This document shows, one piece after another, positions 1 to 64,000 of a stretch of DNA of 64,000 nucleotides (position 1 is the stretch's first letter; every line of letters starts with the position of its first letter). Made by a program: the position numbers and the translations under genes. Below the pieces are notes generated by a model, which saw nothing but the letters and a program-made list of their open reading frames with translations, did not search any database and was not told where the DNA came from. The stretch is taken from contig NZ_JAUSXF010000001.1 of NCBI RefSeq assembly GCF_030816475.1, positions 4,278,001 through 4,342,000 of the forward strand, given 5' to 3'. This DNA comes from Arthrobacter pascens (GTDB lineage Bacteria > Actinomycetota > Actinomycetes > Actinomycetales > Micrococcaceae).

Positions 1-34
1 AGCACGCAACAAGGCACCCGTTCTCTGGGCTGTC

Positions 35-892
35 CTAGAGGCCGAGGGCCGGATCCGAGAGCAGGCGGGCAAGAGTGTTCCTGCCAAGTGCGCTCATAGC
101 GGGGTTCGAATCCGCGTAGTACCAGACCAGCCCCATCGCTGTTCAAAGGCCCAGGCGGCGCCCCGTCGCCATTCGAGGTCTTCGATGCCAAGATTGGCGC
201 GGAGGAGGTTTCTCATGCCGGTGTCCAGCATGTGCCAGGCAGCAACGAGGTCAAGGGCGGGATCTGCAGGGCCGAAGCCGCCGGTGTCGAGGACGCCCGC
301 GAGCCGGCCGTCAATGAGGATCACGTTGCCGGGAAGACAGCGAGGACCAGGCCCGGCGCAGCCGATCCACGGGGAGCAGTCCGTCGCTTAGCTGCAGGCA
401 ATACGCAATCCACTCATCGTGCGCGGTCAGCTCACCTCCGCGACCATCCCCTGAGAACGTGCGGCCTCGGGTGTCTGCCGCCCGAAGGCTGACGATAAGA
501 GTCGTTAGGTCCTCCACGAAGGCCCGCCACGACGCCACGGAATGCGGGGTTGCGATCCCGCCCTCGATCCACGTCTGGACTGACCAGGGCAGGGGATACC
601 CCTCGTCGGGCTCGCCGATTACCACCGGCAGCGGGCACGGTAGGGTGCTGATCGTCGCGAACTCCCGCATCGCAGCGTGTTCGGCGACCAGCGTTGCCCG
701 GATCCTGGCGGGGTCCTGGCTTTGCATCGGAAACCTGGCCGCGTAGCGGACCCCCACGCGGTAAAGATAATTGACTGTTCCGGTGCTCTCGACCGCAGCA
801 ACCTGATCTTCGTCTATAGAGGGAAACACGCCCCGCAGGAGACGCAAGGCATCTGACCGGCCCAGGCTGAGTTGATTTTCGTGCATCGTCAA
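35..892 (-). pseudogene. APH-family phosphotransferase, inactivated by deletion and frameshift
   Basis: The N-terminal part (892 down to about 345) reads as an aminoglycoside-phosphotransferase-fold protein, with family-typical stretches VNYLYRVG and YAARFP and then RLRRAW. The frame then runs out at 311. The continuation, LPGNVILIDGRLAGVLDTGG and ADPALDLVAAWH, lies in another frame at 324-140. Between RLRRAW and LPGN the family normally has the catalytic HGDxxPGN segment. Here HGD is absent, so an internal deletion of very roughly 50 bp (not a multiple of three) is inferred near 340-350. A second lesion near 135-141 shifts the frame again: the family-like ending MGLVWYYADSNPAMSALG resumes in a third frame and stops at 35-37. 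Loss of the catalytic His-Gly-Asp plus two frameshifts argues against function and against simple sequencing error. Confidence 0.85.
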
Positions 893-952
893 TTTTTGAG
901 TCTATGCACGGGCAATCGAAGCCGTCTTAGCCTGCCTGCTCAGCCCGCATGT

Positions 953-1834
953 TTAGCCCGCGGCTACCCTGATCCAGGTCACCGCCAGGAGTAGTGCCAG
1001 AACGCACGCGAGCCCGCCGGCCTGCAGGAGGGCCTGCCGGGGTCCGCGCGGGGTATAGGCAATCACGGCCGCGCACAGGCCGCCCGTGATAAGGCCGCCT
1101 AGGTGGGCCTGCCACGCGATCTGCGGAATCAGGAAGCCGATCACACCATTGATGGCGATCAGGACCCACAGCTGCCGGGTGTCCCCGCCGCGGTGCCGCT
1201 GGACCAGCAGCATCGCGCCGAAGAGTCCGAAGATGGCGCCCGAGGCGCCGACCAGGCCGGACAGCTGCTGGCCGGGTACGAAAATGGGATTGAGCAGCAG
1301 ATATCCCACGGAACCGCCGATGGCGGAAATGAGATAGACAGCCAGGAACCGGGCGCGCCCGAGCAGTGGCTCCAGGGCCTGGCCGAAGATCCACAGGGTG
1401 TACATGTTCAACACGATGTGCAGTATGGAATCCGGCGAGTGGAGGAACGCTGCCGTCAGCATGCGCCACGGTTCGAAGGCACCGAGTGCGGGGCTGATGA
1501 AGAAGTTGTTATAGGCGAACTGTTCGTACACCGCCTGGCCGGGGATCACCCACTGCAGGACGTAAACCACCGCGCACAGCGCAATTAGCCCGATCGTCAC
1601 CAGTGGTCTGCCGGTTGCCACGGCTCCGCCGTATACGGTCCGGACTGCCGGCGTCGTACTTCTTGTTTCGTTGACGCAGTCAACGCATTGGAACCCGACG
1701 GCTGCCGCCCGCTGGCAATCGGGACACGCAGGGCGTCCGCAGCGCTGGCAGCGCACATAGGAAGGCCGGTCCGGGTGCCTGGGGCACACCGGAACCTGCG
1801 CGGACGGCTCAGCCGACGGGATTCCGTAACTCAT
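953..1834 (-). CDS. Rhomboid-family intramembrane serine protease with N-terminal zinc-ribbon
   Basis: The product is a 293-aa polytopic membrane protein predicted to cleave transmembrane substrates within the bilayer. Residues 15-55 contain paired CxxC motifs (CPRHP, CQRCG, CPDC, CVDC), a B-box-like zinc-binding module common on actinobacterial rhomboids. The rhomboid core follows with several hydrophobic segments, the serine motif GASGAIFG and the later histidine in AHLGGLITGG, which form the catalytic Ser-His dyad. It starts 9 nt after the cyclophilin stop on the same strand, so the two are probably co-transcribed. The substrate cannot be inferred. Confidence 0.93.
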   Translation of the reverse strand: MSYGIPSAEPSAQVPVCPRHPDRPSYVRCQRCGRPACPDCQRAAAVGFQCVDCVNETRSTTPAVRTVYGGAVATGRPLVTIGLIALCAVVYVLQWVIPGQAVYEQFAYNNFFISPALGAFEPWRMLTAAFLHSPDSILHIVLNMYTLWIFGQALEPLLGRARFLAVYLISAIGGSVGYLLLNPIFVPGQQLSGLVGASGAIFGLFGAMLLVQRHRGGDTRQLWVLIAINGVIGFLIPQIAWQAHLGGLITGGLCAAVIAYTPRGPRQALLQAGGLACVLALLLAVTWIRVAAG

Positions 1835-1843
1835 CAGGTGAAA

Positions 1844-2389
1844 CTAGAGCTGTTCGATGTCGATGCTGTTGATGGTGACATCCTCCACGGGGCGGTCGCC
1901 CATGCCGGTGCGGACGCCTTCGATGGCGTCAACGACCTTCTTGGATTCCTCGTCCGCCACTTCACCGAAGATGGTGTGCTTGCCCTGAAGCCAGTCGGTG
2001 GGGATGGTGGTGATGAAGAACTGCGAGCCGTTGGTGCCCTTGCCCATCTGGATGCCGGCGTTGGCCATGGCCAGCTTGTACGGCTGGTTGAAGCTGAGCT
2101 CCGGGTGGATTTCGTCGTCGAACTTGTAGCCGGGTCCGCCCACGCCGCGGCCCAGGGGGTCGCCTGCCTGGATCATGAAGTCCTTGATGATCCGGTGGAA
2201 GATGGTGCCGTTGTACAGCGGCGTACCCGTCTTGTCCTCACCCGTCTCGGGGTGGGTCCAGGCCTGCTCGCCCGTGGCGAGTCCGATGAAATTCTTGACC
2301 GTCTTGGGCGCATGGTTGCCGAAGAGGTTCACGGCGATGTCGCCGAGGCTTGTGTGGATGGTTGCTTTTGCAGTTGCGATTGCAGTCAT
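1844..2389 (-). CDS. ppiA: Peptidyl-prolyl cis-trans isomerase (cyclophilin)
   Basis: This is a cytoplasmic single-domain cyclophilin of 181 aa that isomerises X-Pro bonds. Family motifs are visible: FHRIIKDFMIQAGDP, GTNGSQFFIT and WLQGKHTIFGEV, covering the catalytic Arg and the cyclosporin-pocket Phe, Gln and Trp. The open frame extends upstream to 2497. I chose the ATG at 2389 because a GAAAGAA sequence sits about 8 nt upstream and the product then starts like other actinobacterial homologues (MTAxATAKATIHT). The ATG at 2398 is possible, but its ribosome-binding site would be too close. The rhomboid gene follows directly. Confidence 0.95.
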   Translation of the reverse strand: MTAIATAKATIHTSLGDIAVNLFGNHAPKTVKNFIGLATGEQAWTHPETGEDKTGTPLYNGTIFHRIIKDFMIQAGDPLGRGVGGPGYKFDDEIHPELSFNQPYKLAMANAGIQMGKGTNGSQFFITTIPTDWLQGKHTIFGEVADEESKKVVDAIEGVRTGMGDRPVEDVTINSIDIEQL

Positions 2390-2543
2390 ACCGCTCATTC
2401 TTTCACGGCGGGTCAACGCGGAAGCGGCGGGAACGGCAGTTCCGCGCTGGGTGAAATCCGTCGGAATTACGCGGGGAGAATAGCCGGTGAAGACCAATCC
2501 ACGTAGGCTAACAACAGATCGTCACATTAATTGGGAGGTAGTT

Positions 2544-3524
2544 GTGAAGAAATCGGATCGTATTGCGCATGACCTTGAGCAGTCAGTCAATAGTGCAGTA
2601 GAGAATGCCAAGGATTGGGCAGCCCCCCGCGTAGAAGCTGCAGTCGACTGGGCAGTTCCCCGCCTTCAGCATGGCCTGGATACAGCATCTCCCAAGATCC
2701 AGGAGGGGCTCAAGACCGCGGCCCATAACCTGGCCGACGGCGTCGCAACAGTCACGCCCCGCATCCAGGACGGGCTGGCCCAGCTCGCCCCCAAGATCCA
2801 TGACGCCGTTGAAGGTGCCACGCCCCGCCTCCATGAGGCACTGGACAAGGCCACTCCGGTGATCCAGAACGCACGCGACAGGGTAGTGGTGGAGTACCTG
2901 CCGCGGCTCTCGGACCAGATCGGCCACGCGTCCGAAGCCGTGCACCGCACCCTGGAAAATGCCCCGGCCCACGTGGATGCCGTCGCCCAGAAACTCGGCG
3001 ACGTCGGCATTGTGCACGCCATGCAGGAGCAGGCACAGGCAACCGGAACCCAGTTCAAGGCGGCAGCCGCCGAGGCGGGCAAGGCAGTGGGCATCCAGCT
3101 TGCCCAGCCGGAGAAGCCCAAGAAGCGCGGTTGGCTGGTGTTCGGTGTGATCGCTGCCGCCGTGGCCGCCGGGGTAGCCGCGTGGAAGGCCTCCAAGCCC
3201 GTGGAAGACCCCTGGAAGACACCTTCTCCCGTCACACCAACTCCTGCCCCGGTTCCTGCCGCCACCGTGAACGAGGCCATGGATTCGGGTGCCGGAGCTG
3301 CAGCCGGCACTGAAGCTTCCACCGCCACACTCGCCGGGGCCGCCCCGGCCAAGGCCGAGGACATTGCGGAAGATCCCACGGACTCCGCCGATGCTGAGGA
3401 CAAGGCAAAGCATGTAGCTGATGAATCGTCTGAAGCGGCGGAGAAGGCTGCCACGGATGCCAAGACCGCCATGAAGAACATCGCTGCCAACATGAACGGT
3501 TCGCAGGACAAGAGCACCAGCTAG
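2544..3524 (+). CDS. Membrane-anchored protein with eight 11-residue amphipathic repeats
   Basis: This 326-aa protein has no function I recognise. From about residue 28 to 115 it consists of eight consecutive 11-residue units, for example PRLQHGLDTAS, PKIQEGLKTAA and PRIQDGLAQLA. Seven of the eight units begin with Pro, and hydrophobic positions alternate as in apolipoprotein-like amphipathic helices. A charged linker leads to one transmembrane segment near residues 195-215 (GWLVFGVIAAAVAAGVAAW). The rest is a Pro/Ala/Glu/Asp-rich tail that looks disordered. The GTG at 2544 was chosen because GGGAGGT lies 5 nt upstream. The frame is open to 2487, but that part has no ribosome-binding site. 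It is divergent from the cyclophilin gene and ends in a good terminator at 3551. Confidence 0.85.
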   Translation: MKKSDRIAHDLEQSVNSAVENAKDWAAPRVEAAVDWAVPRLQHGLDTASPKIQEGLKTAAHNLADGVATVTPRIQDGLAQLAPKIHDAVEGATPRLHEALDKATPVIQNARDRVVVEYLPRLSDQIGHASEAVHRTLENAPAHVDAVAQKLGDVGIVHAMQEQAQATGTQFKAAAAEAGKAVGIQLAQPEKPKKRGWLVFGVIAAAVAAGVAAWKASKPVEDPWKTPSPVTPTPAPVPAATVNEAMDSGAGAAAGTEASTATLAGAAPAKAEDIAEDPTDSADAEDKAKHVADESSEAAEKAATDAKTAMKNIAANMNGSQDKSTS

Positions 3525-3550
3525 TACGAACACGCCTGGAAACGGCGAAT

Positions 3551-3590
3551 TGAAGGGGTTCCGCACGAGCGGGACCCCTTCAGTCTTTTC
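3551..3590 (+). terminator. Intrinsic terminator after the repeat protein
   Basis: TGAAGGGGT (3551-3559) pairs perfectly with ACCCCTTCA (3574-3582), followed by GTCTTTTCC. It lies 27 nt after the stop codon of the upstream gene. Confidence 0.8.
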
Positions 3591-3658
3591 CAAATGTTTC
3601 TCCGGTCTTTGACCTGTCCCCGGAGGGGCGGAAGACCAACGATGCTAAATTTGAAGTG

Positions 3659-4534
3659 ATGTCAGCCGATAAACCCTCCGGGGATACCTTGAACGACGCA
3701 GCACTGCTGCCCCGCGTGTCCATTGTCATCCCGGCGTATAACGAGGAGAGCGTGATCCGGCAGTGCCTCATCGCTGCCATCTACCAATCTGTCCCGGCGC
3801 ACGAAATCATCGTGGTGGACAATCTCTCCACGGACCGGACCGCAAGCATCGTCAGGCAGATGCAGCTGGAGTATCCCGAGAGTCCAATCATCCTGCTGAA
3901 CCAGGACCAGTGCCAGGGCCTCATTCCCACCCGGAACTTTGGACTTAACCACGCCACGGGAGACGTCCTGGGACGCATCGACGCCGATTCCGTAGTGGAG
4001 CCTGACTGGGTCGAGCAGGTGCAGAATACCTTCCTGGACCCGTCCGTGCAGGCCGCCACAGGTCCGGTCGTCTACTACGACATGCCCATGCGGCGGTTCG
4101 GACTAAAGGCCGACGATAAAATGCGCCAGCTCATGCTCAAGCTGGCCAAACACCAGTACCACTTCCTGTTCGGTTCCAACATGGCGCTCCGTGCCTCGGC
4201 ATGGGAAACCATCCGCGATGAAACCTGCCGCGATGAAAAGGACGAGATGCATGAGGACATTGACCTCTCGCTGCATCTCGCCGACCATGACCTCAAGGTC
4301 CAGTATTCGCCGCAGATGGTCTCCGGCATGTCCGCCCGCCGGCTTGAGGACTCACCGCGTGACTACCGCTACTACGTGACCCGCTTCGATCGCACCTATA
4401 AAGCACATAACGTGAAGAAGATGGCGCTCAAGGCACCCATGGTGGTGTTCTTCTCCGTTTATTTCCCGGCGAAGCTCCTGCGCGCCATCCACACGGTGAA
4501 CACGGCGCAGCCCGTACGGCGCGGCGGGCAGTAG
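3659..4534 (+). CDS. Family-2 glycosyltransferase
   Basis: This 291-aa GT-A-fold glycosyltransferase has the nucleotide-binding start VSIVIPAYNEE, then EIIVVDNLSTDRT and the metal-binding DxD-type motif GRIDADSVVEPDW. A later acidic motif, HEDIDLSLHLAD, probably carries the catalytic base. There is a single hydrophobic stretch near the C-terminus (PMVVFFSVYFPAKLL), so it may be membrane-associated. Donor and acceptor sugars are unknown. The GTG at 3656 precedes the ATG at 3659, and either could start translation. It appears monocistronic and converges on the broken EamA gene. Confidence 0.9.
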   Translation: MSADKPSGDTLNDAALLPRVSIVIPAYNEESVIRQCLIAAIYQSVPAHEIIVVDNLSTDRTASIVRQMQLEYPESPIILLNQDQCQGLIPTRNFGLNHATGDVLGRIDADSVVEPDWVEQVQNTFLDPSVQAATGPVVYYDMPMRRFGLKADDKMRQLMLKLAKHQYHFLFGSNMALRASAWETIRDETCRDEKDEMHEDIDLSLHLADHDLKVQYSPQMVSGMSARRLEDSPRDYRYYVTRFDRTYKAHNVKKMALKAPMVVFFSVYFPAKLLRAIHTVNTAQPVRRGGQ

Positions 4535-4581
4535 GGGCCAAGTCCCGCCCGGCAGTCCCCGTCGTCCCTCGCTGCATGGGA

Positions 4582-5533
4582 TCAGTCGGTTCCTAGTTCG
4601 GCGAGTGGTCTGTCCGACGGCGGTTCGCCATGATGATTCTGCTTCCCGGTGCCTGGCCGTCCGGCGCGGTTCGACATCTGCCCCAGAACGACGACGGCGA
4701 GTCCCGCCAGGATGAGCCCCAATCCCGCATACGTTCCGGCCGGGAGTGTCTCATGCAGGAACACAGCGGCCAGGAGGGCTGCCCCTGGAATCTCCAGCAC
4801 GATGATCATCGACACCAGCAGTGGACTCATGGTTGCAAGCAGTTGATTAAAAGCCGTATGGCCCACCAGCTGGGCACAGACGGTGATGGCTGCAATGCCC
4901 AGCCAGCCGGCGGCGTCGAACCCTGCCAGCGGCTGGCCGCTGAACAGCGCCAGCAACGCCACCAGGGCCGCGCACATCCCGTAGCAGAGCGTGGTGTACG
5001 TCCCCCAGGGACATGCTCTGCCGCGCTCTGCCGCCCGCCAGGGTGTACAGGCCGGCCAAGGCCCCGCCGGCCACTGCCAGCAGGTCTCCCAGTAGCGCCC
5101 CCGGAGTGGAACCCATGTCGAAGCCGGTGATGGCCACCACGCCGCCGAAGGCGATGCCCAGGCCGGCCAGTACCTGCCACCGGTGCCTCGTTCCGCGCAG
5201 CAGCTGGAATACGGCAATCCACGCGGACTGAAGGCAGACAAGCGCCGTGGCAGCGGCAACGGAGGTGAGCTGCAGCGAGGTGATGAAGCAGGCGAAATGT
5301 AAGGCAAGAGCGACGGCGGCAAGCAGCGACCAGCGGAATTCACGCCTCGTGATCCGGCCGAATTCCCGTGGTTCGCGGATCAGGATGGGGGAGGCCATCA
5401 CGCCTGCCGCGATGGCGTTGCGCCAGAAGGCGATGGCGAGGGCACTCACGGTGGTGGCACCGAGGGTGGCGGCGATGAGCGGTCCGGACGAGGCAACACC
5501 CAGGACGCCGAACGCTGCCAGTAAGAAGTTCAC
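4582..5533 (-). pseudogene. EamA/DMT-family transporter, frameshifted
   Basis: This is a ten-helix drug/metabolite transporter gene read in two frames. From 5533 the N-terminal half is intact (MNFLLAAFGVLGVASSGPL, then FWRNAIAAGVMASP, typical of EamA proteins) as far as GRARQSMSLGDV near 5000. The downstream half continues in the next frame from YTTLCYGMCAALVALLALF to the stop at 4582. Restoring two bases (GT) in the sequence GACGTACACC near 4996-5000 would give an unbroken protein of about 317 aa. The simplest reading is loss of one GT unit. It could be a true recent inactivation or a base-calling error, since no other lesion is visible. Confidence 0.8.
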
Positions 5534-5610
5534 TATCCCAACCCTACTGGCCCTGTTATCTGAAGGCCGGGCCTCTCAAGGAGCCGGTCAAATCACGTGG
5601 GGTTAAAGCA

Positions 5611-5646
5611 AAAGTCCCGGACAGCGATTCCGCTGTCCGGGACTTT
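5611..5646 (-). terminator. Terminator of the tRNA-Ala transcript
   Basis: A perfect 16-bp stem (5611-5626 with 5631-5646) closes a 4-nt loop. It lies just beyond the 3' end of tRNA-Ala. On the minus strand the stem ends in ACTTTT followed by GCTTT. It may also serve the other strand. Confidence 0.85.
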
Positions 5647-5650
5647 CTTA

Positions 5651-5726
5651 TGGTGGAGGCACGGGGACTCGAACCCCGAACCCCCTGCTTGCAAAGCAGG
5701 TGCGCTACCAATTGCGCCATGCCCCC
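5651..5726 (-). tRNA. tRNA-Ala (anticodon TGC)
   Basis: The cloverleaf is complete on the minus strand. The acceptor GGGGGCA pairs with TGCCTCC including the G3:U70 wobble that identifies alanine tRNA. The anticodon loop reads TTTGCAA, the T-arm contains GGTTCGAGTCC, and the 3' CCA is encoded (5651-5653). Confidence 0.97.
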
Positions 5727-5798
5727 ATAAGAAGCAACCCGTCAATCATACCCTAGAACCCGGGAGCGTCTTGCCAGCTCGAGGTCCGGGAATCCGGA

Positions 5799-5915
5799 CT
5801 AATCAACCGTGTCGGTTGACTGGTTCCAGACCGTTTTCCGGGCCTCGGATTCCTGTGCTTTCTTGTAAAGCAGGACGCCTGCGATCGCAGCTGCGAGTAC
5901 CAGCAACTTCTTCAC
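5799..5915 (-). CDS. DLW-39-type small protein, 38 aa
   Basis: This small gene between the two tRNAs is read from a GTG at 5915 to TAG at 5799. It gives a 38-residue product beginning VKKLLVLAAAIAGVLLYKKA and ending in NQSTDTVD. The first half is a single hydrophobic helix flanked by lysines, the second half is polar. It matches my recollection of the short DLW-39 family annotated at this position in Micrococcaceae. Its function is unknown. A membrane-anchored micropeptide is a reasonable inference. Confidence 0.75.
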   Translation of the reverse strand: MKKLLVLAAAIAGVLLYKKAQESEARKTVWNQSTDTVD

Positions 5916-5981
5916 ATGCACCCCGTTCCGGCAGTGTCCACTAACGTGGACCCAACCTCCGTTGAACCTGCACAGGTTCCG

Positions 5982-6055
5982 TGGGCGTACCAGGACTTGA
6001 ACCTGGGACCTCTTCGTTATCAGCGAAGCGCTCTAACCGCCTGAGCTATACGCCC
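5982..6055 (-). tRNA. tRNA-Ile (anticodon GAT)
   Basis: The acceptor GGGCGTA pairs with TACGCCC. The D-arm is GCTCAGGCGGTTAGAGC, the anticodon loop reads CTGATAA and the T-loop is GTTCAAGTC. The 3' CCA is not encoded: the bases after the discriminator read CGG on the minus strand. Confidence 0.97.
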
Positions 6056-6154
6056 CGATGCCTCATCGGGCCGAGATACGACTTTACAGCACATCCCGGC
6101 CCGATCTCAAATCGAGGCATTTGTTGGGAAAATCTCCCGAAAATTACGGCATTT

Positions 6155-6762
6155 TCAGTCGTCAGTGAGGGTAACGCCGATGCCGCCCACGAGTGTTGCG
6201 GAGATGTTGTACAGCACGGCGGACAGCATAGAGAGCGCCGTCAGCAGGACCACGTTCACTACGGCGATGATGGTGGCAAAGGAGGCAACCTGTCCCAAGG
6301 ACGCGACCTTCTTCAGTTCGAATCCGCCGCCTTCGGACCCGGCAAGGGTCCCCAGGAGGCTATCCACCTGGTCGAAAATTCCAGTAAGGTCCAGGACCGT
6401 CCAGAGCACGATGGCTGCCACAACAGTGACGATTCCCAGAGCCACGGAGAGGAGGAAGGCCATCTTCAGGACAGACCAGGGATCCACCTTGCTGACGAGA
6501 AGGCGTGCGCGCCTGACCTTGGCCTTGGGTGCCGGCTTGATCAGTCCCGGGGCTGCCTGGGCAGTCCGCTGCCCGGGACCACCCGGCCGCTGGCCCTGTC
6601 CGGGCTGGCCCTGCGGCGGGCGCTGGCCCTGTACCGGGCGCTGTGCGGGAACGGCCGGCCGCTGCTGGGGACGAACGGGGGCGTTCACCCGGGGGGCAGC
6701 CGCGGGTTCACGGGTAGCGCCGGGGGCATTGCTGCCCGGCTTGGGATATGAGTCGGGATTAC

Positions 6763-6766
<4 letters not shown>
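6155..6766 (-). CDS. DUF3566 membrane protein
   Basis: This 203-aa protein has an N-terminal half (residues 1-100) rich in Pro, Gly, Gln and Arg with repeated QRPxxGQ units, which looks disordered. The C-terminal half is the DUF3566 domain ([19 protein letters not shown]) with two transmembrane helices. It overlaps the gyrA stop by 4 nt (ATGA), so translational coupling is likely. The mycobacterial counterpart sits at the same place. Its role is not established. Confidence 0.9.
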
Positions 6767-9441
<2,675 letters not shown>

Positions 9442-9502
9442 GGTTTATATTTTCCGTTTCAGGTATATGTCGGGCATGGAATATCAGAAAGGCCTGAGTG
9501 CC

Positions 9503-11979
<2,477 letters not shown>

Positions 11980-12543
11980 CTATCCGTAGGTATCACGCGG
12001 CCCGCGGCCGTTGACGGTACGGCCGCCCTTGCGCCAACTGGGCGCCGACGGTCCGAGCACCTGGATTTTAGTGACAACACCATCGCCCAGTTCGGTCCTG
12101 AACTTCTCCAGCAGGCTGATGCTCAGGAGCCGCAACTGTGTAGCCCACGCGGTTGAATCGCACCGTACGTGAAGGGTGGTGTCCGTGAAGCTTTCGGGAG
12201 TGCAGTGAGCGGAGATTTCCGGGCCCACCAGCGCGGGCCACTCGGCCATCACCGATCCAACCGCCACAGGCGACGTCCAACCTCGTTCGGCAACCAAGCG
12301 TCCCACCACCTTGCCCAGTCCCAACGGATCACGTCCGCTCGAATGGAACTGGCTGAAGCCGCGGGTATCCTTCATTCCACGCTTGGACTTTGCGGCGCTT
12401 CCCGCCCGGGGTGCCGCACGCCGGATCTCGCCCCGAGCCGCGGCCGCCTCGCGCATTCTGTTAAGTGCCGCCTGGGGCGCATCGATGTCGTCAGGATCAC
12501 GGCCGGGCTGCAGCCCGCCAGGGTCTCTGTCGTTCCTACTCAT
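11980..12543 (-). CDS. DUF721 protein, DciA-type helicase-loader homologue
   Basis: This 187-aa protein has a disordered basic N-terminus (about 1-75) followed by the compact DUF721 domain: VGSVMAEWPALVGPEISAH, then LHVRCDSTAWATQLRLLS. DUF721 proteins of the DciA type interact with the replicative helicase DnaB and act in its loading in bacteria lacking DnaC/DnaI. The location between recF and gyrB matches the mycobacterial arrangement. Its start overlaps the recF stop by 8 nt, so the two are translationally coupled. Confidence 0.88.
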   Translation of the reverse strand: MSRNDRDPGGLQPGRDPDDIDAPQAALNRMREAAAARGEIRRAAPRAGSAAKSKRGMKDTRGFSQFHSSGRDPLGLGKVVGRLVAERGWTSPVAVGSVMAEWPALVGPEISAHCTPESFTDTTLHVRCDSTAWATQLRLLSISLLEKFRTELGDGVVTKIQVLGPSAPSWRKGGRTVNGRGPRDTYG

Positions 12544-13756
12544 CGATTCCTCCCGGGATAACCTTCACCCGCCGGCCGGACAGCTCTTCCGGAATATCGG
12601 CGTCGACGGCGGCGGTCACCAGGACCTGTTCCGCGCCGGAGACTATTGCCGCCAGTTTACGCCGCCGCTGGACATCCAGCTCGGCAAAAACGTCGTCAAG
12701 GATAAGGATCGGGGCCGAGCCACCCGTCCGCGCGTCGTCGAGCATCACATAATAGGAGGCCAACCGCAGCGAAAGGCACATGGACCAGGTTTCACCATGT
12801 GAGGCATAGCCCTTGGCCGGGGCCTCGCCCAGAACCAGCTCCAGTTCGTCCCGGTGCGGCCCCACCAAAGAAATGCCGCGTTCCAGTTCCTTGCGGCGGG
12901 ATGCCTGGAAGGCCCTGACATAGCGTTCGGTGAGCTCGTCAACGGAAAGCAGCAAAAGGTCTTCAGACCCGGCCGGCTTATCCCCGATACCGATGTCCCC
13001 AACGTCCTTTGCACCGCCGGCACCAAGTTCGGGAGCGCCGCCGTCGTCCATCAGGTTCTGGAGGGTGGACCGGTACACGGCGTCCGCTTCCTTGGATCCA
13101 TCCGTGAGCTGCCCATATGCCTTCGCCAGGTGCGGGCGCAAGCGGTCGACGAGCTCCAGCCGCGCGTGGAGAAGCTCAGCACCGGCACGTGCCATGTGCT
13201 GGTCCCAAACATCCAGGGTTGCCTCATGACCAGCTGTGAATCGTCCGGCCCGGGCCGACTTAAGCAGGGCATTGCGCTGCTTAAGGACGCGGTCGTAATC
13301 ACTGCGCGTTGCGGAATGATGCGGAACCAGGCTCACCAGCAGTTCATCAAGGAACCGGCGGCGGTTGGCGGGATCTCCCTTGACCAGGGCTAGGTCCTCG
13401 GGAGCGAAAAGCACCGTCTGGCAGATTCCCAGGAGGTCACGCGCCCGGACCGGATTACTGCGGTTGATGCGGCCGCGGTTTGCCCGGCTGGCGTTGATCT
13501 CCAGTTCAAGCACAACGGTCTGGCCGCCCCGGACCAGGCGGGCCCGGACCAGGGCGCGGTCCATGCCAAAACGCAGCAGAGGACCATCTGAACTGACCCG
13601 GTGCGAACTGAGCGTGGCCAGGTACCCGATGGCTTCCATCAGGTTTGTCTTGCCGATACCGTTGGATCCGACCAAGACTGTCACACCCGGTTCCAGGGCG
13701 AGCTCAACCTGGGCGTAACTGCGGAAGTCAGTCAGCGAAAGGTGTTCTAGGTACAC
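12536..13756 (-). CDS. recF: DNA replication/repair protein RecF
   Basis: RecF is an SMC-like ATPase that loads RecA at single-strand gaps with RecO and RecR. The 406-aa product shows Walker A GSNGIGKTNLMEAI near residue 30, the signature region around LRLASYY and Walker B PILILDDVFAELD near the C-terminus. The N-terminal MYLEHLSLTDFRSY is family-typical. It lies 42 nt after gnd on the same strand. Confidence 0.97.
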   Translation of the reverse strand: MYLEHLSLTDFRSYAQVELALEPGVTVLVGSNGIGKTNLMEAIGYLATLSSHRVSSDGPLLRFGMDRALVRARLVRGGQTVVLELEINASRANRGRINRSNPVRARDLLGICQTVLFAPEDLALVKGDPANRRRFLDELLVSLVPHHSATRSDYDRVLKQRNALLKSARAGRFTAGHEATLDVWDQHMARAGAELLHARLELVDRLRPHLAKAYGQLTDGSKEADAVYRSTLQNLMDDGGAPELGAGGAKDVGDIGIGDKPAGSEDLLLLSVDELTERYVRAFQASRRKELERGISLVGPHRDELELVLGEAPAKGYASHGETWSMCLSLRLASYYVMLDDARTGGSAPILILDDVFAELDVQRRRKLAAIVSGAEQVLVTAAVDADIPEELSGRRVKVIPGGIDE

Positions 13757-13798
13757 GCTGTCTTCAGAATTCTCGGAACCGCGCGGGTCCCGGGGTGG

Positions 13799-14683
13799 CT
13801 ATTTGGCGGGGCGGGTGGCATGCCCACCGAACTGGTGCCGCAGTGCGGAAACCATCTTCATTGCCGGAGAGTTGTCTTCCCGGGATGAAAAACGGGCAAA
13901 AAGGGCTGCGGTGATGGCGGGGGCGGGAACGGCATTGGCGATGGCCTCTTCCACGGTCCACCGTCCTTCGCCGGAATCCTCCACGTAGTCATCGATGGTC
14001 TGCAGGCCCGGGTCCTCGTCCAACGCCTTGACCATCAGATCCAGCAGCCAGGAACGGACCACCGTACCCTTCTGCCAGGCCCGGAAGGTTCCCGGCAGAT
14101 CCGTCACGATGTCCTTGGCGGCGAGGAGTTCGTAGCCTTCGGCATAGGCCTGCATCAGGCCATATTCGATGCCATTGTGAACCATTTTGGCGTAGTGGCC
14201 GGCCCCTATTCCGCCCACGTGGACAAAGCTGTCCTCGCGTTCCCCGTCAGGCCGGAGGGCGTCAAAAACCGGCAGGGCCCGCTCAATGTCGGCCGCGTCG
14301 CCGCCAGCCATGAGGCCGTAGCCGTTCTGCAGTCCCCAGACGCCGCCGGATACGCCGCAGTCAGCGAACCGGATGCCCTTTTCCGCCAGCAACGCGCCGT
14401 GCTTCTGGTCTTCCGTGAAGCGTGAGTTGCCGCCGTCGATCACCAGGTCCCCGGCATCGAGTTTGTCCCCAAGTTCAGCGATGACGGCATCAGTGACGTC
14501 CCCGGACGGGACCATAACCCAGATGAGGCGCGGTGCGGGCACTGTGGCAATGAGTTCATCCACGGAGGCAACATCGGTGACGTCCGGGTTCCTGTCGAAA
14601 CCGGTGACGTCGATTCCACCCTTGCGCAGGCGTTCGCGCATGTTGAAACCCATTTTTCCGAGGCCGATCAGTCCAATGTGCAT
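13799..14683 (-). CDS. gnd: 6-phosphogluconate dehydrogenase (decarboxylating), short type
   Basis: This enzyme oxidatively decarboxylates 6-phosphogluconate to ribulose-5-phosphate in the pentose phosphate pathway. The 294-aa length fits the short GntZ/YqeC-like class rather than the 470-aa class. The Rossmann motif is GLIGLGKMGFNM, the substrate signature DGGNSRFTEDQ follows, and GISGGVWG-like residues appear as CGVSGGVWGLQNG. The start at 14683 (MHIGLIGLGKMG) has AGAAAGAG about 10 nt upstream; the frame extends uselessly to 14758. Its position between dnaN and recF is also seen in Streptomyces. Confidence 0.95.
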   Translation of the reverse strand: MHIGLIGLGKMGFNMRERLRKGGIDVTGFDRNPDVTDVASVDELIATVPAPRLIWVMVPSGDVTDAVIAELGDKLDAGDLVIDGGNSRFTEDQKHGALLAEKGIRFADCGVSGGVWGLQNGYGLMAGGDAADIERALPVFDALRPDGEREDSFVHVGGIGAGHYAKMVHNGIEYGLMQAYAEGYELLAAKDIVTDLPGTFRAWQKGTVVRSWLLDLMVKALDEDPGLQTIDDYVEDSGEGRWTVEEAIANAVPAPAITAALFARFSSREDNSPAMKMVSALRHQFGGHATRPAK

Positions 14684-14714
14684 TATGCGGGTTCTCTTTC
14701 TGCATTGGGTGTCG

Positions 14715-14743
14715 GTTGTCGTTTTGGGGCTCAGAACGACAAC
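14715..14743. repeat. Inverted repeat between dnaN and gnd
   Basis: GTTGTCGTT (14715-14723) and AACGACAAC (14735-14743) form a perfect 9-bp stem around an 11-nt spacer. It lies 32 nt upstream of the gnd start. There is no T-tract on the minus strand, so an operator or leader hairpin for gnd is as likely as a dnaN terminator. Confidence 0.5.
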
Positions 14744-14809
14744 AACTGTCTGGGCCAACGCCGCCAGGGTTCCCTGGCCGAGCTTGCGAGGCGAGGGTGG
14801 CGGTGGGGA

Positions 14810-15934
14810 CTAGTTGGGGAGCCGGACGGGCATCACAAGGTAGCGGTAATCGTCCTGGTCTTCACCGTCGGCATCCACCTGGGCGGTGATCATGGCCGGT
14901 TTGGGCGCCGTGGTGAACGAGAACCTCACGTACTTGGTTTCGATCACGCTGAGTCCCTCAATCAGGTAATGAGGGTTGAAGGCCACTGTGATGTCATCGC
15001 CCGAAAGCTGTGCTTCCAGCTCTTCGGAGGCCTGCGCATCCTCTCCGGTTCCAGCGTCCAGGTGCAGCTGACCCTCGGTGAAGGCCAGCCGGACAGGTGT
15101 GTTGCGCTCGGCAACAAGGGAAACACGGCGGACTGCCTCCACGAGTTCCTGCGTCTGGACGGTGGCGTGGATGGGCGTCGAATCAGGGAAAAGCGAGCGG
15201 ATCTTAGGATAGTCACCGTCAACCAGCAGCGACGTCGTGGTCCGGCCACCGCTTTCGAAGCCAATGAGCCTGCTGTCGTCATCAGCCAGGGCAAGATTGA
15301 TGTCTCCGCTGTTGCCGAGGGTCTTGGCAACTTCATTCAGCGTTTTCGCCTTGACCAGGGCGCTGGTGGAAATACCGGGCGTGACAGGCTTCCACGGGAC
15401 TTCACGCATGGCCAGCCTGTACCGGTCGGTGGCCAGGAGCGTGATGAGGTCATCCTCGATTTCCATCCGGACACCGGTAAGGATCGGGAGCGTGTCGTCC
15501 TTGCTTGCAGCGATGATGACCTGGGAAACGGCCTGGGCGAAGGCATCACCCGGGACGGTACCGCTGATAGCGGGCAATGCAGGAAGAGGCGGGTATTCGG
15601 CCTCGGGCATGGTGGCCAAGTGAAAACTGCTGCGACGGCAGGTCAGTGTGACTTTATTGCCGTCGGTTTCCACGTCCACCGGCGCGGACGGCAGGCTGCG
15701 GCAAATGTCGGCCAGGAGGCGGCCTGAGACCAGGATTGTGCCCTCATCTGTGATGTCAGCGGCAATTTCGAGCCGGGCGGACGTCTCGTAGTCAAAGCTG
15801 GAAAGACTGACAGTGCCCGCTTCTGCTTTGAGGAGCAGGCCTGACAGTACGGGTACCGGCGGCCGCGGAGACAACGACCGGGCTGTCCAAGTGACGGCTT
15901 CTGCCAGGACGTCCCGTTCGACTCTGAACTTCAC
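14810..15934 (-). CDS. dnaN: DNA polymerase III beta subunit (sliding clamp)
   Basis: DnaN forms the dimeric ring that tethers polymerase III to DNA. The 374-aa product starts MKFRVERDVLAEAVTWTARS and ends with the family-typical VMPVRLPN, equivalent to the MPMRL ending that forms part of the client-binding pocket. Three tandem clamp domains are evident from length and motifs such as LLATDRYRLAMRE. It is transcribed away from the dnaA-dnaN interval. Confidence 0.98.
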   Translation of the reverse strand: MKFRVERDVLAEAVTWTARSLSPRPPVPVLSGLLLKAEAGTVSLSSFDYETSARLEIAADITDEGTILVSGRLLADICRSLPSAPVDVETDGNKVTLTCRRSSFHLATMPEAEYPPLPALPAISGTVPGDAFAQAVSQVIIAASKDDTLPILTGVRMEIEDDLITLLATDRYRLAMREVPWKPVTPGISTSALVKAKTLNEVAKTLGNSGDINLALADDDSRLIGFESGGRTTTSLLVDGDYPKIRSLFPDSTPIHATVQTQELVEAVRRVSLVAERNTPVRLAFTEGQLHLDAGTGEDAQASEELEAQLSGDDITVAFNPHYLIEGLSVIETKYVRFSFTTAPKPAMITAQVDADGEDQDDYRYLVMPVRLPN

Positions 15935-16459
15935 GGAAGGGTGCCGCCTTTCATTGCTGCTGCCATGTCTGATCCGGAGACTCCGCCAGGAGCCTCAAAA
16001 GTTGTTGCCCCAAACACGTGAACCTGCATGGTCCGTGCTTGCCGAACCACAGAGAAACCCAAGGATGGGAGCGCTGCTGACAGCTTAGCCGGAAGATCCG
16101 GGATTAACCCATCCCCGGCATGGATCGCCCCGTCAAGGGCATGGCGTTTGCGGCATGGGGCGGAGTGCGGATCGAGATTGTTGTTTGAGGGAAATCGATT
16201 TTTTGGGATTAGTAGTGTTAATAACTGCTGTGGAAACTGTGGATAACCCGATCTGGCAGCAGGATCCAGCGGTTAAGGCCTGTTCATGGACTGTGGGTGG
16301 TGCAGGTTTTAAACAGGGTGTGGATGGGGATAACCGTTTCGCCGTTTTCGCTGATCCACAGATGCCTTAAGGGTTTTAAGCCCATTAACGGCGGTTGTCC
16401 CCTTAAGTTTCCACAGGGTTGTCCACAGCTCCCTGTTAATAAGGTAGGAGTGTGCGGGA
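15935..16459. other. oriC candidate: dnaA-dnaN interval with DnaA boxes
   Basis: This 525-bp gene-free region has many DnaA boxes. They include a perfect TGTGGATAA at 16238-16246 preceded by the variant TGTGGAAAC at 16229-16237, TGGGGATAA at 16325-16333, TGATCCACA at 16352-16360, GTTTCCACA at 16407-16415 and TTGTCCACA at 16419-16427 (the form favoured in Streptomyces). An AT-rich stretch at about 16171-16230, next to the first boxes, could be the unwinding element. In actinobacteria the origin is established in this interval. Confidence 0.85.
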
Positions 16460-17881
16460 TCAGGAGTCCCGTTGCTGCTGTTTGATCCGGTTGGTGAGCT
16501 CGGTGACCTGGTTGTAAATCACGCGGCGCTCGGCCATCAGCTCGCGGATCTTGCGGTCGGCATGGATGACAGTGGTGTGGTCGCGGCCACCGAGTTCCTG
16601 ACCGATCTTCGGCAGCGACATGTCCGTCAGCTCACGGCAGAGGTACATGGCGATCTGACGGGCAGTGACCAGGGTGCGCGTCCGCGACTTGCTGCAAAGC
16701 TCCTCCATGCTGAGCTTGAAGTAGTCGGCCGTCTGCGTGAGGATCTGGCTCGAGGTGATTTCCTGGGCGCCATCGTCCGTGATGAGGTCCTTCAGGACCA
16801 TCTCTGCGAGGGCGACGTCCACGGCCTCCCGGTTGAGGCTTGCAAACGCCGTTACCCGGATCAGGGCACCCTCGAGTTCGCGGATGTTGCTGGAGATCTT
16901 GGAGGCGATGTATTCAAGGGCATCGTCGGGTGCCGAAAGCCCTTCGCTGAGGGCCTTCTTCCGGAGGATGGCGATGCGGGTTTCGAGTTCGGGAGGCTGG
17001 ATGTCTGTCAGGAGGCCCCACTCAAAGCGGGACTTCATCCGGTCCTCGAATCCTGCCAGCAGCTTGGGCGGCTGGTCCGAGGTGATCACCACCTGCTTGT
17101 TGTTGTTATGGAGCGAGTTGAATGTGTGGAAGAACTCCTCCAGCGTCCGGTCCTTGCCGGCAAGGAACTGGATGTCGTCAATCAGCAGCACATCCACGTT
17201 CCGGTACGTGGTCTTGAAGCTGGCACCTTCGTCGTCGCGGATGGAGTTGATGAAGTCGTTGGTGAATTCCTCAGAGTTCACGTAGCGGACCCGGATTCCG
17301 CTGTAGAGCCGGCGGGCATAGTGGCCGATGGCGTGCAGCAGGTGCGTCTTGCCCAGTCCGGAATCGCCGTAGATGAACAGCGGGTTGTAAGCCTTGGCTG
17401 GCGCTTCCGCCACAGCGACAGCTGCAGCATGGGCAAACCGGTTGGATGAACCGATAACGAACGTGTCAAACACGTACTTGGGATTCAGCCTGCCGAATTC
17501 GTGGGATGTGCTTGGCAGCATCGGCTGCGGTTTCTGTTCGATCAGCTGATCGGACGCAAAGGACGGCTCGACGACGAGTTCGGGCTCCACGTGGATAGGA
17601 ACCAAATCGGTGTCCACGTCGATGGCGCAACGGATGTCTTCGGAAAAGACGTTGTGGAGGGCGTCGTCCAGAGCGTCCTTGACCTGCGTCTGCAGGACCT
17701 CACGAGTGAGTTCATTGGGGACAGCCACCAGCAGGGTTGAACCGATCAGGCCCTGGGCCTGGGCCAGGATGACAAAGCCCCGCTGCCTGGGTGTGACGCG
17801 GTCGTCCTGCTCCAGCAGGGTGACAACGCGGCGCCAGGAACTTCCGACAGTATTGGCGTGGTTGGCTTCGTCTACTGTCAT
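16460..17881 (-). CDS. dnaA: Chromosomal replication initiator DnaA
   Basis: DnaA is the AAA+ initiator that binds DnaA boxes and opens oriC. The 473-aa protein has Walker A GDSGLGKTHLLHAIG, Walker B LLIDDIQFLAGK and the DNA-binding domain IV signature GGRDHTTVIHADRKI near the C-terminus. The start at 17881 (MTVDEANHANTVGSSW) was chosen because GAGGAAC sits about 6 nt upstream. The frame opens 5 codons earlier. The gene is divergent from rpmH. Confidence 0.98.
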   Translation of the reverse strand: MTVDEANHANTVGSSWRRVVTLLEQDDRVTPRQRGFVILAQAQGLIGSTLLVAVPNELTREVLQTQVKDALDDALHNVFSEDIRCAIDVDTDLVPIHVEPELVVEPSFASDQLIEQKPQPMLPSTSHEFGRLNPKYVFDTFVIGSSNRFAHAAAVAVAEAPAKAYNPLFIYGDSGLGKTHLLHAIGHYARRLYSGIRVRYVNSEEFTNDFINSIRDDEGASFKTTYRNVDVLLIDDIQFLAGKDRTLEEFFHTFNSLHNNNKQVVITSDQPPKLLAGFEDRMKSRFEWGLLTDIQPPELETRIAILRKKALSEGLSAPDDALEYIASKISSNIRELEGALIRVTAFASLNREAVDVALAEMVLKDLITDDGAQEITSSQILTQTADYFKLSMEELCSKSRTRTLVTARQIAMYLCRELTDMSLPKIGQELGGRDHTTVIHADRKIRELMAERRVIYNQVTELTNRIKQQQRDS

Positions 17882-18343
17882 CAAAAAGTTCCTCAAAACT
17901 TGCTTGCCTGCATTATCTGCAGCCCCAAGTCCGGAACCAGGATGCTGGCCCAGCTTAATCCACAGGGTTATGCACAGTCCGTGGATAATCGGCTACTGAG
18001 CCACTCTAGGGGATCAAAACGCCAGAAGATAGCTGGGAAGTAGCTTGTGGATAATTACACCGTTGTGGTTCGAAAACAGCCGTTGTGAGCCAGTTCATCC
18101 ACAGGGTGTGGAGGGCGCTTAAGCACAGCTGGGGACAGGCATCCCGGCCCGTGTCGGTTTGACTCGAGGGTGCATTTTGCCCTAACGTTGTGAAGTCCTT
18201 TGTGTCCGCTTTTTGGCCCCATCTTGACGTCTCAACGCACAGCGTTCGAGCAGCCGGGGAAGCGTGCATATACAAAACTTAGCGTCGGCCAGTTCTTCCC
18301 CTTGATCGGGTGGGCGCACCTTTGATCCACTGGAGTAACTAAC
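17882..18343. other. dnaA-rpmH interval with DnaA boxes
   Basis: This 462-bp intergenic region has DnaA boxes TAATCCACA (17956-17964), TTATGCACA (17968-17976), CGTGGATAA (17980-17988), perfect TGTGGATAA (18046-18054) and TCATCCACA (18095-18103). They may autoregulate dnaA or form a second half of a bipartite origin. The promoters for dnaA and rpmH must also lie here. Confidence 0.75.
18159..18188 (+). promoter_or_regulatory. Probable rpmH promoter
   Basis: TTGACT (18159-18164) and TAACGT (18183-18188) are separated by 18 bp and lie about 155 nt upstream of rpmH, between the DnaA boxes and the gene. Confidence 0.45.
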
Positions 18344-18481
18344 GTGAGCAAGCGGACTTTTCAGCCGAATAACCGCCGTCGAGCCAAGAAGCACGGCTTC
18401 CGCCTTCGTATGCGTACCCGTGCCGGCCGTGCCATCCTGGCAGCCCGTCGTGGCAAGGGCCGCACCGAACTGTCGGCCTAG
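18344..18481 (+). CDS. rpmH: 50S ribosomal protein L34
   Basis: The 45-aa basic protein starts from GTG as [20 protein letters not shown] and ends [11 protein letters not shown], which is diagnostic for L34 of the large ribosomal subunit. A GGAG lies about 9 nt upstream. It is the first gene of the rightward rpmH-rnpA-yidD-yidC operon, conserved next to dnaA across bacteria. Confidence 0.98.
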
Positions 18482-18519
18482 AACTGACTCGTCGGTTTAC
18501 ATTTCTTTGCGAGTTTAAG

Positions 18520-18930
18520 GTGCTGGCCACCCGTAACCGTTTGAGGACTGCAACCGATTTTTCAACAACCGTACGTTCCGGTGTCCGCAATGGGCGCCGG
18601 AACGTAGTGTTATATACGGCAGCTATAGCTGCCGACGAACCCAGCCGGATCGGGTTCATCGTTTCCAAGAGTGTCGGGAACGCTGTGGTCAGGAACCTCG
18701 TTAAGAGGAGACTGAGGGAAGCCGGTGCTGCCTCGCTGCGCGAGTACGGCACGGGATTTGCCATAGTGGTCCGGGCTCTGCCCGCATCCGCTTCCGCCAG
18801 TTGGGACCAACTGCTGGCGGACTACAATGCTGCATTGGAATCGACCATGAACCGGTTGGGCAGCCGCCTTCCGCGGGCTGCTGTAAACGGTTCAACCCGT
18901 ACGACACAGGAAGGGACACAGCGTGCATAA
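18520..18930 (+). CDS. rnpA: Ribonuclease P protein component
   Basis: RnpA is the basic protein cofactor of RNase P, which matures tRNA 5' ends. The 136-aa product begins at GTG with [13 protein letters not shown] and contains the signature [17 protein letters not shown]. It lies 38 nt downstream of rpmH and overlaps yidD by 8 nt. Confidence 0.97.
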
Positions 18931-19318
18931 CGTGACTGCCGCCGTCGTCCGTTATTTCTACCCTGTGGCCATCGCCCTGGGCAGGGCCGTCTGGAACCTG
19001 CCCCGGAACATCCTCATTCTGCTGCTGCTGGCCTATCGCAAGGTGATTTCGCCCTTGTACGGCCAGGTTTGCCGTTTCTTTCCTTCATGTTCGGCCTACG
19101 CCCTTGAAGCGATTACTGTCCATGGCGCCGTCAAGGGAAGCTGGCTTGCTGCCCGCCGCCTGGCACGCTGCCATCCATGGAACGCGGGTGGAGTGGACCA
19201 TGTCCCCGCCGGTCACCAGTGCTGGCCTGAGGGCCGCACCCCCACAATTGTTGTGCTGAACAACCCGGACAAGTACCTGGCTGCTCAGACTGATGGAGAA
19301 GGCCGCCTTGCGGCCTGA
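18923..19318 (+). CDS. yidD: Membrane protein insertion efficiency factor YidD
   Basis: This 131-aa member of the YidD (alpha-hemolysin-like) family assists YidC-dependent membrane insertion. The conserved core is [20 protein letters not shown], then [29 protein letters not shown]. An N-terminal hydrophobic helix precedes the core. It overlaps rnpA by 8 nt and is followed by yidC 16 nt later. Confidence 0.96.
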
Positions 19319-19334
19319 CGAGTAGGGATATCGT

Positions 19335-20312
19335 ATGGACATCTTTGGAACAATCATGGCCCCGTTCAAGTGGCTGGTTTCAGTCATCATGGTCGGGTTC
19401 CATGACGGACTCAGCTTCATCGGCCTCCCGGCTGCAAACGGCTGGACGTGGACGCTGTCCATCATCGGTCTGGTGTTGGTCATCCGCGCCGCCCTGATTC
19501 CCGTGTTCGTCAAGCAGATCAAGGCCCAGCGCGGCATGCAGCTGCTGCAGCCTGACCTGAAGAAGCTCCAGGACAAGTACAAGGGCAAAACAGACCAGCT
19601 CTCCCGCCAGGCCATGGCGCAGGAGCAGATGGCCATGTACAAGAAGCACGGGACCAACCCCTTCTCGGCCTGCCTTCCGATGCTTATCCAGATGCCGTTC
19701 TTCTTTGCACTGTTCCAGGTCCTCTCGGGCATTAGCTCGGCCAAGGCAGGTGGCCAGGGCATTGGGGCCATGAGCGTCGAGCAGGTCAGGCAGTTCGACG
19801 AATCCAGCATCTTCGGCGCGCCGCTCTCCGCGACTCTCCTGCACGGCGGCGGCGGCGACTCGCAGCTGGTGGTCAATATCCTGTCCGTCGTGATGATCCT
19901 GGCCATGACCGCCTCGCAGTTCATCACCCAGAAGCAGATCATGGCCAAGAACATGTCCGAAGAGGCCATGGCCAGCCCGTTTATGCGCCAGCAGAAAATG
20001 ATGCTGTACATCCTGCCGCTTGTGTTCGGTGTGGGTGGCATCAACTTCCCCATCGGTGTCCTCATCTACTGGACCACCACTAACCTCTGGACCATGGCGC
20101 AGCAGTTCTTCGTTATCCGCCGCATGCCGACGCCGGGTTCGCCCGCAGCCAAGGCCCTGGCCGAGCGGCGTGCCGCAAAGGGCCTTCCGGCACTGCCCAT
20201 CCTTGGTGGCAAGAAGGTCGACCTCGAAGCTGAGGCTGCTGCCGCAGCAGCGATTGCCGAGAGCAAGGGACAGCGTATCCAGCCACAACGCAAGAACAGG
20301 AAGAAGAAGTAA
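19335..20312 (+). CDS. yidC: Membrane protein insertase YidC
   Basis: YidC is the Oxa1-type insertase for membrane proteins. The 325-aa product has five hydrophobic segments, the conserved Arg-containing helix VLVIRAALIPVFVKQIKAQR, and FSACLPMLIQMPFFFALFQV. The C-terminus is an Ala/Lys-rich tail ending RKNRKKK, likely to contact ribosomes. Its stop overlaps the start of the next gene (TAATG). Confidence 0.97.
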   Translation: MDIFGTIMAPFKWLVSVIMVGFHDGLSFIGLPAANGWTWTLSIIGLVLVIRAALIPVFVKQIKAQRGMQLLQPDLKKLQDKYKGKTDQLSRQAMAQEQMAMYKKHGTNPFSACLPMLIQMPFFFALFQVLSGISSAKAGGQGIGAMSVEQVRQFDESSIFGAPLSATLLHGGGGDSQLVVNILSVVMILAMTASQFITQKQIMAKNMSEEAMASPFMRQQKMMLYILPLVFGVGGINFPIGVLIYWTTTNLWTMAQQFFVIRRMPTPGSPAAKALAERRAAKGLPALPILGGKKVDLEAEAAAAAAIAESKGQRIQPQRKNRKKK

Positions 20313-20878
20313 TGTCAGCCGAGAGCACAGATCACGCCCTTTCCGACGAGGTCCTGGACGATCAGGACGAGTCCGTAAGTGACGCCGACGTGTCCCCCAA
20401 AGGATCTGCCGCAAGCCGCCTGGAGGAAGAGGGTGACGTTGCTGCCGACTACCTGGAGGAACTCCTTGACATTGCGGACATCGATGGAGACATTGATATC
20501 GAAGTCCGGAACGGACGGACCTACATCTCCATCGTTGCGGAGGAAGGCTCCGAAGGCCTTGACAGCCTGGTGGGTGAAGACGGGGAAGTTCTCGAGGCGC
20601 TTCAAGAACTTACGAGGCTTTCTGTCCTTTCTGCTACGGAGAACCGCTCCCGCCTGGTTTTGGACATCAATGGCTACCGCCACCAGCGTGCAGGACACCT
20701 GCACAAAATTGCCGAGGATGCAGCAGCCTCGGTCAAAGCGACGGGCAAGGCTGTTGCCCTTGAGCCGATGAGCGCCTACGAGCGGAAAATTGTCCACGAC
20801 GCCGTTGCGGACCTCGGCCTGGTCAGCGAGTCCGAGGGCGAAGGCGCCGGACGCCATATCGTTGTCTCCGCTGACTAG
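20312..20878 (+). CDS. R3H/KH-domain RNA-binding protein (Jag/KhpB-like)
   Basis: This 188-aa protein has an acidic N-terminus (1-50), a KH-like domain (about 55-125, LVGEDGEVLEALQELTRL) and a C-terminal R3H domain (LEPMSAYERKIVHDAVADL, then GRHIVVSAD). Proteins of this family bind RNA and are usually found between yidC and rsmG, as here. It begins within the yidC stop codon, so it is translationally coupled. Confidence 0.95.
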   Translation: MSAESTDHALSDEVLDDQDESVSDADVSPKGSAASRLEEEGDVAADYLEELLDIADIDGDIDIEVRNGRTYISIVAEEGSEGLDSLVGEDGEVLEALQELTRLSVLSATENRSRLVLDINGYRHQRAGHLHKIAEDAAASVKATGKAVALEPMSAYERKIVHDAVADLGLVSESEGEGAGRHIVVSAD

Positions 20879-20898
20879 AGAATGCTGATCCGCTAATC

Positions 20899-21552
20899 AT
20901 GGTTGATATCACGGCAGCCGAACTACTGGCCGCGGAAAAGATCTTCGGCGACCGCCTGGACCTCGCCAAACGCTATGTTGAGCACCTGGCAACGTCCGGG
21001 ACGGAACGCGGACTTATCGGCCCGCGCGAAGTGCCGCGGTTGTGGAGCAGGCATGTGCTGAACTGCGCGGTTATTGAAAGTGAAATCGCGCACGGCAGTC
21101 ATGTGGCAGATGTGGGCAGCGGCGCCGGCCTTCCGGGGCTGTGCCTGGCCATCGCACGTCCGGACCTGGAACTGACTCTTATCGAGCCGCTGGAGCGCCG
21201 TGTGATCTGGCTCCAGGAGGTTGTGGATGACTTGGGGCTCGGCAATGTCACCGTCATGCGTACACGCGCGGAACTTGCCGTGGGGCTCGTGGACGCCGAT
21301 GTGGTGACAGCGCGTGCCGTTTCGGCCATGAGTAACCTTGCCGGCCTCACCATCCCCCTCCTCGCGGGGAAAGGCGAGGTTGTTGCCATTAAGGGCCGCA
21401 GCGCAGGAGAAGAAATTGAGAAGGCCGCCAAGGTGATACGTAAGCTCGGCGGGGTTCAGACCTCCGTCCTTTCTGTCGGTGGCGATCTTCTCGACGAACC
21501 CACCACGGTGGTGCGCATCGTTGTAAACAAGTCCCAAAAAATCGCGGGCTGA
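20899..21552 (+). CDS. rsmG: 16S rRNA (guanine-527-N7) methyltransferase
   Basis: RsmG (GidB) uses S-adenosylmethionine to methylate G527 of 16S rRNA. The 217-aa product has the SAM-binding motif VADVGSGAGLPGLCLAIARP, preceded by RLWSRHVLNCAV. The fold is complete and the length is normal. In mycobacteria loss of this gene gives low-level streptomycin resistance. It lies 20 nt after the jag-like gene. Confidence 0.97.
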   Translation: MVDITAAELLAAEKIFGDRLDLAKRYVEHLATSGTERGLIGPREVPRLWSRHVLNCAVIESEIAHGSHVADVGSGAGLPGLCLAIARPDLELTLIEPLERRVIWLQEVVDDLGLGNVTVMRTRAELAVGLVDADVVTARAVSAMSNLAGLTIPLLAGKGEVVAIKGRSAGEEIEKAAKVIRKLGGVQTSVLSVGGDLLDEPTTVVRIVVNKSQKIAG

Positions 21553-21635
21553 GGGCCCGGTAACGTCGGTCTGTAGGTGTAAGCAGTTAGGCTAGACAAC
21601 GGCAGCAATGGCTGAACGAGAGTGAGTGTGTCCCA

Positions 21636-22703
21636 GTGACCAGTAGCGAAGCCTCCACACAACGGATTCCCCCGTTTGTGTCCTTGGGGTCAGCACGATC
21701 AGTAACTGGGGCGGGCCTCGTGCCAGGGCGCGGTGGTATTCACCCAAATCCGGCTTCAGATTCCACTGCTCTGGCAGCTGTTTCACGTGAAACAACCTCA
21801 TCGGGTAAGACGAACGTCATCGACATGATGGATGATTCGAGCCCGATAGCCCGGGAATTAGCACATGAGACCAAGCGTCGGGAACGACTCCTCGGCCGGG
21901 AGCTTCCCAAACCGGAGAAGACCAGGATCTTCACGGTCTCCAACCAAAAAGGTGGGGTAGGCAAGACCACCACCACAGTGAACATTGCGGCGGCCCTGGC
22001 GGCTGCCGGTTTGAATGTCCTGGTCATTGATATCGACCCACAGGGCAACGCCTCCACAGCATTGGGCGTCGAGCACCACGCAGATGTGGACAGCATCTAC
22101 GACGTCCTGATCAACGACTTCCCGCTCGCGGACGTGGTGGCGCCGTGCCCGGACATCAGCAACCTGATATGCGCGCCAGCTACCATCCACCTTGCCGGCG
22201 CAGAGATTGAACTCGTCTCGCTCGTGGCGCGCGAACAACGGCTCCGCAGAGCAATTGACGTGTACTCCAAGGCGCGCGAAAAAAACGGCGAGGAGCGGCT
22301 GGACTATATCTTCATCGACTGCCCGCCGAGCCTGGGCCTGCTCACGGTCAATGCGTTCTGTGCCGCCGGCGAGGTTCTTATCCCCATCCAGTGCGAGTAC
22401 TACGCCCTCGAGGGACTGAGTCAACTGCTCAAGAACATCGAGATGATCCAGAAGCACCTCAATGCTGACCTGATCGTCTCCACTATCCTGCTGACCATGT
22501 ACGACGGCCGCACCAACCTGGCGGCACAGGTGGCAGCAGAGGTACGGCAGCATTTCCCCGATCAGGTTCTGGGAGCCGTGGTTCCCCGCTCGGTGCGGAT
22601 CTCGGAGGCACCGAGTTATCAGCAGACCGTTATGACTTACGACCCTTCCTCCAGCGGAGCCCTGTCCTATCTGGAAGCCGCAGCCGAAATCGCTGAGCGT
22701 TAG
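21636..22703 (+). CDS. parA: Chromosome partitioning ATPase ParA
   Basis: ParA is a Walker-type ATPase that drives segregation of ParB-parS complexes. The deviant Walker A KGGVGKTTTTVN lies near residue 105, followed by DIDPQGNASTALG and the Walker B region FIDCPPSLGLLT. Starting at GTG 21636 gives 355 aa with an N-terminal extension of about 95 residues. That extension includes VSRET, encoded by a perfect parS at 21780-21793. If translation starts later (for example at MMDDSSPIARELAHE, about 21829), the parS would lie in the 5' leader instead. The start is therefore uncertain. Confidence 0.95.
   Translation: MTSSEASTQRIPPFVSLGSARSVTGAGLVPGRGGIHPNPASDSTALAAVSRETTSSGKTNVIDMMDDSSPIARELAHETKRRERLLGRELPKPEKTRIFTVSNQKGGVGKTTTTVNIAAALAAAGLNVLVIDIDPQGNASTALGVEHHADVDSIYDVLINDFPLADVVAPCPDISNLICAPATIHLAGAEIELVSLVAREQRLRRAIDVYSKAREKNGEERLDYIFIDCPPSLGLLTVNAFCAAGEVLIPIQCEYYALEGLSQLLKNIEMIQKHLNADLIVSTILLTMYDGRTNLAAQVAAEVRQHFPDQVLGAVVPRSVRISEAPSYQQTVMTYDPSSSGALSYLEAAAEIAER
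21780..21793. promoter_or_regulatory. parS site inside parA
   Basis: GTTTCACGTGAAAC, flanked as TG...CA to a 16-bp palindrome. ParB-binding consensus, perfect match. Confidence 0.97.
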
Positions 22704-22769
22704 AATCTTCAAGAACTGCAACAACCGGAGTCAGGCGATGCCGGACTCGTCCACTGGAGGGATCTATCC

Positions 22770-24068
22770 ATGAGCGAAAAGCGACGGGGCTTAGGCCGCG
22801 GTCTTGGCGCACTCATTCCAAGTTCCGCCGCTATCAACGGGTCGGGCACTGGAACACCTGCGTCACGCCCAGTGGACCTATTCTTTCCGGAGGGTCGGAA
22901 GAAGGTAGTCCCGGGCGAGGATTCCCTCTCTACGGATGACACCCGGACCCCTTCGGCCGATTCAGCCTCTTCGTCCGGCTCTGAGTCTTCTTCTGCTCCG
23001 GACACTCAGTCGGCAACGGCCACCGAAACCGCAGATGCTTCCAAAGCCGCTGCAACCAAAGCGGAAAGCACGGCAGACACCAAGACGGCTGACAAGCCCG
23101 CAACGGCCAAGACGGCTACCGGGACGGAGCCGGCGGCCCGCAAGACAGCGAACAGCGTGAACGGACGCACAAAGAGTTCCGCAGCGACCGAGACGCCCAA
23201 GGCTGAGGGTGAGATTCCCGAAACAGACAACGGCGTTGACCTGGTGGAAGTCCCCGGAGTGCGCTTCGCTGAGATTCCCGTGACAGACATCCATCCGAAC
23301 CGTAAACAGCCACGCTCGGTCTTCGATGAAGACGACATGGCGGAGCTCATTCACTCCGTACGGGAAATCGGTGTCCTCCAGCCAATTGTGGTGCGGACAT
23401 CAACCGAAGAAGGTGGAGAGCCCTATGAGCTGGTGATGGGTGAGCGCCGGTGGAGGGCTGTTCAGGCTGCGGGCCTGGCAACCATTCCTGCCATTGTGCG
23501 TGACACCACTGACGATGATCTCCTCCGGGATGCTTTGCTTGAGAACCTTCACCGCAGCCAGCTGAATCCGCTGGAAGAAGCGGCGGCTTATCAGCAGCTG
23601 CTCGAAGATTTCGGAACCACCCACGAACAGCTCGCCGATCGCATTGGACGCTCCCGTCCCCAGGTGTCGAACACACTCCGACTGCTCAAACTTCCCCCCT
23701 TGGTCCAGCGCCGGGTAGCTGCAAGTGTGCTCTCTGCCGGGCATGCCCGCGCGCTGCTTGCCCTTCCGGATGCAGCAGCGATGGAGCGGTTGGCGCAAAA
23801 AATCGTGGCCGAAGGTATGTCGGTTCGTGCCACGGAAGAAGCAGTCACCCTGTATCAGGATCCTGCTAAGCCGCCTAAGAACAACATTCCGAGGCCAGGT
23901 GCCCGTCACGAGCGCCTGGATTATCTTGCGTCTTCCCTCTCAGACCGATTGGACACCAACGTTAAGATCTCTCTGGGTGTCCGTAAGGGACGCGTAAGTA
24001 TTGAGTTCGCCAGCGTTGAAGACCTTAATCGCATCATGGAGGTCTTGGCTCCCGGCGACGAGAACTAG
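22770..24068 (+). CDS. parB: Chromosome partitioning protein ParB
   Basis: ParB is the CTP-dependent clamp that loads at parS and spreads. The 432-aa product has a basic start ([17 protein letters not shown]), a long Ala/Thr/Lys-rich low-complexity linker (about 35-150), the ParB N-domain with PNRKQPR and the CTP-binding GERRWRA near residue 223. A helix-turn-helix ([20 protein letters not shown]) and a C-terminal dimerisation region follow. GGAGG lies about 9 nt upstream of the ATG. It follows parA by 66 nt. Confidence 0.97.
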
Positions 24069-24103
24069 CCGTATGTCTTCTAACTAGCCGTACAGTCTTC
24101 TAG

Positions 24104-24135
24104 AGCGGGCCTGTTTCACGTGAAACAGGCCCGCT
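24104..24135 (+). terminator. parAB terminator hairpin with parS at its centre
   Basis: Positions 24104-24135 form a perfect 32-nt palindrome (AGCGGGCCTGTTTCAC and its complement) followed by TTTTGTTTCC, 36 nt after the parB stop. The central 14 bp (24113-24126) are a perfect parS. A strong stem plus T-tract is the standard form of an intrinsic terminator, so one element appears to serve both roles. Confidence 0.8.
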
Positions 24136-24763
24136 TTTGTTTCCCCTGAATCTTACTGAGCTTCTGACTGCGTGCCGTTCTACTTGACCACCGTGCTATC
24201 CCCTGTGATCGTCTTCAACGTCGGTATTTGTGGACTGCAGGTAGGAGTCGCCCCCGATTAGGTTTCCTTTCGTGGTTGTGGAACTGATTTTTGGCCCTGC
24301 AAGATCCGGTGACGCTGGAATCGGGGCGTAGGAGGTAGATTCCAGGCTGCAGGCATGTAGGGCATTCGTGAATACTGCAGTAGGATCGTCGAAATCATAT
24401 AAACCATGGAGGAATGGCGCACAGACGCTCTGCGTGTTTTGGCGCTGACCTGGGATCGGACTGTGCCAAGCGTCGACGCGCTCTTGTTCTCAAAGGCCTT
24501 TTGTCGCCAGACCTTCCTTAGCCAATATCGTGTAGCCGATTGATGAACGCTTGGCCTTTTCGCTTCTGCGTGGAGAATCGTATCTGAGAGGCACAATCTC
24601 CCACTAGTCAGCTGAACACGCTGCCGGGATTATCCGCAGTCGATCCTGTTGTGTGCGGTGCGGCCACTATGCGACAACTCAGAACTCACGCTCCGAGAAC
24701 TCAAGAACTCATCCCCCGGCTACACGAAAACTAGGATGTGGTTTTGCCGTGGCGGCACGCTCG

Positions 24764-24777
24764 GTTTCACGTGAAAC
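24764..24777. promoter_or_regulatory. parS site
   Basis: Perfect GTTTCACGTGAAAC; 651 bp from the terminator-embedded copy. Confidence 0.97.
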
Positions 24778-25004
24778 GTCGTTGCCTCCGCACGGACGTC
24801 ACATCCGCTCAGCCGAGACCAGGGTTTCTGTCGGTTGACTCGGGGGAACGGCCATTCTTCCGATCTGGGAATGGTGGCACCTGGATCATATTGTCCCTTC
24901 CGGGTATCCGAACCACTGGCTGCATATTCCTCGAGCCAGATGCGACGTGACCGTTCATCCAGTGGTCCCGCTACACGGAAGTCGAGCAGTGGCCTGCTGC
25001 ATAG

Positions 25005-25018
25005 GTTTCACGTGAAAC
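25005..25018. promoter_or_regulatory. parS site
   Basis: Perfect GTTTCACGTGAAAC; 241 bp after the previous copy. Confidence 0.97.
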
Positions 25019-26319
25019 ATGGGACTCTTGGGGCTGGCGGGAGGGGACCAACCTTTCGCCCTGGCAGAGACACTTACAGTGAGTCCGTTCAGCCACACAA
25101 CGGTGGAGGAGCTCCCCCGTGGATGATGTGGGGAATGCATCGTTACATTTGCGCCAGCCAACCCCTACCGCTACCAGCGCTGCCGCAGGGCTCGCGGACT
25201 GATAGCTGATCCCTGCATGCCCGTCGAGACCATGCAGAAGCGGGTCGCTCTTGCCGACGGTCGGGCCGGCACGGGAAGGCTCCTACGCGGCGTGTGTCAG
25301 CCGCTTGAAGCGCTCAACAGCGGCGTCCTGTCGGCATCATGGCTATGGGCACCGTGGGTGCTCACACCTCTCTCTGGGATGTCCAGGTCCCCGTGCTCGC
25401 GCTGCGGAAGAGATGTACGCAGAATCCTGCCGCGATGCTGTTCCCGGCAAGCCGCTCACGTTCTCCCACCGGAGAATGGCATGTTTGCCCAGCTATCCGA
25501 GTTGGGCATGATCGTCTATAACGACGGTTCGGCCGGCCGGAGGGCTGATCTATCTTGACCGCCATCTGCCCGTCTCCCGTCGAGGCCTTCAGATCTTCCG
25601 GCCACGTAGCCGTCCGTCGTTGGGGAAGCAGTTCGGCCCCGGTGTTGTCTATACGACGAGGTCTGCGCAAATGGATGAATGGGCTTCGGACCGCTCCCCC
25701 ATGGTCCGGGGTATTTGCGACGACCTTGCGGGCGCCGTGCTGAGGAGCACATTTCGTCCGCGGGGTAAGCCCACGATGCGATCATCTTTCGAAGAAGCCG
25801 GGTAGTGGCCGTTGGCCTCAGTCTTCGCCCAGCGCCAATGGCAAGGACGGATCGACGTGGTGGAGCGGGCATCCGTGGCATCTCAGGGCCTCCCAGTCGC
25901 GGACTGTCTGTTGTCGGGCTGATGATGCAGATTCCCGGATCGTGCTCTTGCTCCCGGTATGTGTGGCAGTGTCTTGGCACCGGAACGATAGCCCTGCCTG
26001 TAGGTGCATTCGCAGCTTTGCTTGATTTGCACTTATGCAGTCCCCGAGCTGAGCTTCTCTTGCGACCAGCCATCCAGGATTAGTCGTCGTCAATTTCCCG
26101 CGCACAAAGTCATTGCCTTGCTCTGTCGACCATTGTCTGGACCCAGCAGTCGTACAGGCAGAGCGATCTCCTCAATCGTGTTCGCGTCATCCCTGGCGCC
26201 CTTTGGATCCTCCACATTGGGCCATAAATGGAGTCCACAGCGCGAGGACGAGGTTCAGCTGCACATTTCCACACGGTATGAACGGCAGCCTTGGCTGTGC
26301 ATAGTGTGGTGGATATCGC

Positions 26320-26340
26320 TGTGGATAACTTTGTGGATAG
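26320..26340. promoter_or_regulatory. DnaA-box pair outside oriC
   Basis: Perfect TGTGGATAA at 26320-26328 and TGTGGATAG at 26332-26340, same orientation, 3 bp apart. A degenerate TGTGCATAG precedes them at 26296. Confidence 0.65.
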
Positions 26341-26434
26341 TCCTACTCAGGTCCGCCCTCTGTGCTAGACGCCCATGCGACAAAACGTTCCCGAACGACC
26401 TCGAGTACATAGCCGGCAGTCCGGAACGTCAGCT

Positions 26435-26448
26435 GTTTCACGTGAAAC
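26435..26448. promoter_or_regulatory. parS site
   Basis: Perfect GTTTCACGTGAAAC; lies between the two DnaA-box groups. Confidence 0.97.
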
Positions 26449-26664
26449 ATGAAGGAGCGGCATACTCCCCGTGCCGAAAACTGCATAAAATCGCCTTGTG
26501 TAGGCGAATTCCGGCGAGTATTCGTGGAAAACCAGGTCAGAAGCGGAGGTGATGATTCTCTATTCCGCCGTCCCTACGCTTGATACGATGACAAGCTGTC
26601 GCAGCCCTACTCGTGATCTAAATCCACAGGCCCCTTAACCTGCCGAGAAAGCTGTGGGAAGGCC

Positions 26665-26698
26665 TGTGGATAACGGTGTGAATAACTTCTGGGGATAA
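26665..26698. promoter_or_regulatory. DnaA-box triplet outside oriC
   Basis: Perfect TGTGGATAA at 26665-26673, TGTGAATAA at 26677-26685 and TGGGGATAA at 26690-26698, all in the same orientation at 12-13-bp steps. Confidence 0.65.
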
Positions 26699-27422
26699 CC
26701 GGTCGCTCTCGGTGCATAGGAGCATGAGTCATCGGTCGCGTGGCACTGAGACGCACGGATGAGCCTAGCTGCATCCCTCGGACGAAGGTCGTGGGAGACA
26801 GAACCACTGTGGGATTGGACCACGTATGTGGCCCTTCCCGGGGGCCACGAACTCTGCATCGCTTCCGCCACGAATGGGTGGAGCTGCAGGCACGGTAAAG
26901 ATGGGCGGGTCTGGTGACTGTTCCAGTAGGTACGCCAACGATGGCCGCCTGAACCCGAGGACCTCCTTGGACCATCTGGTTCCCTGGTTCCCTAGTGATG
27001 ACCATCTGGCTCCCCGGCGAAGAGCATGCGGTTTCGCTGGACGTAAGCCACGCAGCGAACGTGGCTCGTCCTCGCCGCCGATACATTAATCGGCCAAATC
27101 GAACTCCACTTGGGTCCGGAGTCGTGATGTGGTGCTGAGGATTCAAGCCGTGCGACCCGCCCGCTTGGCGAACAGAAGGGCTACGTATGCGCCGACCCAT
27201 CCGGTCGGTCTCCGGACACTCGGGCTCTGTCCCTGCATACTCTCGTGTCGCTGAGGCTTGCGAACTGGAAGGCCGCTTGTTGAGAAACCGACGCTCCAGG
27301 ATATGTGGCGCGTTTGCTGTAGGTGCCGACGCGCGATCCTGTGTGGGGTCACCGTTTTATCTGAAACGCTGAGCCGAAATGCCATTGGGGATTGAGATGC
27401 GAGTTCAGACCAGCGGGATGGT

Positions 27423-27436
27423 GTTTCACGTGAAAC
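27423..27436. promoter_or_regulatory. parS site
   Basis: Perfect GTTTCACGTGAAAC. Confidence 0.97.
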
Positions 27437-28366
27437 TCTAACCGCACATAGATGGGGTGAGTCCGGACCCCGGATGGGACAAGAGGGAGTTGCTCGAACC
27501 CAGTTCGATGTTGATCTGTTCTTCTCTTGGCCACAGCCGGTTGAGCACTCGGATCAGGAAATAGGTGGCCCTGTGGCGGGACCGCCATTTGGTCATCAGC
27601 TCTTCCGTTGCAGTGAAATCTAGCGCCATACCTGGCGGCGGCGGAGAGACGCAGAAAGTCAGGGGAATGACGAGAGAAAGGAGAATAGCCGGCTCCGAAT
27701 GGGTCCGCGCTGTAGAAGGTCTCGATTCAGCCGACGTCAGCGTTCGCGTGAGATGGTCTCCGAAATGCACTCCTTTCTCAGGACAGGCGCCCAATCCCAG
27801 ATCGTTCAAGACTCCTGGAGTGCCCGTATTACGATCCGTGCGTTCTGACCGCCCATCCTGGACTTCAGCGGAAACGCTATCGTCGTGAGCACTCAGCATG
27901 GCAGGGCCGAGGGCTGGTGCTGATCCAAATCCAATGTTTTTTACAGTCGGATGTGGCCGTGTTGCTATTGCCAGGGCTGTGCAATGCCCAGACTGCCCCG
28001 ATTGCTGGAACCCGCAGAACCGTCGAATCAGATCACATGTTGTTCCCGAGCCGAACCACAAGACTCCCCGTCCAGAAGCCAAAACTGGCGGGTGCACGGG
28101 TTGTCGTGGAACGCTGTCCTGATTCTCGAACGTGATGTATCGCGGAGACATGACTTTGACTGTTCGAGGGAGGCGTACTCCCTGGGCAGCAAGCCTGAAA
28201 TGCTGAACCCGCTACCTGGACAACCTTGCCATCTACAAACCATGGCTCCTACGTCGACGATGGAATCTTCCGTTATTGGATCTGTCCTCTTCTGGCAGTA
28301 ACGCTACCTTTTTCATGTGTCTGCGCGTAGACGCCGGCTCAATTCGCGGCCCCGACTGCTTGACAT

Positions 28367-28380
28367 GTTTCACGTGAAAC
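28367..28380. promoter_or_regulatory. parS site
   Basis: Perfect GTTTCACGTGAAAC, flanked TG...CA hence a 16-bp palindrome as in the parA and terminator copies. Confidence 0.97.
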
Positions 28381-29047
28381 ACGAGAGGCGCTGGCAGCAA
28401 AAACCGAGCCTCACCACAGACTCATATCGTGAAAATAGAAGATGGGAGGCCACAACTGGGCTTTCATCCGTTCTCTTTCCCTGACGGCGATCCCAACCGT
28501 CCGCTACGCAGAAGTCGAGGCGTACCGGCGTCAGCTTCTCGAATCAGTCGTACGGACTCGTAGTCGCGCCCGGAAACCCAAATGTCCGGGATGAGGGTGG
28601 AGTACTCTCAGTCGCTTGATCATTCGGTATGGAACGCATGGCGAAGTTTGAGAGCTGAGCCCGCAGCGCGGGAACGTGGAGTAGGAGTCGCATGGTTTCC
28701 TTGGCGCGGCGCCTGACCCTTGAGATTGCCTTTGGTCTCAGATGCCCCTCTCAGACGCCCCAACGAAGTTCACCATTTGCGGGAAATCGAGAGAATCAGA
28801 ACATGAACCGCGATCTGGCATTGATGCCTCTTCAGAGGCATTGCTGCTCCTGGGCGGTTTGGCATTGAAGTATTGCTGCTCTTGGAGGGATAGATACCTG
28901 TTTTGGTCGGCTATTGGTCCTGTGTATTGGTACTTTCGTCATGAGTGGAAAGGTGGGCGCAGTAGCCCGGGGAAGTTTCGGTGTCGAGCGCGGCCAGGCA
29001 TTGGGCGCGGACCGACCGGGGTCTGGCAGACACCAGTGATGCGTCTG

Positions 29048-29061
29048 GTTTCACGTGAAAC
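29048..29061. promoter_or_regulatory. parS site
   Basis: Perfect GTTTCACGTGAAAC; 120 bp from the last copy, the tightest spacing in the island. Confidence 0.97.
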
Positions 29062-29167
29062 GGTGCAACGTTTCCTCGGAACCAAGCGACCAAATCCTGT
29101 CTTGCTCGGTGATGGAACCCAGTCGGGCCCAAAGGAGGAAGCAGCAGGAAGCGGGACCGTTCTCACT

Positions 29168-29181
29168 GTTTCACGTGAAAC
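29168..29181. promoter_or_regulatory. parS site
   Basis: Perfect GTTTCACGTGAAAC; the copy nearest trxA. Confidence 0.97.
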
Positions 29182-29425
29182 ACGCTGCGCTCCCCCCTGT
29201 TCACCGGCCGTGGAAGAAGCTGCAGCAGTCGACAGGAGACAACGGACCATGAAGCGAGCAGCATGAGCAATCCTGCACAAAAGAAGCGTCCTAGTAAAAC
29301 GAACTCAATTGATCCCACTCCACACTGCAGTAGTCGCACCGCACCCGGCAGAACGCTTTCAGTCTCTGCGTAGGTTCAAGCCAAGTCACACCCGGGATCC
29401 CCGATGTGGACCAAGGCGGCGGAAA

Positions 29426-29459
29426 AGAAGATGGCCACCGCTCCGGGAAGCGGTGGCCA
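29426..29459 (-). terminator. trxBA terminator
   Basis: TGGCCACCGCT (29432-29442) pairs perfectly with AGCGGTGGCCA (29449-29459) around a 6-nt loop. On the minus strand it is followed by TCTTCTTTTCC. It lies 50 nt beyond the trxA stop and marks the right edge of the parS island. Confidence 0.85.
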
Positions 29460-29509
29460 CTAATTCAGGTTACTGACCCGTCCTCGTTTGCGAGGAGGAG
29501 ACACAGTCC

Positions 29510-29836
29510 CTAGGAAAGGACGTCGGCAAATTCTTTTTCAAAGAACTGCTTGGGCTTGGCTCCGATAACGGTGCTCTTCACCTGGCCGTCCTGGAAGAGA
29601 TAAACAGCCGGAATGGACGTGATGCCATACTCGGCGGCGATCGCGGGGTTATCGTCCACGTTCACCTTCACGACATTGACCTTCTCACCGTACTCCACGG
29701 AGATTTCGTCGAGGATGGGGCCAAGTTTGCGGCAGGGACCGCACCATTCTGCCCAGAAATCCACGATGACCGGCTTATCGGCGGACAGAACGTCCGAGCC
29801 GAAACTTGCATCTGTTACGTCTTTTGCATTGCTCAT
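29510..29836 (-). CDS. trxA: Thioredoxin
   Basis: This 108-aa cytoplasmic thioredoxin reduces protein disulfides. The redox motif WCGPC lies in FWAEWCGPCRKLGP near residue 32, and the cis-proline is in ITSIPAVYLF. It follows trxB by 36 nt, so thioredoxin and its reductase are made from one transcript. The trxB-trxA pair beside parB is a conserved actinobacterial arrangement. Confidence 0.97.
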   Translation of the reverse strand: MSNAKDVTDASFGSDVLSADKPVIVDFWAEWCGPCRKLGPILDEISVEYGEKVNVVKVNVDDNPAIAAEYGITSIPAVYLFQDGQVKSTVIGAKPKQFFEKEFADVLS

Positions 29837-29872
29837 AACTTTGTCTCTCTCTTCGATTGGCCGTTACGCGGG

Positions 29873-30829
29873 TTACGCGTGAAGGTCTGCGAGGTAATGC
29901 TCTACATCGATGGCAGCGACGCAACCCGAACCGGACGCCGTGATGGCCTGCCGGTACGTCGGGTCCACAACATCGCCGGCAGCAAAAACGCCTGGAATGC
30001 TGGTCTTGGAGCTCCGGCCCTCTACTGCGATCGTTCCGGCCGGAGTGATCTCCAGCGCGTCCTTGACGAGCTCGGTCCGCGGATCGTTTCCAATGGCCAC
30101 GAAGACACCTGTCACGGCCAGGTCCGAAACGCTTCCGTCCAGCAGGTTCCTGATCTTGAGACCGGTTACCTTGTCCTGCCCTATGACGTCGTCAACCGTG
30201 CTGTTCCACACGAATGAGATCTTCTCGTGGGCCAGTGCACGATCGGCCATGATCTTTGAGGCCTTGAGGGAATCGCGCCGGTGAACAACCGTGACTGACT
30301 TCGCGAACTTCGTCAGGAAGAGTGCCTCTTCCATCGCGGAGTCTCCCCCGCCGATGACGGCGATGTCCTGGTCCTTGAAGAAGAAACCGTCGCAGGTTGC
30401 ACACCAGCTCACTCCATGCCCGGAAAGGCGCTTTTCGTTGGGCAAGCCAAGCTCGCGGTACGCGGACCCTGTTGAGAGAATGATCGCCCTGGCCTGGAAA
30501 GATTCACCGGTGGCGATGGTGACAGTCTTGATGTCGCCGTCGAGCTGCAGGGCCGTGACATCCTCGAACTGGATCTCAGTGCCGAAGCGAGCCGCCTGCT
30601 TCTCGAAGTTCTCCATGAGATCGGGACCCATGATGCCTTCCGGGAACCCCGGGTAGTTCTCGACATCGGTGGTATTCATCAGTTCGCCGCCGGCGGTGAC
30701 GGATCCCGCCAAAAGCAAGGGCTTCAGGTTGGCACGAGCGGTGTAGACGGCTGCCGTGTAACCGGCCGGGCCCGAGCCCACGATGATGACATCACGCACT
30801 TCGGACGCGGTGTTTTCTGCGTTGCTCAC
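29873..30829 (-). CDS. trxB: Thioredoxin-disulfide reductase
   Basis: This FAD enzyme passes electrons from NADPH to thioredoxin. The 318-aa product shows the FAD motif [12 protein letters not shown], the redox-active CATCDG near residue 140, the NADPH motif [15 protein letters not shown] and the C-terminal [10 protein letters not shown]. The start is probably the GTG at 30829 ([17 protein letters not shown]), with GGAAGAGG about 11 nt upstream. The frame is open to 30883, but that extension is unlike the family. Confidence 0.96.
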
Positions 30830-30938
30830 TGAACGGTGAACCTCTTCCTTAATCGATGCGGCGGCTTTGGGGGCCGGCCACATGGCACAACTGAATCCTG
30901 ATGTTGAATATTCCGGGCGCCGTGGAAACGGAGAAACC

Positions 30939-31097
30939 GTGAATCACGGAACAGAGCCACCCCAGCAAGACGCCATACCAGATTACCGGGTGCGGGCAGC
31001 AGAGCCGCGCCCGGCCACAGCCGAAGAAATCCGGCGCAACATAGGGGCGACTCTGAGCCGACTGCAGGGGCGCATGCTACTGGATTTTAATCTCTGA
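30939..31097 (+). CDS. Possible small protein (52 aa), unknown
   Basis: A frame from GTG 30939 (GGAG 5 nt upstream) encodes 52 residues with a plausible amphipathic helix, [18 protein letters not shown], at its centre. The composition (Arg/Glu/Ala-rich) looks more protein-like than chance. It is divergent from trxB and its last 21 bases overlap the 3' end of the pseudokinase gene on the other strand. An ATG at 30882 would give a longer form. I recognise no family, and it may be non-coding. Confidence 0.3.
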
Positions 31098-32690
31098 CAA
31101 ACGAAGCCCGTAGCCGTACCGGGTCTTGGGCGCAGCCAGCTTCGGGAGCGCCTTGATGTTGATGATGACATACTGCGCCTGGACCGGCTCAGCCAATGGC
31201 ATGGTCAGGTCCGTTGATGTGAAACTGTTCGTCCCGACCAGTTTGGCGCCGTCCACCGAGGGGCGGTCGTTAGTATAGATGCTGATGTTTCCGCCGGATG
31301 CTCCCAGCTGGGTCAGCGTGATGGAGGAAACCTTGGCCGGGTTTTTGAGCTTCACGATGAGTGGCACACCCTCGGGTGCAAGCCCGCCCCACGCTTCCGT
31401 GGCAAATTCCATGTCCGACCAGTAGCTGGCAGCATTCCCGTCAAAAGCCTTCACCAAGTCCCCGTCGTACGTGGCGGCGAAGTCGAAGTTCCCTTGCCGG
31501 GTGATGCTCTCGATTGCTGGCGGGACTGCCGGAGCAGCGGAACTCGCCGTCGGGCCTGCAGTACCCGCTCCCGGTGTGGACGAAGCGGACGCGCCGGGGC
31601 CGGTGTTTGCCTGCGGATCGCTCTTGAAGAGGGTGCCCAGGTTGGTCACCGCGAATACCAGTCCGGCTATCAGTACGACGGCGAGGAGGCCGCCCACAAG
31701 CCAGCGCATGGAACGGGGTTCCCGATCGGTCTCGTCCTCGTAGTAGTCCCCGGCAGTTGATGCGGGCGGCACGGTGGCTGCAGGTGCTGAGGAGCGGGCA
31801 AAAGCAGGGAAGCTCTTCGTGGAGCGGTCTGTCGCGGCTGGTTCCCGGCTGCTGGCGGGCACCTCGTCGGCGACGTCCTGATCCTCGGCGTCATGACCGT
31901 AATCGTCCTCCGACCACAGGGATACCTTGGGAGATCGCGCGGCCGGGCCGTCATTCGGTCCGACAGTTCCAGAAACGGGAACGTCGGACTGAGGGGCAAC
32001 GCGCTGGACCGGCTGTGGTGCGGTGGCCTGGTGCTCGGCACCGGAGTCTCCGGATGATTCGACGCCGGCTGCATCCGTGCGGGCTTCGGCACCATGGAAG
32101 GCGCCCGCACCTGCAGCAGCGACTCCTGCGCCCGCACCTGCTGCAGCGCCCGCAGCAGCACCTGCGGAAGGGGCCGTCGTCGGACGTGCCGGCGGCCTGG
32201 GCGGGACCACTGGGGCCGCCCGGTGTCCATCCACCTGGCCCGGATGGCTATTCGAATAGTTGATGTAGCCGGCATCGACGTTTTCTTCTTCGTCGTCGTA
32301 CGGCTCCGGCTCGTGCGACCGCGGCTGGCCGAAGATTTCGCTGCCCAGCGTGTCCGTGAAGAAGGGTTCAACGTACGGCGGGTTGGAAGCGACGACCAGG
32401 TCCAGCAGGTCAGCGGCCGACGTGTGGTTGGTGATCAGGTAGGTTGCAGCGTCGGTCACACCAAGGTCCAGGACCTGGACGTTGCCGGGGCGTTCACCGG
32501 TGGCAACCTCGCGTGCGCTCTGCGCCACCTGCTCGGTGTTCTCCGGGCCTGCAACCAGAATGCTGACCGGACGGTTGAGAACCTGGTCCACCCCGTCCAG
32601 CACCAGATCGTGGCCGTGCGAGGTCAATACAGTGGCTGTGACCTTGTACCGGCCGCCGAGTACTGATCCAACATCGATCGGGTGGGACAC
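31077..32690 (-). CDS. Truncated pseudokinase with transmembrane helix and discoidin-like domain
   Basis: This 537-aa protein starts like a Ser/Thr kinase N-lobe (GSVLGGRYKVTATVL) and continues through a hinge-like TYLITNHTSAADLLDLV. No HRD catalytic loop, DFG or Gly-rich loop is present, so it is only the first half of a kinase fold and cannot be active. A disordered Pro/Ala-rich region (about 150-325) leads to one transmembrane helix (MRWLVGGLLAVVLIAGLVFA, about 328-348). The extracellular end resembles a discoidin/F5-8C carbohydrate-binding fold (AFDGNAASYWSD and [12 protein letters not shown]). It follows murJ on the same strand, so it is probably the separated counterpart of the pseudokinase/sugar-binding part of mycobacterial MviN, which regulates lipid II flipping. 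Confidence 0.8.
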   Translation of the reverse strand: MSHPIDVGSVLGGRYKVTATVLTSHGHDLVLDGVDQVLNRPVSILVAGPENTEQVAQSAREVATGERPGNVQVLDLGVTDAATYLITNHTSAADLLDLVVASNPPYVEPFFTDTLGSEIFGQPRSHEPEPYDDEEENVDAGYINYSNSHPGQVDGHRAAPVVPPRPPARPTTAPSAGAAAGAAAGAGAGVAAAGAGAFHGAEARTDAAGVESSGDSGAEHQATAPQPVQRVAPQSDVPVSGTVGPNDGPAARSPKVSLWSEDDYGHDAEDQDVADEVPASSREPAATDRSTKSFPAFARSSAPAATVPPASTAGDYYEDETDREPRSMRWLVGGLLAVVLIAGLVFAVTNLGTLFKSDPQANTGPGASASSTPGAGTAGPTASSAAPAVPPAIESITRQGNFDFAATYDGDLVKAFDGNAASYWSDMEFATEAWGGLAPEGVPLIVKLKNPAKVSSITLTQLGASGGNISIYTNDRPSVDGAKLVGTNSFTSTDLTMPLAEPVQAQYVIINIKALPKLAAPKTRYGYGLRLSEIKIQ

Positions 32691-32861
32691 GTGTTCCTCC
32701 TAGACTGTCCGGGAATTGCCGCTGCATATGATGCCATCACCGGTCAAGAGCCTGCCGGCGAGCTGGCTGATGCTTCACCGCAACTACCCCTGTTCACAGT
32801 CGATCCTAGCCGATGGGCCGCGGCCGCCGGTGGAGACAGGCAGCCAGTAAACCGGTCGAGA

Positions 32862-35009
32862 TCACTTTTTCCGCGGCCGCCGGGACCTGAAGTAGGGGTT
32901 GTGGCCTGCCTTCCCCTGGAACGTGCGGCGGCCAGGCAAGGGGATCTCGTCCCGCATAAGGCTCCCCCGCGCCGTGCCCGGAACGTCCTCGCCAGGCAGG
33001 TAGCGAACGTCCGTGGCGTCGCCTTCCCGGGACGTTCCCGTCGCTGTAGCACGTGCCGGCGGTGCCAGGCGTTCCGGCGCCGGTCCCGCTCGGAAGGAAG
33101 CTGCGTCGAACTCACCCGAGATCCGTGGAATCAGGCCGGTGTCCACCGAGACGGTGGCCCGGGCAGGCATCGGATGTTGGGGTCCCGAGTCATTTCCTTC
33201 CGCGTTCGACGACGACGGCGTTCCCCCGGCGGCGTCCGGCGATCCGGCTGGGCCGCGGCCGAGGCGTCCCAGCAGGGGCCGGAGTAGGTCACGGAGTTCG
33301 GCTACATGGAAGATCTTGAGCAGGAAGACATAGACCACCAGCATGATGGGCCCGACCACGATGAGGGTCACCAGGGCAGCGAGCCGGTCGCTCCACGCAA
33401 AGCCGTCGGGGCTGTAGCTGCCCATGAGCCACAGTGCCCCGGCGCCTGCTATCGCGGAGCCGAGCGCGGCGTATCCCATCCGGATATACGAATTGGCAAT
33501 CCGGGGGCCGTCCAGGTGCCCCAGAAGCCGGCGTAGGAAGTATGCGCTGATGACTACCGAAAGGATGTTGCCCACCATATAGAGGATGGCGATGGCGTAG
33601 ATGACTTGGCCCACCGGCAGGAACTGGATGGCGAACGCACCGGCGACGTAGACGACGGCCAGCAGGAGCTGGATGTAAAACGGCGTGCGGGCGTCCTCAT
33701 TGGCATAAAAGACCCGCGACATCATGAAGTTGGCACTCATGAACGGCGTGCTGAGAGCCAGGATGGTCAGCGTCTGCGCCAGCATGACGCCGTCCTGCTT
33801 GTCGCCGCCGGAGAAGAACATGCCCAGCGGCCCGGCCAGCGCGAACAGGGCAAGCGCACCAAACACCGTGGCCACGGCCATGGTCCGGAGGCCGTGGGAC
33901 AGGGCCTCACGGAGCTCGGCCTTGTTGCCGTCCTGCGAGGCACGGGTCATCCGGTTGAAAAGGACTGTCGCGAGGGACAAGGCAATGATGGAATGCGGCA
34001 GCAGATAGAGCTGGCTTGCCACTTCAAGCACCGCGTTGCCGGGCAGGAAATTGGCTGCGGGATCGCCGGCATTCTTCAGTCGCAGGCGTTCGGCTCCCGG
34101 GATGGTGGCGATGCGCATGACGTAGAGGAACGCCAGCTGCCCGACGGCGGCGGTCAGCAGTGTCCAGACGCTCAGTTTTGCTGCCTGGCCCAGTCCCACC
34201 CCGCGCCACCCGAACCGGGGCCGGAGCCTCAGTTTCAGGCCGAATACCGGAATCAGCAGGATGGTCGTCTGAGCCACCACCCCGATGGTGGAGAAACCCG
34301 CGACGAACAGCGTTTGCGACGGACCCCAGTTGTCCAATGTGTGCGCGTTATCGATGTTGGCACCGAAGATCCAGATGAACATGCCGAGGCCGGCGATGGC
34401 CACGAGGTTGTTGAGGATGGGAGCCCACATGGCCGGGCCAAAGGCACCATTGGCGTTGAGTACCTGCGTCAGAAGGGCGTAAAGGCCGTAGAAGAAGATC
34501 TGCGGCAGGCACCAGAACGCGAACGCGATGGCCAGGCCCTTCTGCGGAGGCGAGTATCCCTGCGTGGTCAGGTCGATAATCAGAGGCGCGGCAAGGGTGA
34601 CCAAGGCGGTGAGGCCCAGAAGCAGCAGGACGGCAAGGGTCAGAAGGCGGCTGATGTAGTCCGCTCCCCTGTCCGGCGCCTTGCTGGCTTTGATGATCTG
34701 CGGCACCAGCACCGCATTGAACACGCCGCCGGCCACCAGCAGGAAGATCAGGTTGGGCAGGTTGTTGGCGTTGATGAACGTGTCGTTGACCGTGGAACTC
34801 AGCCCCAGCGCAGCACCAAGCATCCATGTCTTGCCGAAGCCCAGGAACCGCGAAACCAGAGTGCCCGCCGCCATGATGGCACTCGAGCGGGATTCACTCG
34901 GCTGCGCAGGGACCGGCTGGGCTGGAACCGGCTGGGCGGCAGCAGGCCCGGTTTCACCGGCCGCACCCGCTTTGTCGGAAGGGAAATTGGTAGCTGACAT
35001 TGAGTTCAT
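32862..35009 (-). CDS. murJ: Lipid II flippase MurJ
   Basis: MurJ moves the peptidoglycan precursor lipid II across the membrane. The 715-aa MOP-superfamily protein has about 14 hydrophobic segments from residue 45 (SSAIMAAGTLVSRFLGFGKT) to about 560. A cytoplasmic Pro/Gly/Arg-rich tail of about 150 residues ends RSRRPRKK. The conserved N-terminal motif TLVSRFLGFGKTW and the NNLPNLIFLLVAGG region are family-typical. GGTGAG lies 3 nt before ATG 35009; ATG 35000 is an alternative. It is the first gene of a two-gene unit with the pseudokinase. Confidence 0.93.
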   Translation of the reverse strand: MNSMSATNFPSDKAGAAGETGPAAAQPVPAQPVPAQPSESRSSAIMAAGTLVSRFLGFGKTWMLGAALGLSSTVNDTFINANNLPNLIFLLVAGGVFNAVLVPQIIKASKAPDRGADYISRLLTLAVLLLLGLTALVTLAAPLIIDLTTQGYSPPQKGLAIAFAFWCLPQIFFYGLYALLTQVLNANGAFGPAMWAPILNNLVAIAGLGMFIWIFGANIDNAHTLDNWGPSQTLFVAGFSTIGVVAQTTILLIPVFGLKLRLRPRFGWRGVGLGQAAKLSVWTLLTAAVGQLAFLYVMRIATIPGAERLRLKNAGDPAANFLPGNAVLEVASQLYLLPHSIIALSLATVLFNRMTRASQDGNKAELREALSHGLRTMAVATVFGALALFALAGPLGMFFSGGDKQDGVMLAQTLTILALSTPFMSANFMMSRVFYANEDARTPFYIQLLLAVVYVAGAFAIQFLPVGQVIYAIAILYMVGNILSVVISAYFLRRLLGHLDGPRIANSYIRMGYAALGSAIAGAGALWLMGSYSPDGFAWSDRLAALVTLIVVGPIMLVVYVFLLKIFHVAELRDLLRPLLGRLGRGPAGSPDAAGGTPSSSNAEGNDSGPQHPMPARATVSVDTGLIPRISGEFDAASFRAGPAPERLAPPARATATGTSREGDATDVRYLPGEDVPGTARGSLMRDEIPLPGRRTFQGKAGHNPYFRSRRPRKK

Positions 35010-35071
35010 CGTCTCACCCTGAGGCTGTTAATGCCGCAAGGCGTGGGGCGGACACCAGTCAAGCGAAAGAC

Positions 35072-35620
35072 TCAAAGGTGCTCCGGCAGGACTTCCCTGG
35101 CCAGGTCTGCGATACGCCGCTCATTGGGAAACGAGAGCTTGCGCGCCAGCTCCTGGATCGGAACCCAGGCCACGTCAACAGCCTCCTGGTCAGGATCGTT
35201 TTCGATGGTGAGCTCCCCTCCGGTGGCCCGCAGGAGGTAGTGGTGCACAGTCTTATGGACACGGTGGCCGCTGACCGTAAACCAATAGTCGATGCTGCCA
35301 AGCGGAGCAAGAATGCGCCCGTCAATGCCGGTTTCCTCGGCGATCTCGCGGACGGCAGCCTGTTCGTTGTTCTCGTTGCCTTCCGGATGGCCCTTGGGAA
35401 GGCACCATTCGAGCCGTCCACCCCTATTAAGGCGGGCAATAATCGCAACCCTCAGTTCGGCGTCGGACGTGTCCACCACAACGCCGCCGGCGGAGATTTC
35501 CTCGACCGTAGGGAGCGAGGCCGGGGCCGAATGCGGGGCAGGCGCGACGTGGGCACCGATTGCCGACGGCAACGGTGGATTTGTCCTCCTGCCGGGAGCG
35601 CTCGGTACGGGATGGGCCAT
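35072..35620 (-). CDS. NUDIX hydrolase
   Basis: This 182-aa hydrolase cleaves nucleoside-diphosphate-linked substrates. The Nudix box GHPEGNENNEQAAVREIAEE continues TGI and fits Gx5Ex7REUxEExGU exactly. The preceding RLNRGGRLEWCLPKG resembles the RNA-pyrophosphohydrolase/diadenosine-type branch, but the true substrate is unknown. The start MAHPVPSAPG at 35620 was chosen because the upstream frame is unlike the family. It is divergent from the CCA-adding enzyme gene, as in many actinobacteria, and precedes murJ. Confidence 0.9.
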   Translation of the reverse strand: MAHPVPSAPGRRTNPPLPSAIGAHVAPAPHSAPASLPTVEEISAGGVVVDTSDAELRVAIIARLNRGGRLEWCLPKGHPEGNENNEQAAVREIAEETGIDGRILAPLGSIDYWFTVSGHRVHKTVHHYLLRATGGELTIENDPDQEAVDVAWVPIQELARKLSFPNERRIADLAREVLPEHL

Positions 35621-35779
35621 GAAGTCCACTCTAACGACTCTTGCCCGTCCCTGATGACCGGAACATGACATCAAGATGGACTGCGTATGACGTACTTTGC
35701 AGGCGTTCGAGCGAATGCGCGCGATCTTGACACGATTTTGTCCTGCCGAGCCGCTGGTTTCTGACAAGCTTAAGTAACT

Positions 35780-37288
35780 ATGGCGCACGCACATCACAAG
35801 ACTGACACCCACACCGTTGACTTCCAGGTGGACCCGGTGGTCCTGGAGCTCGGGCAGCGCTTTGTCGACGCCGGCCACGAACTGTCCCTGGTGGGCGGCC
35901 CGGTGCGCGATCTCTTCCTCGGGCGGACGTCCCCCGACCTGGACTTCACCACGGATGCCACACCGGACCAGACGGTTGCCCTGATCAAGAAATGGGCGGA
36001 CAACTACTGGGAAATCGGCCGCGCCTTCGGAACCATCGGCATGAGGAAGTCGGGCTATCAGATCGAGATCACCACCTATCGCGCCGAAGCCTACGACCCC
36101 GAGTCCCGCAAGCCGGAGGTGGCCTTCGGCTCATCACTCACCGATGACCTGCTGCGCCGAGACTTCACCATCAACGCCATGGCACTGCGGCTGCCCAGCC
36201 TGGAACTCATCGACCCCTTTGGCGGGGTCCGCGACCTCCACGCCTCCGTGCTGGCCACCCCCGGCGCCCCGGAAACCTCCTTTTCCGACGATCCCCTGCG
36301 GATGATGCGGGCGGCACGGTTTGCGTCCCAGCTGGGAATTAGCGTGCACGACGACGTCCGACTGGCCATGAGCGAAATGGCCGAACGGATCACCATCATC
36401 TCGGCCGAACGCGTCCGTGACGAGCTGGTCAAATTGATTTGCGGGGCCCACCCCCGCGTGGGCGTGGATCTGCTGGTGGACACGGGCCTGGCCGAGTTTG
36501 TGCTGCCCGAGGTGTCCGCGCTGCGGCTCGAATCCGATGAGCACCACCGCCACAAGGATGTGTACCAGCACTCCCTGCAGGTACTCGAGCAGGCGGCAGG
36601 GCTGGAAACAGATTCCGACGGCGTTGTGCCGGCTCCGGATTTTGTCCTGCGGTTCGCGGCCCTCATGCACGACGTCGGCAAGCCCGCCACGCGCCGTTTT
36701 GAACCGGGCGGCGCCGTCAGCTTCCGCCACCACGACATGGTCGGTTCCAAGCTCACGGCGAAGCGGATGAAAAGCCTCCGCTTCGACAACGACACGATCA
36801 AGGCCGTGGCCCGCCTGGTGGAGCTGCACATGCGCTTCTACGGCTACGGGGAGGCCGGCTGGAGCGACTCGGCCGTCCGCCGTTATGTCACCGATGCGGG
36901 CCCCCTCCTGGAACGGCTGCACCTGCTGACGCGCTCGGACGTCACCACCCGTAACCAGCGGAAGGCGGAACGGCTCGCCTTTGCCTACGATGACCTTGAA
37001 GCCCGGATCGCGGCACTGCGGGAGCAGGAGTCCCTGGACTCGGTCCGTCCGGATCTTGACGGTGCCCAGATCATGGCCATCCTGGGCCTCAAACCGGGAC
37101 CCGTGGTGGGCCGCGCCTACAAATTCCTGCTCGATGAACGGATGGAGAACGGGCCGCTGACGCCGGATGACGCCAAGTCCAGGCTGCTCAGCTGGTGGGC
37201 TGAGCAGCCCGAATCCCAGCCTCCGGTTACGGAGGCAGCGATGCCCCCTGCCGGCGTCGAATTTTCCCCCAAGGAGGAGTCCAAGTGA
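35780..37288 (+). CDS. cca: CCA-adding tRNA nucleotidyltransferase
   Basis: This class II nucleotidyltransferase adds or repairs the tRNA 3' CCA end. That matters here because tRNA-Ile lacks an encoded CCA. The 502-aa product has the palm motif GGPVRDLFLGRTSPDLDFTT with both catalytic Asp residues, then RRDFTINAMAL and the neck/body motifs. An HD domain (FAALMHDVGKPATRRF) follows in the middle, giving possible phosphatase activity. The sequence ends in an acidic tail. Its stop overlaps the next start by 4 nt. Confidence 0.95.
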   Translation: MAHAHHKTDTHTVDFQVDPVVLELGQRFVDAGHELSLVGGPVRDLFLGRTSPDLDFTTDATPDQTVALIKKWADNYWEIGRAFGTIGMRKSGYQIEITTYRAEAYDPESRKPEVAFGSSLTDDLLRRDFTINAMALRLPSLELIDPFGGVRDLHASVLATPGAPETSFSDDPLRMMRAARFASQLGISVHDDVRLAMSEMAERITIISAERVRDELVKLICGAHPRVGVDLLVDTGLAEFVLPEVSALRLESDEHHRHKDVYQHSLQVLEQAAGLETDSDGVVPAPDFVLRFAALMHDVGKPATRRFEPGGAVSFRHHDMVGSKLTAKRMKSLRFDNDTIKAVARLVELHMRFYGYGEAGWSDSAVRRYVTDAGPLLERLHLLTRSDVTTRNQRKAERLAFAYDDLEARIAALREQESLDSVRPDLDGAQIMAILGLKPGPVVGRAYKFLLDERMENGPLTPDDAKSRLLSWWAEQPESQPPVTEAAMPPAGVEFSPKEESK

Positions 37289-37869
37289 ACGTCCCGATGA
37301 TTGCGCCACGTCCCCAGCTCTGGATACTGCGCCATGGTGAGACCGAATGGTCCAAGAGCGGACAATACACAGGCCTCACGGACCTGCCCCTGACCGTAGA
37401 GGGCGAGCAGCAGGCAGTCGAGGCACGGAAGGTCCTGGATTCCGTCGACTTCGATCTGGTCCTGACATCTCCCCTGCGTCGCGCCCGGCGAACGGCAGAA
37501 CTGGCAGGCTTCCCCGACGCGCAGCACGAGCCGCTCGCCGTGGAATGGAACTACGGCGACTACGAAGGCATCAGCTCGGACCTGATCCGCAAGGACAACC
37601 CGGACTACCTGATCTGGACGCACGGCGTGCCAAATGGCGAAACGCTGGATGAGGTGGCTGCCCGCGCGGACAAGATTGTGGCCCGGGTACTCGAATCAGG
37701 GCTGGACAACGTACTCATTGTGGCCCACGGCCACTTCTCCAGGATTCTCACGGCGCGTTGGCTCGAACTCCCGGCAGGCGAAGGCCGGCACTTCATCCTG
37801 GGAACGGCAAAGGTGTGCACCCTTGGCTGGGATAAAAAGACTCCCGCGATTGTCCGCTGGGGACTATAA
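37285..37869 (+). CDS. Histidine phosphatase family protein
   Basis: This 194-aa phosphoglycerate-mutase-like phosphatase has the catalytic RHGETEW motif near residue 16 and the second histidine in VAHGHFSRIL. The acid/base region EWNYGDYEG is also typical. The substrate is not predictable; small phosphosugars or phosphoglycerate-type compounds are usual. GTG 37285 overlaps the cca stop codon (GTGA), and an AAGGAGG sequence precedes it by 6 nt inside cca. Confidence 0.92.
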   Translation: MNVPMIAPRPQLWILRHGETEWSKSGQYTGLTDLPLTVEGEQQAVEARKVLDSVDFDLVLTSPLRRARRTAELAGFPDAQHEPLAVEWNYGDYEGISSDLIRKDNPDYLIWTHGVPNGETLDEVAARADKIVARVLESGLDNVLIVAHGHFSRILTARWLELPAGEGRHFILGTAKVCTLGWDKKTPAIVRWGL

Positions 37870-38040
37870 AGGCCGGTTTTTAAAAACTTCTTTTGAAAAC
37901 TTTACGAATTAAGTGGCGAGCCGCTGTATTCGTAGTGTAATTTTATTTCTGACCCCAGAGCGGTTTGCCGGGGTCTCGGCGCACATTCCACTGGCCAGTC
38001 AGCCGGTGCAATGGCATAGCGGAAAAGGAGGTTGGGAGAA

Positions 38041-38136
38041 ATGATTACTTTGACTAGCGGATGGAAGATGACCATCACCGCGTTCCCGGCCCCTGTCGCT
38101 ACTGTGCGCCATCTTGACCGACGATCTGACTCCTAA
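38041..38136 (+). CDS. Small ORF (31 aa) with strong Shine-Dalgarno
   Basis: An ATG at 38041 is preceded by AAGGAGG (38025-38031) at a 9-nt distance and encodes 31 residues beginning MITLTSGWKMTITAFPAPVA. The codons are less GC-rich at third positions than in neighbouring genes. There is no recognised family. It could be a real micropeptide or a leader peptide. The surrounding 37870-38527 gap holds nothing else I can name apart from a GACCCC/GGGGTC hairpin at 37951-37975. Confidence 0.4.
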   Translation: MITLTSGWKMTITAFPAPVATVRHLDRRSDS

Positions 38137-38527
38137 GACGCTGAGCTCCTGGTGCCTGGCACCAGTGGAGCGATAGCAGTTCATTGGCCGCCCTGCATGT
38201 AGGGGCGGCTAGGGTCGGCGCCGGTCCAGGCGGAACCCTGCGGTTGCGCAGCATCCCATAGTTCGGAACCAGCTTCTTGTTGGGTCTGCCGTGCAATAGC
38301 CTCAGGGGCCCTAATTTCGCTTTCTCGCGAACACTCCAATTAGTATCGGGCATTTCTTTGCCTGAATTCATGCCGCTTATTGTGACGACCATCAGTGGCG
38401 CTAATTGTCATGCCTAATTTCATTTCCAGGCATGTTCGGGGGAAACGACAACCGCCACAACAGCCGCAACATCCCGCTCCCAGCCTGCCAGCCAGGCTGT
38501 CCGATATGCGCGAAAGGAGGTACGACA

Positions 38528-38671
38528 ATGATCAAGAAATTTCTGGAAATGCTGTATTCGGGACCCAACCCTGTCGCCGGCAACCGCCGTGAATTCAACG
38601 AAGAACTGCTGAACTGGCACCGTGAGTACGTCTATGCAGCGCTACACCAGCAGATCCGTGGCCTGAACTGA
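38528..38671 (+). CDS. Small hypothetical protein, 47 aa
   Basis: This ORF begins at ATG 38528, with AAAGGAGG at 38513-38520 upstream, a near-perfect ribosome-binding site. The product starts MIKKFLEMLYSGPNPVAGNR and continues with a charged amphipathic segment REFNEELLNWHREYVYAALH. No function is recognised. The strong initiation signal and sensible amino-acid composition support translation. A terminator follows at 38732. Confidence 0.6.
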   Translation: MIKKFLEMLYSGPNPVAGNRREFNEELLNWHREYVYAALHQQIRGLN

Positions 38672-38731
38672 CACCACAGCCCTCTTCGGGCCATAGGAGG
38701 ATCTGATGGCCAAAGCCGGCACTCATCCGCA

Positions 38732-38767
38732 AGGAGCCCACGCGGCGACGCCTGGGCTCCTCCGTTT
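38732..38767 (+). terminator. Probable terminator
   Basis: AGGAGCCCA (38732-38740) pairs with TGGGCTCCT (38753-38761), followed by CCGTTT. Confidence 0.6.
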
Positions 38768-38791
38768 AACCACACCGGTAAGCTCGAGACC

Positions 38792-40258
38792 ATGCAGGAG
38801 ACAAAACAGCCGGCGCACCGACGACGCGCCCGCCTGGTCGTTCCGAGCCGCAGCGATCTGCTGCTGAGGAACTTCACCGAACTGATCGGCGGGCCGATGG
38901 GTGCACGGTCGGCCCCCGGGATTGTCTCGCCCGGCGTGTTCACTGTGGAGCGGGTGCTGATCATCCTGACTGTCCTGGCCGCCCTGGCCGGCATACTCGT
39001 CAAAGGCTACTGCCGCGTCAACGGGTGGGAGTCACCCAGCCAGTTTTACGCCACCTGCTACTCGGACTTTCCCGAGCTGTTCCGCAACAGGGGCCTGGGA
39101 ACGGGGACCTTCCCGTTCCTCAGCCAGGGAAGCCTGTTTGAGTACCCGGTCCTCATGGGGCTGATTGCCGGCGTTACCGCTCTGATGGTTCCAGGAGAGG
39201 GCGTCAGCGACGCCCGCGTCCTGGGATATTTCGACGTCAATGCCACGCTCATTGCCGCAGCCTGGATTGTCACTGTGCTCGCGACTGCAAGGATGTCGCA
39301 CCGACGGCCCTGGGATGCGGCAATGGTGGCACTGGCCCCGGGAATCGTCCTTGCCGGGACGATCAACTGGGACATGTGGGCCGTTGCCCTGCTGGCCTTG
39401 GGAATGTACTTCTTTTCGCGTGAGCGGCTGGTACTTGCAGGCGTCCTGATCGGGCTCGGCACAGCCACGAAGCTCTACCCGGTGCTGATATTCGGTGCCA
39501 TCCTGCTGCTTGCCCTGCGTACAGGACGGATCCGGGCCTTGCTGGTTACCGCCGGGGCCGCCGCCGTTTCCTGGCTGGCCGTCAATGTGCCCGTTGCGGT
39601 CCTGAACCCTTCCGGCTGGAAGTACTTCTACCAATTCACCGAGGACAGGCCCGCCGGATACAGTTCCATCTGGTTCGCCTACAACCTGGTGGCAGACAGG
39701 CTCAGTTGGAAAACTCTGGGCCCGGACACGGTCAATTCGCTGGCCCTGAACATTTTTGTGCTGGCGTGCGTGGGGATTGCCGTCGTGGCCCTGACAGCTT
39801 CGAGGCGTCCCCGCCTTGCGCAGCTCGCATTCCTGATCGTCGCGGCATTCGTCCTGACCAACAAGGTGTACTCACCCCAGTTCGTGATCTGGCTGATTCC
39901 CCTCCTGGCGCTGGCCCGGCCCCGGTGGCGTGATTTCCTCATCTGGCAGGGCATTGAGGGCCTGCACTGGGCTGCCATCTGGATGTACCTGGGCCAGGTG
40001 ACCAGCGGCGGCCCTTCACAGCACAATATAGATATGCCCTACTACGTCCTCGCCGTGGTGGCACATATGCTTGCAACTGCATATCTAATGTTCAGGGTGG
40101 CGTGGGACATCTACGATCCCGCTTACGACCCCGTCCGCCGCCATGACCTGGACGACCCCCATGGCGGCCCCTTCGACGGCGCGGCGGACAAGCTGCGGCT
40201 CAGTCTCCGCCGTCCGCTGGAATCCCTACTGCCGTGGAGGGCGGGGAGCCGTGCCTGA
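38792..40258 (+). CDS. GT87-like polytopic glycosyltransferase
   Basis: This 488-aa integral membrane protein has about 10-12 hydrophobic segments. It resembles the DUF2029/GT87 group of polyprenyl-phosphate-sugar-dependent mannosyltransferases of actinobacteria, for example in VALGMYFFSRERLVLAG and GLGTATKLYPVLIFGA, and later LTNKVYSPQFVIWLIP. The KxYPV and NKVxSPQ motifs are characteristic. It probably adds sugars to a lipid-linked or cell-envelope acceptor on the outer face. No clear ribosome-binding site precedes ATG 38792. The oxidoreductase gene overlaps its end by 8 nt. Confidence 0.8.
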   Translation: MQETKQPAHRRRARLVVPSRSDLLLRNFTELIGGPMGARSAPGIVSPGVFTVERVLIILTVLAALAGILVKGYCRVNGWESPSQFYATCYSDFPELFRNRGLGTGTFPFLSQGSLFEYPVLMGLIAGVTALMVPGEGVSDARVLGYFDVNATLIAAAWIVTVLATARMSHRRPWDAAMVALAPGIVLAGTINWDMWAVALLALGMYFFSRERLVLAGVLIGLGTATKLYPVLIFGAILLLALRTGRIRALLVTAGAAAVSWLAVNVPVAVLNPSGWKYFYQFTEDRPAGYSSIWFAYNLVADRLSWKTLGPDTVNSLALNIFVLACVGIAVVALTASRRPRLAQLAFLIVAAFVLTNKVYSPQFVIWLIPLLALARPRWRDFLIWQGIEGLHWAAIWMYLGQVTSGGPSQHNIDMPYYVLAVVAHMLATAYLMFRVAWDIYDPAYDPVRRHDLDDPHGGPFDGAADKLRLSLRRPLESLLPWRAGSRA

Positions 40259-41690
40259 CGTCGCCGTGGTCGGCTCCGGACCCAACGGACTGGCGGCCGC
40301 TGCGGTTATGGCCCGCGCAGGCCTCTCCGTCGAGGTGTACGAAGCGGCAGCGATCATGGGCGGCGGGACCCGCACTGTGGAGCTGATGCAGCCCGGGCAC
40401 ATCCATGACATCTGCTCTGCGGTCCATCCGATGGCGTTGGCATCACCCTTCTTCCGCGCATTCGAGTTGGAGCGGCGGGTGGAGCTGGTTGTACCGGAGC
40501 TTTCCTTCGGCTCACCCCTGGACGGCGGCAGGGCGGCTCTTGCCTACCGCTCCCTGGACCGCAGTGCCGCTGCCCTGGGGCGCGACGGGGATGCCTACCG
40601 GAAACTGATGCTTCCGCTGGTCCGCCGCATCGACGGCGTCATGGACCTCACGCAGAACCAGCTGTTGCGGTTCCCGGCGGACCCGGTTGCAGCGGTCCTC
40701 TTCGGGTTGCGGACCCTCGAACAGGGCTCGCCGTTATGGAATGTGAGATTCCGGGAGGACCTGGTTCCATCGCTGATCACGGGCGTGGCGGCCCATGCAG
40801 TCTCGCATCTTCCCTCCCTGGCAGCTGCCGGGGCAGGGCTAATGCTGAGCGCACTGGGACACGCCCGGGGCTGGCCGATTCCAGTTGGCGGATCAGCTTC
40901 CATTGCCGCCGCATTGGCCGAGGACATCAAGGAGCACGGCGGCGTGATCCACACAGGGACTCCAGTGGAAAGCCTGGGGGAACTGGGCAGGCCGCGGGCA
41001 ACACTGCTGGACGTCGCGCCACGGGGATTACTTGGCATTGCAGGCACGGAACTACCGGACGGCTACCGGCGGTCCCTCGAAGCCTTCCGCTACGGAAACG
41101 GCTCATGCAAGGTGGACTTCATCCTCTCCGCACCGGTCCCGTGGGCCAACCGGGAGCTGGCACAGGCCGGCACCGTGCATGTCTGCGGTACCCGCGCCGA
41201 AGTGGCGAAAGCAGAAAACGAGGTAAGGGCGGGACGGCACCCGGAGCGGCCTTATGTCCTTGTGGCACAGCCATCGCCTTTCGACGGCGGCCGGGCGCCG
41301 GCAGGCCGCCAAATCCTGTGGGCGTACTGCCATGTTCCTGCCGGATCCACGGTGGACATGGGCGAGGCAGTCACGGCTCAATTGGAACGTTTTGCCCCCG
41401 GGTTCCGGGACGTGGTGGTGCAGGCCCGCGTCACTACCGCCGCGGAACTGGCCGAGTACAACCGCAACTATGTCGGCGGCGACTTCAGCGCCGGAATCAT
41501 GGATGTACCCGGCCTGCTCCGGAGGCCGGTAGTTTCACCCGTGCCATGGCGGACGCCATTGCGCGGGGTCTACATTTGTTCATCTTCCACGCCACCGGGA
41601 CCAGGCGTGACGGGCATGCCTGGTTATCATGCAGCGAAGCATGCCCTCAAGGACATATTCGGTCTGCCGGTCCCGGGACTTGGCCTTTAG
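40251..41690 (+). CDS. FAD-dependent oxidoreductase, phytoene-desaturase-like
   Basis: This 479-aa flavoprotein starts with the Rossmann FAD motif VAVVGSGPNGLAAAAVMARA, then EVYEAAAIMGGGTRT, typical of the phytoene-dehydrogenase/amine-oxidase superfamily. The C-terminal FAD-contacting region PPGPGVTGMPGYHAAKHAL is also present. The frame opens at 40143, but GTG 40251 has a GGGGAG ribosome-binding site and puts the FAD motif at the N-terminus. No carotenoid genes adjoin it, so the substrate is unknown. Overlap with the GT87 gene suggests co-translation. Confidence 0.88.
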   Translation: MPDVAVVGSGPNGLAAAAVMARAGLSVEVYEAAAIMGGGTRTVELMQPGHIHDICSAVHPMALASPFFRAFELERRVELVVPELSFGSPLDGGRAALAYRSLDRSAAALGRDGDAYRKLMLPLVRRIDGVMDLTQNQLLRFPADPVAAVLFGLRTLEQGSPLWNVRFREDLVPSLITGVAAHAVSHLPSLAAAGAGLMLSALGHARGWPIPVGGSASIAAALAEDIKEHGGVIHTGTPVESLGELGRPRATLLDVAPRGLLGIAGTELPDGYRRSLEAFRYGNGSCKVDFILSAPVPWANRELAQAGTVHVCGTRAEVAKAENEVRAGRHPERPYVLVAQPSPFDGGRAPAGRQILWAYCHVPAGSTVDMGEAVTAQLERFAPGFRDVVVQARVTTAAELAEYNRNYVGGDFSAGIMDVPGLLRRPVVSPVPWRTPLRGVYICSSSTPPGPGVTGMPGYHAAKHALKDIFGLPVPGLGL

Positions 41691-41714
41691 GGCTTACATT
41701 TAACGCCGCAATAG

Positions 41715-41748
41715 CCACTCCCTGCCGAGTGGGAGGCCGGGGTTTTAG
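41715..41748 (+). terminator. Possible terminator after the oxidoreductase
   Basis: CCACTC (41715-41720) and GAGTGG (41727-41732) form a short stem, then GGCCGGGGTTTTAGTT. Weak. Confidence 0.35.
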
Positions 41749-41774
41749 TTTGCGGCGGTGAAGCATGCCCTCCG

Positions 41775-41915
41775 GTGCGCAGGGCATTCGATCTCGTCGA
41801 GCAGGGCCACTGCGTGCCCGCCATTTTGGACGCCCGCGACGCCTACGACGAAGCGCAGGATGCTGCCGCCTTGGACTGGGAGCCGGACGGGTCGGGGCGC
41901 AGCGCGGGAACCTGA
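41775..41915 (+). CDS. Short ORF or gene remnant, 46 aa
   Basis: From a GTG at 41775 the frame encodes 46 residues including FDLVEQGHCVPAILDARDAY followed by DEAQDAAALDWEPD. Such an acidic, protein-like sequence is unusual for chance in this 261-bp gap. No ribosome-binding site is obvious. It may be the C-terminal fragment of a lost gene. I do not recognise the family. Confidence 0.25.
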   Translation: MRRAFDLVEQGHCVPAILDARDAYDEAQDAAALDWEPDGSGRSAGT

Positions 41916-41951
41916 GAGCAAGCGCATTCCAAAAAGGGGCATAATGGCGCA

Positions 41952-43949
41952 GTGGGGAACTCAAAAAATCTGTCACTTGCCGTCATCGGACTCATTCTCG
42001 GCGCCGGGCTGGTCGCCTGCGACGATGGCCGCGGGGGTGCAGAAAATGCTGCCAAGCAGTTTGCGTCAGCGGTTTCCGCGCTCGACGTCGGATCCGTCGC
42101 CTTTGATGGCAGGGACCCGGCCGTCGCCAAGCAGCAGGTCCAGGACGTGTTCAAAGCCCTCGACCCGGACAAACCGGCAGTAGAGGTGGGCGACGTTACC
42201 CTGGATGGCGACAACGCCACTGCTCCGCTGAACTACACCTGGAAAATCGGTGCCGGCGAGTGGAAGTACACGGTCTCCGCCAAGTTCAAGAAATCAGGCG
42301 ACAAATGGCTGACGGTCTGGGACCCCACCATCCTGGTGCCCGGCCTTGCTGACAACGAAATCCTCAGCAAGGGCACTCAAGCACCACAGCGCGCCGATAT
42401 CCTGGGCGCCGGTGACGCAAAACTGGTCACGTACCGGCCCGTAGTCAATGTCGGCATCGACAAGCCCCAGCTGGGGACCCAGGACGCGGCCGCGGCAGCG
42501 ACCAAGCTGGCCCAACTTGTGGGAGTGGACCCCGCAGCTTACGCACAACAGGTGCAGGCCGCCGGCGCTGAAGCCTTCGTTTCCGCCATCACTTTGCGGG
42601 ATGAGGGAAGGACCATCAGCGACCAGCAGATCGCCGCCATTCCAGGGGCCCGCGGAATTCCTGACAGCGTGCCGCTCGCGCCCAGCCGCACCTTCGCCCG
42701 TGCCGTTCTCGGTTCGGTCGGGGAGGCCACTGCGGAACAGATCGATGCCTCCGGGGGGGCCCTGAGCGCCGGGGATGTAACAGGTATCGGAGGGCTCCAG
42801 CAGCAGTACGACGCCCAACTTCGTGGCACCCCCGCTGTTGTCATCCGTGCCCAGCGGGCAGACCTCACCCGCGAAGAGATCCAAGGAGCCGCCACCGATC
42901 CCCGCAGGGTGGTCTTCCAGGTGGCGCCGACCCCGGGCACGCCGCTGAAAACCACTTTGGATCCGAACCTTCAGGCACTCGCGGAGAGCACGTTGGCCAA
43001 CGTGGGCCCGGCGTCCGCCATTGTGGCCCTCCGGCCGTCCAGCGGAGCGGTACTGGCGGCGGCATCTGGCCCCGGAAGCAACGGCTACAACACTGCCATG
43101 CTCGGTCAGTACGCGCCGGGATCCACCTTCAAAATGGTGGATTCACTCGCCTTGCTGCGCGACGGGCTAACCCCCGATTCGAAAGTGGAATGCACGCCCA
43201 CGCTCACCGTTGACGGCCGGACGTTCAAGAATTCGGAGGGTTATCCCACCTCTTCATTGGGCTCCGTGACGCTCCGTGATGCCTTCGCGCACTCCTGCAA
43301 CACCGCGTTTATTTCGCAGCGGGACAACGTCAGCCAAGGCCAACTCGAGGCCGCCGCAATGGCCATGGGAGTGGCTGTGGAAGTGCCCTCACTGGGTGCC
43401 GCCGCTTTCCTGGGATCGGTACCCGGCGCCGCAGAAGGCACCGAACACGCAGCTTCGATGATCGGGCAAGGCAAAATACTCCTCTCGCCGCTTGCGGCGG
43501 CCATCATGGCCGGTTCCGTGGCCAAGGGCTCGCCCGTTTCACCGCAATTGGTCCTGAATCCCGGCGCCGGTGCCGCTGCAGGGACGACCGCCGGGCCTAC
43601 CGCAGACGCCACCCCGCCGTCGCCGTCGCCGTCGTCGACTGTTACGGCGGAGGCGCCGTCTAAGGCTTCAGACAAGCCGATCACCGCTGCGGAGGCGGCA
43701 GCCTTGTCAGACATGATGCGGGCCGTCGTAACGTCGGGCCATGCAGGCTTCCTGGCCAGCGTCCCTGGTCCGCCGGTGGGGGCTAAGACGGGGACGGCGG
43801 AATTCGGCAACGACAACCCGCCTAAGACACATGCCTGGATCGTGGCCGTACATGGTGACCTGGCCGTTGCTGTCTTCGTGGAGGATGGCGGCCTTGGCGC
43901 CACGACGTCCGGTCCGCTGCTCAAACAGTTCCTCACAGCCGCGGGCTGA
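41952..43949 (+). CDS. Lipoprotein-type class B penicillin-binding protein
   Basis: This 665-aa transpeptidase cross-links peptidoglycan outside the membrane. The N-terminus carries a signal with lipobox-like GLVAC (Cys about 23). An NTF2-like/MecA_N-type domain (about 35-140) and a dimerisation region follow. The transpeptidase motifs are STFKM (SxxK), SCN (SxN) and KTGTAEF (KTG), so the active site is complete. A Pro/Ser/Thr-rich insertion lies before the KTG motif. The MecA_N architecture is that of low-affinity PBPs, but affinity cannot be judged from sequence. The GTG start at 41952 is the likely one; an ATG at 41944 is out of frame. Confidence 0.92.
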   Translation: MGNSKNLSLAVIGLILGAGLVACDDGRGGAENAAKQFASAVSALDVGSVAFDGRDPAVAKQQVQDVFKALDPDKPAVEVGDVTLDGDNATAPLNYTWKIGAGEWKYTVSAKFKKSGDKWLTVWDPTILVPGLADNEILSKGTQAPQRADILGAGDAKLVTYRPVVNVGIDKPQLGTQDAAAAATKLAQLVGVDPAAYAQQVQAAGAEAFVSAITLRDEGRTISDQQIAAIPGARGIPDSVPLAPSRTFARAVLGSVGEATAEQIDASGGALSAGDVTGIGGLQQQYDAQLRGTPAVVIRAQRADLTREEIQGAATDPRRVVFQVAPTPGTPLKTTLDPNLQALAESTLANVGPASAIVALRPSSGAVLAAASGPGSNGYNTAMLGQYAPGSTFKMVDSLALLRDGLTPDSKVECTPTLTVDGRTFKNSEGYPTSSLGSVTLRDAFAHSCNTAFISQRDNVSQGQLEAAAMAMGVAVEVPSLGAAAFLGSVPGAAEGTEHAASMIGQGKILLSPLAAAIMAGSVAKGSPVSPQLVLNPGAGAAAGTTAGPTADATPPSPSPSSTVTAEAPSKASDKPITAAEAAALSDMMRAVVTSGHAGFLASVPGPPVGAKTGTAEFGNDNPPKTHAWIVAVHGDLAVAVFVEDGGLGATTSGPLLKQFLTAAG

Positions 43950-44037
43950 CAGCACTGAGCTGGTGCCGTGCTGACCCCTGGTACTGACCCCGCGGTACTG
44001 ACCTGGGGCCGCGCGTGCCCGTGGGAAGATTGTTGGC

Positions 44038-45720
44038 GTGGCCCATATTGACGTTTCCGGCATCGACTACTTCCTCTCCGACGGCACCCAGTTGCTCAAC
44101 AGCGTGACCTTTAAGGTCCCGGACGGCACCAAAACGGCCCTCATCGGACCCAACGGCACCGGCAAAACCACGCTGTTCCACATCATCTCCGGCGACCTCA
44201 CGCCAGACGAAGGCGTGATCGGCCGCTCCGGGAACATGGGGATCATGCGTCAGTTCGTGGGGCAGGTCCGGGACGATTCCACAGTCCGCGACCTCCTGGT
44301 GTCCGCGGCTCCCCCGGCGCTGGCCGCGGCTGCCCGTGCCGTCGATGAGTCCGAGCTCGCCATGGTGGAGCACGACGATGAACCGTCCCAGATGCGGTAC
44401 GCCCAGGCGATCGTGGACTGGGGCGATGCCGGTGGCTATGACGTGGAGACCGTCTGGGACGAGGTGTGCATGGCCGCGTTGGGCCTGCCGTTCGACCGCG
44501 CGCAGCACCGGCCGGCGTCGAGCCTTTCCGGAGGTGAGCAGAAACGACTGGTCCTGGAGGCGCTCTTCGCCGGGCCCGACGAACTGCTGCTCCTGGACGA
44601 GCCAGACAACTACCTGGACGTTCCGGGCAAGCGCTGGCTCGAGGACAAGCTCAACGAGTCCAGGAAAACAGTGTTCTTCATCAGCCACGACCGCGAGTTG
44701 CTGAACAACGCCGCGGGACGCATCGTCACACTCGAGCCGGGCATCAACGGGGCCGGCGCCTGGGTCCACGGTGGCGGCTTTGGCTCCTACGTGGACGCCC
44801 GGGCCGACCGGAACGCCCGCTTCGAGGAGCTCCGCAAGCGCTGGGACGAGGAGCATGTGAAGCTCAAGGAACTCGTCAACATGTACAAGAACAAGGCAGC
44901 ATTCCGTTCTGACATGGCGAACCGGTACCACGCGGCCCAGACCCGGCTGGCCAAATTCCTGGAGGCCGGGCCGCCGGAGGCCCTCCCGATCGAGCAGAAC
45001 GTCCGGATGCGGCTCAAGGGCGGTCGCACGGCGAAACGGGCCATCGTGGCCGAAAAGCTGGAGCTGACCGGGCTCATGAAGCCGTTCTCCACTGAGGTGT
45101 GGTTCGGTGACCGCGTGGGGGTACTTGGTTCCAACGGCTCCGGCAAGAGCCACTTCCTACGCCTCCTCGCCACCGGTGGCACCGATCCTGAGCGCGAGCA
45201 CGTTCCTGTCTCCGATGTAGAAATCGCCGAGGTGCCGCACGAAGGTACCGTGAAGCTGGGTGCGCGCATCCGGCCTGGATTCTTTGCCCAGACCCACGTT
45301 CGGCCCGATCTCCTGGGCAAGACACTCCTGGAGATTCTCCACCGCGGTGACGAGCACCGTTCCGGGCTGGGCCGGGAGGCCGCCGCGGGTGCCTTGGACG
45401 GCTATGGCCTGGCCGGGCAGTCCGAGCAGAAGTACGAGTCCCTTTCCGGTGGTCAGCAGGCCAGGTTCCAGATCCTCCTGCTGCAGTTGTCCGGAGCCAC
45501 GCTGCTCCTGCTGGATGAGCCCACCGACAACCTGGACCTGCACTCGGCCGAGGCGCTTGAGCGGGCCATCGACCACTTCGAGGGAACCGTCCTCGCCGTC
45601 ACCCATGACCGCTGGTTTGCCAGGACATTTGACCGCTTCCTGGTGTTCGGTTCCGACGGGCGGGTTTACGAATCGACGGAGCCGGTATGGGATGAAAAGC
45701 GGGTGGAGCGCGCCCGCTAA
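44038..45720 (+). CDS. ABC-F family ATPase
   Basis: This 560-aa soluble protein has two ABC domains and no membrane part. Domain 1 has Walker A GPNGTGKTTLF, signature LSGGEQKRLV and Walker B LLLLDEPDNYLD. Domain 2 has GSNGSGKSHFL, LSGGQQARFQ and LLLLDEPTDNLD. A charged linker (about 250-330) joins them. ABC-F proteins act on the ribosome as translation factors or antibiotic-protection factors. Which one applies here cannot be told from the linker by eye. It starts from GTG and ends before a strong terminator. Confidence 0.94.
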   Translation: MAHIDVSGIDYFLSDGTQLLNSVTFKVPDGTKTALIGPNGTGKTTLFHIISGDLTPDEGVIGRSGNMGIMRQFVGQVRDDSTVRDLLVSAAPPALAAAARAVDESELAMVEHDDEPSQMRYAQAIVDWGDAGGYDVETVWDEVCMAALGLPFDRAQHRPASSLSGGEQKRLVLEALFAGPDELLLLDEPDNYLDVPGKRWLEDKLNESRKTVFFISHDRELLNNAAGRIVTLEPGINGAGAWVHGGGFGSYVDARADRNARFEELRKRWDEEHVKLKELVNMYKNKAAFRSDMANRYHAAQTRLAKFLEAGPPEALPIEQNVRMRLKGGRTAKRAIVAEKLELTGLMKPFSTEVWFGDRVGVLGSNGSGKSHFLRLLATGGTDPEREHVPVSDVEIAEVPHEGTVKLGARIRPGFFAQTHVRPDLLGKTLLEILHRGDEHRSGLGREAAAGALDGYGLAGQSEQKYESLSGGQQARFQILLLQLSGATLLLLDEPTDNLDLHSAEALERAIDHFEGTVLAVTHDRWFARTFDRFLVFGSDGRVYESTEPVWDEKRVERAR

Positions 45721-45757
45721 ACCGATGATCCCTCAGATCTTGCAGCTTAGGGCCGGG

Positions 45758-45795
45758 CGCTTCCTCACATCATCTGAGGAAGCGTTGGGGTTTTC
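45758..45795 (+). terminator. Terminator after the ABC-F gene
   Basis: CGCTTCCTCA (45758-45767) pairs with TGAGGAAGCG (45775-45784), followed by TTGGGGTTTTC. Confidence 0.75.
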
Positions 45796-45855
45796 GTTGC
45801 GAAAGGTGAGGGAGGGTTTTTGCCTCAACAAGCTCTCAGGGGAAGTAGTGAACGT

Positions 45856-47052
45856 ATGAGCATCAACACCAGCACCAAAGCCGGTCCTGCACTCAAGGCA
45901 GCAGCAGTCGCCACAGTGGTGGTCTTCGGCGTCAACGGCCTGGTTTTCGCCAGCTGGGCCGCCCGGATTCCGGCCGTCACGGAAACCCTTCACGTGACCT
46001 CGGGGCAGATGGGTACGCTCCTGTTGTGCGCAGCTATCGGTTCGCTGCTGGCACTTCCGACGGCGGGCCTGGTGGTCAGCAGGATCGGCACGGCCAACAC
46101 GATCCGCGCCAGCGGGCTGCTGGCTGCTCTGGCCAGCGTAGGTATTGCACTGTCCCTTTCGGGTGAATCCATTGCGGGAACAGCTGTCAGCCTGTTTTTC
46201 TTCGGAATCGGCATTGGCCTTTGGGACGTGTCCCAGAACATTGAAGGAGCCGACGTCGAACACCGGCTCCGGCGCACCATCATGCCCCAGTTCCACGCAG
46301 CCTTCAGTGGCGGAGCGTTCATCGGTGCGCTCATCGGGGCCGGGCTCTCAAACATAGGAGTGGGCCTGCCGGTGCACCTGCTGGCCATCGCCGGACTCGT
46401 GGCCCTGGTCACGATGCTGACCCCGCGCTATTTCCTGCCACACACCGCAGCGGCCAGACCCGCCGAAGGCGAGGCAAAGGCACCCAGGGGACCTTCGGCG
46501 TGGCGCGAAAGCCGCACGGTGCTGGTCGGGGTGGTGGTCTTAGGTGCCACGCTGACCGAGGGTGCCGGAAATGACTGGATTTCGAAGGCCTCCGTCGACG
46601 GCCTTGGCACGTCCGAATCCACCGGTGCACTGATGTTTGCCCTTTTTGTGCTGGCCATGACCGCCATGCGCTTCTTCGGCGGCCGCGTCATCGACGCGTA
46701 CGGCCGGGTGGCGGTGCTGCGCGCAAGCATGGGTGCGGCGGCCGCAGGCCTGTGCCTCTTTGTCCTGGCCGGAAACGTCTGGCTGGCAGCCCTTGGTGCT
46801 GCATTGTGGGGCGTCGGCGCAGCACTGGCGTTCCCGATGGGCATGTCGGCCGCAGCCGATGATCCACAGCGTGCAGCCGTCCGGGTTTCCGTTGTGTCCA
46901 CCCTGGGATATATCTCCTTCCTCGCAGGCCCGCCGCTGCTGGGATACCTGGGCGACCTCACGGGTATCCGGCCGGCGCAGCTGGCCATCCTCGCCCCGAT
47001 TGTGCTGGCCCTTGTCTTGGCCGGCGCTGCCAAACCGCTCCCTGCAAAGTAG
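45856..47052 (+). CDS. Major facilitator superfamily transporter
   Basis: This 398-aa protein has about 12 hydrophobic segments and an opening VVVFGVNGLVFASWAARIP that is typical of the MFS group often annotated as YbjJ/fucose-permease-like. GIGIGLWDVSQNIEGADVEH in helix 4-5 is also characteristic of that subgroup. The substrate is unknown. ATG 45856 is preferred over the upstream open frame because it starts just before the first helix. The next gene follows by 70 nt. Confidence 0.9.
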   Translation: MSINTSTKAGPALKAAAVATVVVFGVNGLVFASWAARIPAVTETLHVTSGQMGTLLLCAAIGSLLALPTAGLVVSRIGTANTIRASGLLAALASVGIALSLSGESIAGTAVSLFFFGIGIGLWDVSQNIEGADVEHRLRRTIMPQFHAAFSGGAFIGALIGAGLSNIGVGLPVHLLAIAGLVALVTMLTPRYFLPHTAAARPAEGEAKAPRGPSAWRESRTVLVGVVVLGATLTEGAGNDWISKASVDGLGTSESTGALMFALFVLAMTAMRFFGGRVIDAYGRVAVLRASMGAAAAGLCLFVLAGNVWLAALGAALWGVGAALAFPMGMSAAADDPQRAAVRVSVVSTLGYISFLAGPPLLGYLGDLTGIRPAQLAILAPIVLALVLAGAAKPLPAK

Positions 47053-47122
47053 GCAGGAGCAGCTCAAAGGCAGGCACGATCAGTTCCGGCTTAGGCAGGC
47101 GCCCTGCCGGTAGGGTGGGAAG

Positions 47123-48619
47123 ATGCACAGCAGGCGGCGCAAAGGCCCGGGATGGATCAGCCGGTTTGACCGGCACCTGGTGCGCGGCGTTTCGAGGTTC
47201 CCCGGCGGAAACCACGATGACTTCCTCCGCCTGCTCTCCGCATCGGCCAACCACGGCAAGCTGTGGATGGGTGCGGCGGCGGTGATAGCCGTCTTCCCTG
47301 GAAAACCCCGGCGTGCCGCCCTGCACGGCCTGCTTGCCCAGGCCGTGGCGTCCACCGTGACCAACGTGGTGTTCAAGACCCTGCTCCCCCGGACCCGCCC
47401 CCTGCCTGAGCACCTTCCGGTGTTCCGCTTCGTGCACCCGCAGCCCACGAGTTCGTCCATGCCGTCGGGACATTCGGCATCCGCCATAGCGTTCGCGGTC
47501 GGCGCAGGGCTGGTCAAACCCTCGCTCGGAGCTGCCCTGGCTCCGGCGGCCGCGGCCGTTGCCTATTCGCGCGTGCATACCGGCGCCCACTGGCCATCGG
47601 ATGTCCTGTTCGGCTCCGCCATTGGTGCGGGGGCGGCCCTGATCACCCGTAAATGGTGGCCTGTACGACCGCCGATTCCGGACACCGCCCGCACGTGGAC
47701 GTCCGCGCCCGAACTTCCAGGAGGTGATGGCCTCAGTATTGTGGTGAACACGCTCGGCGGCTCCTTCACGGAAGAAACTGCAGCAGCATTGCAGGAAGTA
47801 TTCCCTAAGGCGTATATCAATTCCGTTGCCTCCGGGGAGAACCTGCTGCAGGAGATCCGCTCCACAGCGACCTTCCCCGGAACGAAGGCGCTGGGTGTCT
47901 GGGGCGGGGACGGAACAGTGGGCGCCGCGGCATCGGCCGCCATCGAACATTCCCTGCCGTTGCTCGTGCTGCCCGGGGGAACCCTCAACCACTTTGCCCG
48001 TGACGCCGGAATCGGAAGCCTCAAGGACGCACTGAAAGCGGCGGCGGGTGGCGAGGCTGCCCTCGCGGACGTCGGCGTGGTGTCGGTGGAGCGCGGCCTG
48101 GCCGGGAACCCGGAGACCGTGGAACTCATCATGCTGAACACGGCGAGCATCGGCATGTACCCCAACCTGGTCAGGCGCCGCGAGCACCTGCAACCTGCCC
48201 TCGGCAAGCCGCTGGCGGGAGTGGTCGCCATGTTCCGGACGTTTGCTGCAGGCACACCGACCACACTGATTGTGGACGGTGTGCGGCACAGACTCTGGAT
48301 CGCCTACGTCGGGCGCGGCCGCTACTATCCCCGGGACCATGCGCCTCTGATGCGCCCGGTCCTGGATGACGGGGTACTGGACGTCCGGATGATCACCGCG
48401 GACGAATCCCTTGCCCGGCTCCGACTGCTCTGGTCAGTCCTGACCGGAACCGTGGCCACTTCCAGGATCACGCACCTGAGGGAGGCCACGCGTCTCCGCG
48501 TTGATTCTGCGGGTTCGCCGATGGTTCTTGCGGTCGACGGCGAGGTCCTGGCCGGTGTGCGCAGCGCGGAGTTCAGGGTTGAACGGCGGGCGCTGACGTA
48601 TTACTCGCCACAACCCTGA
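47123..48619 (+). CDS. PAP2 phosphatase / diacylglycerol-kinase fusion
   Basis: This 498-aa bifunctional lipid enzyme has an N-terminal half (1-190) that is a membrane PAP2 phosphatase with the three motifs KTLLPRTRP, PSGHS and SRVHTGAHWPSD. The C-terminal half (about 205-495) is a diacylglycerol/sphingosine-kinase catalytic domain with GGDGTVGAAASA and LPGGTLNHFARDAGI. The two chemistries are opposite: removal and addition of a phosphate on lipids. The fusion may recycle undecaprenyl or phosphatidate pools. This domain order occurs in other actinobacteria as far as I recall. Confidence 0.92.
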   Translation: MHSRRRKGPGWISRFDRHLVRGVSRFPGGNHDDFLRLLSASANHGKLWMGAAAVIAVFPGKPRRAALHGLLAQAVASTVTNVVFKTLLPRTRPLPEHLPVFRFVHPQPTSSSMPSGHSASAIAFAVGAGLVKPSLGAALAPAAAAVAYSRVHTGAHWPSDVLFGSAIGAGAALITRKWWPVRPPIPDTARTWTSAPELPGGDGLSIVVNTLGGSFTEETAAALQEVFPKAYINSVASGENLLQEIRSTATFPGTKALGVWGGDGTVGAAASAAIEHSLPLLVLPGGTLNHFARDAGIGSLKDALKAAAGGEAALADVGVVSVERGLAGNPETVELIMLNTASIGMYPNLVRRREHLQPALGKPLAGVVAMFRTFAAGTPTTLIVDGVRHRLWIAYVGRGRYYPRDHAPLMRPVLDDGVLDVRMITADESLARLRLLWSVLTGTVATSRITHLREATRLRVDSAGSPMVLAVDGEVLAGVRSAEFRVERRALTYYSPQP

Positions 48620-48643
48620 AGCGCCGGTCATCCGTCCGGACTA

Positions 48644-48672
48644 CCCTGAATCAACCCTGAATCATCCCTGAG
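48644..48672. promoter_or_regulatory. Three CCCTGA repeats at 11-bp steps
   Basis: CCCTGAATCAA (48644), CCCTGAATCAT (48655) and CCCTGAG (48666) are phased by one helical turn, about 100-125 nt upstream of the ABC ATPase. An isolated CCCTGAA occurs at 48614. Possible operator for the response regulator encoded downstream. Confidence 0.5.
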
Positions 48673-48768
48673 ACCGGCGAAACCGGGACGTCCCGTCTGT
48701 AGCGTTGAGGATGCACACCACACTTCCGTGCATCCAGCAGCCAGCAGCTGCCGTTCGAAGGAACACTC

Positions 48769-49719
48769 ATGATCGAGGCAAAAGGCCTGACCAAGGTCTA
48801 CGGCGGCAAAGCCGCAGTCGGCGGCGTTAGTTTCACCGTCCAGGCAGGCCAGGTAACAGGCTTCCTGGGCCCTAACGGCGCCGGCAAATCAACCACCATG
48901 CGTATGGTCATGGGACTGGACCGGCCGACGTCGGGCACGGTCACCGTCAACGGCCTCCCGTACGCCGAGCACAAGGCGCCGCTTCACGAGGTAGGCGCGC
49001 TGCTGGACGCTAAAGCCGTCCACACGAGCCGCAGCGCCTACAACCACCTGCTGGCGATGGCAGCCACCCACGGCATCCCGAAGTCCCGGGTGAACGAGGT
49101 CATTGAGATGACCGGCCTGGAGGCCGTGGCCAAAAAGAAGGCGGGCGGGTTTTCGCTCGGAATGGGGCAGCGCCTGGGCATAGCCGCGGCGCTGCTTGGC
49201 GACCCGCAGACCCTGATCCTGGACGAACCGGTCAACGGCCTGGATCCGGAGGGGGTGCTCTGGGTCCGCAACCTGGTGAGGTACCTGGCCAACCAGGGCA
49301 AAACCGTTTTCCTCTCCTCGCACCTGATGAGCGAGATGGCCCAGACCGCCGACCACCTGATAGTGATCGGCCGGGGCCGGATTATCGCCGATGCCCCCGT
49401 CCAGCAGATCATCGCCGGAACACGCCAGGCACGCACACTGGTCCGCACCTCCTCCGCCTCGCAACTGGCGGCCCTGCTGGCCGGGGACGGGGTGAAGGTG
49501 GACCAGAGCGAGACGGAGACCCTGGAAGTGACGGGGATGGATTCGCGGCAGATCGCCCAGGTTGCGCTGGAAAACCGGGTGCTGGTCTACGAACTCACCC
49601 CGCAGCATTCGTCCCTGGAAGACGCCTATTTCGATCTCACGAAGGACGAGGTGGAGTACCACTCGCACCTCGCCGACGGACCCGCCGGAGAATATGCCAG
49701 CGCGACGGCAGGAAAGTAA
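48769..49719 (+). CDS. ABC transporter ATP-binding protein
   Basis: This 316-aa ATPase has Walker A GPNGAGKSTTMRM, the signature region FSLGMGQRLGIAAAL (the LSGGQ motif replaced by SLGMG, usual in drug/bacteriocin exporter ATPases) and Walker B TLILDEPVNGLDPEG. It has a C-terminal extension of about 90 residues. It is followed by a permease 5 nt later and a two-component system, the layout of BcrAB/LanFEG-like detoxification modules. Substrate unknown. Confidence 0.94.
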   Translation: MIEAKGLTKVYGGKAAVGGVSFTVQAGQVTGFLGPNGAGKSTTMRMVMGLDRPTSGTVTVNGLPYAEHKAPLHEVGALLDAKAVHTSRSAYNHLLAMAATHGIPKSRVNEVIEMTGLEAVAKKKAGGFSLGMGQRLGIAAALLGDPQTLILDEPVNGLDPEGVLWVRNLVRYLANQGKTVFLSSHLMSEMAQTADHLIVIGRGRIIADAPVQQIIAGTRQARTLVRTSSASQLAALLAGDGVKVDQSETETLEVTGMDSRQIAQVALENRVLVYELTPQHSSLEDAYFDLTKDEVEYHSHLADGPAGEYASATAGK

Positions 49720-49724
49720 GGACG

Positions 49725-50630
49725 ATGACCATCATGACTCAAACCCGCACACGTGCCCGTTCCACAGCCAGTTCCACCGCAGGTACCGGCGGCGTGACCT
49801 TCCCTCGGGTGCTGAGGTCCGAATGGATCAAGCTCCGGTCACTGATGTCTACCCGCATCCTGTTGCTGCTCACCCTCGTGGCCATCATCGGCGTCGGCGG
49901 CCTGGCCGTCCTGATCCGGTACACCTACCTGGAAAACATAGCGCGCACCGCACGGGACCAGGGCCAGACGATGACCCCGGAAATGATGGAAAAGTCCTTC
50001 CCGCCCGGATCCGGCTTTGACCTCTACAACCTTCCCAACGCCGGCCTGCAGATCGGCATCCTGGTGCTGGGCTCACTTGCAGTGCTGTTCATCTCCTCGG
50101 AATACGCCACGGGCATGATCCGCTCCACCATGAACGCGGTTCCCCGCCGGACCCCCGCCTTCCTGGCCAAGGCCATCCTGCTGGCGGTGGTTTCCTACGT
50201 CATCACCACAGTCGCAGCCGTGGCAACCTTCCTGATTGCGATGCCTGTGTTCCAGGGACTGGGCTTTGATCTTGACTGGTCCACTGACGGCGTTCTGTAC
50301 AGCGTCTTCACGGGGGGCCTGTACGTGGCCGGTGTGGCACTGATCGGTTTGTCCCTGGGGACCCTGCTGCGGAACTCGGCCGGTGGCATCACTGTCCTGG
50401 TGGGCATGTTCTTCGTCCTGTCCATCGCTTCGAGCTTCATGACCCTGATTCCCGGTGAATTCTGGAAGTACGTGCCGCAGTACATCCCCAGTGAGGCCGG
50501 CGGACGCTTCCTTTCCATCGGCCACACCGACGGGGTGATCGACCCCTGGCAGGGCGGACTGGTCTTCCTCGGCTACGTGGTTCTCTTCCTGGTTCCGGCA
50601 CTGGTCGTGCTGAAGAAACGCGACGTCTAG
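49725..50630 (+). CDS. ABC transporter permease
   Basis: This 301-aa protein has six hydrophobic segments: one at about 45-70, then a pair near 110-170, with the rest to the C-terminus. An ABC-2-type permease signature is visible in SSEYATGMIRSTMNAVPRR. It pairs with the ATPase immediately upstream to form an exporter. The C-terminus ends KKRDV. Confidence 0.92.
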   Translation: MTIMTQTRTRARSTASSTAGTGGVTFPRVLRSEWIKLRSLMSTRILLLLTLVAIIGVGGLAVLIRYTYLENIARTARDQGQTMTPEMMEKSFPPGSGFDLYNLPNAGLQIGILVLGSLAVLFISSEYATGMIRSTMNAVPRRTPAFLAKAILLAVVSYVITTVAAVATFLIAMPVFQGLGFDLDWSTDGVLYSVFTGGLYVAGVALIGLSLGTLLRNSAGGITVLVGMFFVLSIASSFMTLIPGEFWKYVPQYIPSEAGGRFLSIGHTDGVIDPWQGGLVFLGYVVLFLVPALVVLKKRDV

Positions 50631-50656
50631 GAAGCCGCAACGTCTAGGCTCAGACC

Positions 50657-51997
50657 ATGAGCGACCCCTTACCAGTGAAGGACGCGCCGGCCGGCCAGGC
50701 TGACGCGTCCTTTGCCGAACTCACCGCCAGGCGCCGCGGCCTGCTTCGCCGCTACCTGCACCGGCATCCCCGGATGATGGATGCGGTGGTGGCCCTCTGC
50801 TACGCGCTGCTGGTGGCTCCGACCGTAGCGGATGCCGTCACGTCAGGGGCATGGCTGGCGGCGGTCCTCCTGTTTGCGGTGGCCGGCGCGCTGTTTTTCC
50901 GGCGAACATATCCTGTGGTTCTGGTGGCCTTTGTGGCCGTGGTTGAAGTGGCCGTCACGCTCCTCCATCCGTGGGGCTCGAACGTTTCAGCCGGGCTCTG
51001 GTTTTCGCTGTATGCCGTGGCCGTCGTGCACACACGGCGGTTCGCGTTCATTACGCTGGCCGCGGCCACCGCGCCGCTGGCGTTGCTGTACCTCCTTGCC
51101 GCCGTCGGCCCGATGGAACATCCCTTCGTCCACGGGACCGGACCGAATCCCGCCGACTTCCAGCTCCTGTCCAGCATTGCCACGGGGGCGACCATTGCAC
51201 TGTCCAACGTCATCGCCACCGGAATCGGGATCTCCGTGCGGCAGCGGCGTGAACATGAGCAGGAAATTGCGGCGTGGGCCGCCAGGACAGCCAGTCTGGC
51301 GTCCGTGAACGAACGGACCCGGATCGCCCGTGAAATGCACGACGTCGTGGCGCACTCGCTGACGGTGATGATCAGCCTGTCGGACGGTGCCGCGGTGGTG
51401 GTCAGGAAGAGTCCGGAGCGCGCGGGCGAGGTGCTGGGTGAGCTGTCCCGCACCGGCCGCACGGCGCTTGCGGACATGCGGCGGGTACTCGGCGTGCTTC
51501 GGGACGACGCCGGCGCGGCGGCGCCCCGCCAGCCCCTCGCATCCGCGGACAGCCTGGACAAGCTGCTGGAGGGCTTCAGAACCGCGGGCCTGCCGTTGCA
51601 CTACTCGCACACCGGGCCTGCCCTGCCTGAGGACGCGGCCTTCCGGCTGACCGTCTACCGGATTGTGCAGGAGTCCCTCACGAACGTGCTCCGGTACGCC
51701 CGTTCCCTGAGCCGGGTGGACGTAAGAATTATCCGGGCCGGTTCCACCGTCACCATTGACGTGCTCGACGACGGCGCAGGGCAGGGATCGGATCCCGCCT
51801 GGGGATCGGGGCAGGGGCTGGCAGGCATGGCCGAGCGCGCCCGGATCTACTCCGGCACCGTGGAAGCCGGCCGGAAAGGCCAGGGCTGGAGCGTCCGGGC
51901 TGTCCTTGCCTGGCCCGGCGACCAGGAGGACGAAGTGCCCAAAGCCGTCAATAGTGCAGTGCCCGGACCAGCCGAACAACTTCAAGGCAGGAAATGA
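50657..51997 (+). CDS. Sensor histidine kinase (HisKA_3 type)
   Basis: This 446-aa membrane kinase has an N-terminal domain (40-205) with several transmembrane helices and no large external sensor, suggesting it senses within the membrane. The phosphoacceptor box is RIAREMHDVVAHSLTVMI, with His about residue 229. The HATPase domain contains DDGAGQG and GQGLAGMAERA. It overlaps the response-regulator start by 4 nt. Intramembrane sensing beside an exporter is typical of envelope-stress or antimicrobial response systems. Confidence 0.94.
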   Translation: MSDPLPVKDAPAGQADASFAELTARRRGLLRRYLHRHPRMMDAVVALCYALLVAPTVADAVTSGAWLAAVLLFAVAGALFFRRTYPVVLVAFVAVVEVAVTLLHPWGSNVSAGLWFSLYAVAVVHTRRFAFITLAAATAPLALLYLLAAVGPMEHPFVHGTGPNPADFQLLSSIATGATIALSNVIATGIGISVRQRREHEQEIAAWAARTASLASVNERTRIAREMHDVVAHSLTVMISLSDGAAVVVRKSPERAGEVLGELSRTGRTALADMRRVLGVLRDDAGAAAPRQPLASADSLDKLLEGFRTAGLPLHYSHTGPALPEDAAFRLTVYRIVQESLTNVLRYARSLSRVDVRIIRAGSTVTIDVLDDGAGQGSDPAWGSGQGLAGMAERARIYSGTVEAGRKGQGWSVRAVLAWPGDQEDEVPKAVNSAVPGPAEQLQGRK

Positions 51998-52686
51998 CTG
52001 AAAAACAACGGATCACTATCCTGCTGGTGGATGACCAGCCCCTCCTCAGGATGGGCTTCCGTCTGATACTCGAAGGCGAGGATGACCTCCGGATCGTAGG
52101 AGAGGCTTCCGACGGCGCCGAGGCAGTGCGGCTTGTCCGGGAACTGAACCCCGACGTCGTACTGATGGACGTCCGGATGCCGGTGCTTGACGGTATCGAG
52201 GCGACCCGTGCCATCACCGCCACCGGATCCGGCGCCAGGATCATCATCCTGACCACGTTTGACGTGGACGAATACGCCTTTGCCGGGCTGCAGGCCGGTG
52301 CCTCCGCGTTCCTCCTGAAGGACGTGGCACCTCCGGAACTGATCAATGCTGTCCGAGTGGTTGCCAGCGGGGATGCCGTGGTGGCGCCACGAGTCACGCA
52401 GCGGCTCCTGGAAACGTACGTACGAGGCGCCAACAGCCCTGCTCCTGCTGCCACCATGCGCGACCCCCTGCTTGATGACCTCACGCCCCGCGAAACGGAA
52501 ATGCTGGAGGCCATGGCCGAAGGATTGTCCAACGCGGAAATCGCCCACCGGTATTTCCTGTCCGAGGCCACCGTCAAGACCCACGTCCGGAGGATTCTCA
52601 CCAAACTCCATTTGCGGGACCGCGTCCAGGCCGTTGTATACGCCTACGAGACGGGCCTGGTGGTCCCAAGCAACCCCGACTACTGA
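51994..52686 (+). CDS. LuxR/NarL-family response regulator
   Basis: This 230-aa regulator has a receiver domain (1-125) with the acidic pair DD near residue 10, the phosphoacceptor Asp in VVLMDVRMPVLDG and the conserved Lys in AFLLKDVAP. The C-terminal GerE-type DNA-binding domain reads LTPRETEMLEAMAEGLSNAE and later SEATVKTHVRRIL. It is translationally coupled to the kinase gene. It probably controls the ABC exporter operon, whose leader carries phased repeats. Confidence 0.95.
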   Translation: MTEKQRITILLVDDQPLLRMGFRLILEGEDDLRIVGEASDGAEAVRLVRELNPDVVLMDVRMPVLDGIEATRAITATGSGARIIILTTFDVDEYAFAGLQAGASAFLLKDVAPPELINAVRVVASGDAVVAPRVTQRLLETYVRGANSPAPAATMRDPLLDDLTPRETEMLEAMAEGLSNAEIAHRYFLSEATVKTHVRRILTKLHLRDRVQAVVYAYETGLVVPSNPDY

Positions 52687-52758
52687 GAGCTGGTGGCTCA
52701 CAGTCCACTCACAGGAAGGCCCTATGCCCGGCACAGTGCCTGCTACTTTGATGGACCC

Positions 52759-53703
52759 ATGAACACTTCACACACACCCTCTGATCCCCACACCTCCCTT
52801 GACCTGACGCCGCAGGAGCCGCACCCCAACCACGACCGCGGCCTGGAGTTCGACCTCTCGACGCTCATGAGCCGCCGCTCGCTGGGGATGTTCTTCGGTG
52901 TCGGCGGTGCCGCCGTGGCCCTGTCCGCCTGCACACCCGGCGGGTCCAGTTCCACAGCCAGCACGTCGGCGTCCAGCGCCACCGCTACTGCCGCGGAAAC
53001 CGCTACCGCAAGTGCCGCCGCCACTTCGTCAGCCGCTACCGCCACGCCGACGCTGACCCGGGCCATTGCCGAGTGCGGGGTGGAAATCCCGAAGGAAACA
53101 GCCGGCCCCTACCCCGGCGACGGCTCCAATGGCCCCAACGTCCTGGAAGCATCAGGGGTGGTCCGCCAGGGCATCACCTCAAGCTTCGGGACGTCCAGCA
53201 CCAAGGCTGAAGGCGTACCTCTGACCATCACCCTCACCCTCCTGGACAACGCCAACGGCTGCGTCCCGCTGGCCGGAGCCGCCGTCTATGCCTGGCACTG
53301 TGACCGAAGCGGAAAATACTCCATGTACGACGCCGGGCTCGCCAACGAAAACTACCTCCGCGGCGTCCAGGAAGCAGACGCCAACGGCCAGGTCACCTTC
53401 ACCTCGATCTTCCCGGCCGCCTACTCCGGCCGCTGGCCCCACATCCACTTCGAGGTGTTCGAGTCCATGAGCAATGCCACATCGGCGGGGCAGGTGCTGG
53501 CGGTTTCCCAGATAGCCCTGACCCAGGCTGCCTGTGATGACGTTTACGCCACACCAGGCTACGAGGCCAGTGTTGCCAACATGAAACGCACCACCCTGAA
53601 ATCGGACAACGTGTTCGGCGACGATGGCGGCATCTACCAGTTGGCCACCATGACTGGTTCCGCTGCTGCCGGGTACACCGCAGGGCTCAACGTCACAGTC
53701 TGA
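52759..53703 (+). CDS. Secreted intradiol-dioxygenase-like protein
   Basis: This 314-aa protein starts with about 40 polar residues, then a twin-arginine-like/lipoprotein signal (SRRSLGMFFGVGGAAVALSA with a Cys just after) and a Ser/Thr/Ala-rich spacer (about 65-105). The rest resembles intradiol ring-cleavage dioxygenases: KETAGPYPGDG, GAAVYAWHCDRSGKYSMYD and GRWPHIHFEVF, with the metal-ligand-type Tyr and His residues. The enzyme family cleaves catechols using Fe(III). An export signal on such a domain is unusual for catabolic members but known for the standalone actinobacterial group. Substrate unknown. Confidence 0.85.
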   Translation: MNTSHTPSDPHTSLDLTPQEPHPNHDRGLEFDLSTLMSRRSLGMFFGVGGAAVALSACTPGGSSSTASTSASSATATAAETATASAAATSSAATATPTLTRAIAECGVEIPKETAGPYPGDGSNGPNVLEASGVVRQGITSSFGTSSTKAEGVPLTITLTLLDNANGCVPLAGAAVYAWHCDRSGKYSMYDAGLANENYLRGVQEADANGQVTFTSIFPAAYSGRWPHIHFEVFESMSNATSAGQVLAVSQIALTQAACDDVYATPGYEASVANMKRTTLKSDNVFGDDGGIYQLATMTGSAAAGYTAGLNVTV

Positions 53704-53768
53704 GTCACCGGCTGAGCCACGGCCTGAAGCCGGATTGGCGGCCGGCCGCCGGCGTTAGACTCAAGACC

Positions 53769-55076
53769 ATGCCTTCACCTTCTTCCGCCGCAGAGCACAT
53801 CCAGGACCTCGGCGCGTATGTCAGCGCGTCGCCGTCGAGCTTTCACGCCGCCCATGAGGCAGCACGGAGGCTGGAGACGGCCGGTTTTGCCCGCCTGGAC
53901 GAGCTGGACCCCTGGGAAGGCATGGCAGGTAAGTACTTCATGATCCGGGACGGAGCCCTGATCGCGTGGGTGGTGCCGGAGGGGGCCGGCCCGGTCACTG
54001 GGTTCAACATCCTGGGCGCGCATACCGATTCACCGTCATTCAAGCTCAAGCCGAAGCCCACCATAGGCAGCCAGGGCTGGCTTCAGGCCGGCGTCGAGAT
54101 TTATGGCGGACCGCTGCTGAACTCCTGGCTGGACCGTGAGCTGCAACTGGCAGGCAGGCTGGTCATGCTGGATGGGACGCAGCACCTGACCGCCACAGGG
54201 CCCATGCTCCGGTTCGCGCAGTTGGCCATCCACCTGGACCGGGCAGTGAACGACGGGCTCACCCTGGACAAGCAGCGCCACATGAACCCTGTGTGGGGAC
54301 TTGGCAGCCCTGGGGATGTTGACCTGCTGGCGGTGCTCGCCCAGCACGCATCCGGCGGGCAAGGCGTGAAGGCGGCGGAGATTGGCGGGTACGACGTCGT
54401 CATGGCGGACACGCAGCCGCCTGCGGTTTTCGGGGCCAGGGGTGAGTTCTTCGCCTCCGGACGCCTGGACAACCTTTCCGCCACCCACGCCGGGCTGGCC
54501 GCGCTGATCGCGCATGCTTCCCGCACCGCAAGCTCGTCCGCGCCGATCGCCGTCCTGGCGGCGTTTGACCACGAGGAAATCGGCTCCAACTCGCGCTCGG
54601 GCGCCTGCGGACCGGTCCTGGAAGACGTACTGGTGCGGATCTCAGACGGCCTGGGCGCCACAGTGAGCCAGCGGCGGCAGGCGCTTGCGGCGTCGTTCTG
54701 CATCTCTGCCGACGCCGGTCATGCGGTGCACCCCAATTACGCGGAGCGGCACGATCCTGCCAACCAGCCTGTCCTCAACGGCGGCCCGCTACTGAAAATC
54801 AACGCAAACCAGCGCTACGCCACGGACGCCAATGGTGCTGCCTTCTGGGCCCGTCTCTGTGCCAGGGCTGAGGTGCCCTACCAGGAATTCGTATCCAACA
54901 ATGTGATGCCTTGTGGCTCCACCATCGGCCCGCTGACGGCCACCCGGCTCGGAATCCGAACGGTGGATGTCGGCGTTCCGCTGCTGTCCATGCACTCCGC
55001 CCGCGAGCTCTGCGGAGTGGAGGACCCGCACAGGCTTGCCAAGGTCACGGAGTTATTCTTCCGGACCGTGGCGTAA
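53769..55076 (+). CDS. apeB: M18 family aminopeptidase
   Basis: This 435-aa di-zinc aminopeptidase releases N-terminal residues from peptides in the cytoplasm. The metal-binding motifs are GAHTDSP, GRLDNLSATHAG, AFDHEEIGSNSRSGA and SADAGHAVHPNY, in the order and spacing of the M18 family. The length is usual. The gene appears monocistronic and ends at a GC-only palindrome at 55091. Confidence 0.95.
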   Translation: MPSPSSAAEHIQDLGAYVSASPSSFHAAHEAARRLETAGFARLDELDPWEGMAGKYFMIRDGALIAWVVPEGAGPVTGFNILGAHTDSPSFKLKPKPTIGSQGWLQAGVEIYGGPLLNSWLDRELQLAGRLVMLDGTQHLTATGPMLRFAQLAIHLDRAVNDGLTLDKQRHMNPVWGLGSPGDVDLLAVLAQHASGGQGVKAAEIGGYDVVMADTQPPAVFGARGEFFASGRLDNLSATHAGLAALIAHASRTASSSAPIAVLAAFDHEEIGSNSRSGACGPVLEDVLVRISDGLGATVSQRRQALAASFCISADAGHAVHPNYAERHDPANQPVLNGGPLLKINANQRYATDANGAAFWARLCARAEVPYQEFVSNNVMPCGSTIGPLTATRLGIRTVDVGVPLLSMHSARELCGVEDPHRLAKVTELFFRTVA

Positions 55077-55090
55077 CTACCCCGCCGCTC

Positions 55091-55110
55091 ACCCGGGCCC
55101 GGGCCCGGGT
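55091..55110. repeat. Perfect 20-nt GC palindrome
   Basis: A single perfect palindrome built from three CCCGGG units with A and T ends, 15 nt after the apeB stop. It could act as a terminator stem, but no T-tract follows. Confidence 0.55.
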
Positions 55111-55147
55111 GGTTGAAATGCGCAGCCGATTCTTTTGCCGCACGGGC

Positions 55148-55268
55148 ATAAACCGCCATACCTAATTTCCGCCCGGACAATAACCCCTATACCTAATTTA
55201 TAAGCATTGCAATAACCCCGGTACCTACGGGTGGTGCCTCAATAGGGGGATAAAAAGTGAGTACCTAC
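55148..55268. promoter_or_regulatory. Three phased direct repeats upstream of the polysaccharide operon
   Basis: The 358-bp gap 55077-55434 is otherwise gene-free. It contains ATAA-N(6-7)-TACCTA repeats starting at 55148, 55180 and 55212, an exact 32-bp period (about three helical turns). The second and third share ATAACCCC. A fourth, weaker copy ends in TACCTAC at 55262-55268. They sit about 170-290 nt upstream of the first glycosyltransferase gene and look like a regulator-binding array. Confidence 0.55.
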
Positions 55269-55434
55269 TACTCGTGACATTACCTTTGGCCGGACCATAG
55301 GCTCTACGACACGGGCAGAGTCAAAGGCTAATGAGAGCTGGGGCCAGAGACCAGACCATGACCGGTAAGAGCTAGTGACGCGCTCTTCTACCGAGTAGAG
55401 CGCGACGTCGTCGGATTGTCCGTTCTGTCATGAA

Positions 55435-56298
55435 GTGGTGAGGCATTTGTCTATTTCCACCCAGCTTCCAATTTCCTTTTCTGAGCCGGCAGTCCCCTCG
55501 CCGAGGGCGTCGATAAGTGTGGTTATCCCAACGCTCAATGAGGCCATGAATCTTCCTTGGGTCCTTCGCCGCATGCCGTCGTATGTGGACGAGGTGGTGA
55601 TTGTTGATGGGCGCTCCGTGGACCACACTGTCGACGTTGCCCGCGCACTTCGAGTCGACGTCGTCGTCGTGGCTGAGCCGCGTAAGGGAAAAGGTGTTGC
55701 AGTTCGTGCGGGATTCGCCGCAGCCTCGGGCGACATCATCGTCATGCTTGACGCGGACGGAAGCATGGACCCTCAGGAGATTGGCTGGTTCGTTTCCCCC
55801 CTGCAGCACGACTATGACTTCGTAAAGGGGTCACGTTATGTCACCGGCGGCGGGTCCGAAGACCTGACGTTCTTACGGAATGCCGGCAACCGGGCGCTTA
55901 CCGGGTTGGCCAACGCCGTACTGCACAGCAACTACTCTGATCTTTGCTACGGATACATAGCGTTCCGGAGGGAATGCCTGGAGGTCTTGCAGTTAGCGTC
56001 GGACGGGTTCGAAATAGAAACCGAGCTGATTGTCCGTGCGGCCAGGGCAGGCCTGCGCATTGCCGAGGTACCGAGCATTGAGCTGGATCGCATCTCGGGG
56101 GCCTCTCACCTGCAGACGTTCCGTGACGGGTGGCGGGTCCTTGGCACGCTGGCGAGGGAATGTGCGTTGTGGGAGGCGCCCACCGCAGGCGCCAGGCCCG
56201 AGGCCCTCCGTCGGGTGAAGTATGCCTATGCCAACATCCGCTTTCCGCGCACACCAACGGATCCCCAGACCGTTCTCTCACTGGCGCAGGGAATGTGA
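55435..56298 (+). CDS. Family-2 glycosyltransferase, DPM1-like
   Basis: This 287-aa GT-A enzyme resembles dolichyl/polyprenyl-phosphate mannose synthases: SVVIPTLNEAMNLPWVL, VVIVDGRSVDHTVDVA, GKGVAVRAGFAAASGD and the DxD motif VMLDADGSMDPQEI. The C-terminal segment has no pair of membrane helices, so it is the soluble type. It probably starts a lipid-linked sugar pathway for the operon. It begins at GTG 55435 (a second GTG follows at once). The next gene starts 1 nt after its stop. Confidence 0.88.
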   Translation: MVRHLSISTQLPISFSEPAVPSPRASISVVIPTLNEAMNLPWVLRRMPSYVDEVVIVDGRSVDHTVDVARALRVDVVVVAEPRKGKGVAVRAGFAAASGDIIVMLDADGSMDPQEIGWFVSPLQHDYDFVKGSRYVTGGGSEDLTFLRNAGNRALTGLANAVLHSNYSDLCYGYIAFRRECLEVLQLASDGFEIETELIVRAARAGLRIAEVPSIELDRISGASHLQTFRDGWRVLGTLARECALWEAPTAGARPEALRRVKYAYANIRFPRTPTDPQTVLSLAQGM

Positions 56299-56299
56299 C

Positions 56300-57298
56300 A
56301 TGTACGCGTTCAACCCGCCTCCGACTGTCTCCGTTGTCATCTGTTGCTACACGATGGCCCGCTGGGAACTTCTGCTGGATGTCATAGGATCCGTCCGCAA
56401 TCAAACGATGCCCCCGAAAGAGGTCATTGTTGTTGTTGACCACAATGAGGACTTGTATAAGCGTCTCGTTGCGGTGGTGGATGACGTGACTCTGGTGGAG
56501 AGCGCCGGTCCCCGAGGACTCTCCGGTGCACGCAATACGGGGGTGGGGCTCGCGGATTCCGACGTCGTAGCCTTCCTGGACGACGACGCCCAGGCAGCCC
56601 CGGACTGGCTCGAGCGCCTGGTGGTTTTCTACGACGATCCCGATGTCCTGGCCGTGGGCGGCGGCGTTCAACCCGTCTGGGAATCCGGCCGTCCTGCCTA
56701 CTTCGGCGAGGAGCTGGATTGGATTGTTGGCTGCAGTCACCGCGGCATGCCCAAGGTAGCCTCCGAAGTCCGGAACGTCATCGGTGCGAACATGTCGTTT
56801 CGACTGGAAGTTCTCCGGCAAGTCGGGGGCTTTAACCTCGCTCTTGGCCGCCAGGGGACAAAACCCCTTGGCTGTGAAGAGACGGAGATCTGTATCCGTT
56901 CCATCATGGGCTCTCCCGGATCCCGCATCGTCTATGAACCGGCTGCCGTGGTGCACCACCACGTGCCAGCGAGCAGGGGAACCGTGCGCTACATGCTGGC
57001 CCGGTCCTGGTCGGAAGGGCTGTCAAAGGCACAGGTCAGCGAAATCGTAGGCCACAAGCGTGCGCTGGGACCGGAACGGCGCTATGTACGCAGCATCCTT
57101 CCGCGCGCTGTTGCAGCTGGAATCTACGGCTGGAGCACCGGAAGCAACCCCCAGGGGCTAGGCCGTGCAGCGGCCGTTCTCGCGGTGTTGGCCTTCACGT
57201 CGGCCGGATACCTGCGGGGGCGCCGGCTCGGTCACGTCTCCACAACCCAGCTGAGCAGGACAGCTGACCAAAGAGCCCCCTGGAGGGAAGTCCAGTGA
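56300..57298 (+). CDS. Family-2 glycosyltransferase
   Basis: This 332-aa GT-A enzyme reads TVSVVICCYTMARWELLLDV, LSGARNTGVGLADSDVVAF and the DDD motif LDDDAQAAPDWLE. A later GCEETEIC motif supplies the probable catalytic acid. A C-terminal hydrophobic stretch (AAVLAVLAFTSAGYL) may anchor it. It resembles actinobacterial rhamnosyl/galactosyl-type transferases in overall layout, but the sugar is unknown. The ATG at 56300 was chosen over the upstream overlapping frame. Its stop overlaps the next start by 4 nt. Confidence 0.88.
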   Translation: MYAFNPPPTVSVVICCYTMARWELLLDVIGSVRNQTMPPKEVIVVVDHNEDLYKRLVAVVDDVTLVESAGPRGLSGARNTGVGLADSDVVAFLDDDAQAAPDWLERLVVFYDDPDVLAVGGGVQPVWESGRPAYFGEELDWIVGCSHRGMPKVASEVRNVIGANMSFRLEVLRQVGGFNLALGRQGTKPLGCEETEICIRSIMGSPGSRIVYEPAAVVHHHVPASRGTVRYMLARSWSEGLSKAQVSEIVGHKRALGPERRYVRSILPRAVAAGIYGWSTGSNPQGLGRAAAVLAVLAFTSAGYLRGRRLGHVSTTQLSRTADQRAPWREVQ

Positions 57299-60147
57299 GT
57301 GAACGCGAGAATGAGCTGCTCTCCGCCGACGATACGCGGTTGGAGCTGCAAAATCAGACCGGATCAACAAAGAACGGACATGTTATGCCGACCTACAACG
57401 AACGAGCCCGGTTGCTGCTGCACCCGGGAACAGTTGTGCGAGGTTCCGCCGATGTTGCGACGCCCGGCGGGATGCCTGAACGCAAGGCGCGCTGGACTTC
57501 CTGGCTTGCCATAGGGCGGGGAAGTGGTGGCTCTGCCATTCTTCGCCTTCGCGGTCTGCGGAGTCTGCGGTTCCATGCATTGCTGACGGCGCTGCTGCTT
57601 GCCCTGGCTGCCCTGATGGTGCCGGGTACGGCATCGGCCGCCACAGGTGATGTTGGGACCGAGGGTCCGTCGCATTCCGGGACGGGGACGCCTACGGGTA
57701 CGAAACGGGCGATCAGTGCGTTGTGGTTCAACGACGGGACCTGGTGGGGGAACCTGTGGGACACTGCCAGCTCGGACTTTCATATCTTCCGGTTCAATGC
57801 CCCAACGAACTCATGGGTCAACACCGGTGTGACGACGGAAACGCGGTCAAACACTCACCATGACGTGCTGTGGGACGGGACGACGTTGTATGTGGCGAGC
57901 TATCAGTTCGTCAATGATGGCCTGCCAGCTGTGGCGGGCTATCCGACCACGATGCGGCGCTTCAAATACGACTCGAGCACAAAGAAGTACTCGCTCCTGG
58001 GCTCCTCACAGATCAACAACTCCAAAGTTGAAGTTCTCACCATCGACAAGGACTCCACGGGTAAGGTGTGGTCCACCTGGCAGCAGGGGAACCAGATCTA
58101 TCTGAACGTTTATGACCCTGCAACCAACAAGTGGGGGACGCCGTTCAAGCACCCGTCGTCGTTGAGCAACGTGTCTGTGGACGACACGTCGGCTGTGATC
58201 GCGTTCGACGGCAACAAGATGGGTGTGATGTGGAGCCGCCAAGTGGGTGATGCCACCGACGGCATGTACTGGAGCTACCACGTGGATGGAGATCCGAACA
58301 CCACCTGGACCGCTCCTGTCGCGGCGGTGAAGGGGCAGCGCAGCGGTGATGACCATATGAATTTGAAGTGGCTGGACTCCACGGATGGCCAGGTTTTCGC
58401 CGCTACAAAGACTTCCTTCATTCAAGCTTCCCAGCCGCTGATCCAGCTGTTGGTATTGAATGGCACGACGTGGACTGCGCACACGATCGCGACTGTGTCG
58501 GAGTGTCCAAACAGGGTGATCATCCTGATTGACGAGAGCACGACGCCAAAAACGCTTCGTACCTTCGCTACCTATCCGAAGCCAAGCGGCACCACGAACG
58601 CTGGTGTCTGTACCAGCTCGGGAGGCGCGATCTACGAAAAGTCCACGAAGCTGGACAACATCAGCTTCACCACCACGAAAACGCCTCGTATCGTGGACGC
58701 CGACCAGTATGTCCACAACGTGACGTCGACAAAGCAGAACCTCAACAATTCGACGGGCACGGCCAACAGTGGCCTGCTGGTGCTCGCCGATGTGAATGCC
58801 ACAAGCCGTTACTGGCACTACTACGAACCCAAAGTCGGTGGTGATACGACGGCTCCAACGGTGACGACTACCTCACCGACTGGCGGTGCTACCGGTGTGG
58901 CGGTGACGGCGAATGTGACCGGGACGTTCTCGGAGGCGATGAACGCGTCTACCGTTACCTCGAGCACGGTCACGTTGACGGCAGGGGGGACGCCGGTGCC
59001 GGCCGCTGTAACGTACGATGCCACGAACAAAGTTGCGACGTTGAATCCGACTGCGGACCTCGCGGCGGCAACGACGTACACGGCAACGATTAAGGGCGGC
59101 TCCAGTGGGGTGAAGGATGTTGCCGGTAACGCGTTGGCGTCGGACAAGACGTGGACCTTCACCACGGCTCCCGCAGGTGGTGATACGACACCTCCAACGG
59201 TGACGGGTACGTCTCCGACTGGCGGTGCTACCGGTGTGGCGGTGACGGCGAATGTGACCGGGACGTTCTCGGAGGCGATGAACGCGTCTACCGTTACCTC
59301 GAGCACGGTCACGTTGACGGCAGGGGGGACGCTGGTGCCGGCCGCTGTAACGTACGATGCCACGAACAAAGTTGCGACGTTGAATCCGACTGCGGACCTC
59401 GCGGCGGCAACGACGTACACGGCAACGATTAAGGGCGGCTCCAGTGGGGTGAAGGATGTTGCCGGTAACGCGTTGGCGTCGGACAAGACGTGGACCTTCA
59501 CCACGAGTGCTCAGACTTCGGGGGGCTCCATTCAGCGCCAAGGCATGAGCACACTGGTTAACACGACGAGTGCCACGAGCCACACGATTACCAAGCCCGC
59601 TTCGGCGGCGACAGGCCAAGTCTGTGTCGCTTCATTGGCGCTCAACGGCTCGACCGTTTCAGCGGCCCCGGCTGGGTGGACCCAGTTTGCCGCAGTTACG
59701 TCGATCACCAACCCGCATCTGTATGGCTACTACCACGTCATGGGGGCCTCCGAACCGGCCAGCTACACCTGGACTACAGCAGGGTCGGTCGCTAGCGGTG
59801 GCGGCATCAGTTGCTACTCCGGCGTGAACACTACAACTCCGTTGGACACAACAGCCTCGGTAGCCGCGTCTGCCGTCGCTGCAACGACGGGCTCGGTTTC
59901 TGGAGTCACCACAACAACCGCGGGAGCTATGCTCGTCGGTGCAATTGCCATCAACTCAAGCAATACCACCATCGCAATCACTGGCCCGTCAGGCATGGCA
60001 GAAGTGTATGACGTCGGTGGTAAGCGCACTGAGCTTGACGATGGCCTCCAGGCAGCCGCTGGTTCCTTAGGCAGCAAGTCTTGGACATGGACCAGCGGTT
60101 CGGCGCGCGAATGGGCCGGCTGGCTCGTCGCCCTCCGCGCCCAATAA
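57295..60147 (+). CDS. Large secreted protein with duplicated Ig-like (SbsA-type) domains
   Basis: This 950-aa exported protein, encoded inside the polysaccharide operon, has a signal-like hydrophobic segment at about residues 96-116 (ALLTALLLALAALMVPG, then TASAATG). That leaves an unusually long N-terminus unless translation starts later; in-frame ATGs occur at residues 31 and 60. Residues 120-510 resemble a beta-propeller (repeated W/G-rich strands such as ALWFNDGTWWGNLWD). Two nearly identical 113-residue Big_5/SbsA-like Ig domains follow (GGDTTxPTVTxTSPTGGATG), then a C-terminal domain (about 740-950) rich in Ser/Thr. It may be a surface adhesin or polysaccharide-binding partner. Function unknown. 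Confidence 0.8.
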   Translation: MSERENELLSADDTRLELQNQTGSTKNGHVMPTYNERARLLLHPGTVVRGSADVATPGGMPERKARWTSWLAIGRGSGGSAILRLRGLRSLRFHALLTALLLALAALMVPGTASAATGDVGTEGPSHSGTGTPTGTKRAISALWFNDGTWWGNLWDTASSDFHIFRFNAPTNSWVNTGVTTETRSNTHHDVLWDGTTLYVASYQFVNDGLPAVAGYPTTMRRFKYDSSTKKYSLLGSSQINNSKVEVLTIDKDSTGKVWSTWQQGNQIYLNVYDPATNKWGTPFKHPSSLSNVSVDDTSAVIAFDGNKMGVMWSRQVGDATDGMYWSYHVDGDPNTTWTAPVAAVKGQRSGDDHMNLKWLDSTDGQVFAATKTSFIQASQPLIQLLVLNGTTWTAHTIATVSECPNRVIILIDESTTPKTLRTFATYPKPSGTTNAGVCTSSGGAIYEKSTKLDNISFTTTKTPRIVDADQYVHNVTSTKQNLNNSTGTANSGLLVLADVNATSRYWHYYEPKVGGDTTAPTVTTTSPTGGATGVAVTANVTGTFSEAMNASTVTSSTVTLTAGGTPVPAAVTYDATNKVATLNPTADLAAATTYTATIKGGSSGVKDVAGNALASDKTWTFTTAPAGGDTTPPTVTGTSPTGGATGVAVTANVTGTFSEAMNASTVTSSTVTLTAGGTLVPAAVTYDATNKVATLNPTADLAAATTYTATIKGGSSGVKDVAGNALASDKTWTFTTSAQTSGGSIQRQGMSTLVNTTSATSHTITKPASAATGQVCVASLALNGSTVSAAPAGWTQFAAVTSITNPHLYGYYHVMGASEPASYTWTTAGSVASGGGISCYSGVNTTTPLDTTASVAASAVAATTGSVSGVTTTTAGAMLVGAIAINSSNTTIAITGPSGMAEVYDVGGKRTELDDGLQAAAGSLGSKSWTWTSGSAREWAGWLVALRAQ
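58837..59514 (+). repeat. 339-bp near-identical tandem duplication
   Basis: Units 58837-59175 and 59176-59514 are nearly identical over most of their length; sampled positions differ at only a few bases, for example CCGGTG against CTGGTG. Each unit encodes one 113-residue Ig-like domain. A recent in-frame duplication is the simplest explanation. Confidence 0.9.
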
Positions 60148-60185
60148 CCACCATCCGACCGACAGTATCTAGACAGGGGACAAAA

Positions 60186-61283
60186 ATGAACAACAGGCAG
60201 ACCAAGACCAAGGCACTGCACTTCGACATCCACGGCCGCATCAGCATTAGCGTCGATGCCAAGGCGCCGGCAGCACACCAGCTGCGGACCATGCTGGCCT
60301 GTTTCGCCACCGATGCCGAACGGCCTGCTGACATCGTGGTCGATGCCCGGCCGGAGCCGATGCCGGATGCAGGTCTGCTGGAGCACGAGCTCGCGTACAC
60401 CGAGGACAGCGTGCGGTTCAATGCCGATCGGGTCCAGGTCGTGAGGGATGCGGAGCAGTGGCGGATCCACGGGGCGGGCGAACTCTTGACCTCCGTGGTC
60501 CCTGTTCTCGATGCTGCCATGGTTGCTAAAGGAGCTGCCATGATCCACGCGGCAACGATGGCCTACCGGGGCCATGCGATCGCGCTTCCCGCCGCTGGAG
60601 GGACCGGTAAGACGAGCACCGCCGCCAAGCTGATGCGGCGGGAAGGGTGGTCCTTCATGGGTGATGACTGGGCCTTCCTCGCCGAGGACGCCACGCTGCT
60701 CGGCTACGCGAAGCCGATGTTCATCAAGCCGCACCACCGGACCATCTACCCGCACCTGTTCGAAGGGGTCCGGAAGCCGCTCGTCCCCTCACAGTTCTCG
60801 CAGAGTGTCGGCCGTCTGACCACGGTGGTGCATCCGTACGTCATCCGGTATCCGCGCCTCGCGGACTTCTCCCGGCGATGGTCGCCGGAGCACCGAATGG
60901 TCGACGCAGGGAGCGCATTTCCGGGACGGGAAGTGACCACGTCAGCCCCACTCGCGGCCGCCGTGTATGTTGAGCGCTTCGAAGGCAACCGGACCCGGAT
61001 AGTCGAGCGGACGACCGACTGGATGGTTGATCGCATGATCGGCAACTTCCACATCGAGATGGCGGGCTTCTCGCAGCGGGTTGTGACCGGCCTGGCGGCC
61101 ACGTCCGTCTTCCCGTGGCGCGAGCACTTCGCGGCGAAGGGACTCGTGCTGAGCAAGGCGCTCGACGGACGTCCCTGCCACCTGCTGCAGGTCCCTGCCG
61201 CGTACTCGGCGGACGAGGCGTCGGACGACATCGTCCGGCATCTGGATCAGCTGCTGCCGTCGGTCCTCGACGAGCAGAACTGA
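60186..61283 (+). CDS. HPr-kinase/PEPCK-like P-loop protein
   Basis: This 365-aa protein has a P-loop AAGGTGKTSTAAKLMR near residue 138, closely followed by FMGDDWAFLAED, which resembles the acidic Walker B/acceptor region of HPr kinase and PEPCK-fold proteins. An N-terminal domain of about 120 residues precedes the kinase fold. No PTS genes are nearby, so a role in HPr phosphorylation is unlikely. HprK-like kinases without a PTS context occur in polysaccharide and RiPP-type clusters and may phosphorylate a sugar, peptide or protein. AGGGGA lies 7 nt upstream of the ATG. The substrate is unknown. Confidence 0.75.
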   Translation: MNNRQTKTKALHFDIHGRISISVDAKAPAAHQLRTMLACFATDAERPADIVVDARPEPMPDAGLLEHELAYTEDSVRFNADRVQVVRDAEQWRIHGAGELLTSVVPVLDAAMVAKGAAMIHAATMAYRGHAIALPAAGGTGKTSTAAKLMRREGWSFMGDDWAFLAEDATLLGYAKPMFIKPHHRTIYPHLFEGVRKPLVPSQFSQSVGRLTTVVHPYVIRYPRLADFSRRWSPEHRMVDAGSAFPGREVTTSAPLAAAVYVERFEGNRTRIVERTTDWMVDRMIGNFHIEMAGFSQRVVTGLAATSVFPWREHFAAKGLVLSKALDGRPCHLLQVPAAYSADEASDDIVRHLDQLLPSVLDEQN

Positions 61284-61296
61284 GGGGGCGGACACA

Positions 61297-62115
61297 GTGG
61301 GCCACAGCCCTGCAGAGGTCACCGCCGTCGTTCCGGCCCGCAACGCAGAGCAGCTGCTCCCGCGCTGCCTGGAGGCCCTGCGTCAGTCCGGTGTCGCCGA
61401 GATCATCGTGGTGGACGGATGCTCCACCGACCGCACCGTCCCCCTCGCCCTCGAGGCCGGCGCCCGGGTCGTGAGCGACGAGGGCCGCGGCCTGCCATGG
61501 GCTCGAACGCTTGGGGTGCAGAGCAGCAGCACCCGTTGGGTCCTGCTCGCCGACGCCGACGTCGTGTTCGGTCCCACGGGGGTCGCCGACCTGCTCACGG
61601 AGCTGGTGGAGGGCGGCTACGACGCCCTCCAGGCCGGTCTGGAGAGCGTCGCCGGACCGGGCTACTGGGGCCAGGCACTGGCACATCACCATCGCACCGG
61701 CCGCAGCCGCAACTGGTTCGGGCTCGTGGCGACGATCGTCGACCGGGACCTGATGCTGGGTGTGGGTTTCGATGACACCTTCAAGTCGGGAGAAGACATC
61801 GAGCTGCGATGGCGGATGCGGGAGAAAGGGCTGCGAACGGCGGTGTCACGCCGGGTCGTCGTCGAACATCGTTTCGCCGCAGACGACTTTGAATTCGCGC
61901 TCGACCAGTTCGTCATGGACGGAAAAGGCTTGGGACGGATGATCCGCAAGCACGGCTGGCGCGGTGCGAGGTTGGCGCTACTGCCTGCCGCCGCAGCGGT
62001 CCGGGGCAGCGCCTTGAGCCTCGCCACGGGCCAGCCTCGGTGGCTGCGCTACTACGTCGCCTTCTGCTGGTATAACTACGCTGCAATGGCAAGGGGTTTG
62101 CGTTATGAGCGCTGA
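61297..62115 (+). CDS. Family-2 glycosyltransferase
   Basis: This 272-aa GT-A enzyme reads EVTAVVPARNAEQLLPRCLE, EIIVVDGCSTDRT and the DxD motif LLADADVVFG, followed by SGEDIELRWRMREKG with the probable catalytic acid. A hydrophobic segment lies near residues 225-240. The GTG start at 61297 lies 13 nt after the kinase gene. Its end overlaps the flippase start by 11 nt, indicating translational coupling. Confidence 0.88.
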   Translation: MGHSPAEVTAVVPARNAEQLLPRCLEALRQSGVAEIIVVDGCSTDRTVPLALEAGARVVSDEGRGLPWARTLGVQSSSTRWVLLADADVVFGPTGVADLLTELVEGGYDALQAGLESVAGPGYWGQALAHHHRTGRSRNWFGLVATIVDRDLMLGVGFDDTFKSGEDIELRWRMREKGLRTAVSRRVVVEHRFAADDFEFALDQFVMDGKGLGRMIRKHGWRGARLALLPAAAAVRGSALSLATGQPRWLRYYVAFCWYNYAAMARGLRYER

Positions 62116-63388
62116 TACGGGAATCATCTTCACGGACGCCTCGAACGCCCGGCACTCCGCCTTACGCAGCTCGCTCGGCCTCGTCGTCGGCAAGGCCGCG
62201 CAAACGGGCGCCGGCTTCGCCTTCTGGATCGTGGCAGCCCACGCAACGTCCGACCGTGAGGTCGGGCTCACTACGGCCGCCGTTTCGGCGGTGATGATCT
62301 GCACGCAGCTCGCGGTGCTGGGCGTCGGGTCTGCCGTGATCCTTTCAGTGGGACGGGGGGAGCCGCCCGGGCGCGTACTAGATGCGGCGTTCGCCATCGT
62401 GGCCTTAGCTGGCACCGTGCTGGCCCTCGGCTACCTCGTGCTGCAGTCGGCCGTGACGCCGGACACGGCCTTGACATCGGTTCTCTTCTGGCTGACGTTC
62501 CTCGTGGCTGCCATCTCGGGCACCTTGGTCATTGTGCTGGACCAGGCGCTCGTGGCGCTGGGACGCGGTGCCAGCGCGACTTCAAGGTACGCGTTGGGCG
62601 GCGGAGTCTCACTCGGGGCTGCAGCGCTCGTTGCCTGGTGGGCGCACGGCGCTGCCGCCGACGTGCTGATGGCCTGCTGGACCCTCGGGACGATCGTTGC
62701 ATGCGTCGTCGGTGCAGTTCAGCTGCGAAAACTGGTCGGCTACCGGCCGCGATTGTCCCTGCGCCCGGCGCGCGGCCGTCCACTCCTGGCGCTGGGCCTT
62801 CCGTACCAGCTCCTCACCCTCACCGAGCGCGCACCCGGGCTGGTGCTGCCGCTCCTGCTCGCGCACACGGTGGCGCCGGAGGCAGCTGCCTACTGGTACC
62901 CCGCCTGGATGATGGCCTGGGCCGCCTACTCCGCTCCGATGCTGATGGGCATCGTCCAGTTCTCGGAAGGTGTCCGCGAGCCTGACCGCCTCGTGGCGAC
63001 CACTTGGGCGAGCCTCCGTTGGTCGCTCGCTGTAGGCGGTCTGGCTGCCGCCGTCCTCGTCATCCTCGCTCACCCGCTGCTCAGTCTGCTGGGGGAGCAG
63101 TACGCTGACTCCTCCGCTGGCGCCCTGCGGTGGTTGGCGGCCGGACTCGTGCCGTACGCGGTGCTGCAGGCCTACAACGCCGTATGCCGAGCGCGTGGCC
63201 GCTACACAGAGGCGATCGTGGTCGGCGTGACGCTTGGAATCGCCCTCTGCGCCTCCGCGCTGGCTGCCGCGGACAGGGGCCCCACGGCCATGGCCCTTGC
63301 GTGGCTGGTGGTGCTCTCCATCGGGGCGGGGGCGGTCGGCCTCCGATTACTCGCCGTCCTTCGGCGCGTCACTAAGGACGCGCGATGA
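62105..63388 (+). CDS. Wzx-like polysaccharide flippase
   Basis: This 427-aa integral membrane protein has about 12 hydrophobic helices and the organisation of the MOP/MATE polysaccharide exporters: SSLGLVVGKAAQTGAGFAFW at the start, then LPYQLLTLTERAPGLVLPLL in the middle. Proteins of this type flip lipid-linked oligosaccharides. With three glycosyltransferases upstream, it points to a Wzx/Wzy-style pathway, although no Wzy polymerase is yet seen in the window. Its stop overlaps the next start (ATGA). Confidence 0.85.
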   Translation: MSADTGIIFTDASNARHSALRSSLGLVVGKAAQTGAGFAFWIVAAHATSDREVGLTTAAVSAVMICTQLAVLGVGSAVILSVGRGEPPGRVLDAAFAIVALAGTVLALGYLVLQSAVTPDTALTSVLFWLTFLVAAISGTLVIVLDQALVALGRGASATSRYALGGGVSLGAAALVAWWAHGAAADVLMACWTLGTIVACVVGAVQLRKLVGYRPRLSLRPARGRPLLALGLPYQLLTLTERAPGLVLPLLLAHTVAPEAAAYWYPAWMMAWAAYSAPMLMGIVQFSEGVREPDRLVATTWASLRWSLAVGGLAAAVLVILAHPLLSLLGEQYADSSAGALRWLAAGLVPYAVLQAYNAVCRARGRYTEAIVVGVTLGIALCASALAAADRGPTAMALAWLVVLSIGAGAVGLRLLAVLRRVTKDAR

Positions 63389-64000
63389 CCAGGGAGCTTG
63401 CCATGACCATCCGAACCAACCGAACCATCCGCACCCAGGGACGCTGGAAACTACGGGAAGTGTTGTGCGCAGTGGCGGGCGTCGTTTCGCTGGCGCTTGT
63501 CGTGTGGGCCGCCTCCACGGTCGCCTTGCCCGTGAACAGCGACCTGGGGCTCGTCGCCGTGCTGCCCTTTACGTTCTGGGCGGGGGTCCTGCTTCTGAAC
63601 GTTGCCTTCGTCGTGGCGCTGCGGGGCGATGACGACGGCCCGGCGCGCCGCCCGGTCATGATCTGGCTCGTCGTTGTGCTTGTGCTCGTGCTCTTCGGGA
63701 CCGCAGCCTTCGTGACGGATGTACCGCGGGGTGAAGTCGCGTTCCGTCATCTCGGCATCGCCGACGCCCTCACGCGCGCCCAGGGTATCGACCCGGACAT
63801 CGACGCGTACTTCAACTGGCCGGGCTTCTTCGCCCTCCTGGCGACCGTGCTCCGGGCGACCGGTCTCGACCCGATGACCGTTGCAGTGTGGGCACCCGTG
63901 GTCAACATGGGTCTGTGGCTGATGGCCCTGGCCGTGCTGACGCGCTACCTGACGAGTGATCCGCGATGGCGCTGGCTCGTGCTCTGGATCTTCTGCCTCG
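63385..64000 (+). CDS. Polytopic membrane protein, partial (runs off the window)
   Basis: From ATG 63385 (AAGGA 6 nt upstream, overlapping the flippase stop) the frame is open to the window end, giving 205 residues without a stop. ATG 63403 with AGGGAG is an equally good start. Four or five hydrophobic helices are present. The loop GIADALTRAQGIDPDIDAYF then NWPGFFALLATVL resembles membrane glycosyltransferase/polymerase-type proteins with acidic residues in the first external loop. A Wzy-like polymerase or a GT-C enzyme is a guess. It is the last gene visible of the operon. Confidence 0.7.
   Translation, partial: MTRELAMTIRTNRTIRTQGRWKLREVLCAVAGVVSLALVVWAASTVALPVNSDLGLVAVLPFTFWAGVLLLNVAFVVALRGDDDGPARRPVMIWLVVVLVLVLFGTAAFVTDVPRGEVAFRHLGIADALTRAQGIDPDIDAYFNWPGFFALLATVLRATGLDPMTVAVWAPVVNMGLWLMALAVLTRYLTSDPRWRWLVLWIFCL

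Follow-up and report, generated by a model that had tools for sequence, protein, structure and literature searches.

How bacteria tie the initiation of replication to the segregation of the new origins is an open question, and direct links between an initiator and a centromere have been described for few species. A locus of Arthrobacter pascens, a soil Arthrobacter-type bacterium, raises this question in a compact form, as a long tract devoid of recognisable genes and rich in parS follows its parB gene: what is this DNA, and what could it do? The window, which is the whole stretch of DNA analysed here, comprises 64,000 nt of contig NZ_JAUSXF010000001.1 (GCF_030816475.1; positions 4,278,001–4,342,000 of the forward strand). 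Within it, parA (21636..22703, + strand; longest ORF, putative start; Pfam AAA_31 and CbiA) and parB (22770..24068, + strand; Pfam ParB_N, HTH_ParB and ParB_C) precede an island of 5,441 bp (24069..29509), bounded by the parB stop at 24068 and, at 29510, by the stop of the convergent trxA (29510..29836, − strand; Pfam Thioredoxin). The dnaA gene lies at 16460..17896 (− strand; longest ORF; Pfam Bac_DnaA and Bac_DnaA_C), and the DnaA of this genome has a DNA-binding domain (Bac_DnaA_C).

An earlier note on this DNA had counted nine perfect parS 14-mers, eight of them in a gene-free block of about 5.4 kb beside parB, and both statements held. The eight island copies occupy 24113..24126 (parS 1), 24764..24777 (parS 2), 25005..25018 (parS 3), 26435..26448 (parS 4), 27423..27436 (parS 5), 28367..28380 (parS 6), 29048..29061 (parS 7) and 29168..29181 (parS 8). 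The ninth (21780..21793) lies inside the parA ORF towards its 5' end, within approximately the first 55 codons counted from its putative start codon, and the same site in parA is perfect in 24 of the 26 array-bearing named loci discussed below, carries one mismatch in another and is absent from the last. The window count remains nine when two mismatches are allowed, against 0.16 expected from shuffles and at most two in any single one of 100. These nine are the only perfect parS in the genome (a scan of 4,682,474 bases), where the reversed-pattern control had no matches. With consensus parS close to both the origin and a parAB pair identified through Pfam, the locus has the makings of a ParABS centromere.

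The island is a non-coding block. A codon model with its cut-off at the 5th percentile of gene windows classed none of 86 island windows (240 nt) as coding-like. In the 454 kb that surround the origin, no stretch lacks coding-like windows for longer than the island, which reaches 5,820 bp with a small part of the flanking genes, versus 1,980 bp for the runner-up. At 237 aa, the longest island ORF is a little above what simple shuffles give at their 95th percentile (218 aa); its coding score is negative and its GC is flat across codon positions. Hidden genes were considered and rejected: Pfam gave no family above its cut-off for ten of the longest ORFs (a single match fell short of it, at E = 0.06), and tblastn of 43 island ORFs of at least 50 aa against 44 other islands returned just two short, weak matches. 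A conserved protein-coding gene, the finding that the earlier note had itself set against its claim, did not convincingly emerge by homology from either search. Additionally, no promoters were detected in the island where 2.0 were expected, and known RNA families were represented by two tRNAs only, both elsewhere in the window.

Each end of the island carries a terminator-like hairpin. The hairpin at the parB end (24104..24135, + strand) has perfect 16-bp arms (24104–24119/24120–24135) whose stem contains parS 1, and the surrounding segment (24089–24143) folds at −29.6 kcal/mol; its counterpart at the trxA end (29431..29460, − strand) forms 13 pairs. Hairpins at the trxA end beat the 5th percentile of the island interior in 98% of 43 islands, and, once parS and boxes had been masked, a search for enriched k-mers recovered the core of this hairpin, GCGGTGGCC, beyond which it yielded weak items and, in some fetched stretches, remnants of the parB end.

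The earlier note had read the island as an assembly platform for ParB, a natural reading that, judged from the sequence, is probably right and yet incomplete, as it overlooked two putative DnaA-box arrays at the centre. Array 1 (26296..26340, − strand) consists of four head-to-tail boxes starting at 26296, 26308, 26320 and 26332, a 12-bp step, with the box TTATCCACA read on the − strand; array 2 (26653..26698, − strand) has boxes at 26653, 26665, 26677 and 26690 in the same orientation. The two arrays, which constitute the best two-box match genome-wide, lie approximately 350 bp apart, with parS 4 between them at about 130 bp from array 1. Similar boxes occur between dnaN and dnaA as well as upstream of dnaA, where two on the same strand (17956 and 17968) are likewise 12 bp apart.

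The comparison of parB-trxA intervals that the earlier note had proposed yielded 45 distinct islands of 3.8–9.1 kb (41 of them 4.0–7.05 kb), each with 3–11 perfect parS at an overall 1.44 per kb; lengths and parB-end windows of L184–L206, which were extracted from a point shortly ahead of the parB stop, begin up to about 100 bases early. Five of 23 islands from the hard test below (L188, L193, L196, L197 and L201) repeated named genomes and were dropped, while L010 and L021, which are cut by contig ends, were kept among the 45 and excluded from the coding and trxA-end tests. It should be noted that counts of islands are not independent, given their shared ancestry. Exactly two array groups are present in 44 islands and one in the remaining island, all 89 groups share one orientation, and the median separation is 356 bp (IQR 345–371.5). 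An island averages 5.4 forward and 0.3 reverse boxes with at most one mismatch, versus 0.56 in total in shuffles, and 5.13 of the forward boxes fall within the 540-bp module; 540 Markov shuffles produced not one array group, and the boxes form a DnaA-box cluster beyond chance and outside oriC. Initiator-type sites adjoin a perfect parS in the module of 40/45 islands, as in an initiator-coupled centromere (42/45 with one mismatch allowed; two of the five islands lacking a perfect copy have such a one-mismatch site). Relative to array 1, this parS has an offset of +100 to +160 in 34 islands and is found on the other side, at −100 to −60, in six others. The zone around it is poor in parS: among all 45 islands, a single further perfect copy, at −457, lies within 500 bp either side of the array 1 start. 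By blastn, the array 1 block (26299–26340) has matches in up to 30 of the 44 other islands and the array 2 block (26652–26698) in up to 12, while for 5,056 of the 5,441 bp there is no match in any other island. The parS, the end hairpins and the two arrays are the sole conserved content found.

Both arrays occur in the parB-trxA gap of 27 of 81 parB loci (26 named loci and the window), and the other 54 have none at the same threshold. Among the array-less relatives are two Psychromicrobium, whose gaps measure 60 and 93 bp, and a pair of sister strains that do have parS in the gap; the Micrococcaceae-type clade contributes a further 24 loci. A relaxed threshold recovered no arrays in the gaps of 11 array-less loci. 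In a hard test drawn from genus genomes that had escaped the searches (20 listed of 49 without a blastn match, plus 3 without the triple pattern), a long parS gap was present in 23/23, both arrays in 22/23 and a module parS with at most one mismatch in 21/23. The exact composite TGTGGATA-N(85-115)-parS occurs somewhere in 103 of 150 genus genomes, the present one included, with no match to the reversed control; in an order-wide draw, it occurs in 4/8 genus genomes (again including this one) and 1/289 others. One match to the exact composite belongs to another family (G637, L207). Of 24 genomes of the genus, this one among them, 21 have the triple-array pattern, sought anywhere in the genome, as do 52 of 271 from other genera. 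In 11 of these 52, a match falls no more than about 2 kb from the start of a contig and is read as the dnaA region; some of the remainder may be island arrays, as in Sinomonas L020. In L006, which was excluded from the module alignment, an ORF for an rve integrase sits between arrays 1,851 bp apart, so the array spacing can be broken.

What could maintain such an element? On balance, and by a slight lean, we favour a dedicated centromere insulated from transcription, the core of which couples DnaA to ParB. ParB would load at the eight parS and, as in known ParB biology, slide along gene-free DNA closed at both ends by strong hairpins. The core would act as a composite element, array 1 – parS – array 2, on which DnaA could bind both head-to-tail arrays cooperatively and the adjoining parS would let DnaA and ParB occupancy influence each other. 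The centromere may in this way sense or titrate the initiator, linking replication initiation with origin segregation; we infer DnaA binding, ParB spreading, insulation and the direction of coupling. A bolder version, which we regard as doubtful though conceivable, is a two-state switch in which the two arrays carry a filament of DnaA, the central parS loads ParB clamps, and the two assemblies are mutually exclusive or license each other. One non-coding element would then read the DnaA level and release initiation or segregation, having evolved in this actinobacterial lineage apart from Caulobacter and Vibrio, with the surrounding gene-free DNA kept open for ParB sliding.

The most serious competitor, to which we grant a minority chance, is that the arrays are a plain site for DnaA titration or inactivation placed in the nearest free DNA, with no function in their closeness to parS. 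Sites of this type are known from E. coli (datA) and from Streptomyces (a DnaA-box cluster near oriC), and the array content, the near-origin position and the absence of a strongly AT-rich element are all compatible with one; arrays may also be missing where parS stay. A functionless neighbour sits poorly with the position of the perfect parS, whose offset stays narrow in 34 of the 45 islands and which in six more lies on the opposite side of array 1, no more than 100 bp away, in a zone with one other perfect parS across all 45 and where most of the surrounding sequence fails to align. It is also conceivable, and improbable in our view, that the island is purely a ParB platform and the 12-bp arrays bind another regulator. 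The identity of the boxes as DnaA sites derives from their sequence, and in one published table the high-affinity box of two actinobacteria is TTGTCCACA and not TTATCCACA (PMC4285127). The same table gives TTATCCACA as the high-affinity box of four other bacteria (PMC4285127), and the genome both encodes a DnaA with a DNA-binding domain and carries similar boxes around dnaA, one pair at the same 12-bp step.

The paired arrays and their spacer also resemble a split origin. A conventional oriC candidate lies approximately 10 kb from the module, between dnaN and dnaA (16175..16427), with an AT-rich 50-mer (16175–16224, 30% GC) next to DnaA-box-like sites (16229–16427). The module is probably not the main origin because GC skew, positive on both sides of the arrays, does not switch there (0.039 versus 0.048, p = 0.34) and no strongly AT-rich unwinding element accompanies the arrays; genome-scale GC skew was too weak to place the origin. 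A second or auxiliary origin is likewise quite improbable. The lowest 50-bp GC of the module (median 0.42, 25 loci) is slightly below that of the rest of the island (0.46), against a far lower 0.30 in dnaN-dnaA (26 loci), and AT skew differs across the arrays (−0.091 versus −0.027, 27 islands, p = 2e-5); this difference is a drift over the length of the island that is most pronounced at both ends and does not jump at the arrays. We give very little credence to decayed coding DNA with leftover parS, a history to which the state of more distant gaps lends some color: outside the Micrococcaceae-type clade, 16 of 18 tested gaps longer than 600 bp have 0.71–0.95 of their windows coding-like and the remaining pair 0.50 and 0.69; L023 has an amidase gene next to trxA. 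Against decay, 20 of the 25 array islands tested lack coding signal altogether and the other five show 0.01–0.17, the highest with an insertion; protein similarity between islands is nearly nil, and both island length and parS density are maintained.

If the coupled centromere is the right reading, a layout common to many relatives could link the start of replication with the moving apart of new chromosomes. Across dozens of genomes, turnover of the island is near-total save for the parS, the two arrays and the end hairpins, and the gene-free block would offer ParB a clean substrate for sliding without transcription. The element is compact and mutable, and natural variants are at hand in islands with the parS on the other side, with an insertion between the arrays, and in array-less relatives. 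Among the titles and abstract openings listed, subscription papers excepted, none describes such an island or DnaA sites at parS in Arthrobacter.

Several known systems share parts of this arrangement. Streptomyces has a non-coding DnaA-box cluster outside oriC that tunes initiation, and to our knowledge neither it nor datA/DARS is embedded in a centromere. The module is akin to E. coli datA and DARS, where DnaA boxes cluster in non-coding DNA away from oriC and modulate initiation (PMC4585315). As an actinobacterial parS cluster, the island recalls Corynebacterium glutamicum, in which nine of ten parS are intergenic (PMC7083940); the earlier note's contrast with parS that usually lie among genes is weaker for this if "among" means inside. 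Unlike the island, the C. glutamicum sites occupy a 35-kb region located 73 kb from oriC, and the accessible text on these parS does not mention an initiator array (PMC7083940). Initiator sites at a centromere are described for Caulobacter and for V. cholerae chromosome II (PMC6399470, PMC4468827, PMC6667618). At rctA/parS2 of the latter, initiator sites and parS share one locus, as is predicted here, spreading ParB2 can displace the initiator, and titration takes place near the origin (PMC6399470, PMC4468827); the initiator there is RctB, which is unrelated to DnaA. In Caulobacter crescentus, a DnaA-binding sequence likewise lies at the centromere, approximately 8 kb from the origin, and DnaA has been proposed as a trigger of segregation (Mera et al. 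2014; PMC6399470, PMC4468827, PMC6667618). The Arthrobacter element differs from it in having two ordered head-to-tail arrays of predicted DnaA sites with recurrent spacing, in combination with eight parS in a gene-free block of an actinobacterium.

The parB-trxA interval (24069..29509) is a gene-free, parS-rich block with hairpins at both ends and a recurrent core in which one parS lies between or next to DnaA-box arrays. A whole-genome scan recovered nine perfect GTTTCACGTGAAAC copies in 4,682,474 bases, every one inside the window (C1:4278001-4342000 of the genome), and a site search confirmed all nine coordinates given in the earlier note. Eight lie between the parB and trxA stops, a span of 5,441 bp, and because the two genes form a convergent pair no flanking gene starts within the island.

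The island's non-coding status holds up. By a codon model built from 32 ORFs of the window, none of 86 island windows scored as high as the 5th percentile of gene windows, and no Pfam family scored above cut-off among ten island ORFs. The earlier claim of a gene-free island is borne out by these results and by homology, as the check for a conserved protein-coding gene (tblastn of 43 island ORFs against 44 other islands) returned nothing beyond two short weak matches. Across 454 kb, no stretch free of coding-like windows is longer than the island's (5,820 bp; runner-up, 1,980 bp), and no sigma-70-like promoters were found in it versus 2.0 expected. With the same codon test, the coding fraction was 0.00 in 20 of 25 array islands and 0.01-0.17 in the other five; in control gaps of >600 bp at 18 loci outside the Micrococcaceae-type clade, it was 0.71-0.95 at 16 loci, with 0.50 and 0.69 for the remaining two. 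Right of the window, several neighbouring runs of 1.2-2.0 kb also look non-coding (G000:C1:4355001-4364241, same genome) and are perhaps of foreign origin, with a different codon usage. The longest island (locus L017, 9.1 kb) has, beyond array 2, an ORF of 281 aa with no Pfam family (L017:14916-15761, minus strand). In A. gandavensis, Pfam identifies an N-acetylmuramoyl-L-alanine amidase gene between the parS block and trxA (L023:14920-16107, minus strand), and A. koreensis (L024) has an equally long ORF at the matching place.

Strong hairpins mark both island ends. At the parB end (45 islands) the strongest hairpin folded with a median of -25.9 kcal/mol, and at the trxA end (43 islands) with -30.0 kcal/mol, compared to -16.3 in island interiors, and 87% and 98%, respectively, passed the interior 5th percentile. 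In the window, the trxA-end terminator-like hairpin has 13 pairs, while the parB end carries a perfect 16-bp inverted repeat (24104-24135) containing parS 1, which also serves as the hairpin stem. Several other islands have a similar overlap of the first parS with the parB-end hairpin, and extended palindromes (half-length 12-19) occur ≤50 bp from the island start in eight islands, including the window.

When the island was compared by blastn to 150 genus genomes (own included), 101 had a match, and the short matches among those listed cluster at the parS-terminator, ~26293-26343 and ~26651-26711. The latter two are head-to-tail rows of DnaA-box-like 9-mers: array 1, with box starts at 26296, 26308, 26320 and 26332 in 12-bp steps, and array 2, with box starts at 26653, 26665, 26677 and 26690 in 12-bp steps except one of 13. 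A genome-wide search for a box pair 12 bp apart (≤3 mismatches) gave ten matches, the best two within the arrays, and 540 Markov shuffles contained no array groups, so the arrays are not a product of chance. Of the 5,441 island bases, 5,056 have no match in 44 other islands; those stretches that recur in four or more of them comprise parS 1, array 1, array 2, the central parS (26435..26448) and two further parS. Similarly, array 1, parS and array 2 align in a MAFFT alignment of 26 modules, and little else does in the part listed. The array box, TTATCCACA, is of the E. coli type, whereas the tabulated boxes of two actinobacteria are TTGTCCACA (PMC4285127), and DnaA binding here therefore remains putative.

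Module geometry was compared across 45 distinct islands (26 ParB-search loci, the window and 18 further genomes). All 89 array groups share one orientation, with exactly two groups in 44 islands and one in L202, separated by a median of 356 bp (IQR 345-371.5, range 323-1,851). A perfect parS lies +100 to +160 from the array 1 start in 34 islands and -100 to -60 in six others; of the five without a perfect module parS, two have a parS with a single mismatch, at +140 and +153. Just one other perfect parS occurs ≤500 bp from an array 1 start (-457, L017), and the islands otherwise carry scattered perfect parS at a density of 1.44 per kb. Of the islands with parS on the opposite side of array 1, the four from ParB-search loci (L009, L015, L018 and L021) form one tree group (support 80), such that one move could explain the switch. 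The exact box-N(85-115)-parS pattern occurs in 103/150 genus genomes (own included) and its reversed control in 0/150; in an order-wide draw it occurs in 4/8 genus genomes (own included) and 1/289 others, the lone match being L207 (G637) from another family. Given the shared ancestry of the islands, these counts reflect constraint on retained elements, not independent inventions. At L006, where the arrays are 1,851 bp apart, an rve integrase-core ORF (L006:13434-14429, minus strand) separates the central parS from array 2 and is a natural insertion in the module.

Among the best 80 loci of the matches listed in a ParB search of named genomes, plus the window, 27/81 have two arrays in the gap and 54/81 have none. 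In the ParB tree, a quick tree with some forks open, all 27 fall inside one 31-row clade (SH-aLRT 100), and parsimony accounts for the pattern with two changes. Four rows of this clade are array-less (two Psychromicrobium, strains E3 and PH39-S1), the Psychromicrobium gaps being 60 and 93 bp. parS downstream of parB are more widespread than the arrays: in the enclosing 55-row clade, all 28 rows lacking arrays carry one or more perfect parS before trxA or the locus end, and among the 26 rows outside, L064 alone (trxA not found) has any. Comparison of the interval across relatives, proposed in the earlier note, was extended to an array-independent sample (20 listed of 49 genus genomes without a blastn match, and three without the triple pattern), where the long parS gap recurs in 23/23, both arrays in 22/23 and a module parS (≤1 mismatch) in 21/23; five of the 23 repeat ParB-search loci and were dropped from later counts. 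Genomes of genus g32 have a different conserved box row with a 12-bp step (e.g., G393:C1:1811-1841), 1.4-2.1 kb from the contig start in nine genomes, which is probably the dnaA region.

DnaA-box arrays could denote a replication origin, and AT skew does differ across them (-0.091 and -0.027, p = 2e-5), but this change is a drift along the island with no step at the arrays, and GC skew is similar on either side (0.039 and 0.048, p = 0.34). Further, the dnaN-dnaA interval holds an AT-rich 50-mer (16175-16224, 30% GC) beside DnaA-box-like sites, and the median lowest-GC 50-mer over loci is far lower there (0.30) than in the module (0.42) or the remainder of the island (0.46). Genome-scale skew gave a weak signal, too faint to place the origin; the main origin probably does not lie in the module.

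The main rival is that the arrays are purely a DnaA titration site with parS an accidental neighbour. Relatives without arrays, and likewise the L006 insertion, indicate that the element is not universally required in its exact form; the tight range of parS offsets and the scarcity of other parS around array 1 argue against an accidental neighbour. In a centromere with a DnaA-ParB core, ParB would load at the island and slide, DnaA would assemble on the arrays, and each may influence the other.

In the titles and abstract openings searched, no published description was found of a conserved, gene-free block of parS sites with paired DnaA-box arrays at its core in Actinobacteria. Clustered parS are already known, as are initiator sites at a centromere in two other lineages, the arrangement proposed here for the island core: in Caulobacter, DnaA binding at parS has been proposed to promote segregation, and on V. 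cholerae chromosome II, RctB is displaced by ParB2 spreading (PMC6399470, PMC4468827).
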